DNA of 53,561 nucleotides, from the NCBI GenBank assembly GCA_020725545.1, contig DYEV01000012.1, positions 1-53,561 of the forward strand, in the 5' to 3' direction. This document shows positions 1-53,561 of this stretch, piece after piece. The notes under the pieces are model-generated. The model did not search any database. It had not been told where the DNA came from and worked only from the letters and a program-made list of their open reading frames with translations. The DNA is from Desulfobacca sp. (GTDB lineage: Bacteria > Desulfobacterota > Desulfobaccia > Desulfobaccales > Desulfobaccaceae). A program made the position numbers and the translations under genes. How positions within the stretch are numbered: the stretch's first letter is position 1; every line of letters starts with the position of its first letter.

Positions 1-106
1 GACGGCCAGCTCTCTTTAACCCTGGCTCAATCTCACCAAACGGCCCCCACCGCGCACCTGCAACCCTGCTCCCAAGAAGGCGGGAGATTTCTGGGTGTCT
101 GTTGAA

Positions 107-135
107 TTGCAAAATAAATCGTCCTATGGTAACAT
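107..135 (+). promoter_or_regulatory. Possible sigma-70 promoter for the Gld-type cassette
   Basis: TTGCAA and TAACAT are separated by 17 bases in an AT-rich stretch ending about 55 bases before the ABC ATPase start. Both boxes are only partial matches to consensus, so this is a weak call. Bases 1-106 show no gene. Confidence 0.3.
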
Positions 136-188
136 CAATTTTTGAAAATTTCCAAGCTCCTTAACTTCCCCCTTTAAAGCCAAAGCCT

Positions 189-1166
189 ATGATCGTCGTC
201 AAAGATTTGACCAAGTATTATGGCGCGTTCGCGGCCATCCAAAACCTAAATTTTGAAGTGGCGGACGGCGAAATCGTCGGATTTTTGGGGCCAAACGCGG
301 CCGGCAAGACCACCACCCTGAAAATCCTGGCCGGGTACATGCCGCCCACCGCTGGCTCGGCCTCGGTCAACGGCCACGACTGCGTCGGCCAATCCCTGGC
401 AGCCCGGCAGTCCCTGGGTTACCTCCCTGAAACCGTGCCGCTCTATCCGGATTTAACGGTAACCCAGTTTCTGGATTTTGCTGCGCATGCCAAGGGTCTG
501 GATCGCCGACAGCGCCGCCGGGAAGTGGCCCGGGCCATTGTCGACTGTTCCTTGGAACAGGTCCAAAATACCCTGATTGCCGTGCTTTCCAAGGGCTTCC
601 GCCAACGGGTCGGGTTGGCCCAGGCCCTTTTGGGACGGCCGCCGCTGCTGATCCTGGATGAACCCACCATCGGCCTGGACCCGGCCCAGATCGTCGAGAT
701 CAGGGAACTCATCCGCCAGTTGGCCGGTGAGCATACCATTATTTTAAGCAGCCACATCCTGCCCGAAGTAAGCCAGCTCTGTCAGCGGGTCATTATCATT
801 AACCGGGGGCAGATTGTGGCCAGCGACACCCCGGCCAACCTCACCCAGCAATTGGGTCACGACGCCCGGATTCACCTGCTGGTGCACGGCCCGGCAAGCC
901 AAGTCCAGGAAACCCTGGCTGCCATCCCCGGGGTCAAACGGGTTCAGAGCAAGGGCGAGGGGGCTTTTACCCTGGAAGCCGATCTGGACACCGAAGTCCG
1001 CCCCGAACTGGCCCGCCGCATCGTCCAGCACGGCTGGAACCTTTTGGAAATGAAGACCCAGGAATTTACCCTGGAAGATGTCTTTATCAACCTGGTGACC
1101 GAGGAGGAAATTGCCGTTGCGGAGCATGGGGAAAGTGTCAGCGAGCACGACGGCCCGCCCCACTAA
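189..1166 (+). CDS. ABC transporter ATP-binding protein, GldA-like
   Basis: This 325-residue protein is the ATPase of an ABC-2 type exporter. A Walker A motif (GPNAAGKTT) lies near residue 35. A signature-like segment (SKGFRQRVGLAQAL) lies near residue 135 and Walker B (LLILDEPTIGLDP) near residue 155, followed by the H-loop SSHIL. About 100 residues after the nucleotide-binding domain form the C-terminal extension typical of GldA/NatA-type ATPases. The permease and auxiliary genes downstream on the same strand (1546-5191) are the expected GldF/GldG partners. A 380-base gap containing a repeat separates them, so co-transcription is uncertain. The substrate is unknown; outside Bacteroidetes such cassettes are usually annotated only as ABC exporters and are not evidence of gliding. 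Confidence 0.9.
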   Translation: MIVVKDLTKYYGAFAAIQNLNFEVADGEIVGFLGPNAAGKTTTLKILAGYMPPTAGSASVNGHDCVGQSLAARQSLGYLPETVPLYPDLTVTQFLDFAAHAKGLDRRQRRREVARAIVDCSLEQVQNTLIAVLSKGFRQRVGLAQALLGRPPLLILDEPTIGLDPAQIVEIRELIRQLAGEHTIILSSHILPEVSQLCQRVIIINRGQIVASDTPANLTQQLGHDARIHLLVHGPASQVQETLAAIPGVKRVQSKGEGAFTLEADLDTEVRPELARRIVQHGWNLLEMKTQEFTLEDVFINLVTEEEIAVAEHGESVSEHDGPPH

Positions 1167-1309
1167 AAAGTAGGAGTTTAAGCGGGAATGCGGGGCCGCC
1201 CTTCTGAAAACTGTTTTTTCTTTCTAATTGCCATGCCTTATATAAGTCGCCCGCGGAGCAGGAAAATTCATGGCAGCTGCGGCTGGCGGGATTGCCCAGG
1301 CTAGAAGCT

Positions 1310-1433
1310 GTTGCAGAACCCAAGAAGTTGTCTCTCTGTCATTCTGAGCGCAGCGAAGAATCTTGTCTTTTCAAATGATTATAGATCCTTCACTTTATTC
1401 AGGATGACATGGAAAGAGGTTTTGCAACAGCCT
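1310..1433. repeat. MITE-like palindromic intergenic repeat
   Basis: The element is bounded by TTGCAGAACC on the left and GGTTTTGCAA on the right, which are imperfect inverted copies. Inside, TGTCATTCTGAGCGCAGCG and a later TTCAGGATGACA also form inverted arms. There is no coding potential. Repeats containing TGTCATTCTGAGCG-type arms are widespread in environmental bacterial genomes. It sits in the 1167-1545 gap between the ABC ATPase and its permease. Confidence 0.6.
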
Positions 1434-1440
1434 GTAGAAT

Positions 1441-1513
1441 GCCTGGACTAGCAACTGATCAATGACTACTGACAACCCAGAACTATGAACCACGAACTGG
1501 CAACAGTGTTTTC
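1441..1513. repeat. Dispersed ACTGACAAC-type low-complexity repeat
   Basis: Imperfect iterations such as ATGACTACTGACAACCC and ACCACGAACTGGCAAC run up to the permease start region. Similar degenerate tracts occur at 15158-15195, 23098-23125, 41826-41876 and 45228-45302. No gene is seen here. Confidence 0.45.
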
Positions 1514-1545
1514 TGAATAATACTAATAATTTCTAAGGCTACACT

Positions 1546-2316
1546 ATGAGCGGTTGTTTAGCAGTCTGGCGGAAAGAACTCACCATTTATTTCGCCACGC
1601 CGATTTTTTATCTGACCGGCTTTTTCTTCCTCCTGCTGGCGGGGTACTTTTTTTACTCCAACCTGGTGTATTACACCGTTCTCAGCTTTCAGGCCGGGCA
1701 GAATCCTTATTTAGCCACCATGCTCAACCCCCTGCAGATGGTCTACCGCCCCTTTTTCGGCAATCTGGCGGTACTCTTTCTCTTTATCGTGCCCTTGTTT
1801 ACCATGCGGCTGATTGCGGAAGAAAAGCGCTCTGGCACCATGGAATTGCTCCTGACCTTTCCATTGACGGATTGGGGGGTTATTTTGGGGAAATTCCTGG
1901 CAGCCCTGGCCCTCTATGCCCTGCTTTTGGCGGTGACCGTGATCTACAGCATTGCCTTCGGTATCATCCTGCCGCTGGATTGGCTGGCTATTGCGGTGGG
2001 CTATTTGGGTCTCCTGCTGTTGGGCGGCGCCTTTCTGGCCCTGGGGCTGTTCAGTTCAGCGTTGACAGAAAACCAGATCATCGCCGCGGTCATTGCCTTC
2101 GGCCTGCTGTTGTTGTTCTGGATCATCGGTTGGTATGAAGAATTGGGGCCGCCAGCCTATCAGGGATTTTTCCGCTACCTTTCCATGATGGGACACTTTG
2201 ACACCTTCAGCCGCGGTGTTGTGGATACGAGGGATATTTTGTATTATTTAGGATTCACCTATTTCTTCCTGTTTCTCACCAAGCGGCAGCTTGAATCCCG
2301 ACAGTGGCGAGGTTAA
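1546..2316 (+). CDS. ABC-2 type transporter permease, GldF-like
   Basis: This 256-residue integral membrane protein has six apparent hydrophobic segments. The pattern after the first helix (MRLIAEEKRSGTMELLLTFP) is the conserved cytoplasmic motif of ABC-2 permeases: arginine/glutamate-rich, then TxELLLT. It is the membrane partner of the ATPase at 189-1166. Its stop codon lies two bases before the start of the GldG-like gene, so the two are translationally coupled. Substrate not predictable. Confidence 0.9.
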   Translation: MSGCLAVWRKELTIYFATPIFYLTGFFFLLLAGYFFYSNLVYYTVLSFQAGQNPYLATMLNPLQMVYRPFFGNLAVLFLFIVPLFTMRLIAEEKRSGTMELLLTFPLTDWGVILGKFLAALALYALLLAVTVIYSIAFGIILPLDWLAIAVGYLGLLLLGGAFLALGLFSSALTENQIIAAVIAFGLLLLFWIIGWYEELGPPAYQGFFRYLSMMGHFDTFSRGVVDTRDILYYLGFTYFFLFLTKRQLESRQWRG

Positions 2317-2318
2317 CC

Positions 2319-3779
2319 ATGGCTCCCCGGAAACTTGCTGACACGACGCGACGCAAACTCCTGTTGGGCTCGGGTTCGGCTGCTTCGGTCGTTATGGTGC
2401 TTGCCATCCTGATTGTTTTGGCCATGTTGGGCGAACGCTACTCCTGGCGTTGGGACGCCACCGCGGACCGGAGCCAATCGCTGAGCAAGATCACCCAGAA
2501 TATTGTGGCAGGGGTGCAGGAACCTTTGACCATAACCGCCTTTCTGCCCGAAGGCCAGGCGGACCGGCAGGCGGCCAAGGAGCTGTTAAACAATTATCAG
2601 CACCAGAATCGCCTCATCACCGTCAAGATCGTCGATCCGGAGCGGAACCCGGCGGAGGCGCAGCAGGCGGGCTATCGCCTGCCCGGCAATATCCTCCTGG
2701 AATATCAAGGCCGGCGGCAGATGGCCAACAGCCCCAGCGAGGAGAATCTTACTGATGCCATCCGCAAACTCTTAAATCCGCGCCCCAAAATCGTCGCTTT
2801 CCTCACCGGCCACGGCGAGCGGGGGGCCAAGGAGACGGAGCCGGGAAGTTTTTCCCTGGCCCGCCAAGCCTTGGGCAATGAGGGTTTTGACGTCCAGGAC
2901 CTCAATCTCCTGACCAATCCCCAGGTGCCGGCCGAGGCGGTGGCGGTCATCCTGGCCGGACCGGAAAAGCCCCTCTTCCCCAACGAAGTCAAGGCGCTGC
3001 AGGACTACCTGAACCGGGGCGGACGGGTTCTGGTCTTACTGGAGCCCCACAAAGACGCCGGCCTGAAGGATTTCCTGGCCGGGTTCGGCATTGTCCTGGA
3101 CGACCGCCTGATCCTGGACGACAACCAGGTCAGCCGGGCTCTGGGGGCCAGTCTGACCATGCCCCTGGTTATCCAATACGGCAATCACCGGATCACCCAG
3201 GAGTTCAGCAATCTGGTGACCATCTTCCCCATGGCCCGGCCCCTGTTCCTGGCCAAAGAACTTCCCGCCGACATCCGCCTGACGCCTCTGGCCATGACCA
3301 CCAAGACCAGTTGGGCCAAAGCCGGCCAGGATTGGCTCAAACAGGGGAAAGCGGACTTTCATCCGGACCAGGACCTGAAAGGCCCTTTCACCCTGGCGGT
3401 GCTGGCCGAAAAGCGACTGCCCCAGAAGGCAACGCCGGAACAGCAGGGCGGCCAGGAGGCAGCCAAGCCCGAAGCCGAGACCAAGCCCGCCTCAAAAGAG
3501 GAGAAGACGGCCTATCTGGCCGTGTTCGGCAATGTCCGCTTTGCGGATAACAATTATTTCAATCTCTCGGCCAACGGCGATTTTTTCCTGAATACCGTTA
3601 ATTTCTTGGCCGACGAGGGCAGGCAGATCACCATCCGCAGCACCGAGAAAAAGACCCAGCCATTGCTCCTGACCGGGTACCAAGGTTGGGGCCTGCTTCT
3701 GGTCTGTCTGGTCTTTATCCCCTTGGCCATCATTATCGTCGGCGTCAGTGCCTATCTAAGGCGGAGGGCCCGGCGATGA
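2319..3779 (+). CDS. GldG-like ABC transporter auxiliary protein
   Basis: This 486-residue protein has an N-terminal membrane segment (about residues 20-40), a large extracytoplasmic domain and a C-terminal membrane segment followed by an arginine-rich tail (YLRRRARR). This is the layout of the ABC-type auxiliary family that includes GldG (GldG/ABC_transp_aux domains). The extracytoplasmic part has the expected VAFLTGHGERG motif near residue 160. A low-complexity Glu/Ala/Lys linker lies near residues 370-395. ATG at 2319 is chosen over GTG at 2304 because it sits just after the permease stop and follows a purine-rich GGCGAGG. Its own stop overlaps the next start (ATGA). Confidence 0.85.
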   Translation: MAPRKLADTTRRKLLLGSGSAASVVMVLAILIVLAMLGERYSWRWDATADRSQSLSKITQNIVAGVQEPLTITAFLPEGQADRQAAKELLNNYQHQNRLITVKIVDPERNPAEAQQAGYRLPGNILLEYQGRRQMANSPSEENLTDAIRKLLNPRPKIVAFLTGHGERGAKETEPGSFSLARQALGNEGFDVQDLNLLTNPQVPAEAVAVILAGPEKPLFPNEVKALQDYLNRGGRVLVLLEPHKDAGLKDFLAGFGIVLDDRLILDDNQVSRALGASLTMPLVIQYGNHRITQEFSNLVTIFPMARPLFLAKELPADIRLTPLAMTTKTSWAKAGQDWLKQGKADFHPDQDLKGPFTLAVLAEKRLPQKATPEQQGGQEAAKPEAETKPASKEEKTAYLAVFGNVRFADNNYFNLSANGDFFLNTVNFLADEGRQITIRSTEKKTQPLLLTGYQGWGLLLVCLVFIPLAIIIVGVSAYLRRRARR

Positions 3780-5191
3780 GCGGCAAGAAACTTCTGGTTT
3801 ACCTGGCCGTCCTGGTGCTAGTGGTGGGCGGTTATCTTTTCTCGGAGTATTATCAATCCCGGCAAACCGCCCAGGAGAAGGCCAGCAAGCAGGTCTTCCA
3901 GCTCAAAACCGCTGATCTGCAGAAAATTATTTTAAAGAGTGACAAGGGTGAAATTCACCTGGAAAAGGAAACGGCCCCTCCGCCGGAAGAAAGCTCGGCC
4001 CCCGCGCCGGCACCGCCCGGAGCAACCCCGGAGGTCCGATGGCGCCTGAGCAACCCCATTGCCGCGGCTACCGATGAGTTGACCATGACATCTTTGCTGA
4101 CGGCCCTGGCCGATCTGAAGGTGGAGCGCCGTCTCGAGGCCGTGTCCGCCGATCGCCTCAAAGAATTCGGTCTGGACAAGCCGATTTTTTCCCTGGAATT
4201 TACAGCCGCCGGCGCCTCCCACCAACTCCGCTTCGGACACAAGGTCCCCGGCAGCCAACTTATCTACGCCCAAGCCGATGATGATCCCCGCATCCTGGTG
4301 CTGCGTCAGTCCGACAAGGAGACTCTGGATCGCACCCTGACGGCCTTGCGGGCCAAAAACATCTTTACCCTGAAGCCGGCCGAGGTCACGGAACTGCGGC
4401 TGGTGCGGGGCCAGGAGAAGCTCGTCCTCCAGAAAACCGGCCCCGGCGTCTGGTCCCCGGCCGCCCCATTGCAGGTCAAACTCCGGGAAGACCGGCTCAA
4501 CACCCTGCTGGGACAGCTCACGATCGCCAGGGCGGTGGAGTTTGTCGCCGAGAAGACCGAAGACCTGAAAAAATACGGCCTGGCCCCCTCCCCTACCCTG
4601 CGCCTGACCCTGCGGCGGGATGGCCGGGAAGAGACTCTGCTCATCGGCGGTCAACAGGGCGACCGGTATTACGCCCAAGTAGCCGGCAAGGCGCCGATTT
4701 TTCTGATAGATAAATCTCTGGTGGAAAAGCTCCCGGCCTCCTCTGACGCCCTGGAGGACCGACGTCTCTGGACCGGTCCGGAAGGCGACGTCCAGAAGAT
4801 CACCTGGGGGCCACCGGAACGGCAGACGGTGGCAGTCCGGGACAAGGACGGCTGGACCATCCAGACCGGGGACCAGGAAACGGTTCAACAATCAGCCATG
4901 AAGATGAACCTGGCCTTCTGGCGCCTCAAAGAACTGGAATTTAGCCGCTTCTTGAAAAACAGCGCTGACCTGGAGAAGATCACGCCCGTTTTTACAATCC
5001 AGCTTTTGGGGGCGGAGAATATCCCTCTCTTCCGCCTGGCCGTGTTTAATGGGGAAAAAGACCCGATCCAGGTGATGTTCACGGTCGGCGATAAGACTCA
5101 GGCAGCTACCGTCTCTTCCCAAGCCCTCACTGAAGTGCAAGAGTTGCTGAACCGCTTGGCCACGCCGGACAAGGCCGGCGGCAATCCCTAA
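3776..5191 (+). CDS. DUF4340 domain-containing protein
   Basis: This 471-residue protein has one N-terminal membrane anchor (LLVYLAVLVLVVGGYLF), so the rest should be periplasmic. The body contains repeated modules with the DUF4340 pattern, such as LKEFGLDKP near residue 125 and LKKYGLAPSP near residue 265. A Pro/Ala-rich linker lies near residue 70. DUF4340 proteins commonly follow GldF/GldG-type genes. The start at 3776 overlaps the previous stop (ATGA) and has AAGGCGGAGG upstream. It is the last gene of the cassette. Biochemical function is unknown. Confidence 0.85.
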   Translation: MSGKKLLVYLAVLVLVVGGYLFSEYYQSRQTAQEKASKQVFQLKTADLQKIILKSDKGEIHLEKETAPPPEESSAPAPAPPGATPEVRWRLSNPIAAATDELTMTSLLTALADLKVERRLEAVSADRLKEFGLDKPIFSLEFTAAGASHQLRFGHKVPGSQLIYAQADDDPRILVLRQSDKETLDRTLTALRAKNIFTLKPAEVTELRLVRGQEKLVLQKTGPGVWSPAAPLQVKLREDRLNTLLGQLTIARAVEFVAEKTEDLKKYGLAPSPTLRLTLRRDGREETLLIGGQQGDRYYAQVAGKAPIFLIDKSLVEKLPASSDALEDRRLWTGPEGDVQKITWGPPERQTVAVRDKDGWTIQTGDQETVQQSAMKMNLAFWRLKELEFSRFLKNSADLEKITPVFTIQLLGAENIPLFRLAVFNGEKDPIQVMFTVGDKTQAATVSSQALTEVQELLNRLATPDKAGGNP

Positions 5192-5282
5192 AAGTCATTC
5201 AAAAATCCTGTGGTTTTTTGCAAGCCAACCGGACAGGAAGCAAGCCTGCGGCTCGCCTGAAAAGTTTTGGGGAGAAAACGAC

Positions 5283-5313
5283 AAAGGCGGTTGCCGAAGG
5301 GGCAGCCGCCTTT
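5283..5313. terminator. Bidirectional hairpin terminator between convergent operons
   Basis: AAAGGCGG, one unpaired base, TGCC, a short loop, then GGCA and CCGCCTTT form a GC-rich stem. Read on the minus strand it is followed by TTTGTCGTTTT. It lies between the convergent ends of the DUF4340 gene (5191) and hdrCB (5345). Confidence 0.7.
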
Positions 5314-5344
5314 GGTTGTTCCCTGCTGGTCAGCAGCGGGTTGG

Positions 5345-6670
5345 TTACACCACGAATTCCGTCTCATCCCATTCCGGGATATTCACTTCCTTGAGATCAT
5401 CCATCAAGTAGGTGCGCTCGTTGCGGCAGAGCACTCCCAGGGACAGGCAGATGATGGTCCACAGATGTACGACGCCGAAATGTTTGGGGGCATGTTCGGA
5501 CAGTTCGTGGATCTGGGAGTGGCAGTTGTGACAGGGAGCAATACAATAATCGGCCTTTGTCTCAATGATCTGATCCAGCTTCTTCTGACCGTAGGCCAAC
5601 CGTTGTTCGTTGTAACCGCTCTGCAGGAAGCCGCCGCCCCCGCCGCAGCAGTAGTTGTTGGACATGTTGGGGGTCATATCCACAAAGTTCTCTTCCCCCA
5701 CAACGGATTTGACCACAAAGCGTAAATCCCGAGCGCATTCATCACCAAAGCTTTTGCGGATGATGTTGCAAGGGTCTTGGACGGTGAATTTGATTTTGAG
5801 GTTTTTGTTCCAGTCGGAATTGACCTTCAGCTTCCCTTCCCGGATCCATTTGGCGTACCAGGTATAGATGCTGACAATGTCAATCTTGTGAGGCAGGTTG
5901 AATTTTTGCTGTCCGGCCCGGACAGCGTATGTGATGTGCCCTCACTCGGTGTTGAGGAAGACTTTGCACCCCAACTCCACGGCCTGATCCAAGGCCAGCT
6001 TGGTCAGATGTTTCCAGGCCTCGTCATCGGCTAGGAACATGCAGTAGTTTTCACCGCCCCAGCCTTTGCTGGGATAGGTCCAGTCAGCGCCGACAATGTG
6101 CAATATTTTCCAAAGGGGTCCTAATTCATCGGGTTCGGTCACCGGCTCCCGGGAGTTTTGGTTAAGGCAAAAATACGCCCCTTTTTTATCAATGGGGGCT
6201 TCCAGGGTTTCGAAGCCAGGCTGCTCCCGAATGGCTTCGGCCACATCGTTGACGATAAACTCGAAATCTTCCGGCCGGGCCGCCATAGCGCTGCCGCAAT
6301 CGGTGCTCAAGGCTGCATCACAGGAGCGCAGGATTCCTCGGGGCCGCTGTTCCCGGGGCCAGGAGGCCCGCATGTTGTAGACCAACTGAGGAATGTTGAC
6401 GTTCATGGGGCAGGCATGCACACAGCGGCCGCACATGCTGCACATCCAGGCCCAGGGGGTCTTTTTCAGTTCTTCATCCATGCCCAGGGCCGCCATGCGC
6501 ACCACTTTGCGGGGGTCCATACCCTCCAGACCGGTGGCCGGACAACCGGCCGCACACGTCCCACAGGTCAGACAGGCATTGAGATTACCGCCGTCCGGCA
6601 GCTTCTCCATGACAATGTCTTTGAAGGACTTGCCCTCTCGCTTGGTTAACACTAAGGGTTCTTCTGCCAT
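5345..6670 (-). CDS. Selenocysteine-containing HdrC-HdrB-type Fe-S oxidoreductase (HdrD/DsrK-like)
   Basis: This is one 441-residue protein read through an in-frame TGA (5944-5942) as selenocysteine 243. The N-terminal HdrC-like part has two 4Fe-4S motifs (C33-x2-C-x2-C-x3-CP and C77-x2-C-x2-C-x3-CP). The C-terminal part has two HdrB/CCG-type domains. In the first the usual CCG is GEN and the terminal ligand is Sec in TEUGH, where HdrD/DsrK relatives have ECGH. The second is intact (C301, C341-C342-G, C380-x2-C383). The frame stays open and homologous on both sides of the TGA, and a SECIS-like hairpin follows. ATG at 6670 has AAGGATGG upstream. It lies 174 bases behind metF and probably forms the heterodisulfide-reductase-like half of the HdrA/MvhD complex. 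A simple gene caller would split it at the TGA. Confidence 0.85.
5908..5944 (-). promoter_or_regulatory. Sec UGA codon and SECIS-like hairpin in hdrCB
   Basis: After the TGA (5944-5942) come 15 bases, then GCTGTCC, loop GGGCC, and GGACAGC. This is a perfect 7-bp stem whose G-starting loop begins 22 bases after the UGA. Bacterial SECIS elements lie inside the coding region at about this distance with G in the apical loop. Confidence 0.75.
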
Positions 6671-6844
6671 AATGCCATCCTTATGTTAAAAATACTTGGG
6701 TAAGTTGCCTTTGCCGAAATTTTGTTTATACCTATAATACTCTCTTTTTTTGGCAAAGTCAATAATTAGGGCTCCCGATCACGCCGTAGGACACGTTGTG
6801 CCAGGGTGACCGGAAGCCTGAATGGGTAGTTTGCTGCTGCCCTC

Positions 6845-7777
6845 TTAGACCTGCGGCCGTGGGTAGAGGCCGCCGCCTTTGACCAGTTCGGGGACCTTTT
6901 CTTCCCACTCAATGGCCATGATGTGGAAACCCCGGACGCCGGGGACTTCCTTGAGCTCCTGGATCATTTCAATGGCCATCTTGATGCCTTCCTCGGCCTG
7001 CTTCTCTTTGGGCACGCCTTTGAGGCGGTCGATGAGATTATCCGGCACATCCATGCCCGGCACCTTGGTCTTCATGTAGCGGGCCATGCCCAGGCTCTTG
7101 AAGGGGGTAATGCCGGCCATGATGTAAGCCTTGTCGGTATACCCCTTATCCACGGCGATCTTCATCCATTCCTTGAATTTGGGAATGTTATAGATACATT
7201 GGGTCTGAATGAATTCCGCGCCGGCGGCGATCTTTTTGCCCAGACGCAGGGCCCGCAGTTCCACGTTAGGCCCGGCAAAGGGGTTTTCCGCGGCGCCGAT
7301 GAAGATCTGGGGCCGGACTTTCATCTCAAAGCCGCTGAGGAGTTTGCCTTCATCCCGCATCAGCTTAACGGTCTGGATCAGCTGCACGGAATCCAGATCA
7401 AAGACATTGGCGGACATGGGATGGTCGCCAAAGGTCTGGTGATCGCCCGTTAAACAGAGCATATTATGGATGCCGAAGGAAGCGGCGCCCAGAATGTCGC
7501 TCTGCATGGCAATGCGGTTGCGATCCCGGGTGGTCATCTGCAGGACCGGTTCGATGCCCATCTGTTTCAGACGGATGCAGGACGCCAGACTGCAGAGCCG
7601 CACCACGGAGGTCTGGTTGTCGGTGACATTGACGGCATCCACATAGTCCTTGATGAGGTGGCCCTTGTGTTCAATTTCGGCCCCGTCCGCCCCCCGGGGC
7701 GGGCCGACCTCCGAGGTGACGCCAAGATGGCCGGCAGCCATGATTTTCTCTAATTTACTTGGTGTTCTAGGTTCCAT
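6845..7777 (-). CDS. metF: Methylenetetrahydrofolate reductase (MetF)
   Basis: This 310-residue TIM-barrel flavoprotein interconverts 5,10-methylene-THF and 5-methyl-THF in the Wood-Ljungdahl pathway. Family features include the early SEVGPPRGAD segment, a QMTTRDRNR motif, LTGDH near residue 110 and AEFIQTQ near residue 190. The length suits the acetogen/sulfate-reducer type, which lacks the regulatory domain of eukaryotic enzymes. ATG at 7777 is preceded by AGAGGAAGAG. It lies 63 bases downstream of metV in the hdrA-mvhD-metV-metF series. This context indicates an enzyme whose electrons pass through Hdr/MvhD proteins instead of a simple NAD(P)H-dependent MetF. Confidence 0.93.
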   Translation of the reverse strand: MEPRTPSKLEKIMAAGHLGVTSEVGPPRGADGAEIEHKGHLIKDYVDAVNVTDNQTSVVRLCSLASCIRLKQMGIEPVLQMTTRDRNRIAMQSDILGAASFGIHNMLCLTGDHQTFGDHPMSANVFDLDSVQLIQTVKLMRDEGKLLSGFEMKVRPQIFIGAAENPFAGPNVELRALRLGKKIAAGAEFIQTQCIYNIPKFKEWMKIAVDKGYTDKAYIMAGITPFKSLGMARYMKTKVPGMDVPDNLIDRLKGVPKEKQAEEGIKMAIEMIQELKEVPGVRGFHIMAIEWEEKVPELVKGGGLYPRPQV

Positions 7778-7840
7778 GCACTCTTCCTCTCTAAGCTATC
7801 CTGACAGGGGCCGGTTTTACAGCCGGCCCCAGGCTAAGCC

Positions 7841-8539
7841 TTATGAATGGGCGCTGCCGTGCTGCGGCTCGGCTTTGCGCAAGTCTTCCCGAATAATCAC
7901 CCGGGGGCCGCCGTCCCGGCTGGTCCGCCAGTTCTTGGGGTCCACCGGTTTGGTGAAGGAGTCCACCTGACCCAACTTTTCCAGGCGTTCATAGATAAGA
8001 TGCCAGCCGCAGGGGGTGTCTTTGCTGATTTCGCATTTGCCGGCCTCGGAGCCGCCGCACGGTCCGTTCAGCATCCGTTTGGAGCAGCGGGCAATGGGGC
8101 AGATGCCGCCGGTGCTGGCCAACACACATTGGCCACAGCCGGCGCAGCGCTCTTCAAAGATGCCACGATCGGCGTTGATCCCCATGAAATGGGTATCGAC
8201 ACCCGGAAAAACGATCTTATCATTATACATTTCGGTGAGATACTGGATGCCGCAGCCACAGGCGATGGAGATGACGGCATCGGCGTTCTCCACCATATCT
8301 TTTAATTCCGCCAGATACTCTTTGTCGCACTGCCGGGTTATGGTGGTTTCCACGACTTCGTGGTCCTTGCCAGCCTGGGTGTAATACAGGCGCAGGGCCG
8401 AGCCCAGGACTTTGGCTTCTTTCATGCCGCCGGCCTCGCAGACGGTGACGCAGCCATCGCAGCCGGCTACCAGGATTTTGTTGAAGTCTTTGACATAGTT
8501 GATAATTTCTTCCAATGGTTTTGGTGTTGCCTTAATCAT
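7841..8539 (-). CDS. metV: MetV-type methylenetetrahydrofolate reductase partner
   Basis: This 232-residue Cys-rich protein matches the MetV/MTHFR C-terminal family that pairs with MetF in acetogens. An N-terminal segment (AGCDGCVTVCEAGG, about residues 25-38) resembles the corrinoid/HdrB-like start. The C-terminal half has CAGCGQC followed by CPIARCSKRMLNGPCGG, the zinc and 4Fe-4S Cys signature of MetV. TAGGAGG precedes the ATG at 8539, 18 bases after the mvhD stop. MetV is thought to carry electrons between the flavin of MetF and partner proteins, here most likely HdrA/MvhD (inference from the operon). Confidence 0.88.
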   Translation of the reverse strand: MIKATPKPLEEIINYVKDFNKILVAGCDGCVTVCEAGGMKEAKVLGSALRLYYTQAGKDHEVVETTITRQCDKEYLAELKDMVENADAVISIACGCGIQYLTEMYNDKIVFPGVDTHFMGINADRGIFEERCAGCGQCVLASTGGICPIARCSKRMLNGPCGGSEAGKCEISKDTPCGWHLIYERLEKLGQVDSFTKPVDPKNWRTSRDGGPRVIIREDLRKAEPQHGSAHS

Positions 8540-8557
8540 CAGGCTGCCTCCTAAAGC

Positions 8558-8989
8558 CTAAGCGGCTTTCTTGTCGTGGGCGAGGCGGATGGGGCTGGGC
8601 CCCAGGTTTTTGATCCGCTCGTCAAATTCCCTACAGATTTCGGCCCATCTGGTGCCCTGTCCGGCGGACAGGTTGTACATTTCCACCCGATCCCGTCCCA
8701 CGCCGGTGGCGGCCAGGATATCTTTGGCACGCTCCACCCGTTTGCGGGCAAACAGGTTGCCATGCATATAGTGGCAATCGCCTTCCAGACAACCGGCCAC
8801 AAAAACACCATCGGCCCCCTGCTCAAAGGCCTGGAGGAGGTGGAACAGGTCCACCCGACCGGTGCAGGGCACCTTGATGATATGGATATGGGTGGGATAC
8901 TGCAGTCGCATCGAACCTGCCAGGTCCGCAGCTGAGTATGCTCAAAAACTGCAACAGAAGGCAATAATTTTCGGTTCAAAGTTCTCCAT
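8558..8989 (-). CDS. mvhD: Selenocysteine-containing MvhD-type iron-sulfur protein
   Basis: This 143-residue delta-subunit-type protein shuttles electrons from a donor enzyme to HdrA by a 2Fe-2S cluster. The N-terminus reads FCCSFUAYSAADLAG, with TGA (8944-8942) as Sec16. The usual family sequence is FCCNWC or FCCNWU followed by SYxGADLAG. Other conserved Cys residues are C42 (PCTGRVD), C67 and C72 (GCLEGDC). ATG at 8989 is 11 bases after the hdrA stop with GGAGTGAG upstream. Starting after the TGA, at the internal ATG (8911), would remove the whole conserved N-terminus. Sec-containing FrhD/MvhD proteins are a known selenoprotein family, so confidence is high. Confidence 0.9.
8912..8944 (-). 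promoter_or_regulatory. Sec UGA codon and SECIS-like hairpin in mvhD
   Basis: After the TGA (8944-8942) come 13 bases, then CGGACCT, loop GGC, and AGGTTCG. This is a 7-bp stem with one G-U pair whose G-starting loop begins 20 bases after the UGA. Spacing and loop match those of the hdrCB hairpin, which supports both. Confidence 0.72.
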
Positions 8990-9000
8990 ACGCTCACTCC

Positions 9001-12000
9001 TTAGGAAAAGGCCAAAATGCTGGCGGTTAGTTGGTCGTCCTCATAATGCGACAACTGGATGGTATTGCCCGGACATTCGGCCGCGCAGATGCCGCAGCCC
9101 TGACAGATGGCCTCGTTGATCTCCGAGACATTGTCTTCGTTGATCTGGGGCACATTGTAGGGGCAGCTGCGCACGCAGACCAGACAGGCGGCACAGTGTT
9201 TGGGATCCACATGGGAAACCACGCCGCTGATGGTCTGTTTGGTATCGGACAAGAAGCCGCCAGCCCGCGCTGCGGCCGCCATGGCCTGGGCGATGCTCTC
9301 ACTGATGAGTTTGGGGGCATGGGCCAGGCCGCACAGGAAGATGCCTTCCGAAGCAAAGTCCACCGGCCGCAGTTTGGCGTGCGCTTCGATGAAGTAGCCG
9401 AAGGCGTTGCGGGGGAGCTTCAACATGGTGGCAAACTTTTCCGTGTCGTTGGCCATAACCCCGGCGCTCAGGATCAGGGCATCGGGATTGACCTTAACCG
9501 GCAGCTGCAAGACGTGGTCAATGAAGGTAACGCTGATGGCCTCGCCCTCTTTGCTCACCTGGGGCGTCTTTTCCGGATCGAAGCGGGCAAAAATGACCCC
9601 CTTATCCCGGGCCTGACGGTAATAATCTTCCAGGACACCATAGGTCCGCATATCCCGGTAGAGGATGACCACATCCATGGCCGGATTCAGTTCCTTCAAC
9701 TGCAAGGCATACTTAACCGCCCCCTGGCAGCAGATGCGGCTGCAATTGGGGTTTTCCTCGTTCCGGGAGCCCACGCATTGGATAAAGACGGCCTGATCCC
9801 ACTTGGCCACTTCCTCTTGGGCCTGGTGGATCTTATCGCCCAACTCCAGTTGGGTCATGACCCGGCTGTCCTCACCGTAGAGGAACTCTTTGGGCCGGTA
9901 TTCATGGCCGCCGGTGGCGATGACCACCACGCCATGGTCGATGGTCTTCTCATCTGCGCCGATCTTCAGTTTGGTGTTGAAATTACCTTTATAGCCGCCG
10001 AAGCCGATAACTTCGGCGCCGGTGTAGAGCTCGATCTTGTCGTGGCTCTTGACCTTCTTGACCAGGTCGGCTAAATAGGCCGGCACATCCATGCCTTCGA
10101 TGGTGTGGTGGATCTTTTTAGCCACGCCGCCCAGTTCGGTGTCTTTTTCCACCAGAACCGTGGCAAACCCTTGGTCGGCCAGGTTCAGGGCGGCATTCAT
10201 ACCGGCGATGCCACCGCCCACCACCAGGGCCCGGGGGATGATGTTCAGCGGTTTTTCCACCAGCGGTTTAAGCACCGAGGCCCGGGCCACCGCCATTTTG
10301 AGGAGGTGCTTGGCCTTCTCCGTGGCCGCGTCATACTCTTTCATGTGCACCCAGGTATCCTGGTTGCGGATGTTGGCCATCTCAAACATGTATTTGTTCA
10401 GACCGGCGTCCATAATGGTCTCACGGAACAGAGGCTCGTGGGTAAGCGGAGTACAGGCCGCCACCACCACCCGGTTGAGGTTCTGTTCCTTGATGACCTG
10501 CAGCATTTTATCCTGGGTGTCCTGGGAACAGGTAAAGAGGTTCTCGTCCACCATAACCACGTTGGGAAGCGTGGCGGCGTATTCCTTCAAGGCCGGGACA
10601 CTCAACAACCCACCGATATTGATGCCGCAGTTACAGATGAAAACGCCGATGCGCGGCTTCTCCTGAGAACGGTCCACCTGGGGCGGCAGTTCCTTGGTCT
10701 TGGTCATGGTCCACTTGACGTCGCCCAAGGCGGCGATGCAGCCGCCGGCTGCGGCCGAGGCCTCCATGACCGACTGGGGAATATCTTTGGGCGCCTGGAA
10801 GGTGCCGCAGACATACACCCCCGGCTTGGAGGTTTCCACCGGCGTGAAGGGGTCGGTCTTGGCCAACTGATGCTGGGTCATGTCAATACCCAATTTATGG
10901 GCCAGATTGATGACCTCGCCACTCACCTGGAAACCCACCGAGAGGGCCACGAGATCAAAGATCTCGCTCATGAACTGGCCGTCTTCAGTGACATAATTGA
11001 CCTTGACGTTGTCCCCGGGGGCCGGATCCAGGCTGTGCACCCGGCAGCGGACAAAGCGGACGCCCAGTTCTTGGGCCCGGTTGTAGTAAAGTTCAAAATC
11101 CTTGCCGTAGGTCCGCATATCCATATAGAAGATGGTGGTTTCCAGGGGCTCTTTGCTGTGTTCCATGGAAATGACCGCTTCTTTGATGGCATACATACAG
11201 CAGACCGACGAGCAGTAGGAGTTGTATTTCACGTCCCGGGAGCCGACGCACTGCAGCCAGGCCATCTTTTTGGGCTCTTGGTGGTCCGAGGGCCGCACCA
11301 GATGGCCTTCAAAGGGACCGGAGGCGCTCAGGATGCGCTCCAGCTCCAGGCTGGTGACCACGTTGGGAATCCGTTTGTAGCCCCAGACATCGGCTACGCT
11401 GGGGTCAAAGGTCTTGGCGCCGGGGGAGAGGATGACCGCGCCGACCTGCAGGTCCAGGGTCTGCGGCTTCTGGCTATGGTCCACCGCCTTGGGCTGGCAG
11501 TTAATGGCGCACTGCATACATTCGGAACAGACGCCACAGTTGACGCAGCGGGCCGCCTCGGCCTGGGCCTGTTCCGGCGTCAACCCCAGGTTGATTTCCT
11601 TGAAGCTCTTGCCCCACTCCTCCACCGGGATGTGCGCCATCTGGGCCCGGGGCTGCTTTGGCGTATCGGCGGGGATGGGATTCCATTCGCCATGCTCGTC
11701 ATAGCGCCACGGGAATTCCCGGTCTTCTTTCAGGTCCTGACCCCTAAGATAGCGGTCAATGGAGATGGCCGCTTCCCGGCCGGCCGCCACCGCGGCAATG
11801 GCGATATACGGCCCGGAGACTACATCGCCGCCGGCAAAAACCTCTGCCCGGCTGGTCTGCAGGGTATCAGGATCGGCCTCGATAAGACCCCGGGGGCTGA
11901 GTTTGATTTTATCGGCCTCGGTGATGAAGCTCAGGTCCGCTTTCTGACCGATGGCCATGATCACCACATCGGCGTCTTCGATGCGGGTCTGATCTTCGAA

Positions 12001-13452
12001 ATAGGTGGGGGCGAAGCGGCCTTGCTCGTCAAAGACCCGCTCCACGGCCTTGAGTTCGATACCCTTGACCTTGCCGCCCTCAGCCACGATTTGTTTGACG
12101 CCCCAGCGGTGCTCCAGGAGGCAGCCGACCTGCAGGGCTTCTTCCACTTCCCAGGGGTTGGCCGGCATTTCTTCCCGGGTTTCCAGGGCGATGATCTTGA
12201 CTTCGGTGGCGCCGTTGCGTTTGGCCGTCTGGGCCACGTCCATGGCCACGTTGCCGCCGCCGATGACCACCACTTTTTTGCCCTGGGTCGGAGAGGCGCC
12301 CGTCGTGGCAAATTCCTTTAAATATTCCACGCCCCAGAGGACGCCGTCGGCATCGTGGCCGGGCACCGGGATACGCAGACTGCCTTGGCAGCCCACCCCC
12401 AGGAAGACCGCCCGGAAGCCGTCTTTGGTGAGCAGACCGTCAATGGTCCGGTCGCCGCCGATGGGGCTGTTATAGCGGATTTCCACACCACAGCGCTGGA
12501 TGTAATCCACTTCCTGTTTCAGGACGTTGCGGGGCAGGCGGTATTCGGGGATACCGTAGCGCAGCCAACCGCCGGGTTCTGCGGCGGCTTCAAAAATGAC
12601 CGGTTTGTAACCCATCAGGGCCAGATGATAGGCACAGGATAGCCCCGACGGCCCGGCGCCGATAATGGCTACCGGCTGGTCATTCTTGGTCACTTCCGGC
12701 ACCGGCAGGGTGGCCCAATCCACCTGGTCGGCCACAAAGCGTTTCAGGGCGCAGATGGAGATGGGCTCTTCTACTTCAGCCCGCCGACAGACGGTTTCAC
12801 AGGGATGGGGGCAGATCCGGCCGATGGTCCCGGGCAGGGGCAGCCGGTTCATGATTAGATCTAAAGATTCCTTGAATTTGCCAACTTTAATGAGCTGGAC
12901 ATAGCCCTGGGCCGAGAGGTTGGCCGGACATTTCTGCACACAAGGAGCCCGGTCCAACTTCTTGATGCCAAAGGCCGAAGGAATGGCTTGGGGATAGAGC
13001 CGGTAGATGGCTTGCCATTCTCCCAGGCCGGCATTAAATTCATTGGGCATGGCCACCGGACAGACCTTGGTGCAGTCGGAACAGCCGGTACATTTGGACA
13101 TATCCACATACCGAGGCTCTTTCTGCACGGTCACCGTGAAATTCCCCGGCTCCCCGGAGATGGCCTTCACCTCGGACAACGTGTGGATCTCGATGTTCAG
13201 ATGTCGTCCGCATTCCACCAGCTTGGGCGAAATGATGCACATTGAACAGTCGTTGGTGGGGAAGGTCTTGTCCAATTGGGCCATAATGCCACCGATGGCC
13301 GGTTTTTTCTCCACCAGGTGGACGTAGAGACCGGCCTTAGCCAAATCCAGGGCGGCCTGGATACCGGCGATGCCTGCGCCTACCACCATGACTGCCCCGG
13401 TTTTGCCGTTGCCGCCACTTGCCGTCGTTGTTTTCTTTTCCTCTTGTGCCAT
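9001..13452 (-). CDS. hdrA: HdrA-NfnB-HdrA fusion, flavin-based electron transfer
   Basis: This is a 1483-residue cytoplasmic iron-sulfur flavoprotein. A first HdrA-like module starts at residue 21 (GAGIAG FAD site, CTGCSDCTKVCP at 121). It is split by a complete NfnB/GltD-like NAD(P)H module at about 165-575 (CVQKCP 171, CPHPCETVC 214, GAGPSG 265, GGGNVAMD 398). A Cys cluster (CVNCGVCSECMQC, 636) and the rest of HdrA-1 follow (QCVGSR 734, SSVCC 748). A second HdrA covers 934-1483: CNCG 940, GGGIAG 1079, QCVGSR 1225, SRICC 1238, and two C-terminal 4Fe-4S motifs at 1420 and 1450. So three flavin sites are expected. The frame stays open 70 codons upstream, but ATG at 13452 starts the conserved sequence and has AGGG upstream. 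It leads the mvhD-metV-metF-hdrCB operon. Confidence 0.9.
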   Translation of the reverse strand: MAQEEKKTTTASGGNGKTGAVMVVGAGIAGIQAALDLAKAGLYVHLVEKKPAIGGIMAQLDKTFPTNDCSMCIISPKLVECGRHLNIEIHTLSEVKAISGEPGNFTVTVQKEPRYVDMSKCTGCSDCTKVCPVAMPNEFNAGLGEWQAIYRLYPQAIPSAFGIKKLDRAPCVQKCPANLSAQGYVQLIKVGKFKESLDLIMNRLPLPGTIGRICPHPCETVCRRAEVEEPISICALKRFVADQVDWATLPVPEVTKNDQPVAIIGAGPSGLSCAYHLALMGYKPVIFEAAAEPGGWLRYGIPEYRLPRNVLKQEVDYIQRCGVEIRYNSPIGGDRTIDGLLTKDGFRAVFLGVGCQGSLRIPVPGHDADGVLWGVEYLKEFATTGASPTQGKKVVVIGGGNVAMDVAQTAKRNGATEVKIIALETREEMPANPWEVEEALQVGCLLEHRWGVKQIVAEGGKVKGIELKAVERVFDEQGRFAPTYFEDQTRIEDADVVIMAIGQKADLSFITEADKIKLSPRGLIEADPDTLQTSRAEVFAGGDVVSGPYIAIAAVAAGREAAISIDRYLRGQDLKEDREFPWRYDEHGEWNPIPADTPKQPRAQMAHIPVEEWGKSFKEINLGLTPEQAQAEAARCVNCGVCSECMQCAINCQPKAVDHSQKPQTLDLQVGAVILSPGAKTFDPSVADVWGYKRIPNVVTSLELERILSASGPFEGHLVRPSDHQEPKKMAWLQCVGSRDVKYNSYCSSVCCMYAIKEAVISMEHSKEPLETTIFYMDMRTYGKDFELYYNRAQELGVRFVRCRVHSLDPAPGDNVKVNYVTEDGQFMSEIFDLVALSVGFQVSGEVINLAHKLGIDMTQHQLAKTDPFTPVETSKPGVYVCGTFQAPKDIPQSVMEASAAAGGCIAALGDVKWTMTKTKELPPQVDRSQEKPRIGVFICNCGINIGGLLSVPALKEYAATLPNVVMVDENLFTCSQDTQDKMLQVIKEQNLNRVVVAACTPLTHEPLFRETIMDAGLNKYMFEMANIRNQDTWVHMKEYDAATEKAKHLLKMAVARASVLKPLVEKPLNIIPRALVVGGGIAGMNAALNLADQGFATVLVEKDTELGGVAKKIHHTIEGMDVPAYLADLVKKVKSHDKIELYTGAEVIGFGGYKGNFNTKLKIGADEKTIDHGVVVIATGGHEYRPKEFLYGEDSRVMTQLELGDKIHQAQEEVAKWDQAVFIQCVGSRNEENPNCSRICCQGAVKYALQLKELNPAMDVVILYRDMRTYGVLEDYYRQARDKGVIFARFDPEKTPQVSKEGEAISVTFIDHVLQLPVKVNPDALILSAGVMANDTEKFATMLKLPRNAFGYFIEAHAKLRPVDFASEGIFLCGLAHAPKLISESIAQAMAAAARAGGFLSDTKQTISGVVSHVDPKHCAACLVCVRSCPYNVPQINEDNVSEINEAICQGCGICAAECPGNTIQLSHYEDDQLTASILAFS

Positions 13453-13685
13453 ACATGTATCCCTATAACAATTAATGGTTGAATCCCGCGGGAAAACTGT
13501 TGCCATCGACCTGGAAACCCGACCGCCTGGGGCCGGGATCATTCTCACAACGCCATGCCCGGAGCACCGCCGCACCAACGATGGCATCTGTGGGCCGGTG
13601 GCACCAGCTTCGGCGCGGGGAAAAGCAAACGTGCCAGGACGCCGGTTTCCCTCCGGAGCCATGAGGCCGGGAACCTGACGCCCTT

Positions 13686-13703
13686 AAATGACAAATATCA
13701 CAA
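13686..13703 (-). promoter_or_regulatory. Candidate CRP/FNR-family operator at hdrA promoter
   Basis: Minus strand TTGTGA, TATTTG, TCATTT. It overlaps the predicted start site just downstream of the -10 box, a position that would favour repression. The left half matches the TTGTGA-N6-TCACAA consensus of CRP/FNR/HcpR-type regulators; the right half is partial. A closely similar site precedes nfnA. Confidence 0.35.
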
Positions 13704-13714
13704 GGCCAGGCCCC

Positions 13715-13743
13715 ACCATAGCAGACTACTACAGACTAGTCAA
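13715..13743 (-). promoter_or_regulatory. Predicted sigma-70 promoter of the hdrA operon
   Basis: Minus strand TTGACT (-35), 17 bases, TATGGT (-10). The start site would be near 13708, about 255 bases before the hdrA ATG. Confidence 0.45.
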
Positions 13744-13914
13744 GAATATGACTAAAAAATCCTTTTAATTGCCATCTTTATTTGTATTCATTTTCTTATG
13801 CTTGTGCAAGAAAATAATGGTATTTTCTAGCGTTATCGGGGCATAAAGGTTGCCTTGCAGTGGGAGCCTCATACCACCCAATCCAGTAGAATGGACCGCG
13901 ATCCTGAGGCCAGC

Positions 13915-14472
13915 TCAACCTCCCCGGCTCTCCGCCTTGACCTGCTGAAATTGTTCGGTAAATCCAGCCGACAAAGCTTCGTCCAGCAGGTGCAGCCAAT
14001 GCAGGAGGTATGGCTCATCATATTGGGGATTTTTCTTTAAGAGCAGCCGGACATCCTCCAGATCCCGGGGGCGGCCGGCAATAATTTTGTGGATGAGGAC
14101 GTCTTCCAGTGAGGCAAAGTGAACCAGGCCGCCATCCAGATCAACGGCCCGACGGCGTTGCAGGGCAACCTGTTCGTATTCCGACCAGGAAAAGATGAAA
14201 TCCACCCGAATGCCGGTTTCTTGGTCCTGACAGGGCAGGACGAGCGTCCGCCGCGTAAAATCTTCGGGATCAACCAGGATAGTCAACCCGATCTCGGTAG
14301 CCAGGTTGGTCATCTCTGTCAGGCGGTCTAAGGAGGCGCCCAGGGTAATATCGATATCTTTGGTCAAACGTGGTTCGCCATAAAGTAAAACCGCCTGGCC
14401 GCCGATAATCATGTAAGGGAAACGGTTAGCGTCAAGGGCGTGGCCAATCTTGTTAAGAAGAGCGAGGAACAT
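13915..14472 (-). CDS. Nucleotidyltransferase-fold protein (AbiEii/MNT-like)
   Basis: This 185-residue protein resembles minimal nucleotidyltransferases of the AbiEii or DUF6036 type. The core reads YMIIGGQAVLLYGEPRLTKD followed by IDI, where GG and the D-x-D acidic pair form the usual metal site, near residues 20-40. A third acidic residue is plausible in RVDFIF near residue 105. ATG at 14472 is preferred; it overlaps the stop of the upstream small gene by 20 bases, indicating translational coupling. Toxin, RNA-modifying or housekeeping roles all occur in this superfamily, so activity is unassigned. Confidence 0.75.
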   Translation of the reverse strand: MFLALLNKIGHALDANRFPYMIIGGQAVLLYGEPRLTKDIDITLGASLDRLTEMTNLATEIGLTILVDPEDFTRRTLVLPCQDQETGIRVDFIFSWSEYEQVALQRRRAVDLDGGLVHFASLEDVLIHKIIAGRPRDLEDVRLLLKKNPQYDEPYLLHWLHLLDEALSAGFTEQFQQVKAESRGG

Positions 14473-14671
14473 GGGGACGGGCCAAGATGGCAGCGATGCG
14501 GATATCAACGTCGATACCTGCCAGCGGGTCGGCTGGCGGCAGGACCCCCAAGGCTACGGCTTCCTGATAGAGGGCCTCAAAATACTGCAAGTTTCGGCGA
14601 TAGTCTGGTTTTTCGGCCGCAATCAAGGCATCCTCGAACTCCCGCCAGAGTTTTTCCTCCCGCCGCCGCAT
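14453..14671 (-). CDS. Small protein coupled to the nucleotidyltransferase
   Basis: This 72-residue protein is charged and probably helical at its N-terminus (MRRREEKLWREFEDAL). Its gene end overlaps the start of the nucleotidyltransferase gene. Short partner proteins directly upstream of AbiEii-like nucleotidyltransferases are often antitoxins or substrate adaptors, but I recognise no family. Coupling and composition support a real gene; function is unknown. Confidence 0.6.
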   Translation of the reverse strand: MRRREEKLWREFEDALIAAEKPDYRRNLQYFEALYQEAVALGVLPPADPLAGIDVDIRIAAILARPHVPRSS

Positions 14672-14689
14672 GTCCTCATTCCTCCTGCT

Positions 14690-15130
14690 TCAAGTCCTTG
14701 TACCTTCTCCGGCTGCCGGGGGCAAAAAAGACGGTGCCGTGGCCTCAGGGATGGCATCACTACTGGGAAAGTAAGGTTTCAGGTCCACCACCGGCGTACC
14801 GTCCCGGGCGTCCAGGCCGCTGACAATGAGCCGCAACCCTTCTAGCCGCTCCAGGCGGACGGCGCAGAGCCCCAATAGGTTGGGCCGCACCGGCGCCCGG
14901 GTGCCAAAGACGCCGGTCAGGGGGTTGGCCGGATTCCGGCAGGGGTGCACCTGGAGGAGGCTGCGGTCCTGGGGATTATCATGCTCATGGAACCAATAAA
15001 TAATCCACAGATGCGAGTAGTCCTCCAATCCCAGCAAGGCTGGCAGATATGCCGGTTCTACCTCAATGACTTGGTGCTCGCCCGCCCGTCGGACCCAACC
15101 GATGGGCTTGAGAAGATAGGTTGGGGTCAT
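14690..15130 (-). CDS. trmO: tRNA (N6-threonylcarbamoyladenosine37-N6)-methyltransferase TrmO
   Basis: This 146-residue protein belongs to the TsaA/TrmO beta-barrel family, which uses S-adenosylmethionine to methylate t6A37 of tRNA-Thr. Family motifs include the start PIGWVRR, LEDYSHLWIIYWFHEHD near residue 35, and the GVFGTRAPVRPNLLGLCAV segment near residue 75, then DLKPYFPSSDA near 120. It is the short form lacking the C-terminal extension of E. coli TrmO. It lies 18 bases upstream of the small protein gene on the same strand, probably by chance and not through shared function. Confidence 0.88.
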   Translation of the reverse strand: MTPTYLLKPIGWVRRAGEHQVIEVEPAYLPALLGLEDYSHLWIIYWFHEHDNPQDRSLLQVHPCRNPANPLTGVFGTRAPVRPNLLGLCAVRLERLEGLRLIVSGLDARDGTPVVDLKPYFPSSDAIPEATAPSFLPPAAGEGTRT

Positions 15131-15438
15131 GGCAACGTCGGCAGGGACCAGGGGCCAGTTGATAGTTGTCAGTTGTCAGTTGCAAGATGCTAGTTGTTTC
15201 TGGAGTGCCCTAATTTTCGGCAGCCGTCGGAGCAAATAACGTACTCCGGTCCTTGCCAAAGGGGCCTGCCCATATTATCATTACTTTTGTAACATATCAT
15301 AATTTTCGGATTTTCGGCAAGCCCTGCCGTACCTCGCACTGAGGACGGCAAGGAGTCTTTGGCACCGGCGTTGCCAAGCCGTGATGTGGCCAAAAACGCG
15401 CCAAGAACTGGAAGCTCGCAACGAAAGGAGATTTCTAC
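15131..15438. other. Divergent intergenic region between trmO and the BI-1 gene
   Basis: It contains the degenerate repeat at 15158-15195 (GATAGTTGTCAGTTGTCAG type), one of the dispersed repeats. The right end has AAAGGAG, the ribosome binding site of the BI-1 gene. I see no gene or clear promoter. Confidence 0.5.
15158..15195. repeat. Dispersed GTTGTCAGT-type repeat
   Basis: Two exact tandem GTTGTCA units plus degenerate flanks. Read on the other strand it gives ACTGACAACTGACAACT, the same theme as the tract at 1441-1513. Confidence 0.5.
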
Positions 15439-16140
15439 ATGCCCTTCGGCACCATTGCCACCCCCGAACGTCTCGCGGAAGTCCAGAGCGCCTTCCTGCG
15501 CCGGGTCTATAATTGGATGGGCTTGGGCCTGGCCTTAACGGCCCTGGTAGCCTATTATACCGCCTCAAATCCAAGCCTGCTGAAATTGGTCCTGGGCAAT
15601 CAACTTATCTTTTTTGCCCTGATCATTGCCCAGTTGGGTCTGGTGGTGGCCCTGAGCGCCGCCATTAACCGCTTTACCCCAGCCATGGCTACAGGCCTGT
15701 TCTTTCTCTATGCCGGCCTCACCGGCCTCACCCTGTCGGTGATCTTCGTGGCCTATACCCGCTCCTCCATCACCAACGCCTTTGTGGTCACGGCCGGCAC
15801 CTTTGCCCTGACCAGCCTCTACGGTTATACCACCAAACGGGACCTGACTAGCTGGGGGAGTTTTTTCTTCATGGGCCTGGTGGGGATTGTTTTGGCCAGC
15901 CTGGTCAATCTCTTCCTGCAGAATGAGACCATCTATTGGGTGACCACTTATATCGGCGTCATTGTCTTTGTGGGGCTGACGGCCTATGACACCCAATATC
16001 TCAAGAACATGGCCGGCACCGGCTTCGCCGACGAGGCCATGGAGAGCAAGGCCGCGGTCATTGGGGCGTTGAAGCTCTACCTGGATTTCATCAACCTGTT
16101 CCTCTTGCTGTTGCGGATCATGGGGGGAAGGCGGGAATAA
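15439..16140 (+). CDS. Bax inhibitor-1/YccA family membrane protein
   Basis: This 233-residue integral membrane protein has seven apparent hydrophobic segments. Its conserved family features are the N-terminal FLRRVYNWMGLGLALTALVA segment and the C-terminal FVGLTAYDTQYLKNMA, followed by GALKLYLDFINLFL. The latter includes the aspartates that form the pH/Ca2+ site in BsYetJ-type relatives. BI-1 proteins in bacteria are linked to calcium leak and to protease modulation (YccA-FtsH). AAAGGAG lies nine bases before ATG 15439. It is monocistronic, ending at a strong terminator. Confidence 0.9.
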   Translation: MPFGTIATPERLAEVQSAFLRRVYNWMGLGLALTALVAYYTASNPSLLKLVLGNQLIFFALIIAQLGLVVALSAAINRFTPAMATGLFFLYAGLTGLTLSVIFVAYTRSSITNAFVVTAGTFALTSLYGYTTKRDLTSWGSFFFMGLVGIVLASLVNLFLQNETIYWVTTYIGVIVFVGLTAYDTQYLKNMAGTGFADEAMESKAAVIGALKLYLDFINLFLLLLRIMGGRRE

Positions 16141-16220
16141 AGAAGCAGGGTGCCATCGAGGCCCGGCCGGAGGAAGATCCCGAGGCTGCGACGGCCCTTG
16201 CTATGGCCAGCTCAGCCCGA

Positions 16221-16257
16221 AAAAAACCCTGGAGCTTTTTCAGCTCCAGGGTTTTTT
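16221..16257. terminator. Strong bidirectional rho-independent terminator
   Basis: AAAAAACCCTGGAGCT, loop TTTTC, AGCTCCAGGGTTTTTT form a perfect 16-bp stem with A and T tracts at either end. It terminates the BI-1 gene on the plus strand and the 63-residue gene at 16383 on the minus strand. Confidence 0.9.
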
Positions 16258-16382
16258 CCTGCCGTCAGAATTGCTGGCACCATTTCATCCTGCCCTTTGC
16301 CTCAAAGGTTCTCCCCCTGCAATGGCTATTCCCTCCAGGGAAACCTCTTGTGCTGCTTGGGCAGCAGAAGCAAAAAACTGTC

Positions 16383-16574
16383 TTAGCCTAGACGGTATAC
16401 ATGTTGTAGCATTTCCATGGCCAGATTAAAGGCATTCTCTTTTTCCAGCAGGATTTCCATCTTCTCCCCGGCAGTCGGGTAAACTACCACTTTTATCCTG
16501 TTATTGGGCTGCTGGGACACGGCGATCTCACCTTTGGGTTCCAAAGTGGGGAAAGTCCGATGCGTTCCACTCAT
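16383..16574 (-). CDS. Small conserved-looking protein of unknown function
   Basis: This 63-residue soluble protein has AGGAGAG before the ATG and a strong terminator behind it, so it is likely expressed. The second half (KVVVYPTAGEKMEILLEKEN) looks like a beta-hairpin followed by a helix. I recognise no family. It follows nfnB on the same strand after 213 bases. Confidence 0.6.
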   Translation of the reverse strand: MSGTHRTFPTLEPKGEIAVSQQPNNRIKVVVYPTAGEKMEILLEKENAFNLAMEMLQHVYRLG

Positions 16575-16787
16575 GTGTATCTCTCCTCTTAGAATAATCC
16601 GGTTGCGACCATGAGATCGGCTGCCGCCCGCTGTTGTCTGTCTGGCTTTCCAAGAAAATAAGCGGGCGGCTGGCGATATTCATGAGGCTTGACCCCCTGC
16701 CATCAAGGCCTGATTTTTGTGATAGCATTGGGGGCCAACCCTGGAGCAGGGTGCGCTCCAGGGTTTTGGCAAAGGGTGTAAGGCGCC

Positions 16788-18203
16788 TTACCAGCCGTAA
16801 ATCAAAAAGTCATGGATGGAATTGGAGGCGATCCGGCCGGCGCCCGCCGCTAAGATAACCGTGGCCGCACCGGTGACGATGTCGCCGCCAGCCCAGACCC
16901 GGGGTTTCATGGTCTTGCCGGTTTTGGGATCCGCGACGATGTTGCCCCATTTATTCAAGACCAAGCCCGGGGTGCTCTTGGTCAGGAGCGGGTTGGCACT
17001 GGAACCGATGGAGATGACCGCCGTGTCGATCTCGACGGTAAATTCCGATCCGGGGATGGTCACGGGGCGGCGGCGACCGGAGGCATCAGGCTCGCCCAAT
17101 TCCATGCGCAGGCATTCTACGCCGGTGAGGAAACCATCATCGGTACCCAGGAAGCGGGTCGGCGCGGTCAGGAACATGAATTCCACCCCTTCCTCTTCGG
17201 CATGATGGATTTCTTCTTTCCGGGCTGGCATCTCTTCCCGGCCGCGGCGATAAATGATATAGGACTTCTCGGCGCCGAGGCGGAGGGCCGTGCGGGCTGA
17301 GTCCATGGCCACGTTGCCGCCGCCGAAGGTGGCGACTTTCTTGCCCCGGACGATGGGTGTATCGTATTTCGGAAATTCGTAGGCCTTCATGAGGTTGGAG
17401 CGGGTCAGGTATTCGTTGGAGGAATAGACGCCGATGTAGTGTTCGCCGGGAATATTCAGGAAGAGAGGCAGACCGGCGCCCACCCCCAGGAAGACGGCGT
17501 CAAAGCGCTCCAGGAGTTCGTCCACCGTTTCGGAGCGGCCGATGACGGCGTTGACCTCAAATTTCACTCCTAATCTCTCCAGGTAACGACACTCCGCCGC
17601 GACGATGGCTTTGGGCAGACGGAATTCCGGAATCCCATAAATCAACACACCGCCCGGGGCGTGCAGAGCCTCAAAGATGGTAACGTCGTGACCTTTGAGG
17701 ATCAGGTCGCCGGCCACGGTGAGACCGGCCGGGCCGGAACCTACCACCGCCACTTTTTTGCCGGTGGGTTCGGCCTTGGGCGGCAGGACATCCCGGCCGT
17801 GCAGGCGCTGATAATCGGCGGCAAATTTTTCCAGATTGCCGATGGCTACCGGCTCGTCCTTTTTGGCCAGGATGCAGAGGCCTTCGCACTGCACTTCCTG
17901 GGGGCAGACCCGGCCACAGACGGCTGGCAGGGCATTTTTTTCCCACAATTTGCGGATGGCGCCTTCAAAATCACCTTCTTTGATGAACTTAATAAACCCG
18001 GGAATATCTACTTCCACCGGACAACCCTGCATGCAGCGGGGATCCTTGCACTGGATACAACGCTCCGCCTCTTTCATGGCCAATTCGGGTGTATATCCCA
18101 GGGGCACTTCGTCAAAATTATGACGGCGCACCTCAGCGGGCTGTTCCGGCATCTTTTGCCGGGGGATTTTTTCTTTTTTGGGTGCCTTGACTTCTTCGGT
18201 CAT
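16788..18203 (-). CDS. nfnB: NfnB: NADPH-dependent ferredoxin:NAD+ oxidoreductase large subunit
   Basis: This 471-residue GltD-like flavoprotein fits NfnB (also annotated SudA or gltA). It carries the NADPH-side bifurcating FAD and two 4Fe-4S clusters. The Cys motifs are CIQCKDPRCMQGCP (49-61) and CGRVCPQEVQCEGLC (96-110). The FAD site GSGPAG is at 155-160 and the NADPH site FGGGNVAMDSA near residue 290. With NfnA, encoded 41 bases upstream, it reversibly couples NADPH oxidation to ferredoxin and NAD+ reduction. Glutamate synthase small subunit is less likely because no gltB is next to it. A paralogous copy is inserted in the HdrA fusion at 9001-13452. Confidence 0.9.
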   Translation of the reverse strand: MTEEVKAPKKEKIPRQKMPEQPAEVRRHNFDEVPLGYTPELAMKEAERCIQCKDPRCMQGCPVEVDIPGFIKFIKEGDFEGAIRKLWEKNALPAVCGRVCPQEVQCEGLCILAKKDEPVAIGNLEKFAADYQRLHGRDVLPPKAEPTGKKVAVVGSGPAGLTVAGDLILKGHDVTIFEALHAPGGVLIYGIPEFRLPKAIVAAECRYLERLGVKFEVNAVIGRSETVDELLERFDAVFLGVGAGLPLFLNIPGEHYIGVYSSNEYLTRSNLMKAYEFPKYDTPIVRGKKVATFGGGNVAMDSARTALRLGAEKSYIIYRRGREEMPARKEEIHHAEEEGVEFMFLTAPTRFLGTDDGFLTGVECLRMELGEPDASGRRRPVTIPGSEFTVEIDTAVISIGSSANPLLTKSTPGLVLNKWGNIVADPKTGKTMKPRVWAGGDIVTGAATVILAAGAGRIASNSIHDFLIYGW

Positions 18204-18244
18204 CGTTTTTTCCTCCGTGTCTTCAAGCTCGGCTGCCGGTCAGA

Positions 18245-19099
18245 TTATTTGCCACAGGTGCAGGTGTGACCCTGGGATGTTTTAAAAGCGTCGTAAGACA
18301 GTTTTTCTTCGGGGAGATAGGAGCGCAGCCGCAGATTCAGTTCGTCAAAATCCACCAGATGGCCGTCAAATTCCGGGCCGTCGACGCAGGCGAACTTCAT
18401 CTTCCCGTCCACTCTGACCCGGCAACAGCCGCACATTCCTGTGCCATCCACCATAATGGGGTTGAGGCTTACCAAAGTTTTCACATTAAATTCTTTGGTA
18501 ACATTACAACAGGCCCGCATCATGGGCACCGGGCCGATGCAGACGGCCAGGCCGATATCTTTATGTTTCTCAAGAGTTTCCTTTAACTTATCGGTCACGA
18601 AACCTTTATGGCCATAGGTGCCGTCGTCAGTGCAGATCATGAGTTCATCGGAGACGGCCTTCATGCGGTCTTCCATAATAAGCAGGTCCTTGGAACGGGC
18701 GCCGATGACCGAGTAGACATAGTTACCCAGGTTTTTCAGACCCCTGGTAATGGGATGCAACACCGCAATGCCGGTGCCGCCGCCCACGCAGATGACTTTG
18801 CCCACCTTTTCCAGATGGGTAGCCGCGCCCAATGGACCGATGACATCCAGGAAGGAGTCACCCACCTGCAACGTCTTGAAAAGGGCCGTGCTTTTGCCAA
18901 TGACCATATAAATAATGTTGATCAGCCCTCTTTCCGGGTCCGTGTCCGCCATGGTCAAGGGAATGCGCTCCCCCGTTTCATTGGCGCGCAGGATGACAAA
19001 CTGCCCGGGTTTGGCCTTGGCCGCGATCTTGGGGGCCTTTACCCAATTGCTGATGATCGTGCCCTGGGCCAGCTCCTGACGTTCCACTATTTCAAACAT
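18245..19099 (-). CDS. nfnA: NfnA: sulfide/dihydroorotate dehydrogenase-like FAD/NAD-binding subunit
   Basis: This 284-residue ferredoxin-reductase-fold subunit has an FAD domain (about 1-95, with RIPLTMADTDPERG) and an NAD domain (GGGTGIAVLHPITR, near residue 107). A C-terminal 2Fe-2S site reads GTGMCGCCRVRVDGK with FACVDGPEFDGH. This matches NfnA/SudB, homologous to PyrK. AGAGGAGAGG precedes ATG 19099. It is the first gene of nfnA-nfnB and the NAD(H)-reactive half of the complex. A possible CRP/FNR-type site lies about 120 bases upstream. Confidence 0.9.
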   Translation of the reverse strand: MFEIVERQELAQGTIISNWVKAPKIAAKAKPGQFVILRANETGERIPLTMADTDPERGLINIIYMVIGKSTALFKTLQVGDSFLDVIGPLGAATHLEKVGKVICVGGGTGIAVLHPITRGLKNLGNYVYSVIGARSKDLLIMEDRMKAVSDELMICTDDGTYGHKGFVTDKLKETLEKHKDIGLAVCIGPVPMMRACCNVTKEFNVKTLVSLNPIMVDGTGMCGCCRVRVDGKMKFACVDGPEFDGHLVDFDELNLRLRSYLPEEKLSYDAFKTSQGHTCTCGK

Positions 19100-19216
19100 A
19101 TGTCCTCTCCTCTAAAAAGATACTTGTGCCCCAAAAGCTGCTGGAAGGCGTTTTCCTGAACCTCCATACTTATCTGTTTCAATCTATTCTCTTATCACGC
19201 CTTTGGGAAGAGATGC

Positions 19217-19234
19217 AAGTGATTTTTATCACAA
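19217..19234 (-). promoter_or_regulatory. Candidate CRP/FNR-family operator upstream of nfnA
   Basis: Minus strand TTGTGA, TAAAAA, TCACTT, a near-palindrome matching TTGTGA-N6-TCACAA in ten of twelve fixed positions. It lies about 120 bases before the nfnA ATG. The hdrA operon has a related site. Confidence 0.4.
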
Positions 19235-19358
19235 TAACTCACCTGCAGACAAAATATTCTGCAGACTCTTAAGGCAAGACGAGCAGGCTCTCTGAGCTTG
19301 CGCCCGTCGGCACGATAGCCCTGGGAACCGGCAACGCTCAACCGCCGCAGTTTGCTCC

Positions 19359-19622
19359 TTACAGGCGCTCACAGGTGGTCAGAGTGGCCAGATCTTTATA
19401 ACCGCAGTGCAGACAGACGGTGATTTCGTGGGTGGTCTTGTCATGGCTGCTGGCAAAATAGCTGATGGCAGCGCCATAGCAGAGTTCCGGGCGGCCGCAG
19501 CGGGGGCAGGGCCGGGAAACCTTGTGGACAAAGCGGATGGCCAGGTTTTCGGTGAGCTCAGCGGCGCTTTTGAGGAAGATCTTCACTTCCACGGGGGAGA
19601 GATTATGACGAAAGGATTCCAT
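19359..19622 (-). CDS. Small zinc-ribbon-like protein
   Basis: This 87-residue protein has two Cys pairs, CPRCG (residues about 39-43) and CLHCG (about 73-77). The 30-residue spacing suggests a single zinc ribbon. The N-terminus is likely helical. Its start has no strong ribosome binding site, which lowers confidence. It is separate from nfnA (260-base gap). Function unknown. Confidence 0.55.
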   Translation of the reverse strand: MESFRHNLSPVEVKIFLKSAAELTENLAIRFVHKVSRPCPRCGRPELCYGAAISYFASSHDKTTHEITVCLHCGYKDLATLTTCERL

Positions 19623-20060
19623 AATCTTATTATACTCCAGGACTTACGGCAGGCAAGAGGAACGGTTCAGAGAAAACCCCGGGGCATCCCAACCTCTTGT
19701 TGCCCTTTTGCCTGGCAGGGCCCGAAAGCTTGAGGGGCGGCAGCGGCTTTTTTAAATAATTCACTTATTTTCCAATAGGTTAACCGTGATACGGTTTTGG
19801 TTCAATTTCTTTTTATTATGTTCAGTTTCTTAAACATATATATCATATTAATATCTTTGGCTATTTTAGAAAAGAGTTGCTAAAGTGTTTCACTTATTTA
19901 ACATGACAATCAGGCCGAGATAATAAAAATTAATAATATCAAAATGATACAAATAGCATGATAATTGCATGGAATGCTGTCAAGGAGGAAAAGGAAAAAA
20001 ATAGTCAAAAATAGCAGCATTGGGCCAGGAATCTTTCGTTTATCACCTTAAGGAGGAAAA
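19623..20060. other. AT-rich gene-free region upstream of the VPLP-CTERM gene
   Basis: Bases 19740-20000 are markedly more AT-rich than the flanks. There is a small hairpin AACCGTGATACGGTT near 19780. AATGCTG (about 19973) and CAGCATT (about 20014) are inverted arms around a purine-rich stretch. The region probably holds the promoter and leader of the gene at 20061. No coding sequence seen. Confidence 0.45.
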
Positions 20061-20690
20061 ATGCAAAGGAAAATTTGGTTTTTTAGTCTCATGGTTGTCT
20101 TGGTGCTGGCCACCTCGGCGCAGGCCGTCACGGTCCTGACCTTCGAAGGCTTGGCTGATTTTGAGCCGGTGGCGAACTATTACAACGGCGGCTTCGGCGG
20201 CAGCGGCAGTGGGCCGGGACCCAATTATGGCATCACCTTCGGTTCTGACAGCCTGGCGCTCATTTCCGGGCAGGCGGGCGGAAGCGGCAACTTCACGAAT
20301 GCCCCCACCATGCCCACCATCGTCTTTTTCCTGAGCGGCCCCGGGGCCTTGATGAATGTGCCGGCGGGTTTTGGCACCGGCTTCTCTTTCTTTTACTCGT
20401 GCCAAGTCGGATTTACCGGCAGCGTCGATGTTTACGATGACCTCAATGGCACCGGCAATGTGCTGGCCTCTTTAAGCCTGCCACCAACCCCTGATCCCTA
20501 TAATGTCTGGGTGCCCATTGGGGTAGCCTTTGCCGGTATGGCCAAGTCGGTGCTCTTTTCGGGTGCGGCCAATTTCATCGGCTTCGATAACATCACCCTG
20601 GAATCCGCCTCCCCCGTGCCGTTACCGGGAACCTTATTGCTCCTGGGCTACGGGCTGTTTGCTCTCATCGGCCTCCGGCGCCGTTTCTAA
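20061..20690 (+). CDS. Secreted VPLP/PEP-CTERM sorting-signal protein
   Basis: This 209-residue extracellular protein has an N-terminal signal peptide (hydrophobic residues 6-18, SAQA cleavage site near 24). Its C-terminal sorting signal is PVPLPGTLLLLGYGLFALIG followed by LRRRF, a VPLP-type variant of PEP-CTERM processed by exosortase. The mature part is Gly/Ser-rich at the start and otherwise beta-like (FEGLADFEPV, FIGFDNITLE), as in many PEP-CTERM proteins. TAAGGAGG precedes the ATG. No exosortase gene is in the window, so it must lie elsewhere. Likely a surface or biofilm-matrix protein; role unknown. Confidence 0.88.
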   Translation: MQRKIWFFSLMVVLVLATSAQAVTVLTFEGLADFEPVANYYNGGFGGSGSGPGPNYGITFGSDSLALISGQAGGSGNFTNAPTMPTIVFFLSGPGALMNVPAGFGTGFSFFYSCQVGFTGSVDVYDDLNGTGNVLASLSLPPTPDPYNVWVPIGVAFAGMAKSVLFSGAANFIGFDNITLESASPVPLPGTLLLLGYGLFALIGLRRRF

Positions 20691-20715
20691 ATCCAATCTC
20701 TTCGGCAATAATCAG

Positions 20716-20742
20716 CAGAGGCGGGTTTCAGACCCGCCTCTG
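20716..20742 (+). terminator. Hairpin after the VPLP-CTERM gene
   Basis: CAGAGGCGGGT, loop TTCAG, ACCCGCCTCTG: a perfect 11-bp stem 26 bases after the stop codon. No T-run follows, so it may be a terminator or an mRNA 3' stabiliser. Confidence 0.55.
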
Positions 20743-20900
20743 GCTGCCCTCTAGGTGACCGACTATCTTCTTGAGAATTATCTCTTTCCTTCTCGTTTCC
20801 GCGCCAACAACATCGTTCGCCGAAATGACCGTGTATTATAAGTCAATCTTCATTGAATGTTCTGACACCCCCGCATCTTCCTTTCGACCTTACCTCTTGG

Positions 20901-22088
20901 TCAACCACCTTTGGCAGACAGGAGCTGCTGATAATTATCATACAGGGCCTGCCAGATCATGTGCGGCTGAAATTTCTCCAGCACCCGCTGCCGGCCGGCC
21001 TGGCCCATCTTTTCTCTGAGCTCTGGCGAGGTGATCAATAGTTCCAGGGCCTGAGCCAGGGCTTGGCTGTCGTAGGGCGGGACTAAGATGCCGGTGACGC
21101 CATCGGCCACGGCTTCCACACAGCCGTCCACGGTTGTGGCCACTACCGGCAGCTGCATGGCCGCGGCCTCCAACGGGGTATTGGGAAAGCCCTCCCGGCG
21201 CGTCGGCAGGACCAGGATATCCATGGCGGTATACAGGGGAGTCGGATCGTGACATAGGCCGGTAAAAACAACCCGAGGGTCTTTTTGGAGGTCCTGCAGA
21301 ATATCCGGCGGTACGGGATCCTGAGGTTCAATGGGACCGATTAGGAGGAGATACAGCTCAGGGTAACGCCGCCGCAACCACTGCCAGGCCTGGGCCAACT
21401 CCACTATGCCTTTGTCCCGGACAATGCGTCCGACAAAACCCAAGACGACGGCATTCAGAGGAATCTGCAAGCGTTCCCTGGCCTGGGCTCTAGTCTCGGG
21501 GGGAAAGCGGTGCGGATTAAACCGCTCGGTGGCATCCACACCATTGCTGCTGCCATTGGCCAAGACGACAATCTTCTCAGGGGGACAGACTCCGGCGGCC
21601 AGGGCGGTGCGGCGATTCGCCTGACTGACGGCGATGACCCGATCCGCCAGTGCACAGGCTATTTTTTCCGAAAAAATGAGAATCTGTCGTTTCAGACCCC
21701 GGGCAGTAACAAACGGCAGACCCCGCATGCCATAGACGACCACTGGCACGCCGGCCAGGCGGGCCGCCAACGTGCCCAATAACCCGGCTTTGGGGGTATG
21801 GGCATGAACAAGATCAGGTTTTTCCCGCCGAAAAATGCTGTAGAGACGCCATAAGGAAGAGAGATCAGCCAAGGGCGTGATCTGCCGCTGCATGGGCACG
21901 GCAAAGACAGGGATCTGCTCCCTTTGGGCCGTAGCCGCCAACAGGGGCCCGGGAGATGAAACGGCCTGCACCACAAACCCCTGTTCCTGCAGAAAGCCTA
22001 TCTGTCCCCGGAAAAAAGTGAAAGTATCCGGCACGGTGGTGATGTGAATTAAGACGATGGGTCTATATTTTCCAAGGATTTCTTTCAT
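20901..22088 (-). CDS. Glycosyltransferase family 4 protein
   Basis: This 395-residue GT-B fold enzyme has an N-terminal acceptor domain with HAHTPKAGLLGTLAARLAGV near residue 95, typical of GT4 sugar-lipid transferases. A middle SNGVD and GFVGRIVRDKGI segment is followed by the donor-binding VLPTRREGFPNTPLEAAAMQ motif near residue 293, with its E-x7-E pair. It probably adds a sugar to an undecaprenyl-linked or exopolysaccharide precursor. It is convergent with the VPLP-CTERM gene; exopolysaccharide and exosortase genes often cluster, so a shared surface role is plausible. Start at 22088; 22089-22257 holds only a repeat. Confidence 0.88.
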   Translation of the reverse strand: MKEILGKYRPIVLIHITTVPDTFTFFRGQIGFLQEQGFVVQAVSSPGPLLAATAQREQIPVFAVPMQRQITPLADLSSLWRLYSIFRREKPDLVHAHTPKAGLLGTLAARLAGVPVVVYGMRGLPFVTARGLKRQILIFSEKIACALADRVIAVSQANRRTALAAGVCPPEKIVVLANGSSNGVDATERFNPHRFPPETRAQARERLQIPLNAVVLGFVGRIVRDKGIVELAQAWQWLRRRYPELYLLLIGPIEPQDPVPPDILQDLQKDPRVVFTGLCHDPTPLYTAMDILVLPTRREGFPNTPLEAAAMQLPVVATTVDGCVEAVADGVTGILVPPYDSQALAQALELLITSPELREKMGQAGRQRVLEKFQPHMIWQALYDNYQQLLSAKGG

Positions 22089-22189
22089 AACATATGCTCA
22101 TTAGTATCCCTCCGGAAACGCAATTCAGGGGAACATGGGGCAACGCCAGGCCAAACTCCCGCACTGCATAACTATAAGGATAAATTAAT

Positions 22190-22235
22190 TATTACCCCTC
22201 ACCCCAACTCTCTCCCCGCGTTGCGGGAGAGGGCG
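22190..22235. repeat. CCCTCACCCCAACTCTCTCC-type palindromic repeat
   Basis: CTCTCCCCGC and GCGGGAGAG form a hairpin after CCCCTCACCCCAACT. This kind of repeat is very common between genes in environmental bacterial genomes. It sits between the GT4 gene and the decayed transposase. Confidence 0.5.
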
Positions 22236-22257
22236 CTAAAGACTTTCCGGATGAAAA

Positions 22258-22940
22258 CTAATTCGTAACACTGCAGCCAACTGCGGGCTTCCCCTCGGGC
22301 AGAGGAGGTAGGGTATCGGTTACCACATGGGTTCTCGAGGTGGCAACGATGGTATCCAGGGAATCAAGGCCTCGGAGCTTGAGGGTACGATAAACCGACA
22401 TTATTATGGCCTGGGCCTTGGCGCGATTGCCGCGGCGCTTCCCCTGGCAGTTCTTGCGCCTGATCACTGCCAGGTGGATCTCCCGTTCAGCATGATTATT
22501 GTCAGAGGCACCCTGGGATAATCCAGCAAGGTAAGAAAGAGTCTCCCGATACCGGCGCAGGCGTTGCGCCAGGCGTGTGACATCGCCGTCCCGCCAGGAC
22601 ATGTCCATGAGATAGTCCAGGCGGTAAGCCAACCGGGGCCGCCAAGACCGGTATGTCGCCTCTGCAGCTCCTTCTTTTTGAGTCTGCTGGCGTCCTTCCA
22701 GAGGCGGTCCGATTTTTTCGAAATCTCGCCCCATACGGCCGAGCCATGCTGGTCGTCAGCCTTTTCCAGCTCCCGCCGGAGACGGGGCGGACAGGTCTGG
22801 CGGCCTATACATACGAGGGCGTTGTCGGCGCTCCAGAAAGTGGTGCTCAGGCTGCCAGGAAAAGCCTCTGGAAAAACCTTCGACAAGGGGGGATCCCCAT
22901 ACAGCGTTATTGGTGTTGTGACCGGGGGGGGGCAGAAATG
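22258..22940 (-). pseudogene. Decayed IS66-family transposase (C-terminal part)
   Basis: Two minus-strand frames each carry half of an IS66 transposase. The upstream frame has FWSADNALVCIGRQ and RRELEKADDQHG. The downstream frame has the DNNHAEREIHLAVIRRKN motif of the DDE_Tnp_IS66 domain, including the catalytic Glu, then AQAIIMSVYRTLK. A frameshift near 22690 joins them. The N-terminal part and the usual IS66 accessory genes are missing. Fragment only, not functional. Confidence 0.8.
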
Positions 22941-23281
22941 ACCGCCTCCCGCCCCAGGCTAGCAATGAACTCCGCTTACTGCCTTGTGAAATTTGATAAA
23001 TTTATTCATTTCCTCAGATGACTGAAGAGCTACTTTCTTTATGGCAGCCCTTTTGGCAGAACCTTTCTTACATTACCGTCAAAACGAACGCCCTGTCTGG
23101 CTGAAAACTGGCCACTGACCACTGGCCAAGGTTCACTCTCTTGGCATTTTTTCGGAACTCGCCAGCCGGAACTTTAAGCCCTGATAATCTCAACCAGTTG
23201 GAAATTTATGGGTAAGGCTTAGTGGCCAGGAGAGGTGGTTGGTCCAGGGCGACGTCGACCGCCGCCCTGAGTATGAGCTTT
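22941..23281. other. Gene-free stretch beside the transposase remnant
   Basis: It contains the repeat at 22983-23033 and a degenerate GGCCACTGACCACTGGCC tract near 23105, one of the dispersed repeats. No gene is supported. Confidence 0.45.
22983..23033 (+). repeat. Copy A of a ~52-bp dispersed element
   Basis: About 45 of 53 bases match, in inverted orientation, the element at 53422-53472. The best conserved core is CTCAGATGACTGAAGAG. This copy lies next to the IS66 remnant. Confidence 0.65.
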
Positions 23282-24610
<1,329 letters not shown>

Positions 24611-24744
24611 TTAAATTATTTCCGACTTTTTGTCAACCGAACGCTGGCTGGTCTGCGGCCACTTTTTCCTTGGCAAAATCGCTCCAAAGTGATTATTTTG
24701 CTCCTGAACCGCCGGAGAGGAGAAATCTAGACAAGGAGAAAACC

Positions 24745-25014
24745 ATGGGCCAGTGCCAGTTCAACTATCAACTCAAGGAACCGGTAGCAGTTCTGTTGGC
24801 GCAGATCCAGCAATTAGCCAAAGAGTATGGGGGAGGGTTTCAGGGTGATGAGAGCTCCGGACAGATAAGCCTGACGATGTTGATCGGCACGATTGCCGGC
24901 GAGTATACCATTGCGGGCGACCAACTGCAGCTGACTATTACCAAAAAACCCTTCCTGGTGGGCTGCGCTACCATTGACGCGACGATCAGGCAATATCTGC
25001 CGGCCCTGGCCTGA
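24745..25014 (+). CDS. Small conserved-looking protein of unknown function
   Basis: This 89-residue protein starts at ATG 24745 with AAGGAG upstream. The second half alternates hydrophobic and polar residues (YTIAGDQLQLTITKKPFLVG), which suggests a beta-sheet after an N-terminal helix. It is divergent from purA, with about 170 bases between. I recognise no family with confidence. Confidence 0.6.
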   Translation: MGQCQFNYQLKEPVAVLLAQIQQLAKEYGGGFQGDESSGQISLTMLIGTIAGEYTIAGDQLQLTITKKPFLVGCATIDATIRQYLPALA

Positions 25015-25064
25015 AAGGCGTCGGCCCGGGGGCCAACCTAGGTCGACGCCCGGGATACCATCTC

Positions 25065-25916
25065 TTAGAAATGATAGCTCAGCCCCACGATGGCCTGGTG
25101 GCGGGTGAAGTCGAAGACGGCCTTAGGCGCGGTGGTGCCGGTGTTGGCAAAGAATAATTGTTGGGCTTCCAATTCCACCGCCCATTGCTGGCTGAGTTTA
25201 TAGGCCACAAACATTCCTATATTTTTGGAGAACAGGTAGCGCAGGCCGGCTTCCACTTCCAGGGAAAAGTTTTTGGCGGAATCTGCCTCAGCATAGAGCA
25301 TGACTAGGCCAGGGCCAATCCCCACATAGGGCTGCAGGCGACCGAAGGGCACCTCCGGGGTGGCCAGAAAGCCATAGCGGGCCAGAAAATGGAAGGCCAT
25401 GGTCCAAACCAGCAGTGACTGTCTCTTGACTTGACCGACCGTGGTGTTGAGCAGCGAGGGATTTAAGCGCACGGTTTGGCTCGGTTGGGTTTGGCTGCCG
25501 ATACTGCCTTCGGCCTCGATACCGAAAATAGGCAAGCTCTCGAAAAAGTAGCCCACTTTCAGACCGCCGGTTATCCCTGGATCAATCTTCATATCGGGAA
25601 CATGTGTCCCAAGCGTCCCCCGATAATCCCAGGTAGCATTTTGCACCAGGGAGCCGCCGAGGAAACCGCCCACAAAAAACTCGCCGGGACCTCGATAACC
25701 CAAGCGGCCCCTGGCATCGGCTGGCTGGGCATAACGGTTTTTGTAATACCAATAACCAGCTGCGGCGGTCCCCAAAACTGCAGCGATGGGCACCGCCGTT
25801 ATTACCAGGGTATCGCCGGTATTGGCCCAAACGGGCTGGTCCATCGAGCCGGCAGTCCAGCATAAGATGCTCAGGATCATGATGGCCAGCCACTGTTTTC
25901 CTCGAACTTTGCCCAT
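25065..25916 (-). CDS. Outer-membrane beta-barrel protein
   Basis: This 283-residue protein has a signal peptide (hydrophobic residues 10-22, cleavage likely after PVWA). A second hydrophobic stretch near residue 45 is followed by a C-terminal domain of alternating strands ending in HQAIVGLSYHF, a typical outer-membrane C-terminus with terminal Phe. The barrel contains GGLKVGYFFES and LQPYVGIGPGLVML, as in small OmpA/OprF-type or Omp_b-brl proteins. It follows the TolC-like gene by 60 bases on the same strand. Transport role unassigned. Confidence 0.78.
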   Translation of the reverse strand: MGKVRGKQWLAIMILSILCWTAGSMDQPVWANTGDTLVITAVPIAAVLGTAAAGYWYYKNRYAQPADARGRLGYRGPGEFFVGGFLGGSLVQNATWDYRGTLGTHVPDMKIDPGITGGLKVGYFFESLPIFGIEAEGSIGSQTQPSQTVRLNPSLLNTTVGQVKRQSLLVWTMAFHFLARYGFLATPEVPFGRLQPYVGIGPGLVMLYAEADSAKNFSLEVEAGLRYLFSKNIGMFVAYKLSQQWAVELEAQQLFFANTGTTAPKAVFDFTRHQAIVGLSYHF

Positions 25917-25976
25917 GACGACACTCCTGGCTTTTGTAAACAGACAACTTGTTGACCGTAGTTGCCGCGAAGGTGG

Positions 25977-27320
25977 TTATTTCACTTCCAGGGGATTCTT
26001 GGTGGGTGCCAAGTCGCTGATCTTGCCGATAGCTCGCAACAATTGGGCTTTTTGCACCTGATGATCATAGACCGCATTATTATAATTAACCCGTATGCGG
26101 GTAAGCAGGGTCTGGGCATCAATCACGTCGGTCGCCGTGCCCACCTGTTCTTTATAGCGCTCCTCATTTAACCGCAGATTTTCCTCGCCCTGTTTGATGG
26201 CCCCTTTAGTCACGGCGATCCGTTCCGCGGTTTCCTGCAGCCCCAGATAAGCATTTTGAACTTCCAGCTTGATCTGTTCCGCCAAGTCCTTTTTTTGGAT
26301 TTCCAGTTGCTGCAGCCGTTCCCGGGCCTGGGTGACCTGGGCCTTGGTGTCGAAGCCGGAGAAGATCTTCCAGTTCAACCCGAGGATGGCAAACCACTGG
26401 TTTTCGTGCAGGGCATAACGGCTCTGCTGGTAGTATTGACCACCCATGGCATAGAATCTGGGGAAATGACCGGCCCGTGCTTCGGTAATGCTTTTTTCGC
26501 CCTGCTGTCGCCGGCCCTCGGCGGCCTTCAAGTCACTGCGGCTCTGCAAGGCTGTCTCGGTGACCTCATCCAGGGCGGCGCCCTTGGGGATGTCCGTAAT
26601 ATCCTCTTCTTTGAGGCTCTGTAAAAGATGGATGGGTTGCCCGATGAGTTTATTCAACGATGCCTGAGCATTAATAATTTGATTTTTGGCGGCAATGAGG
26701 CGTTGTTGGGCGTCGGCCAGGGAAACCTCAGCCTGGAGGACGTCATTATGGGTTACCACCCCGAATTCATAAAGGTCTTGGGCAACCTTCAGGTGGTTCT
26801 TGAGTTGGGTGACTTCCTGTTCGGCAATGGTCTTGAACTTTTCGGCCCGCAAAACATGGAAATAGGTCTGGGCTACCAGAAAAAAGATCTCGTCCCGGGT
26901 AGCCAGGGTATCCAGTTTGGCCACTTCCTTGCCGATGGCCGCTTTGCGGTACCGGGAAGGCGTGGCGCCAAAATCAAAGAGGGTCTGTTCCGCGGTGACC
27001 GTGCTTTCCCAATAGTTCCGGTTCATAAAGGTAAAGGGTTGGGTCCCCGGAAAGACGTATTTGCGGGGATCATCATAAATCTGTTGGAACGTGTGTGCTT
27101 TAATGGTGGGCAAGAAACCAGCCCGGGCCCGGATGCGGTCCTGTTCGGCAATGAGTTCCTGGACGCGACTCATCTTCAGGTTGGCATTTTCCTTCCAAGC
27201 CTTTTGAAAGGCTTCGCCGAGGGTCAACACCGGTCCGCCGGGAGCCTGGGGCTGCGCCCCGCTGGCCGCGGGCAGACTTAGGAGAATCGCCAGGATCACC
27301 AGGATGCCGAGAGATTGCAT
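25977..27320 (-). CDS. TolC family outer-membrane channel protein
   Basis: This 447-residue protein has a signal peptide and the two OEP (outer membrane efflux) repeats of TolC-like channels. Repeat one contains VTAEQTLFDFGATPSRYRKA near residue 105. Repeat two has LKAAEGRRQQGEKSITEARA near 270. Long coiled-coil helices lie between, and the usual ending NAVYDHQVQKAQLLRAIGKI is present. It would form the outer-membrane duct of a type I secretion or efflux system. No inner-membrane pump or adaptor gene is adjacent, so its partner is encoded elsewhere. Confidence 0.9.
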   Translation of the reverse strand: MQSLGILVILAILLSLPAASGAQPQAPGGPVLTLGEAFQKAWKENANLKMSRVQELIAEQDRIRARAGFLPTIKAHTFQQIYDDPRKYVFPGTQPFTFMNRNYWESTVTAEQTLFDFGATPSRYRKAAIGKEVAKLDTLATRDEIFFLVAQTYFHVLRAEKFKTIAEQEVTQLKNHLKVAQDLYEFGVVTHNDVLQAEVSLADAQQRLIAAKNQIINAQASLNKLIGQPIHLLQSLKEEDITDIPKGAALDEVTETALQSRSDLKAAEGRRQQGEKSITEARAGHFPRFYAMGGQYYQQSRYALHENQWFAILGLNWKIFSGFDTKAQVTQARERLQQLEIQKKDLAEQIKLEVQNAYLGLQETAERIAVTKGAIKQGEENLRLNEERYKEQVGTATDVIDAQTLLTRIRVNYNNAVYDHQVQKAQLLRAIGKISDLAPTKNPLEVK

Positions 27321-27736
27321 GAAAAACCTCTGGTAAGAATAATGCCAGCGGTGTTTGGCTCCGTTGCCAGATAGGTGCGGCTTCTCTTGCTGAGCCGCTG
27401 GGTCGCGGCGCGCCCTGCGGCCGGGGCGCGCCGGCCGGGCAGACCAGCGCCCCCGCCTGGAGCAAAAAACCGTGGACCATGCAGCCCGAGGGCCGTGTCT
27501 TTCCCCATCCTCTGTCTTACCCGACCCTCGTGTAGATCGGCATTGCAGAAGGCAGCAATGGCGCGCCAGGGCAAGGAATTGATCTATCTGTGCTTACCAT
27601 AGGCGATTTTCGCCTGTCAAGTGAAATTCCAGAATATCCTTGACAGCCGGGGCGAGATGTCGGAGATTTACTTCTGGGCAATCTCATTGCCGCCGGTTGT
27701 TCAATTCCCATAAAAACCACTAAAGGCTGACTGGTC
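27321..27736. other. Gene-free region with a GC-rich palindrome
   Basis: Near 27415-27445 two GGCGCGCC units flank a CTGCGGCCG core, forming a strong palindrome. The right part (27600-27736) is less GC-rich and includes a TTGACA at 27640 without a clear -10 partner, a possible promoter for the GT2 gene. Open frames here lack ribosome binding sites and look accidental. Confidence 0.4.
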
Positions 27737-28426
27737 ATGAAATTAAGCATTGTCATTCCCGTCTATAATGAAAAAAAGACTTTGGCCGAGATAGTCAGAC
27801 GGGTTCAGGCCACTCCCTATAACAAAGAACTCATTATCGTCGACGATGCCTCCACCGACGGCTCCCGGGAGATCCTCCGGCAGCTGGCCCAGGAATACGA
27901 CAACATCCGTCCCTTTTTCCATGAGCGCAATCAAGGCAAAGGCGCAGCCCTGCGCACCGGTTTCAGCCACGTCCAGGGGGATGTGGTCCTCATCCAGGAT
28001 GCCGATCTGGAGTATAATCCCATCGACTATCCGGAGCTCCTAAAGCCCATCGAGCGTGGGGTCGCAGATGTGGTCTATGGCAGCCGCCTTATCGGCGCGG
28101 CCCCCCACCGGGTCCTCTTCTTTTGGCACTATGTGGGCAATAAGGTGGTGACCACCCTGTCAAATATGTTTACGAATCTCAACCTCACTGATATGGAGAC
28201 CTGCTACAAAGTCTTTAAGGCCGAAGTTCTTCAAGATATTCAGATTAAATCCAACCGGTTCGGCGTCGAGCCGGAGTTGACGGCCAAGATCGCCAAAAAA
28301 CGTTGGCGGATTTATGAAGTGCCCATTTCCTATGATGGCCGCGATTACAGTGAAGGCAAGAAAATTACCTGGCGGGACGGCATTGCCGCGGTCTACTATA
28401 TCATCCGGTTCAGTTTCTGGGATTAA
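27737..28426 (+). CDS. Glycosyltransferase family 2 (dolichol/polyprenyl-phosphate mannose synthase-like)
   Basis: This 229-residue GT-A enzyme starts with LSIVIPVYNEKKTLAEIV. It has VDDASTDGS near residue 38 and the metal-binding DAD motif in QDADLEYNP near residue 90. It lacks membrane helices, unlike the DPM1-GtrA fusion forms. Such enzymes transfer a sugar to a polyprenyl phosphate, which is then the donor for membrane GT-C transferases, consistent with the downstream membrane protein at 28927. The stop lies one base before the next start. Confidence 0.9.
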   Translation: MKLSIVIPVYNEKKTLAEIVRRVQATPYNKELIIVDDASTDGSREILRQLAQEYDNIRPFFHERNQGKGAALRTGFSHVQGDVVLIQDADLEYNPIDYPELLKPIERGVADVVYGSRLIGAAPHRVLFFWHYVGNKVVTTLSNMFTNLNLTDMETCYKVFKAEVLQDIQIKSNRFGVEPELTAKIAKKRWRIYEVPISYDGRDYSEGKKITWRDGIAAVYYIIRFSFWD

Positions 28427-28427
28427 T

Positions 28428-28934
28428 ATGCGGACAACCCCGGGGAGAGGATTTTCTGCCATTATCATCATCCTCGCCCTGCTCTGGCTTGGGCAGCTCG
28501 GCTGGCTGGCCTGGCATTTTGCCCCCGAAGCCCTCGATTTGGCGCAACGGCTCAAGCTCGGAAGCACTACAGCGGTCAGCCCTCCGGCAGATCCTTTTGA
28601 CCGCTGGCTGGCCGAGTTGGCGCACCTGCTCCCGGCTGACCGCACCTATATCTTCGTGGACTGTTACGAGACCGGCAATTATGCCAAGATGCGCTACGTT
28701 CTGTATCCCCGGCGGCAGCTGCGCCTGGATCCCAAGGCCACTCCTGCCCTGTTGTTCACGATGATCCAGCAAGAAAAGGTTGCCTTTCTTATCCTGGGAG
28801 GCTGCAATCTCGACCCCCATTGGCACTTTCTCTGCAAAGATCAGCAAACCGTTTTTCAGACTCTGCCCACTGCCGGCCCGGGGCTGGTTCTAAGCGTGGC
28901 GTCCAACCGCATTAGAGGTGGTTTTTATGACTGA
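28428..28934 (+). CDS. Membrane-anchored protein of unknown function in GT cluster
   Basis: This 168-residue protein has one N-terminal membrane segment (about residues 9-31, IIIILALLWLGQLGWLAW), then a soluble extracytoplasmic domain with AHLLPADRTYIFVDCYETGN. The ATG at 28428 follows the GT2 stop directly. The gene end overlaps the next start. Genes of this shape beside membrane glycosyltransferases often encode an accessory domain, but no family is recognised. Confidence 0.7.
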   Translation: MRTTPGRGFSAIIIILALLWLGQLGWLAWHFAPEALDLAQRLKLGSTTAVSPPADPFDRWLAELAHLLPADRTYIFVDCYETGNYAKMRYVLYPRRQLRLDPKATPALLFTMIQQEKVAFLILGGCNLDPHWHFLCKDQQTVFQTLPTAGPGLVLSVASNRIRGGFYD

Positions 28935-30348
28935 GGCGCTGGGCTTGCTTGTCCGGCTGCTGGGTGGCTTATGGGCCATCCAGATGGTGGGCTACGCCCT
29001 CCTGGTGGTGCTATTGCCGCCTCGGGCCACCTTTGCGCCTCTGGAACGCCTGGCGCTGGCCCTCGGCTTGGGCTGCCTGGGTCTCAGCCTCTGGATGTTG
29101 TTGTTGACCTGCCTGAGAATCCCGTATACTCTCCTCAATCTGACCGGACCGTGGCTCCTGGTGATCCTGCCGGCCTGGTGGTTGGCCGGCCGGCGCGGCT
29201 GGCTGCAAGCGGATGGCCGTTCGCTCAAAAGTTGTTTTTTTGCCATCGCCACCTTGGGAACCAAGCCCGGATGGTCCCGGATCGAACAGGCTTTCCTGCT
29301 CCTGCTGATCTTGGCGTTCGTTTTTGCGACCCTGCGAGCCATGCTCTACCCCTTCTGGGCCTGGGATGAGCTGGCCACCTGGGGGCTCAAGGCCAAGGCC
29401 TTTTATCTGGCCCGGGGTCTGGATTTGAGCCGCATGGAGGCGCACAATTATTACCCCAACCTCGTGCCCCTGTCGCTGGCCTATCTGTATTTTTGGCTGG
29501 GAGGCGTGGTGGAGACCTGGGCCAAAGCCTTTTTCCCACTCTGCGGCGGCAGCCTGGTGCTGTTGTTTTATAGCTTCTTAAGGCGGTTAGATGTGACCCG
29601 TGCCGCTGCCCTGGTGGCCACAGCCTTCCTGGTCCTGAATGGCACCACCTTTCTGAGCCACCTGTTCATCGCCTATGCCGATCTGATGTTGACATATTAT
29701 CATCTGGGTGCCGCTGGCCTGCTCTACCTCTGGGTGCGAGGCGAGGCCCCGGCCGGCAGCGCTACGATCATCTCCTGCTATGCCGGGGGCATGGCCTGGA
29801 GCAAGTTCGAGGGTTGGCCGTTAGTGCTGATCATGGTGTTGGCTGCTATGCTCACGTTGGTCTGGCTGCGCCCTGCCGGCTTCGGGAAGAAAATCTCTGC
29901 GGTGTTGCTCATGGGTCTGGGAGGTTGGCTTCTCGCCCTGCCATGGCGCCAATTTGTCCATCTGCAGGGCTGGGACGTCGGCCTGGACCATGTGGGCGGC
30001 TTTTATCCGGAGCAATTTCTCTGGGGCGGCTGGTTGGTGCTCCAAGCCTTGGTCTGGCCTCCTTATTTCGGACTCCTCTGGCCTGCTGTTCTTCTCAGCT
30101 TCATCCTGGCCTGGCGCTCCCTTTTGAACGCGCCGGTTCTCTTTCTGGTCCTGCTGGTAGCCGGGAATCTGGCCGCCACGGTGCTGGCCTACGCTATCGT
30201 CCCTACTTCGGCAGCGGAATTTCCCTTGTACGTCCGGGCTACCGTCGACCGCCTGCTATTGCATGCCGCCCCGGTCAGTGCCCTCATCTTTTCCATACCC
30301 CTGGGCTCATTACATCCACAGGCAATGCCTGATCGTAATTTTATTTGA
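28927..30348 (+). CDS. Multi-spanning membrane protein, GT-C/GT39-like glycosyltransferase
   Basis: This 473-residue protein has ten or more predicted membrane helices. The conserved loop after helix four reads WAWDELATWGLKAKAFYLAR, with acidic residues resembling the GT-C (GT39/DUF2723) catalytic Asp-Glu motif, and HNYYPNLVPL follows. It probably uses polyprenyl-phosphate sugar from the GT2 enzyme at 27737 to glycosylate lipid or protein outside the membrane. ATG 28927 overlaps the preceding stop and has AGAGGTGG upstream. Acceptor unknown. Confidence 0.75.
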   Translation: MTEALGLLVRLLGGLWAIQMVGYALLVVLLPPRATFAPLERLALALGLGCLGLSLWMLLLTCLRIPYTLLNLTGPWLLVILPAWWLAGRRGWLQADGRSLKSCFFAIATLGTKPGWSRIEQAFLLLLILAFVFATLRAMLYPFWAWDELATWGLKAKAFYLARGLDLSRMEAHNYYPNLVPLSLAYLYFWLGGVVETWAKAFFPLCGGSLVLLFYSFLRRLDVTRAAALVATAFLVLNGTTFLSHLFIAYADLMLTYYHLGAAGLLYLWVRGEAPAGSATIISCYAGGMAWSKFEGWPLVLIMVLAAMLTLVWLRPAGFGKKISAVLLMGLGGWLLALPWRQFVHLQGWDVGLDHVGGFYPEQFLWGGWLVLQALVWPPYFGLLWPAVLLSFILAWRSLLNAPVLFLVLLVAGNLAATVLAYAIVPTSAAEFPLYVRATVDRLLLHAAPVSALIFSIPLGSLHPQAMPDRNFI

Positions 30349-30372
30349 CCAGCCTGATGCTCTGGTTATAGA
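30345..30372 (+). promoter_or_regulatory. Possible sigma-70 promoter for the ferredoxin gene
   Basis: TTGACC, 16 bases, TATAGA, overlapping the end of the preceding gene. The transcript would have a leader of about 85 bases. Confidence 0.35.
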
Positions 30373-30463
30373 ATTATAATTGGAGTGCATGAGTGTCATG
30401 CCAGCTTGACCTGCCTCAGCAAGGGCGGGGGAGCCCGAACCCGTGGCGGGAGGAATGTGATCC

Positions 30464-31051
30464 ATGAAGACTGTTATCGTAGTGCCGGAAAAGTGCGTCG
30501 GGTGTAAACAGTGCCTCATTGCCTGTGCGGTGGAACATTCCCAGAGCAAGAACCTTTTTGCCTCCCTGAGCGAACAGGTGCAGCCCCGGCCGCGGTTGCG
30601 GGTCTACCCTGGCACCCACCACTTTGCCTTTGTCAATAAGTGCCGTCATTGTGATCCAGCTCCCTGCCAATTGGTCTGCATGCCCGGAGCCATCAGTCAC
30701 GATCCGGTGCGGGGCACCACCGATATCGATCCGCACCGCTGCATCAGTTGCGGCATGTGCGCCATGGCCTGCCCCTTCGGGGTCCTGCGCTTTGCAGCCA
30801 CACCTGCCGCGCCGGAAAAGAAATCGGTAGCTTTAAAATGCGATCAATGTCCGGATCGGGAAAAGGCAGGTCGGCTGCCTGCCTGTGTGGAGGTTTGCAA
30901 AGTGGGTGCTTTGCTGTACGGCACCATGGAAGAAGCCATGGCCATGAAAGGCTTGCGGGTTTCCCGCTCAGTCTTTGCCAGTTTGCAGGGCACTGAAGGA
31001 GTGGCGACTGCGGCCCCGCCTCTCATCAGGCTCTGGCGCCAACTCTCTTAA
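30464..31051 (+). CDS. CooF/HycB-like polyferredoxin electron-transfer protein
   Basis: This 195-residue cytoplasmic protein has four 4Fe-4S sites in the DMSO-reductase-B/CooF arrangement. These are CVGCKQCLIAC (residues 12-22), CRHCDPAPCQLVC (60-72), CISCGMCAMACP (near 92) and CDQCPDR with CVEVCKVGAL (near 125-145). It would pass electrons between a dehydrogenase (CO dehydrogenase, formate dehydrogenase or hydrogenase) and an acceptor. No such catalytic gene is adjacent, so its partner is unknown. GGGAGGA lies before the ATG. Confidence 0.9.
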   Translation: MKTVIVVPEKCVGCKQCLIACAVEHSQSKNLFASLSEQVQPRPRLRVYPGTHHFAFVNKCRHCDPAPCQLVCMPGAISHDPVRGTTDIDPHRCISCGMCAMACPFGVLRFAATPAAPEKKSVALKCDQCPDREKAGRLPACVEVCKVGALLYGTMEEAMAMKGLRVSRSVFASLQGTEGVATAAPPLIRLWRQLS

Positions 31052-31189
31052 GGTCTAAAGAAGTTCGGCAACCACCGCCAAGTGATGCGGTTCTCCTGAT
31101 TCTGCCGGGTTCTTGGCGGGGGTTGCCACCCCCCTGTATAGATCGGTGGCCCGGCCCCCAGGAAAAGCTCCTGGACATTCTCAGACCAT

Positions 31190-32191
31190 ATGAAGCCATT
31201 ATCCTCATCTCCCCAGCGGGCTCGCCTCCTGACCATTGCTGCGTCAGTAACCATCAGTCTGCTCCTCCTGGGGATGAAGTTTTACGCCTACTGGCTGACC
31301 CAATCCGCGGCCATCCTCTCCGATGCCCTCGAATCCATTATCAACGTCGTGGCCAGCAGTTTTGCCTTGGCTGCGGTCATCCTGGCTGCCAAACCGCCGG
31401 ACCTGACCCATCCCTACGGCCATGGCAAAATAGAATACGTAGCCGTGGGCTTTGAAGGAGCCCTGATCTTTTTGGCGGCGTTGGGGATCTTTGTGAAGGC
31501 CGGCCAGCAACTCTGGCGGCCGCAACCATTGCCCGGCTTGGAAATGGGGTTGGGGCTCATCCTGGGGGCCAGTCTGATCAACCTGGCACTAGGGCTGGCC
31601 CTGATAACCGTCGGCCGCCGGACCGATTCCATCACCCTGATGGCCGATGGCCGCCACATCCTTACCGATGTCTACACCTCTGCCGGCGTCCTTGTGGGTC
31701 TGGGTCTGGTCTGGCTCACCGACCAGCTCTGGCTGGACGGCGCCACCGCCGCCCTGGTCGGGATGAATATCCTCTATACCGGCTGGAAGCTGATCCGTCA
31801 GGCCTTCGCCGGCCTCCTGGATGAATCGGATATCTCTCTCCTGGAAAAGATCGCCTCTATTCTCAAGGCCCATCGCAAAAGTTCCTGGATCGATATTCAC
31901 CAGCTCCGGGCCCGGAAGGCCGGCAACCGCCTCTTTGTGGATTTTCATCTCATCCTGCCCCAGGATTTCAATTTGGAAGCGGCCCATCAGGAGGTTAAGG
32001 AATTGGAGGCGATCTTCAAATCCCACTTCCAGGATCAGGCTGATGTCCACATCCACGTCGACCCCTGCGATCGGGATCAGGAATGTCCCAGTTGCGGCTA
32101 TGACCCCTGCCACTCCCGCCAGGCCGAAACCGCGTGGCAGCGGGTTTGGCGGCAAGATGTGGTGGTGGATAAACGGGAAGGGGTGGAGTGA
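31190..32191 (+). CDS. Cation diffusion facilitator (CDF) metal exporter
   Basis: This 333-residue protein has six membrane helices. The conserved CDF features are QSAAILSDALESIINVVASS near residue 38 (variant S-D-x3-E in place of the usual H/D-x3-D), HPYGHGKIEYVAVGFEGALI, and HILTDVYTSAGV near residue 152. A cytoplasmic dimerisation domain follows (RKAGNRLFVDFHLILP, ADVHIHVDPCD). It exports divalent metals such as Zn2+, Fe2+ or Mn2+; the altered site leaves the metal uncertain. A hairpin GGGGGTTGCCACCCCC lies upstream at about 31118. The stop overlaps the next start. Confidence 0.88.
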   Translation: MKPLSSSPQRARLLTIAASVTISLLLLGMKFYAYWLTQSAAILSDALESIINVVASSFALAAVILAAKPPDLTHPYGHGKIEYVAVGFEGALIFLAALGIFVKAGQQLWRPQPLPGLEMGLGLILGASLINLALGLALITVGRRTDSITLMADGRHILTDVYTSAGVLVGLGLVWLTDQLWLDGATAALVGMNILYTGWKLIRQAFAGLLDESDISLLEKIASILKAHRKSSWIDIHQLRARKAGNRLFVDFHLILPQDFNLEAAHQEVKELEAIFKSHFQDQADVHIHVDPCDRDQECPSCGYDPCHSRQAETAWQRVWRQDVVVDKREGVE

Positions 32192-32499
32192 TGGCGCTGA
32201 GGGCTTCAAGCTGCCCGCCCTTGCAGCGGGACATGTTACCGTCACCGGTGGACGTGGCGGCACCGCCCCGCCTGCCCCGGCCTGAGGCCACCCGTCTGGC
32301 CACACACAAGGCCCACACAATGCATGCCGAGGTCATTCTCCTGGCCTGGTTCGACCGGAACGCCGAGGAGTTCTCACCCCCCATCCCCTGCTGCCGGGAA
32401 GATAAGCCCGGGTGGTTGACCTATGCCCTCTCCCGGGGCGCGGATCTGATCATTTCCATCAATGGCGAGGAATATGTCTTCGCCTTCAAAAAACTATGA
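32191..32499 (+). CDS. Small protein, possibly AF1514/DUF5619-like
   Basis: This 102-residue protein overlaps the CDF stop codon (TGATG). The conserved-looking part is AEVILLAWFDRNAEEFSPP followed by CCREDKPGW and GADLIISINGEEYVF. That pattern recalls the AF1514 (DUF5619) family, but I cannot verify it. The Pro-rich N-terminal 40 residues look unlike a conserved domain; the real start may be the internal Met at residue 44. Role unknown; coupling to a metal exporter is the only clue. Confidence 0.55.
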   Translation: MALRASSCPPLQRDMLPSPVDVAAPPRLPRPEATRLATHKAHTMHAEVILLAWFDRNAEEFSPPIPCCREDKPGWLTYALSRGADLIISINGEEYVFAFKKL

Positions 32500-32515
32500 T
32501 TGGGGCATAACCTTA

Positions 32516-32701
32516 TCAGTCGGTTTGGAATGGCTGCAGCGCCTCTTTGACCCGATTGATGAGTTCCTCAAATTTGTCCGAACGATATTCATCGTACAAG
32601 CCGCAGCCGGCGTCAGCCAGTTTATCAAAGACTCGAGCGCTGTCGATATAATTCATCAGATCTTTCGTGCTGGCCACCAAGTTTTTCACCTGCTCATCCA
32701 T
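32516..32701 (-). CDS. Small helical protein of unknown function
   Basis: This 61-residue protein is mostly charged helix (DKLADAGCGLYDEYRSDKFE). GGTAGGGAT lies before the ATG. It is convergent with the preceding gene. The composition looks natural and not like a shadow of another gene, but no family is recognised. Confidence 0.5.
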   Translation of the reverse strand: MDEQVKNLVASTKDLMNYIDSARVFDKLADAGCGLYDEYRSDKFEELINRVKEALQPFQTD

Positions 32702-32874
32702 ATCCCTACCTCACATTGATGACGTTGTCTGATACCATATCACCCAATACCCAGCAGAGCAAGTCTTGCAAAAATCATCGCTTCCAATTACCATAAATGT
32801 GTCAGCTGCGGCCGACGGGAACCTGGCCCAAGGAGATGCGGCAGATTTTATGGACTCGCCACCGGGAAAAAGGC

Positions 32875-32903
32875 TTGACGCCGCCTCGGAAAAAAGATAT
32901 TAA
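32875..32903 (+). promoter_or_regulatory. Sigma-70 promoter of tRNA-Val
   Basis: TTGACG, 17 bases, TATTAA, ending 15 bases before the tRNA. This is the best promoter match in the window. Confidence 0.7.
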
Positions 32904-32918
32904 AATATATTGTTATTC

Positions 32919-32993
32919 AGGCACGTAGCTCAGGGGGAGAGCGCTACCCTGACACGGTAGAGGTCACGAGTTCAAATCTCGTCGTGCCTACCA
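32919..32993 (+). tRNA. tRNA-Val (anticodon GAC)
   Basis: A 75-base cloverleaf. Acceptor AGGCACG pairs with CGTGCCT, the anticodon stem is CTACC/GGTAG with loop CTGACAC, and the T loop is TTCAAAT. The 3' CCA is encoded. Confidence 0.95.
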
Positions 32994-33001
32994 CGAAAAT
33001 C

Positions 33002-33034
33002 AAAGGGTTGGTCAGCAATGGCCAGCCCCTTTTT
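33002..33034 (+). terminator. Rho-independent terminator after tRNA-Val
   Basis: AAAGGGTTGGTC and GGCCAGCCCCTTT pair with one bulged C, followed by T residues. The bases from here to 33333 hold no gene I can support. Confidence 0.7.
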
Positions 33035-33333
33035 GATGTACCGAGCGGACTCGGCAGGGTAAGGGCAGAAAACTCCTGCCAAGCGGGTTGCCCAAAAAAG
33101 GGCATAGTCTAAGTGGTATATCGGCGAGAGCACCGCAATCCGCCCTTGTCCCTCCCAGGACCGGACCGTGTTCGTCGCCCGCGGCACCGCCATTGTCATC
33201 GCCCAAGTGGGGGGTGCTGGTGGCAGGGAGGCATTTCCTGGCCAAGCCTTTGGCTCTGCAGGAATTGGCGGTCAACATCAGAATTGCTTTAAATCAGCCA
33301 TAACGGCCCCCTGGACCACCCCGCAAAGCTGGT

Positions 33334-34079
33334 TCAAGGATTTTTTGATTTAGCACCGATATCCGGGGCGGCCTTCTCCACCTCTTGACAGCAGAGGGGG
33401 TGTCCCAGACGGCAGCCTTCCCGAAAATCGGCCATGGCTTTATCCGGTTGGTTCAAGTGATAGCGATAGAGGTTGCCCCGGAAAAAATAGGCATGGGGCA
33501 GATCAGGACGGAGTTTAATGGCCGTGGAGAAATCGGCCACCGCGGCTTTCAGATTATGCTGGCAGAAGTAGACCATGCCCCGGTGGTTGTAGACCCAAGG
33601 ATCCTTGGGCAGGAGTTTGACCGCCTGCTCCAGGTCTTTGAGGGCCTCAGCCAGTCGGCCTTCATTAGCCAAATTTGCGCCGCGTTCCTTCAGGGCCTCG
33701 CCATTTTGGGGGTCTTGCTGGAGAATCCGGCTGAAGACCTGGATGGCCTCCTCCCTTCGGCCCAATTCCCCCAAAATCCCGCCTTGTACCATTAAAAGAG
33801 AGGCGTCGTCAGGGTGGTGCCGCAAACCGGCCATCACTTCCTGCAAAGCATCCTCAGGCCGCTCCAACCTTTGGAAGGCCAGGGCTCGATAGCGCCGGGC
33901 CGCCACGGACTGGGGAGCTTCTTGTAGATAGGCTTCGAACAATTCCAATGCCTTGGCATAGTTCTGGGCCTTAAAAGCCGCTTCGCCCTGGGCATGAGGT
34001 CCGACGCTGTGCCGAGTGCTGCCCCCCCGCTGAGCATCATACCCAATACCACAATCAGGGGAAAAATAATCCTGGCCAT
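33334..34079 (-). pseudogene. TPR-repeat protein, secreted, with a probable frameshift
   Basis: Two minus-strand frames together encode an exported TPR protein. From ATG 34079 comes a signal-like segment (MARIIFPLIVVLGMMLSGG). The TPR part, in another frame, has at least four 34-residue repeats, for example AEALKDLEQAVKLLPKDPWV and AVADFSTAIKLRPDLPHAYF. The frames meet at a run of seven Gs (minus strand; C run at 34022-34028); one extra G would join them. The alternative single-frame start at 34116 (MGFVNDREE) lacks a signal peptide. It could be a real mutation, a slippage site or a sequencing/assembly error. TPR proteins act as scaffolds; partner unknown. Confidence 0.7.
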
Positions 34080-34116
34080 GGCGCTCTCCTTCTTCTCGGT
34101 CGTTCACGAATCCCAA

Positions 34117-34741
34117 ATGGACCTTCGTCTCTTATGTGTTATCACTCTTAAAAAAAGGAAGGCAAGGAAAATCGCCATGATGGTAAAATGCCACCTCCTA
34201 TGCCCCCATGCCGCATAACCTGCCGGTGGGGCTGAGCCATGAAATCGTGGCCAATTTCGTTGGGTGCCCATAAAAAATATTTGGTGACGTCTAGCACCAC
34301 CATGATATTTAAATCTTGCCGCGGTTTGCGAAGCTAAAACGTGCAAAAGCAGTCACCCGTTGGCTCTTCCAGGGAGAGAAAAGGGCGGTGCTGGCTGAAA
34401 AGCCTGATCATTGGCGTTGTGCGTCTCGTGGGAGGATAGGTCGGGACAGAAAGTCTTGAAATTTACCGGGCATTATGCTAAAGAAATCAGAATCAGGCAC
34501 AGTTGGCTGGTGAAAGATCCAAACCGAAGGTAAAAATGAAGTTGCCAAAGGCGGAAAAAAAAGTTAGCCTAAACACCATAAATCTTCTGGGTCTGCCCGC
34601 AAGTTCGGGCACCGATGGCATGTCCCAAGTTGACCCCGGAAAATTTTTCGTATTGCAAATAATTCGAAATTAATTATATATTAATGTTGATAACGAGGTT
34701 CGAAGCCTCGTCCCAGCAGCCAGACATCGACCCGACCTCAT
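34117..34741. other. Long gene-free region before tRNA-Asn
   Basis: Its open frames lack ribosome binding sites and look accidental. The right third is AT-rich with the tRNA promoter (34653-34682), then a hairpin ACGAGG, TTCGAAG, CCTCGT in the tRNA leader near 34694. I see nothing else. Confidence 0.4.
34653..34682 (+). promoter_or_regulatory. Probable sigma-70 promoter of tRNA-Asn
   Basis: TTGCAA, 18 bases, TATATT in an AT-rich stretch. The transcript start would be about 50 bases before the tRNA. Confidence 0.45.
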
Positions 34742-34817
<76 letters not shown>

Positions 34818-34828
34818 CGAAAAACAAA

Positions 34829-34858
34829 CCCCCTGAGAAATCAGGGGGTTTTTGTTTT
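34829..34858 (+). terminator. Rho-independent terminator after tRNA-Asn
   Basis: CCCCCTGA, loop GAAA, TCAGGGGG, then a T-rich tract. Confidence 0.92.
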
Positions 34859-35002
34859 AAGAAGAGAATTTTGGCAGGAAACGGTGGCTTTTTCTATGAA
34901 CTTGCCTTTTTCGTGCCCCCTCCTGGCCACCCTAAGCAGGCCTGGTTTCCTGATCAACTCCTGACCATGCATCGCTCCTCAAGAAGCAATCTTTGTTGAA
35001 GC

Positions 35003-35038
35003 AAAAAGGCCAACGGTCTTCCAGCCGCTGGCCTTTTT
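35003..35038. terminator. Bidirectional terminator downstream of htpX
   Basis: AAAAAGGCCA, one mismatch, CGG; loop; CCG, mismatch, TGGCCTTTTT. It lies 23 bases beyond the htpX stop on the minus strand. Confidence 0.8.
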
Positions 35039-35060
35039 GACAGGAAAACCCTTCCCGATA

Positions 35061-35909
35061 TCAGCTGTAGCGCATGGCCCGGAGGCGGGCGATGCGTTCC
35101 TCAATGGGGGGGTGGGTGCTGAAGAGGCTCATGAGGCCGCCGCCGGTCAGGGGGCTGACGATGAACATGTTTTCGGTGGCCGGATTGGCCTCCATGGGAA
35201 TCTGTTGGCTGCCGTAGGCCAATTTCTCCAAGGCCCGGGCCAGGGATTCAGGATTGTGGCAGAGGCGGGCGCCTGTTTCATCGGCAATGTATTCCCGGGA
35301 GCGGGAGATGGCCATCTGGATGAGCATGGCGGCGATGGGGGCCAAAAAGGCAAACAGCAGGCCCGCCAGGGCGTTGCCGCCCCCTTCTTCACTGTCGCGG
35401 CTGCTGCCAAAAATGGTAGACCAGCGGACCATGTCGGCCAGGACCATAATGGCGCCGCCTAGGGTCGCGGCAATGGACTGGATAAGGATGTCCCGATTGC
35501 GCACATGACCGATTTCATGGGCCAGCACCCCTTTCAGCTCCGCGGGCGTCAGGAGGCGCAAGATTCCCTGGGTAACAGCCACCGCCGCGTGTTCTGGATT
35601 ACGGCCAGTGGCAAAGGCATTGGGGCTTTCCTCCGGAATGATATACACCTTGGGCATAGGGATCTGGGCTTCCCGGGCCAGATCCGCTACCATGGCGTGC
35701 AGCTGCGGGGCTTCCGCGGCACTGACCTCTTGGGCACCATACATGCGCAAGACGATTTTATCGGAGAACCAATAGCTGAAAAAATTCATGGCCGCAGCGA
35801 TAATGAGGGCAATCTGCATACCCCGGGTGCCGCCGATGAGCTTGCCGAAAAACAAGATTAGGCCGGTGAGAGCACCCAATAATAAAATGGTCTTGATCTG
35901 ATTGCTCAT
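35061..35909 (-). CDS. htpX: HtpX-family zinc metalloprotease (M48)
   Basis: This 282-residue membrane protease degrades misfolded inner-membrane proteins. Two N-terminal helices (about 7-22 and 31-46) precede the catalytic HEIGH at 131-135. The third zinc ligand is the Glu in SREYIADE near residue 205. Two further helices lie between them ([29 protein letters not shown]). ATG at 35909 is chosen because GGAGGAACTC precedes it and the protein then has the family length. Often induced by heat or membrane stress in other bacteria. Confidence 0.95.
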
Positions 35910-36044
35910 AGAGTTCCTCCTGGATGGTGAAATTAAAAACACCAGGCAGAGAGTTGGCTATTTTTACTCATTATATCATAGGTCTTGCCAGTTTTATAGT
36001 CAATGCTTCAGAGGCCCTAAAGAAAGTCATGCCCGTCCGAATCT

Positions 36045-37760
36045 TCATTGGCCTGTCGGCTCGCACCGTTGGGCCACGGCCTCCTGGCGCAGTTGGCGGC
36101 GCAGGACTTTGCCCACCAAGGTTTTGGGTAGTTCGGCCCGGAACTCGATGATGGTTGGTACTTTGTAGGCGGCCAGGCGCTCCCGGCAGAAGTGGATAAT
36201 CTCTTCGGCGTCGACCGCGGCGCCCGTTTTGGGGACGATAACGGCCATCACGGTTTCCCCCCGGTAGGCTTCCGGGACGCCGAAGACCACCACCTCCTGC
36301 ACCCCCGGATGCTGGTGCATAACTTCCTCCACCTCCCGGGGGAAAATATTAAAGCCGCTGGCGATGATCAGGTCTTTTTTCCGATCAACGATATAAAAAT
36401 ATCCGTCTGCATCCATTCTGGCCAAATCCCCGGTGTAGAACCAGCCATCCCGGATGGCCAAGGCCGTTTCTTCAGGATTCTGCCAGTAGCCGGACATAAC
36501 CTGGGGGCCCCGCAGGATGAGCTCTCCCACTTCGCCGACCGGCAAATCTTGGCAGCCGGTCTGGGCATCCACGATGCGGCATTCGGTGTTGGGGAAAGGC
36601 AGACCGATGCTTCCCGGTTTGCCGCCTCGGCCGATGGGATTAAGGTGGGTGACCGGGGCCGTCTCCGTCAGGCCGTAACCTTCGATGATCCGGCCGTTGG
36701 TCAGGGCCTCAAACCTGGCCTGAACTTCCCGGGGCAACGGCGCGGAACCGCTGATGCTGCCCCACAGCGAGGTGAGATCATACCGTTGCAGGTCCGGGTG
36801 GTGCAGGAGGGCAATGAAGATGGTGGGCACTGCCGGAAAGACCGTGGGACGCTGCCGATGAATGGTCTTGAGGACCTGGGTGGCGTCAAATTTGGGCAAC
36901 AGGATGATGGCCCCACCCAGATTCAGGGGCCAATTCATGCCGGCGGTCATGCCAAAGACGTGAAAATAGGGGAGCACCGCCAGGATCCGCTCCTGACCCC
37001 GGCGGCAATGCTGCAGCCAGGCGTTGATCTGCAGGACATTGCTCACCAGATTGCGGTGCGTCAGGACCGCGGCCTTGGGTATCCCCGTGGTGCCGCCGGT
37101 ATATTGCAGGATGGCGATGTCCTGACTGCGGGCTGCCAGGGGAGGAAGTTCGACCTGCTCAGAGGTGAGAAGCTCCCTGAAGGCAATCTGCTGCAGTTGC
37201 CGTCGCGGGCCAATCTGCTGTTTCTGTCGCCAGGATTTGAAGAGATAAAGGACATTGAGAGGGAAGGGCAGAAAATCGGCCAGAGAGGCCACGATAAGAT
37301 GACTTAAGGGCAGCTCGGCCCGAATCTGCTCCACTTTGGCCGCCAACTGGTCCAACACCACGGCCATGGCAGCTCCGGTCCGTTTGAGTTGGTCCAGGAT
37401 TTCCCGGGGGGCAGCCAAGGGGTTGATCATGACGACCAGGGCGCCCAAGTGTAGGGCGGCATAATAGGCGATGACGATCTGGGGGCAGTTGGGCAGGATG
37501 AGGGCCAATGGTTGCCCAGCCTGCAGACCCAGGCGGGCCAGGCCGGCGGCAGCCCGGCGCACGAGGTGGGCCAGCCGTTCATAAGAAATGGTTTTGCCAA
37601 AAAAGATAATGGCTGGCTGTGTGGGAAAGTCGGCCGCCGACTGATAGAACAGGTCCGGCAGAGAGAGATCCGGTATCTCAATGGCCGCCGGGACCCCGGG
37701 GTCATACTGCTGCTGCCAGGGGAACGAGGTGGTCAGAGCTTCTGCCTTGGCCAATGACAA
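36045..37760 (-). CDS. Long-chain fatty acyl-CoA ligase/synthetase (FadD-like)
   Basis: This 571-residue adenylate-forming enzyme activates a fatty or similar carboxylic acid with ATP and CoA. Motifs include the phosphate loop YTGGTTGIPKAAVLTHRNL near residue 222, GYGLTETAPVTHLNP near 366, the YTGDLARMDADGYFYIVDRK hinge near 445 and the C-terminal Lys in LPKTLVGKVLRRQLR. The TTG at 37760 is the best start, with AAAGGGA upstream. No beta-oxidation genes are adjacent; substrate (fatty acid, aryl acid) is not certain. Confidence 0.9.
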   Translation of the reverse strand: MSLAKAEALTTSFPWQQQYDPGVPAAIEIPDLSLPDLFYQSAADFPTQPAIIFFGKTISYERLAHLVRRAAAGLARLGLQAGQPLALILPNCPQIVIAYYAALHLGALVVMINPLAAPREILDQLKRTGAAMAVVLDQLAAKVEQIRAELPLSHLIVASLADFLPFPLNVLYLFKSWRQKQQIGPRRQLQQIAFRELLTSEQVELPPLAARSQDIAILQYTGGTTGIPKAAVLTHRNLVSNVLQINAWLQHCRRGQERILAVLPYFHVFGMTAGMNWPLNLGGAIILLPKFDATQVLKTIHRQRPTVFPAVPTIFIALLHHPDLQRYDLTSLWGSISGSAPLPREVQARFEALTNGRIIEGYGLTETAPVTHLNPIGRGGKPGSIGLPFPNTECRIVDAQTGCQDLPVGEVGELILRGPQVMSGYWQNPEETALAIRDGWFYTGDLARMDADGYFYIVDRKKDLIIASGFNIFPREVEEVMHQHPGVQEVVVFGVPEAYRGETVMAVIVPKTGAAVDAEEIIHFCRERLAAYKVPTIIEFRAELPKTLVGKVLRRQLRQEAVAQRCEPTGQ

Positions 37761-37868
37761 TATTCCCTTTGCTTCCAGGGTTGCGGTTGGAGGAGGGGTT
37801 GTGGCGGCGGGGCCAGGAGAACAGTCCCCTGGCCCCCCCTTTAGTTCCTCAGAGGCAGAAACCCGGCA

Positions 37869-38513
37869 TCAGTGTTTGGTGCCGACGATGAGACGGTGGA
37901 GGTGGAAAATATTGCAGCCGCAGACGTGCTCAATGCACAACCCTGACTCCCGCATCACCTTGGGGACATCCAGATCAGTGGTAAAGCCGATGCGGACAAA
38001 CAGAGGAGCCAATACATCTTTGGCTTTTTCCAAAAGGTGACCGTTTTCGCCACGGGAGTGCTGCACTGCGATGACTTGGCCGCCGGGCCGCAGGACCCGC
38101 AGAATTTCCCGACAGAGTTTGTGGGGGTCGGGTACGGTGGTGATGACATAGGAGGCGATGACAGCATCGAAACTGTTATCGGGAAAGGTCATATTGCAGG
38201 CATCCATGACGTGCAGCTCGACAATATGGCCGTTCTGCTTGGTTGCCAGCCGTTTTCGGGCTTTTTTGATCATCCCCTCGGCGATGTCAATGCCGACAAT
38301 ATGGCTGTGGGGGGGATAAAGCGGCAGACTGGTCCCCGTGCCGATGCCGATTTCCAGGATCTTCTGCCCGGGACGGGCCGACAGATATTTAAAGGCCTCG
38401 CGCCGACCTGGCTCCAGGGCCTTGCCAAAAACAAAATCATAAAAAGGGGAGTAAAAAGAATATAACCTCTCCATATACTGGCCGTTAATTTTCGTTTTAG
38501 ATTGGTTTTTCAT
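37869..38513 (-). CDS. Class I SAM-dependent methyltransferase (UbiE/PmtA-like)
   Basis: This 214-residue enzyme has the SAM-binding ILEIGIGTGTSLPLYP (motif I, near residue 52), VGIDIAEGM (acidic residue near 73), MDACNMTFPDNSFDAVIASY near 106 and LRVLRPGGQVIAVQHS near 140. The N-terminal YSFYSPFYDFVFGKALEPGR resembles UbiE and bacterial phosphatidylethanolamine N-methyltransferase PmtA. It could act on a quinone or a phospholipid; the sequence alone does not decide. About 250 bases upstream are gene-free. Confidence 0.85.
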   Translation of the reverse strand: MKNQSKTKINGQYMERLYSFYSPFYDFVFGKALEPGRREAFKYLSARPGQKILEIGIGTGTSLPLYPPHSHIVGIDIAEGMIKKARKRLATKQNGHIVELHVMDACNMTFPDNSFDAVIASYVITTVPDPHKLCREILRVLRPGGQVIAVQHSRGENGHLLEKAKDVLAPLFVRIGFTTDLDVPKVMRESGLCIEHVCGCNIFHLHRLIVGTKH

Positions 38514-38760
38514 GGGAGTGCCTCGCTTTAGGCTTAATGGTGAGCGGAGCAGAAACTGCTCAGAATTATATCAGCATGCAGTTTACCGCAAAGCAGGCCA
38601 AAATGTAAACTCAAAGTTTGCAAAAAATGCGGAAAAATTATTTTCGACCCCAGACCCTCTTGGCAGAGACCGAGGAGCCCCACCCCGTTCCCCGATCCTG
38701 CCTTTTGGCTGTGTCCAGAGGCCAGGAAAAGGGGTTTTCCATCACCTGGAGAGCATGCGG

Positions 38761-38985
38761 CTAGCCCCAAGGTATAATCTGCCAAACATCCTGTTGCTGA
38801 TCATAGTCCAAGCGATAGCAGCGCTGGTCCGCAGCTAAAATCTTGAGGAAGGCGCCATTAGGGGAGATGCCCCGGGACAACACCGCCAGAACCTCCAAGC
38901 AACGGCCCCCCCAGAAGAGGCGTCGGGGTTGCTCATACACCGTAGAGCCGCTATACCAGTCAATCTGTCCTGATCTGCCAGTCAT
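38761..38985 (-). CDS. Small DUF6504-like protein coupled to the HPr-like protein
   Basis: This 74-residue protein overlaps the stop of the HPr-like gene (ATGA). Its likely beta-rich sequence (PRRLFWGGRCLEVLAVLSRG, then CYRLDYDQQQDVWQI) resembles the DUF6504 type, where a rearranged WRGRxYxV motif is followed by a Trp-rich end. That similarity is from memory and weak. It is the last gene of the pair. Confidence 0.6.
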   Translation of the reverse strand: MTGRSGQIDWYSGSTVYEQPRRLFWGGRCLEVLAVLSRGISPNGAFLKILAADQRCYRLDYDQQQDVWQIIPWG

Positions 38986-40295
38986 CGCAAGTAGGAGAGT
39001 TCCGGGGGCAAGGGGATGCCTTTCCCCATGGTATCCTCACCGTAGTTGATGCCGGCCAGGATGGCGATGTCGGCCAGGGCCCGGGCATCACCCCGAAATT
39101 TGACCTGAGACAGATTTTCCCGCTGCACTTTGCCGCCAGCCCACTGCAGGTCCAGGATGGAACTGGCATCAAAGTGGTCCTCGGCCACGATCATTTCCAC
39201 CTGGCCGCCATAATGCTGGACGATTTTGGCCACCAGCATGCAGGGCCGGCTGTGGAAGCCCAGTTTCACCGGGACGCCCACGGTGATTTCGTCATGTTCG
39301 ATGTATTGATTCAGGAGGCTTTGTGCCAATGATTTTCCCCGCGCCAGAAATTCATTGCAAGAAAAAACGGCATAATTAATGATGGCATCCAATAAAAATT
39401 CTGTGTTGACGAGACGCGCCAATAATTGCTGCACTTCCAGATAAATACCGCTGCGGCCGACGTCATAGAGGTGACGCTCAAAATAATGGGCCAACCGACC
39501 ACTTAATTCCAGGAGATGCAAAGATATGGAGATATGATCCCGGAGCGCTTTGAATGTCGAGCCTTCGCTGCGGCTGGCATCCCGGCCGATATAGGTATCA
39601 TAGGACGACTGCAGGTTATGGATGATCATCTCGTACTTGCGAAGGATTTCCTCATTGATGCGGCTGGGAATGAGCGCGCGCAACTCGCCGGTGGGAAAAC
39701 GCTTATAAAATCCCAGCAGTTCGAAGTCCCGGACGATGTTCAGGTAGGCGGTGGTGATGCGCACAATATGTTGGCGCTCGTCATAAAGGTCTTGGGGTAG
39801 GATATTAAATTCCAGATAGCGGTTGGAAGACAGGTTGGCAAATTGTTCTCGTGCCAGGGTGGGTGGCGACAGCTTCAGGCCCATCTTCTTGGTTTCGGCA
39901 ATCAGCTCTTGACAGAGATTGGTCAGGGTGTTAATCAGGAAGCGGTGAACCAATTGGCTGGCAAAAATAAAGGCCTCATCCGCCCCGATCTCATAGAAGC
40001 TGATGCGGCTGACAATATGCTTCATGGTGAAGGCGGCCGAGGAAAAATTCAAAATGGAGGCCACGAGCTCACGATAGCAATACCATTGCCGGTTATTTTT
40101 AGCGCCGTGATAGTCCAATAAGTCTTCCACCAGCTTTGAGGCATAGCTCAGGCGGGCAAAAAGGCGCTCGGTATCGGGTAGTCTGCCCTCGATCTGCGAA
40201 ACAAAAAACTGGCAGAGGTCCAATAATTCATCGGCAAAGGCATCTACCAGGGCAACAAATTCGTCATTGGAGATAACTTCTAATTTCGTAGTCAT
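38982..40295 (-). CDS. Large protein with C-terminal HPr-like phosphocarrier domain
   Basis: This 437-residue protein joins about 335 residues of mostly helical, unrecognised sequence to a C-terminal HPr-like domain (about 339-437). The latter has GFHSRP at 346-351, with His348 where HPr carries its phospho-His (GLHARP), and ASSILDLQWAGG near 378 at the position of the regulatory Ser46 region (KSIMGLL). The N-terminal part has no membrane helix or known motif. Similar long proteins with an HPr-like tail occur in deltaproteobacteria, with no assigned role. The gene is divergent from fabF. Confidence 0.72.
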   Translation of the reverse strand: MTTKLEVISNDEFVALVDAFADELLDLCQFFVSQIEGRLPDTERLFARLSYASKLVEDLLDYHGAKNNRQWYCYRELVASILNFSSAAFTMKHIVSRISFYEIGADEAFIFASQLVHRFLINTLTNLCQELIAETKKMGLKLSPPTLAREQFANLSSNRYLEFNILPQDLYDERQHIVRITTAYLNIVRDFELLGFYKRFPTGELRALIPSRINEEILRKYEMIIHNLQSSYDTYIGRDASRSEGSTFKALRDHISISLHLLELSGRLAHYFERHLYDVGRSGIYLEVQQLLARLVNTEFLLDAIINYAVFSCNEFLARGKSLAQSLLNQYIEHDEITVGVPVKLGFHSRPCMLVAKIVQHYGGQVEMIVAEDHFDASSILDLQWAGGKVQRENLSQVKFRGDARALADIAILAGINYGEDTMGKGIPLPPELSYLR

Positions 40296-40495
40296 AATAC
40301 CGGTTAAAGGGAGATCTTGCGAATCTGCGGCTGCACCCGTGAAACTGCTCCAGCAGGCGTGGCCAAACCAAGTGATTCTTTGCCTTTTGGGAATCCGGCT
40401 CGGGGCTGCGCACCGCTGTCACGGGGAGCGCAGAGGTTATCGGCGAATCAAAGTTATTGTATTCCTATTCCACGGAGAAATCCAGGGAGATATGC

Positions 40496-41824
40496 ATGCC
40501 GACGGGTAATATAGTAAAAATGCGCCGGGTAGTGGTCACCGGTTTGGGCCTGATGACGCCCTTGGGCAGCGATGTCCCCACGGTCTGGGCGCGGCTGCTG
40601 CGGGGCGAGTCCGGGATTTCCCGGGTCACCCTCTTTGCCAAGAACGTGGCTGAGTTTCGGGAGCGCTTCCGGGCCCCGGCGGATTTCCCCCTCATCGCCG
40701 GCGAGGTCAAGGATTTCGACCTGAAAGAAATTATGGCTGCCCGGAAGAAAAATCTATCCAAAGATGACCATAAACTTATAAAATATACCGATAGATATTC
40801 GCAGCTGGCCCTGGCCGCCAGCCTCGAGGCGGTGAATCACTCCGGCTTGGACCTGGACCAGGAAGACCCTGAAAGGATAGGCATCATCATTGCCAGCGGC
40901 ATGGGGGGCGTCAGCAGTTGGGAGGAACAACACGAAAATCTCCTGACGCAGGGCGTCAAGAAGGTCTCCCCTTTTACAGTTCCCAAGCTGTTGCCCAACC
41001 TGGCCGCAGGCAATGTCTCCATCAGCTTTCAGGCCCGGGGGCCCAATATTGCCCTGGCCACTGCCTGCGCGGCCGGTGCCCATGCCATCGGCGCCGCCTA
41101 CCGTTCTGTGCAGTTGGGAGAGACCGATTTGATGGCCGCCGGCGGGGCCGAAGCCGCGGTCACGCCCCTGACGGTCGCGGGATTTTATCGGATGGGGGCG
41201 TTGGCCACCCATTTTAATGACCGCCCCACCGAGGCATCCCGACCATTCGATAAGGATCGGGAGGGTTTCGTCATGTCCGAAGGGGCCGGCATTCTCATCC
41301 TGGAAGAGTTGGAGCATGCCCGGCGTCGCCAAGCCACCATTCTGGCCGAGATTATCGGCTTTGGCATGACCGGCGATGCCCGGCATATCACCGACCCCGA
41401 TTTGGATGGCGCGGTCCGCTGCATCAATATGGCTCTCAAAGATGCCAACCTGCGGCCGGAACAGATTGATTACGTTAATCCCCATGCCACTTCCACACCC
41501 ACCGGTGATCGGAATGAGGCCGCGGCCTTGCGGCAGGTTTTCGGCGGCAGCAAAGGACTGCCACTGGTAAGTGCCACCAAATCCATGACCGGACATATGT
41601 TGGGGGCCGCCGGCGCCGTGGAGGCAATTTTTGTCTGTCTCTCCCTGCAGGAGGGGCGCATACCACCCACGATTAACCTGGTCAACCTCGATCCAGACTG
41701 TGCCGGTCTCAATCTGGTCCGGGAGGCGGCCGTCGAAGTACCCTTGCGCTATGCCCTGTCCAACTCCTTCGGCTTTGGCGGCACCAACGCCGGTCTGGTT
41801 TTTAAAAGGTATGAGGAGGCATGA
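40496..41824 (+). CDS. fabF: Beta-ketoacyl-ACP synthase II (FabF-type)
   Basis: This 442-residue thiolase-fold condensing enzyme elongates acyl-ACP with malonyl-ACP. Catalytic features are the nucleophilic Cys in ATACAAGAHAIG near residue 187, His in HATSTPTGD near 331, Lys in SATKSMTGHMLGAAG near 364 and the glycine-rich NSFGFGGTNAGLVF end. The start ATG 40496 is supported by CAGGGAG; ATG 40520 is the alternative and gives the usual MRRVVVTGLG start. The stop overlaps the histidine-kinase start (ATGA). It may serve general or specialised fatty-acid synthesis; no other fab gene or acyl carrier protein is near. Confidence 0.92.
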   Translation: MPTGNIVKMRRVVVTGLGLMTPLGSDVPTVWARLLRGESGISRVTLFAKNVAEFRERFRAPADFPLIAGEVKDFDLKEIMAARKKNLSKDDHKLIKYTDRYSQLALAASLEAVNHSGLDLDQEDPERIGIIIASGMGGVSSWEEQHENLLTQGVKKVSPFTVPKLLPNLAAGNVSISFQARGPNIALATACAAGAHAIGAAYRSVQLGETDLMAAGGAEAAVTPLTVAGFYRMGALATHFNDRPTEASRPFDKDREGFVMSEGAGILILEELEHARRRQATILAEIIGFGMTGDARHITDPDLDGAVRCINMALKDANLRPEQIDYVNPHATSTPTGDRNEAAALRQVFGGSKGLPLVSATKSMTGHMLGAAGAVEAIFVCLSLQEGRIPPTINLVNLDPDCAGLNLVREAAVEVPLRYALSNSFGFGGTNAGLVFKRYEEA

Positions 41825-43275
41825 GTGGTCAACTATCGACTACCAACTGCAAACCGACAACTTTCGAGACTACTCCCATGACCCTACCCGAAATCTTCCG
41901 TGTCCTCCTGCTCCAGACCCAACCGCAGGTTGAGCATCGGGTTATAACCCGGCCCGTAAGTCATGGTCTCTGTCCCCAGATCGAAATGATTGTTTTGGGA
42001 CTTCCCCCAGGTCTGTCTCCGGAGGCGGGCGCCGCGGTCTGGAAGGATCTGGGAGAACAACCCTTTCACCTCATCCTGGACGGTCGGGAGCCGGACCCGC
42101 ACAACCCTGATTTCCAAGCAATTGTTGGTGACTGCCCTGTCATTAGCAGCCGGGCTGTGCCGCTAGTCCGGGAATTGCTGGCCCAGTTGGAAAAAAGCTG
42201 TTTTACCGGCGAAATCCAGGCCAATGTCATTGACAGTGCCGCCGACGCCATCATCACCATCAATGAAGACCACCTGATCGTGGGCTATAATCAAGGTGCT
42301 GAAATGATCTTTGGGTATTCTCGGGACGAGGTCATGGGTCAGGATCTCAACATGATTATTCCACCGCCCCACAAAGAAAAACATCGGGAATATGTGCGCC
42401 GCTATATCGCCACCCGGGATGCCCATGTCATCGGCAAACATGTACAGCTGTCGGCCCTCCGGAAGAACGGCGAAGAATTTCCCATGAGCATCTCGTTTTC
42501 GGTGGCGGACATCGGCGGCAACCTCTATTTCACTGGCATCATCCGGGACATCACGGAATACGTCGATCTGCAGGACAGGCTTCGTCAGAACGAGCGGTTG
42601 GCTGCGGTGGGCAATACCATCTCCCAGATCGTCCACGAGATCAAAAATCCTCTCATGATCATCGGCGGTTTTGCCCAACAGCTCCTCAAAACCAAAACCC
42701 TGGATGACAAGGGGCTACAGAAACTGTCTATTATCGTTGAAGAAGTCGGCCGCCTGGAAGCCCTTATGGCGGAAATGCGGGATTATTCCCGGCCGCCCAC
42801 CTTGAAGCGGGAAATCGGCCGGATCGAACGGCTCCTGCAGGAGTTGCTGGACCTTTACGGCGAGTTTTTGCAGGAGAAAAACATCCAATTGGTGCTCACC
42901 CCCATGGAGCCCCAGCCCACCTACTCCCTGGACTACCAGCAGTTGCGCCAGGTCCTGGTGAACCTCATCAAAAACGCTGCCGAGGCCATGCCCCAGGGTG
43001 GGACTATTACTCTGTCGGTGCAGCGGCGCCCACCCAACTTGGAAATCAAGGTGGCCGATACTGGCGAAGGTATGCCGCCGGATGTGGTGGAGAATATCTT
43101 CACCCCATATTTCACCACCAAAACCAAAGGCTCAGGTCTGGGGCTGGCCATCTCCCGGAATATTGTCCGAGCCCATAACGGCGAGATGGAGGTGGAAAGT
43201 CACCCGGGGAAAGGCACCGTCTTTACCATTCGCTTGCCTCTGGCAGAGATCGAATCCGGCGTATGTCCCGTGTAG
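41821..43275 (+). CDS. PAS-domain sensor histidine kinase
   Basis: This 484-residue protein has no membrane helix, so it is likely a cytoplasmic sensor. A PAS domain occupies about residues 133-247 (NVIDSAADAIITINEDHLIV, GYSRDEVMGQDLNMIIPP). The H-box is SQIVHEIKNPLMIIGG with His272, the N-box VNLIKNAAEAMP near 378 and the G boxes ADTGEGMPP and GSGLGLAIS near 410-440. Residues 1-20 derive from the dispersed repeat tract, so ATG 41878 is a plausible alternative start. No response-regulator gene is adjacent. Confidence 0.88.
   Translation: MSGQLSTTNCKPTTFETTPMTLPEIFRVLLLQTQPQVEHRVITRPVSHGLCPQIEMIVLGLPPGLSPEAGAAVWKDLGEQPFHLILDGREPDPHNPDFQAIVGDCPVISSRAVPLVRELLAQLEKSCFTGEIQANVIDSAADAIITINEDHLIVGYNQGAEMIFGYSRDEVMGQDLNMIIPPPHKEKHREYVRRYIATRDAHVIGKHVQLSALRKNGEEFPMSISFSVADIGGNLYFTGIIRDITEYVDLQDRLRQNERLAAVGNTISQIVHEIKNPLMIIGGFAQQLLKTKTLDDKGLQKLSIIVEEVGRLEALMAEMRDYSRPPTLKREIGRIERLLQELLDLYGEFLQEKNIQLVLTPMEPQPTYSLDYQQLRQVLVNLIKNAAEAMPQGGTITLSVQRRPPNLEIKVADTGEGMPPDVVENIFTPYFTTKTKGSGLGLAISRNIVRAHNGEMEVESHPGKGTVFTIRLPLAEIESGVCPV
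41826..41876. repeat. Dispersed repeat tract read as the kinase N-terminus
   Basis: AACTATCGACTACCAACTG and AACCGACAACTT match the dispersed repeat theme. Translated, it gives the low-complexity SGQLSTTNCKPTTFETTP. Confidence 0.4.
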
Positions 43276-44270
43276 CCGAGCCGTTGCTGCAGGTAGCTGA
43301 CCTGCAAGCCGCCTTTCTGACGCCAGCCGGTCTGGTGCCAGCGGTGAATGGCATCTCCTTCAGTCTCGGGGCCGGGGAGACCCTGGGGCTGGTGGGCGAG
43401 TCGGGCTGCGGCAAGACGGTAACGGCGCTGGCTATTCTGCGCCTGTTGCCGGAGCAGACCAGCCAGCAGAGCGGCAAGGTCTGGTTTGCCGGTCAGGACC
43501 TCATGGCCCTGTCCAAACATGATATCCGGGCTATCCGGGGCAACCGCATCGCCATGATCTTCCAAGAGCCCATGACCGCCCTCAATCCGGTTTTGACCAT
43601 CGGCGAGCAGATCAGTGAGGTTCTGCGGCTGCATCGGGGTCTGGAGCGCCGGGCCGCCTGGCAAGAGGCCGGCCAGACTCTCCGCCAAGTGGGCATTGCC
43701 GACCCGGAAGAACGCCTGCGTCAGTACCCCCACCAGCTTTCCGGCGGTTTGCGGCAAAGGGCCCTCATTGCCATGGCCCTGGTCTGCCAACCGCAGTTGG
43801 TCATTGCCGATGAACCGACAACAGCCCTGGACGTCACCATTCAGGCCCAAATCTTGGCCTTATTGGCTGAACTCCGGGCTCAGATGAATATGGCGCTGCT
43901 GCTCATTTCCCATAATCTGGGGGTGGTGGCCCAGATTACTGACCGGGTGGCAGTGATGTATGCCGGCCGCATTGTTGAGACCGCGCCCACGCCCCGTTTG
44001 TTTGCCGCCCCGTGCCATCCCTATACCCAGGGGTTGCTGGCCTCGGTGCCGAAGCTGGATTTTCAGGCAAGACCCGTCAGACTGCAGGCGATTCCCGGTC
44101 AGGTGCCTTCTCTGGGCGAGGTGCCGGCGGGCTGTCCCTTTCAGCCCCGCTGCCCCCGGGCCTTTGCCGCCTGCCAGGAGATGCCGCCCTGGCTGTCGGT
44201 GGCAGCAGATCATCAGGTGGCTTGCTGGCTCTATCAAGGCGGGACAGAGAAAGTGAGCGGCCATGGCTGA
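43263..44270 (+). CDS. ABC transporter ATPase, DppD/OppD-like
   Basis: This 335-residue ATPase matches the D subunit of peptide/nickel importers. Walker A is GESGCGKTV near residue 40, the signature LSGGLRQRALIAMAL near 160 and Walker B LVIADEPTTALDVT near 180. The C-terminal oligopeptide-transporter domain has the CPFQPRCPRAF motif near 295, and its Cys residues likely bind a 4Fe-4S cluster. It overlaps the kinase gene by 13 bases and the next ATPase gene by 8, so the run is translationally coupled. No permease or binding protein is in the window. Confidence 0.92.
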   Translation: MSRVAEPLLQVADLQAAFLTPAGLVPAVNGISFSLGAGETLGLVGESGCGKTVTALAILRLLPEQTSQQSGKVWFAGQDLMALSKHDIRAIRGNRIAMIFQEPMTALNPVLTIGEQISEVLRLHRGLERRAAWQEAGQTLRQVGIADPEERLRQYPHQLSGGLRQRALIAMALVCQPQLVIADEPTTALDVTIQAQILALLAELRAQMNMALLLISHNLGVVAQITDRVAVMYAGRIVETAPTPRLFAAPCHPYTQGLLASVPKLDFQARPVRLQAIPGQVPSLGEVPAGCPFQPRCPRAFAACQEMPPWLSVAADHQVACWLYQGGTEKVSGHG

Positions 44271-45222
44271 AATACTCTTGGAAGCCCGCAAGGTAACGAA
44301 GATTTTCCCTCTAAAAACTACCTGGACCCGGCGGCTGCAGGTGGCCGCGGTGACCGACGTGTCGCTGTCGCTGCAAGCCGGGGAAACCCTGGGGCTGGTA
44401 GGAGAGTCGGGCTGCGGCAAATCCACCCTGGGGCGTCTGCTCCTGGCCTTGCTGCCGCCCACGTCCGGCGAGATCTGGTTTGCCGGCCGCAACATCTTCA
44501 GCCTGTCCCGCTCAGAACTACGCCACTTGCGGCGCCAGATGCAGATCGTCTTTCAAGATCCCTATTCTTCCCTCAATCCCCGGATGACCATCCGCCAGAT
44601 TCTGGAAGAGCCCTACATCATCCACGGCTTGGGCAGCAAAACCGAGCGCCGGGATTGGGTCGCCAGCCTCCTCCACGATGTGGGGCTGCCGGCAGAGGCC
44701 CTGCACCGTTATCCCCACGAATTCAGCGGCGGGCAGCGCCAGCGCCTGGGGATCGCCCGGGCTTTGGCCCTGAAACCCCACCTCGTCATCGCCGATGAGC
44801 CGGTCTCGGCCCTGGATGTCTCGGTCCAGGCCCAGGTATTGAATCTGTTTAATGACTTAAAAGGCAAGATGGGCCTGACCTACCTCTTCATTTCCCACGA
44901 TCTGAGCGTCATCAGCCATGTCAGCGATCGCATTGCCGTCATGTATCTGGGGCGCCTGGTGGAGGTGGCGCCGCGCCAACGCTATGGTCAGCGGGGGCTG
45001 CACCCCTATACCGAGGCCCTGCTGGATGCCGTGCCCGTGGCCGATCCGGCCTTCCGGCGGCCAGTGCCCCGCCTGCAGGGCGACCCGCCCAGCCCGGTCC
45101 AGATTCCCCCTGGCTGCCCCTTTCATCCCCGCTGTCCCGAGGCCGAAGCGATCTGCCGGGAAGTTGTGCCCGAGTTCCGGCCGGTGGCCGCGGACCACTG
45201 GCTGAGCTGCCACCGGCGCTGA
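44263..45222 (+). CDS. ABC transporter ATPase, DppF/OppF-like
   Basis: This 319-residue ATPase is the F partner of the previous gene. Walker A is GESGCGKST near residue 47, the signature EFSGGQRQRLGIARAL near 150, Walker B LVIADEPVSALDVS near 172, and the Cys motif CPFHPRCPEAEAIC is near 286. With the D subunit it would power a peptide or metal-complex importer. The membrane subunits are missing from this operon, so they must be encoded elsewhere. Last gene of the fabF-kinase-ATPase run. Confidence 0.92.
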   Translation: MAEILLEARKVTKIFPLKTTWTRRLQVAAVTDVSLSLQAGETLGLVGESGCGKSTLGRLLLALLPPTSGEIWFAGRNIFSLSRSELRHLRRQMQIVFQDPYSSLNPRMTIRQILEEPYIIHGLGSKTERRDWVASLLHDVGLPAEALHRYPHEFSGGQRQRLGIARALALKPHLVIADEPVSALDVSVQAQVLNLFNDLKGKMGLTYLFISHDLSVISHVSDRIAVMYLGRLVEVAPRQRYGQRGLHPYTEALLDAVPVADPAFRRPVPRLQGDPPSPVQIPPGCPFHPRCPEAEAICREVVPEFRPVAADHWLSCHRR

Positions 45223-45227
45223 TTGGC

Positions 45228-45302
45228 ACCTGAACCGTGAGCAATGAGCTGAAAAGAACATATCATCTCTATCCTTCGCTTGACCACTGACTCCTGCCCA
45301 CT
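45228..45302. repeat. Dispersed repeat tract between convergent genes
   Basis: ACCGTGAGCAATGAGCTG then TTGACCACTGACTCCTGCCC: degenerate members of the dispersed theme. It fills the gap between the ATPase and purF. Confidence 0.35.
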
Positions 45303-45335
45303 CCGCCCCTTTCCGCAGTTAGCCATCGCCGAGCA

Positions 45336-46778
45336 TTAGGGCGGCGTGACGCAACCCTCAAAACAGGTCTTGGAAAAGGTGCCAGCCAGAGGCACGGCAT
45401 AATCTCCATTGAAACATGCCAGGCAGAAGCTGTCCGGGTCCATCTGGGTGGCCGCCACCATGCCCTCCAGGCTGATGTAGCCCAGGTAATCCAATCCCAG
45501 GAATTCCCGGATCTCGTCTACGGATTTATGGGCCGCCACCAACTCCCCTTTGCTGGAGAAGTCAATGCCGTAATAGCACGGAAAGCGGGTGGGCGGGCAG
45601 CTCACCACCATACTGATCTCGGTAGCCCCCACCTGGCGCAGCGTCTGCACCCGGGTGCGGGAGGTGGTGCCGCGAATAATGGAATCCTCCACCACCACGA
45701 TACGCTTGCCCTGGAGCACCTCCCGGACCGGGTTGAGCTTCACCCGCACGGAGAAATCCCGCATACTCTGGGACGGCTGAATAAAGGTGCGGCCCACATA
45801 ATGGTTGCGGATTACCCCCATCTCAAAGGGCACCCCTAACCTTTCGGCATACCCCAGGGCGGCATAGGTCCCGGAGTCGGGAAAGGGCATGGCCAGATCG
45901 GCGGCCACTGGATGCTCCTGGGCCAGACGGCCCCCCAGGCGTTTGCGGATCTGATAGACATTGGCGCCAAAGATGCGGCTGTCCGGCCGGGCAAAGTAGA
46001 TGAACTCGAAGATACAGAATTTTTTCGGGGCCGGCGGCAGGGTTTGAAAGGAAGTCAGGCCATTATCGTCCAGGACGACGATCTCCCCCGGCTCCACATC
46101 CCGCAGGTACTCCGCTTGAATGAGATCCAGGGCGCAGGTCTCGGAGGCCAGCACCAGGGCACCGTTCAACTGCCCCAGACAAAGGGGCCGGAAGCCATGG
46201 GGGTCGCGCACCCCGATGACCTTGTTTTTGGTGGCCAACACCAGGGAAAAAGCCCCCCGGACCTCAGTTAATGCCACGCCCAGGGCCTCCACCACTCCCC
46301 GGCACAGGTGTCGGGCCATGAGATGGACGATCACTTCCGTGTCCATGGTGGATTGGAAGATGGAACCCTCCTGCTCCAGACGGTGTCGCACCTCCAGGGC
46401 ATTCACCAGATTGCCATTGTGACCGATGGCCAAGGTCTCGCCGCCATGGTGCACCACAAAGGGTTGGGCGTTCACGGCCAGAGTCGAACCCGTCGTGGAA
46501 TAGCGCACATGGCCAATGGCCAGATGGCCGGAAAGGTTATCCAGGATATCTTTGTGAAAAACCTCGGGCACCAACCCCAGCCCCCGGTGCTGCCGCACCT
46601 GATAGCCGTCGCCGCTGACAATGCCGCAGGATTCCTGCCCCCGGTGCTGCAGGGCATAGAGGCCGAAATAGGTCAGGCGAGACGCCTCGGGATGGCCATA
46701 AATGCCAAAAATCCCACAATATTCCTTGGGGTAGTCGCTCCCGGGGGGGATTCCCAGGGAGAAAGACGCTGACTTCAT
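45336..46778 (-). CDS. purF: Amidophosphoribosyltransferase (4Fe-4S, propeptide type)
   Basis: This 480-residue enzyme catalyses the first step of purine synthesis, transferring ammonia from Gln to PRPP. The N-terminal nucleophile is Cys21 in EYCGIFGIYG, so a 20-residue propeptide should be removed, as in B. subtilis. Cys residues at KFCIFEFIYF, SCPPTRFPCYYGID and SFCLACFNG match the 4Fe-4S ligands of that type. The PRPP loop is VVVEDSIIRGTTSRTRV near residue 345. ATG 46778 with GAGG upstream is preferred to the GTG at 46814. An oxygen-labile cluster suits an anaerobe. Confidence 0.94.
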   Translation of the reverse strand: MKSASFSLGIPPGSDYPKEYCGIFGIYGHPEASRLTYFGLYALQHRGQESCGIVSGDGYQVRQHRGLGLVPEVFHKDILDNLSGHLAIGHVRYSTTGSTLAVNAQPFVVHHGGETLAIGHNGNLVNALEVRHRLEQEGSIFQSTMDTEVIVHLMARHLCRGVVEALGVALTEVRGAFSLVLATKNKVIGVRDPHGFRPLCLGQLNGALVLASETCALDLIQAEYLRDVEPGEIVVLDDNGLTSFQTLPPAPKKFCIFEFIYFARPDSRIFGANVYQIRKRLGGRLAQEHPVAADLAMPFPDSGTYAALGYAERLGVPFEMGVIRNHYVGRTFIQPSQSMRDFSVRVKLNPVREVLQGKRIVVVEDSIIRGTTSRTRVQTLRQVGATEISMVVSCPPTRFPCYYGIDFSSKGELVAAHKSVDEIREFLGLDYLGYISLEGMVAATQMDPDSFCLACFNGDYAVPLAGTFSKTCFEGCVTPP

Positions 46779-46934
46779 GCTTGCCTCGGACACCGCCTGG
46801 TGCGGGTCAGCCACGTTTTTATCTGCCGGAAAAAGAAAAAGGCGGGAGACGGAGGTATCCAGCCTTTTCGTACTATTCTAACAGGATTTTACCAAAACAA
46901 CAGCGATTTTTTAAAGAGCGTCCCATCCCGGCAT

Positions 46935-47312
46935 TCAGGGGAGAGTGGCTGCCAGCCCTTGCAGCTGCTGCCGCAAATCTGCCGTCTGCTGCAACAAGGG
47001 CTCGATAGATGCGGCGTTTAGATTCGGGTGCTCCCTGGCGGCCAGCAGGAGCCGCTGTAATTCCGTCACCAAATCCTGGGACATGCTGACAAACTCCCGG
47101 AATTCCGGCCTGCCAGGATCAACCTGCCCTTCGCTGAGATTCGTGGTAATGTCCATGGCCGCCCGCCGGATGTCCATAACCAGCCCGAAAGCCTGCAGCC
47201 GAGGCCACGTATCGGTGGCCTGATAAATATCCTTAAAAAGCTGCACGGCCGATTCAAAGGCGTCGTGGTGTAAAGATGGTGTTTTGATGGGTGGATTCCT
47301 CCTATTCTTCAA
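46935..47312 (-). CDS. Four-helix bundle protein (S23/IVS type)
   Basis: This 125-residue protein is all-helical. It fits the four-helix bundle family first found in 23S rRNA intervening sequences: AFESAVQLFKDIYQATDTWP, FGLVMDIRRAAMDITTNLSEG, then EFREFVSMSQDLVTELQRLL. The family is often near mobile or accessory genes; its function is unknown. It lies 6 bases downstream of the Mrr-type nuclease gene, so probably co-transcribed. The gap to purF holds no gene. Confidence 0.82.
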   Translation of the reverse strand: MKNRRNPPIKTPSLHHDAFESAVQLFKDIYQATDTWPRLQAFGLVMDIRRAAMDITTNLSEGQVDPGRPEFREFVSMSQDLVTELQRLLLAAREHPNLNAASIEPLLQQTADLRQQLQGLAATLP

Positions 47313-47318
47313 GAAAAA

Positions 47319-48371
47319 TTATGAACTCTCTTCCCCAGATAATTCAAGGAGATGATGGGAATGGCGGGTAACGCCGATTTCATGCTCAACCAGGAGATCC
47401 AGCAATTGATCTCCATCCATTAGTGCTACTGGCACAGCATCACCTCTGGCCGCTTCATTTCGGGCTCCATGGCTGAAGCCACTGGTAGTTATGATCAATC
47501 CCTGCTCATGTGTCCCCAAAGCTCCCCGCACCTGTTGAACTACCGGCGCCTGTACCCGATTTCGCCACCTTTTAACCTGAACTGCCATTTTAGTCCGGAT
47601 AACATCTCCTACCACAAGAGTCCCACGAACATCAATGCCGCCATCGCCGGAGCGTTTGGTTACTTCAATATCCTCAAAACCCATTTCCGCTAACAAACGG
47701 AAAATCAATTCTTCAAAATCGTAGGGGTTTATGGCCAGAAGATGCTTATGGAGATCTTGTCGAATTTTTCTGTTATGTTGCTCTATTTCAAAAGGGAGCC
47801 CTCGCTGCTGCCAACTGGCAAGGCTGACAAGTCCCTTGCCATGGATGACAAAACGCGGCTGCTCACCCCTTTTTTGATATCTCCGGGTCTCGGATATTAT
47901 TTGGGCATACATGGTGGCTTCGGGGGTTTTGCCGCTTGTGGCCAACAATCCCAATCCTAAAGCTTTTTCAGTAATAGTCCGGTAATGCATGGGCTGCTTA
48001 TTGGCAAATTCAGTTAATATTTTCTCGGCAGCGGCGGTAAAAGATACTTTGCCTTCACCCTCCTTTTGGTTCTGATGGTCTGGCAATCCATCATTACTCG
48101 GGATCGTGAGATTTTCTTTATGGGACCATTCCCGCAGGCCAGAGATTCCTTTGGCATTGCGCACGAAGATGGACCGTTGGCCTTTCTGCTTGAGGTCACA
48201 AGCTAATCTGGCATTTACGGTAGCTTCCGGAGTTTTCCCGGCAGTGGCCCAGAGTCCCTGGTCGAGCATCCTGCGGGTGATTTCCCGGTAGTGCAAGGGC
48301 TTGCCCGCCTCCTTGAGGACGTGTGCTGCGGCCGCTAAGGAACCCTTTATGGCGGAATCGTCATCAGGCAT
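47319..48371 (-). CDS. Mrr-type restriction endonuclease with two HARE-HTH domains
   Basis: This 350-residue protein has two tandem HARE-HTH domains. The first (about 8-85) contains HYREITRRMLDQGLWATAGK and TPEATVNARLACDLKQKG. The second (about 108-195) contains HYRTITEKALGLGLLATSGK and TPEATMYAQI. A C-terminal Mrr_cat PD-(D/E)xK domain follows: FEELIFRLLAEMGFEDIEV, GDGGIDVRG and the catalytic QVK in MAVQVKRW near residue 275. HARE-HTH domains are proposed to read DNA modification state, so this is likely a modification-dependent defence nuclease. No methylase is adjacent, as expected for a type IV enzyme. Confidence 0.88.
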   Translation of the reverse strand: MPDDDSAIKGSLAAAAHVLKEAGKPLHYREITRRMLDQGLWATAGKTPEATVNARLACDLKQKGQRSIFVRNAKGISGLREWSHKENLTIPSNDGLPDHQNQKEGEGKVSFTAAAEKILTEFANKQPMHYRTITEKALGLGLLATSGKTPEATMYAQIISETRRYQKRGEQPRFVIHGKGLVSLASWQQRGLPFEIEQHNRKIRQDLHKHLLAINPYDFEELIFRLLAEMGFEDIEVTKRSGDGGIDVRGTLVVGDVIRTKMAVQVKRWRNRVQAPVVQQVRGALGTHEQGLIITTSGFSHGARNEAARGDAVPVALMDGDQLLDLLVEHEIGVTRHSHHLLELSGEESS

Positions 48372-48396
48372 TGTTAACCTACCGGTGACTCAGCGA

Positions 48397-51633
<3,237 letters not shown>

Positions 51634-51706
51634 AAAGGCTTAACTACTTTCCATGGTCATATTACAGATTCACAAGAGCTTTTGCCGGCTGGTGTAAAGA
51701 AAGGGA

Positions 51707-52300
51707 CTATTTAAACCTCGCCAACTTCTTATTTACGGCTGCCAGATCGAAGGCCTCAGGGTCGAAACCCTCGCCCAGCCACTCTCGACTCTCCTCAGAT
51801 TCTGGATGGTTCGGGTTGTTGATGATATCCAGCAGATGTTCGTAGCCCCACACGCCGCCGCAATCCTCGGGCGGACAGGCCCGGGCCCCATCCAGACGAT
51901 AGGGATAGAGTTGCTTTGCTTCCGGCAACATTATCTTTTCAACGAGGATTTCATGTTGCCAATCATCGCCGAAGTCGTAAATATACCGAAATTTCGTTTT
52001 GGCTCGGGAGATTACGTCCTGCAAAAGGGTTCTCTTATCACTTATCAGGGGGGGACCGAAATCAAAGTCATCACCAACCTCGCCATATCTCACTTTGTTG
52101 ATGATAAATTCATGCAAATGAAAATTCTCCCAGCCCATGGCCCGCTGGATAATATTATGAAGCTTAAACAGGGTGATATCGCCCTTGACGGCAAACCGGC
52201 GCCAAATGGCTGGCTTACTGTCGAGCAAAGTAATTTTCAGAAGAAAGAGGCGCGGTGCATCCAGCCGGCCTTGTTCGTCCAACATCTTCTGTGATTGCAT
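51707..52300 (-). CDS. Plasmid pRiA4b ORF-3-like protein
   Basis: This 197-residue protein has the family's features: FLLKITLLDSKPAIWRRFAV near residue 20, LHNIIQRAMGWENFHLHEF, YIYDFGDDWQHEILVEKIM near 106 and CPPEDCGGVWGYEHLLDII near 142. The Cys pair may hold a metal. The family occurs on plasmids and transposons but also on chromosomes; its function is unknown. TGAGG lies before the ATG. It is nine bases from the preceding gene. Confidence 0.88.
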   Translation of the reverse strand: MQSQKMLDEQGRLDAPRLFLLKITLLDSKPAIWRRFAVKGDITLFKLHNIIQRAMGWENFHLHEFIINKVRYGEVGDDFDFGPPLISDKRTLLQDVISRAKTKFRYIYDFGDDWQHEILVEKIMLPEAKQLYPYRLDGARACPPEDCGGVWGYEHLLDIINNPNHPESEESREWLGEGFDPEAFDLAAVNKKLARFK

Positions 52301-52309
52301 CGGCTAACC

Positions 52310-52594
52310 TCAGAATTTTTTCGTCCGCCGCCAGACCTTCAGAAATATCAGGCTCCCGGAAACAGCCATGGTCATCAGGGCCAAACCTAAGAGGGCCCGG
52401 TAGACGGTCCCGAAGTCACCGCCCCCCCGATGTAGGGTATTGGCCCACAACGCCAGGGTTGGAGATTGCAACAAGGTCTCGGCATTGAGCACAAAACCGC
52501 TGGCCGCCTGGAGAAAGATGAAGAGGGCCAGCCCCATGCCGAAGCGGCGGTGCCAGGTGCGCAGGGAGAGTTCGTTCAAGGTCCGTGGCCTCAC
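52310..52594 (-). CDS. Small PepSY-associated-type membrane protein
   Basis: This 94-residue protein has two membrane helices, about residues 20-37 (MGLALFIFLQAASGFVLNAE) and 66-85 (ALLGLALMTMAVSGSLIFLK). The N-terminal RTWHRRFGM motif and helix pair resemble PepSY-TM proteins, in which His residues may bind heme. The start is uncertain: GTG 52594 lacks a strong ribosome binding site and a TTG 15 bases inside is possible. Confidence 0.65.
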   Translation of the reverse strand: MRPRTLNELSLRTWHRRFGMGLALFIFLQAASGFVLNAETLLQSPTLALWANTLHRGGGDFGTVYRALLGLALMTMAVSGSLIFLKVWRRTKKF

Positions 52595-52609
52595 CCATTG
52601 ATTCGAGTA

Positions 52610-53299
52610 TTAAACGTTGAACCGAATTTCCACGATATCGCCGTCCTCAATATGGTAGTCCCGGTCCACCAGGTGCACCAGCTTCTTGGCCCGGGCCTCC
52701 TGCATGTTGAAGACATTGAGGAAATCCTCATACTTGACGATATCCGCCTTGATGAAGCCCCGGGCCAGATCAGTATGAATCTTGCCGGCGCAGGTGACGA
52801 TATCCGCGTGGCAGGGCACCGGCCAGGCGTGCACTTCTTTCTTGCCCACCGTGTAGAAAAAGACGAGGCCGGCTTTGGCCAGAATCTGGCCGATAATCAC
52901 GTTGACCTCCAGTGGCGCGGGCAGCACCAGGGTCGGCTTCAGGCTCAGAGGGGCCAGGGCCCGCAAATGGGCCAAGTCGCCCGGGGTCCAGCCGCCGTCA
53001 CATAAGGGGGTTTCCTGCTCGAGGAGATCAAGACCCCGGCTCAGGACAGCCTTTTCCGCCGGATCGCCGGTCCGCTCCCGCCGTGTCTCCAACTTCTCCA
53101 TATCCAGGATGAGGAGGTCCAAGACCTGCTCCCGGGCCACCACAAAAGCATCGGCGTGCTCCCAATCCTCCTGGACCAATTCCACATAATAGGGGGTGAC
53201 CTTCAGAGGGTCGCACTTTTTTACCAACTCCACAAACCGCTCGTCGTGATACTTGACCTTGCCCAGGGGCAGATCAAGGCCGATTATGCCTACTTTCAT
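52610..53299 (-). CDS. YchF/OLA1-like protein lacking the GTPase P-loop
   Basis: This 229-residue protein has a C-terminal DUF933/TGS-like domain of YchF: LVFFYTVGKKEVHAWPVPC, then KIHTDLARGFIKADIVKYED and DRDYHIEDGDIVEIRFNV. The N-terminal part starts KVGIIGLDLPLGKVKYHDE, where real YchF proteins have GxxNVGKS. It therefore lacks the nucleotide-binding loop and is much shorter than the usual 363 residues. It may be a dedicated paralogue or a degenerate copy. ATG 53299 is preferred over ATG 53314, with GAGG upstream. Confidence 0.8.
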   Translation of the reverse strand: MKVGIIGLDLPLGKVKYHDERFVELVKKCDPLKVTPYYVELVQEDWEHADAFVVAREQVLDLLILDMEKLETRRERTGDPAEKAVLSRGLDLLEQETPLCDGGWTPGDLAHLRALAPLSLKPTLVLPAPLEVNVIIGQILAKAGLVFFYTVGKKEVHAWPVPCHADIVTCAGKIHTDLARGFIKADIVKYEDFLNVFNMQEARAKKLVHLVDRDYHIEDGDIVEIRFNV

Positions 53300-53421
53300 T
53301 GACTTTAACCTCACTTTTCACATTTAATCTTTCTTGATAGTTTCATAATTCCTCAAAGCTATTTTGAAAATTCCTCCACCGTCAACCCAGCCTGTTTAAT
53401 TATCCTGGCCATTATGGAACG

Positions 53422-53472
53422 GTAACTCTTCAGTCATCTGAGAAAATGAAAAAAATTGTTAAATTTCACAAG
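53422..53472 (-). repeat. Copy B of the ~52-bp dispersed element
   Basis: Inverted relative to copy A at 22983-23033, about 45 of 53 bases alike. Here it directly precedes a strong promoter pointing out of the window. Confidence 0.65.
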
Positions 53473-53505
53473 CGAACTTGTACTTTTGTGAAATATATGT
53501 ATAAT
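53463..53505 (+). promoter_or_regulatory. Promoter with inverted-repeat operator at the window edge
   Basis: TTGTAC, 16 bases, TATAAT (53478-53505) is a near-consensus sigma-70 promoter. ATTTCACAA (53463-53471) and TTGTGAAAT (53486-53494) form a perfect 9-bp inverted repeat flanking the -35 box. This suggests a repressed gene starting beyond 53561. Confidence 0.6.
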
Positions 53506-53561
53506 TGGTCCTGTGGGAACAACACCGGACCAGCCATTCAATTTTAATCTCACCGGCCCGC

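Follow-up and report, generated by a model that had tools for sequence, protein, structure and literature searches.

The window analyzed here is the whole 53,561-nt stretch of contig DYEV01000012.1 (assembly GCA_020725545.1) from Desulfobacca sp. On its minus strand it carries an mvhD gene with one in-frame UGA, located between an hdrL-type gene and the metV-metF pair; metV, metF, an hdrA-type gene, and mvhD are thereby clustered. The genes and features discussed below are as follows.

9001–13587, minus strand: hdrL-type gene of about 1528 aa (start uncertain), with HdrA domains and an inserted GltD/NAD(P)H-binding domain; co-conserved with mvhD
8997–9002, minus strand: ribosome-binding site AAGGAG in the upstream sequence, 7 nt before ATG 8989
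8558–8989, minus strand: mvhD (flpD/frhD-type) selenoprotein gene, 143 aa, identified from its translation and PF02662; stop codon TAG at 8558–8560
8942–8944, minus strand: in-frame UGA read as Sec16, the second Cys of a CxxC motif; 103/103 homologues have Cys or UGA here
8912–8928, minus strand: SECIS-type hairpin CGGACCU-GGC-AGGUUCG, 7 bp, with a 3-nt loop (GGC) that starts 20 nt after the UGA
8558–8911, minus strand: truncated ORF from the internal ATG 8911, without residues 1–26, as expected from ordinary gene calling
7841–8539, minus strand: metV, methylene-THF reductase C-terminal family (PF12225)
6845–7777, minus strand: metF, methylene-THF reductase (PF02219)
6734–6762, minus strand: sigma-70-like promoter TTGACT-17-TATTAT before hdrCB; hexamers kept in two sister species
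5345–6670, minus strand: gene for an hdrCB-type Fe-S/CCG protein with a second Sec (residue 243, UGA at 5942–5944); UGA and hairpin also present in two sister species

The mvhD reading frame and the selenocysteine machinery

Translated from 8989 to 8558 with UGA as selenocysteine (Sec), the product begins MENFEPKIIAFCCSFUAYSAADLAGSMRLQYP..., and the UGA at codon 16 is the sole interruption of a full-length MvhD/FlpD frame. The read-through product matches the Pfam FlpD profile (PF02662) with 165.7 bits over positions 1–123 of 123, whereas a product beginning at ATG 8911 covers positions 21–123 only and scores 132 bits, a loss of 34 bits together with positions 1–20. Identity to solved MvhD chains is 42–47%, and an AlphaFold model (pLDDT 93.4) matches the chains 5odc_D, 7bkb_F, and 8rvu_F with TM-scores of 0.87–0.92, the value of 0.92 being to 5odc_D.

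The source genome, which is 99.96% complete, contains tRNA-Sec (80.5 bits), SelB (388 bits), SelA (618 bits), and a Sec-type SelD (367.7 bits); the gene for the last (L146, G000:C22:51412-52329) has an in-frame UGA of its own. The preliminary description had named the absence of SelB and tRNA-Sec as an observation that would overturn its assignment of MvhD as a selenoprotein with Sec16; both are found, and that objection therefore falls away. The assignment itself is borne out by the full-length FlpD match through the UGA, the SECIS-type hairpin, and the Sec machinery, all of which are present. The same description foresaw that automatic annotation would begin the gene at ATG 8911, and this codon is indeed the next in-frame start that follows the UGA; its use would cost the conserved N-terminus. 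Across genomes, the co-occurrence of SelB with Sec-type mvhD is uninformative because 89 of 99 relatives have SelB; it falls below the cut-off in 7 of the 47 genomes having Sec-type mvhD, all 7 of them draft assemblies.

Sec-MvhD in this organism is correct and ordinary in kind, the family having been described since 2005–2009. Sec-containing FrhD/MvhD was already listed in 2005 (PMC1242214), and by 2006 it ranked third in size among bacterial selenoprotein families, with Sec-FrhD listed for Syntrophobacter (8 copies), Syntrophus, Moorella, Carboxydothermus, and others, and with Sec-GlpC occurring alongside in an operon glpC-hdrA-frhD-frhG-frhA (PMC1794560). Sec-MvhD was later reported also in Desulfococcus (PMC5109826) and in Desulfobacterium (PMC2702500). 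A 2026 review lists the FrhD family with CxxU as the only motif given, and mentions that archaeal FrhD/VhuD can contain multiple Sec residues (PMC13188914). Compared with this FrhD/MvhD/VhuD family (delta subunit of coenzyme F420-reducing or non-reducing hydrogenase, PF02662), the present gene agrees in the CxxU position and in the placement of a bacterial SECIS directly after the UGA; it differs in coming from a new species and in having metV-metF, not hydrogenase genes, beside mvhD.

Probable partners of MvhD in the metVF cluster

In 20 of 20 loci examined mvhD adjoins metV, and metF follows metV in 19, the remaining contig ending within metV. hdrL precedes mvhD in 19 of the 20, and the order hdrL-mvhD-metV-metF is found in other families of the phylum. 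Judged from this gene order, mvhD is a member of the Hdr-type methylene-THF reductase set. The adjacency to metV and metF extends to G003 (L055, a single contig of 3282536 bases), which is probably Desulfobacca acetoxidans. That genome has mvhD(Sec)-metV-metF without an adjoining hdrL or hdrCB, and a malate dehydrogenase-like gene lies upstream of mvhD; its mvhD orthologue retains UGA16 and the hairpin.

The same gene set is known from the MetVF-HdrABC-MvhD systems of Moorella thermoacetica and Sporomusa ovata, and the Moorella HdrA, in which a GltD NAD(P)H domain lies between two TrxR-like parts, resembles the HdrL encoded here; however, HdrB and HdrC are separate proteins in Moorella and Sporomusa (PMC9430772), while in the window a fused HdrCB stands apart with its own sigma-70-like promoter. 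The Sporomusa study does not mention selenocysteine (PMC9430772). In Desulfobacterium autotrophicum HRM2, Sec-MvhD (MvhD1/2/3/5) likewise adjoins HdrA or HdrL fusions and the genome also has a Sec-containing HdrD-type HdrCB protein; unlike here, the neighbors described include dsrABC, formate dehydrogenase, and hydrogenase (PMC2702500). The HdrL of Desulfobacca sp. differs from the HRM2 system in containing no UGA.

In methanogens, MvhD is a [2Fe-2S] subunit located at electron-transfer distance to HdrA. By analogy of family and gene order, the MvhD described here would be a small [2Fe-2S] electron-transfer subunit linking an HdrA-type flavoprotein to a partner enzyme, with electrons most likely passing between HdrL (NAD(P)H/FAD), MvhD, and the MetVF methylene-THF reductase. 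Among named genomes, the closest relatives of the source genome are Desulfobacca MAGs, and it carries dsrA. In a Desulfobacca-like sulfate reducer the direction would most probably be methyl-THF oxidation. Gene order suggests a physical MvhD-MetVF complex. It is conceivable that Sec-MvhD instead serves another HdrA or HdrCB partner and that the metVF neighborhood reflects shared regulation only, given that the genome holds eight MvhD-like genes and that hdrL is not adjacent to mvhD in G003. The unbroken mvhD-metV adjacency, which with metF persists even in G003, makes this unlikely, as do Sporomusa pull-downs in which MvhD contacts HdrA, HdrB, and MetF (PMC9430772).

The position of hdrCB was revised. 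The preliminary description had it adjacent to mvhD and in the same operon; metV and metF intervene between the two genes, and operon membership is doubtful because of these intervening genes and because hdrCB is preceded by a conserved promoter of its own. Across the two sister species the promoter reads TTGACT/TTGACA-17-TATTAT/TATAAT, with diverged flanks, and among the loci examined a close hdrCB downstream of metF was found only within the genus. hdrCB probably has its own transcript. The reported likeness of the two hairpins stands: that of hdrCB, GCUGUCCG-GGC-CGGACAGC, has its loop 23 nt after the UGA, as against 20 nt in mvhD, and the loop is GGC in both. Selenium might, hypothetically, tune one electron path through MvhD and HdrCB.

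Two further observations concern other genes of the source genome. Acetyl-CoA synthase beta was not found in the source assembly; three sister genomes have the gene, and a CODH catalytic subunit gene starts at a contig edge, at base 3 of G000:C15 (L175). The sister genes and the position of CODH argue against a loss of the acetyl-CoA synthase pathway, and the missing gene is probably an assembly gap. Additionally, a homologue of “type III sulfide quinone reductase, selenoprotein subtype” (660 bits; L176, G000:C12, 10053–11375) adjoins a second CODH gene, with no in-frame UGA in the matched region.

Conservation of the UGA and its hairpin

Homologues of mvhD were surveyed in the source genome and related genomes of the phylum (110 distinct genes). 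An internal UGA falls at residue 16 in 56 of these and at residue 67 in 16, while 38 have none; no UGA occurs elsewhere inside the domain in the 110 genes. Residue 16, where the state in relatives had been raised as a check on the assignment, is Cys in the other genes compared. Each of residues 13, 16, 42, 67, and 72 is either Cys or a UGA codon in 103/103 genes compared, residue 12 varies among the same 103, and His73 is nearly invariant in the family. Because every internal UGA sits on an invariant Cys, the UGA appears to track these positions, and on this comparative evidence its placement is not due to chance.

A published model of bacterial SECIS elements requires a stem of 4–16 bp, a loop of 3–9 nt with G in its first two positions, a spacing of 16–37 nt from the UGA, and an MFE of −7.5 or lower (loop length, loop G, and spacing: PMC13188914). 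The hairpin at 8912–8928, with its loop 20 nt 3′ of the UGA, satisfies the spacing, stem, and loop-G constraints of this model, in line with the earlier expectation of a SECIS near the UGA. The MFE is −14.5 for the 48-nt fold and −6.9, just short of the cut-off, for the bare 17-nt hairpin. Folding energy as sole proof of a SECIS was rejected; it is unconvincing because 3575 of 20000 synonymous recodings of mvhD (18%) reach the same energy. Rfam at the gathering threshold gave no SECIS match anywhere in the window, and a search of 8870–8990 at E up to 10 gave chance matches only.

Comparison among homologues is more informative than energy. Codons 21–26 read GCGGACCTGGCAGGTTCG in 48 of the 56 Sec16 genes and in 0 of the 47 genes with Cys16, and the peptide ADLAGS has 6 codings in the 56 Sec16 genes versus 20 codings in 20 others; codons flanking this stretch on both sides vary normally in Sec16 genes. 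The hairpin core is present in 52/56 Sec16 genes versus 1/47 others (Fisher P about 2e-23, a descriptive value that ignores relatedness). This freeze of synonymous sites, a comparative signal, shows constraint on the hairpin. On a tree of mvhD, poorly resolved because few columns are available for many rows, the Sec16 label must have changed 10 times or more, and the match between UGA and hairpin is therefore not attributable to a single shared descent.

Two relatives have unusual arrangements. One genome (G005; L057, 3382–3807 and 3912–4334) carries a tandem mvhD pair before metV, with one Sec16 and one Cys16 gene in a single cluster. In another (G032; L051, 1501–1896), a draft assembly where SelB did not exceed the cut-off, a Cys16 mvhD retains the SECIS core GACCTGGCAGGTTC; this gene appears to have converted from Sec to Cys and kept a remnant of its SECIS.

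These comparisons bear on whether the UGA could be a true stop, with the functional protein a 117-aa MvhD without the CxxC motif that starts at ATG 8911. The ORF 8558–8911 does exist as the output of mechanical ORF calling; however, residues 1–26 fit the family profile and are kept in homologues, Cys13 and Cys/Sec16 are invariant, and the ribosome-binding site precedes ATG 8989, while inspection of the sequence upstream of ATG 8911, which the hairpin directly abuts, identified none. We consider such a start highly improbable. A recent pseudogene, or a sequencing error in a Cys codon, has a negligible probability in spite of the existence of Cys versions (the 38 of 110 genes without UGA), given the frozen synonymous sites 3′ of the UGA and an identical UGA in independent assemblies, including three others of the same genus, the shared UGA by itself ruling out sequencing error.

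Decoding of UGA16 as Sec would be carried out by SelB and tRNA-Sec under direction of the GGC-loop hairpin. Taken as a whole, a Sec-containing MvhD that is produced in this way and links HdrL to MetVF is, with high confidence, the explanation of this locus.

Two selenocysteine positions in the MvhD family

Among the eight MvhD-like genes of the source genome, three paralogues carry one UGA each. Read one by one, these are not all Sec16 genes: two have the UGA at Cys67 and Cys at residue 16.

G000:C25:180643-181062: MvhD paralogue L019, UGA at Cys67, Cys at 16 (VGGUEAGTC)
G000:C29:210354-210755: MvhD paralogue L020, UGA at Cys67, Cys at 16 (VMGUHLGDCHY)

The UGA of these Sec67 paralogues is followed by a hairpin of its own (e.g., ATTTCCT-GGA-AGGAAAT, whose loop lies at 23 nt), and codons 73–78 are correspondingly constrained in Sec67 genes. 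The two Sec positions were found together in 0 of the 110 mvhD genes. A Sec67 gene also occurs in an Anaerolineae MAG (L155).

In the MvhD model the five invariant Cys/Sec residues (13, 16, 42, 67, and 72) lie at the ends of strands 1–3. From this invariance and the predicted fold, the cluster site is most likely built from the CxxC motif, Cys42, Cys67, and Cys72, and Sec16 would stand where strand 1 ends, in place of the second CxxC Cys. Since four residues ligate a [2Fe-2S] cluster and five Cys are invariant, one or both Sec sites must be cluster ligands, provided that all ligands come from those five. A published cluster-ligand set for MvhD was not found in the literature searched. We tentatively propose, as a reading about which we are somewhat less than evenly confident, that MvhD carries selenium at either of two invariant Cys (16 or 67), both probably around a single [2Fe-2S] cluster; that different paralogues use different sites and none uses both, every site having its own SECIS; and that at least one of these sites is a natural Sec ligand if the four ligands are among the five Cys. 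The Sec67 position may already be known.

To the known family, the finding adds a setting beside metVF, a view of how strong the SECIS constraint is, and the pattern of two Sec positions. The result corrects the likely misannotation of a subunit that is central to electron transfer in C1 metabolism, and the mvhD case illustrates the tight constraint on a SECIS that lies within coding sequence. With Sec at either of two positions, the family additionally offers a clean test of the role of selenium at an electron-carrying Fe-S site, as opposed to a catalytic center.
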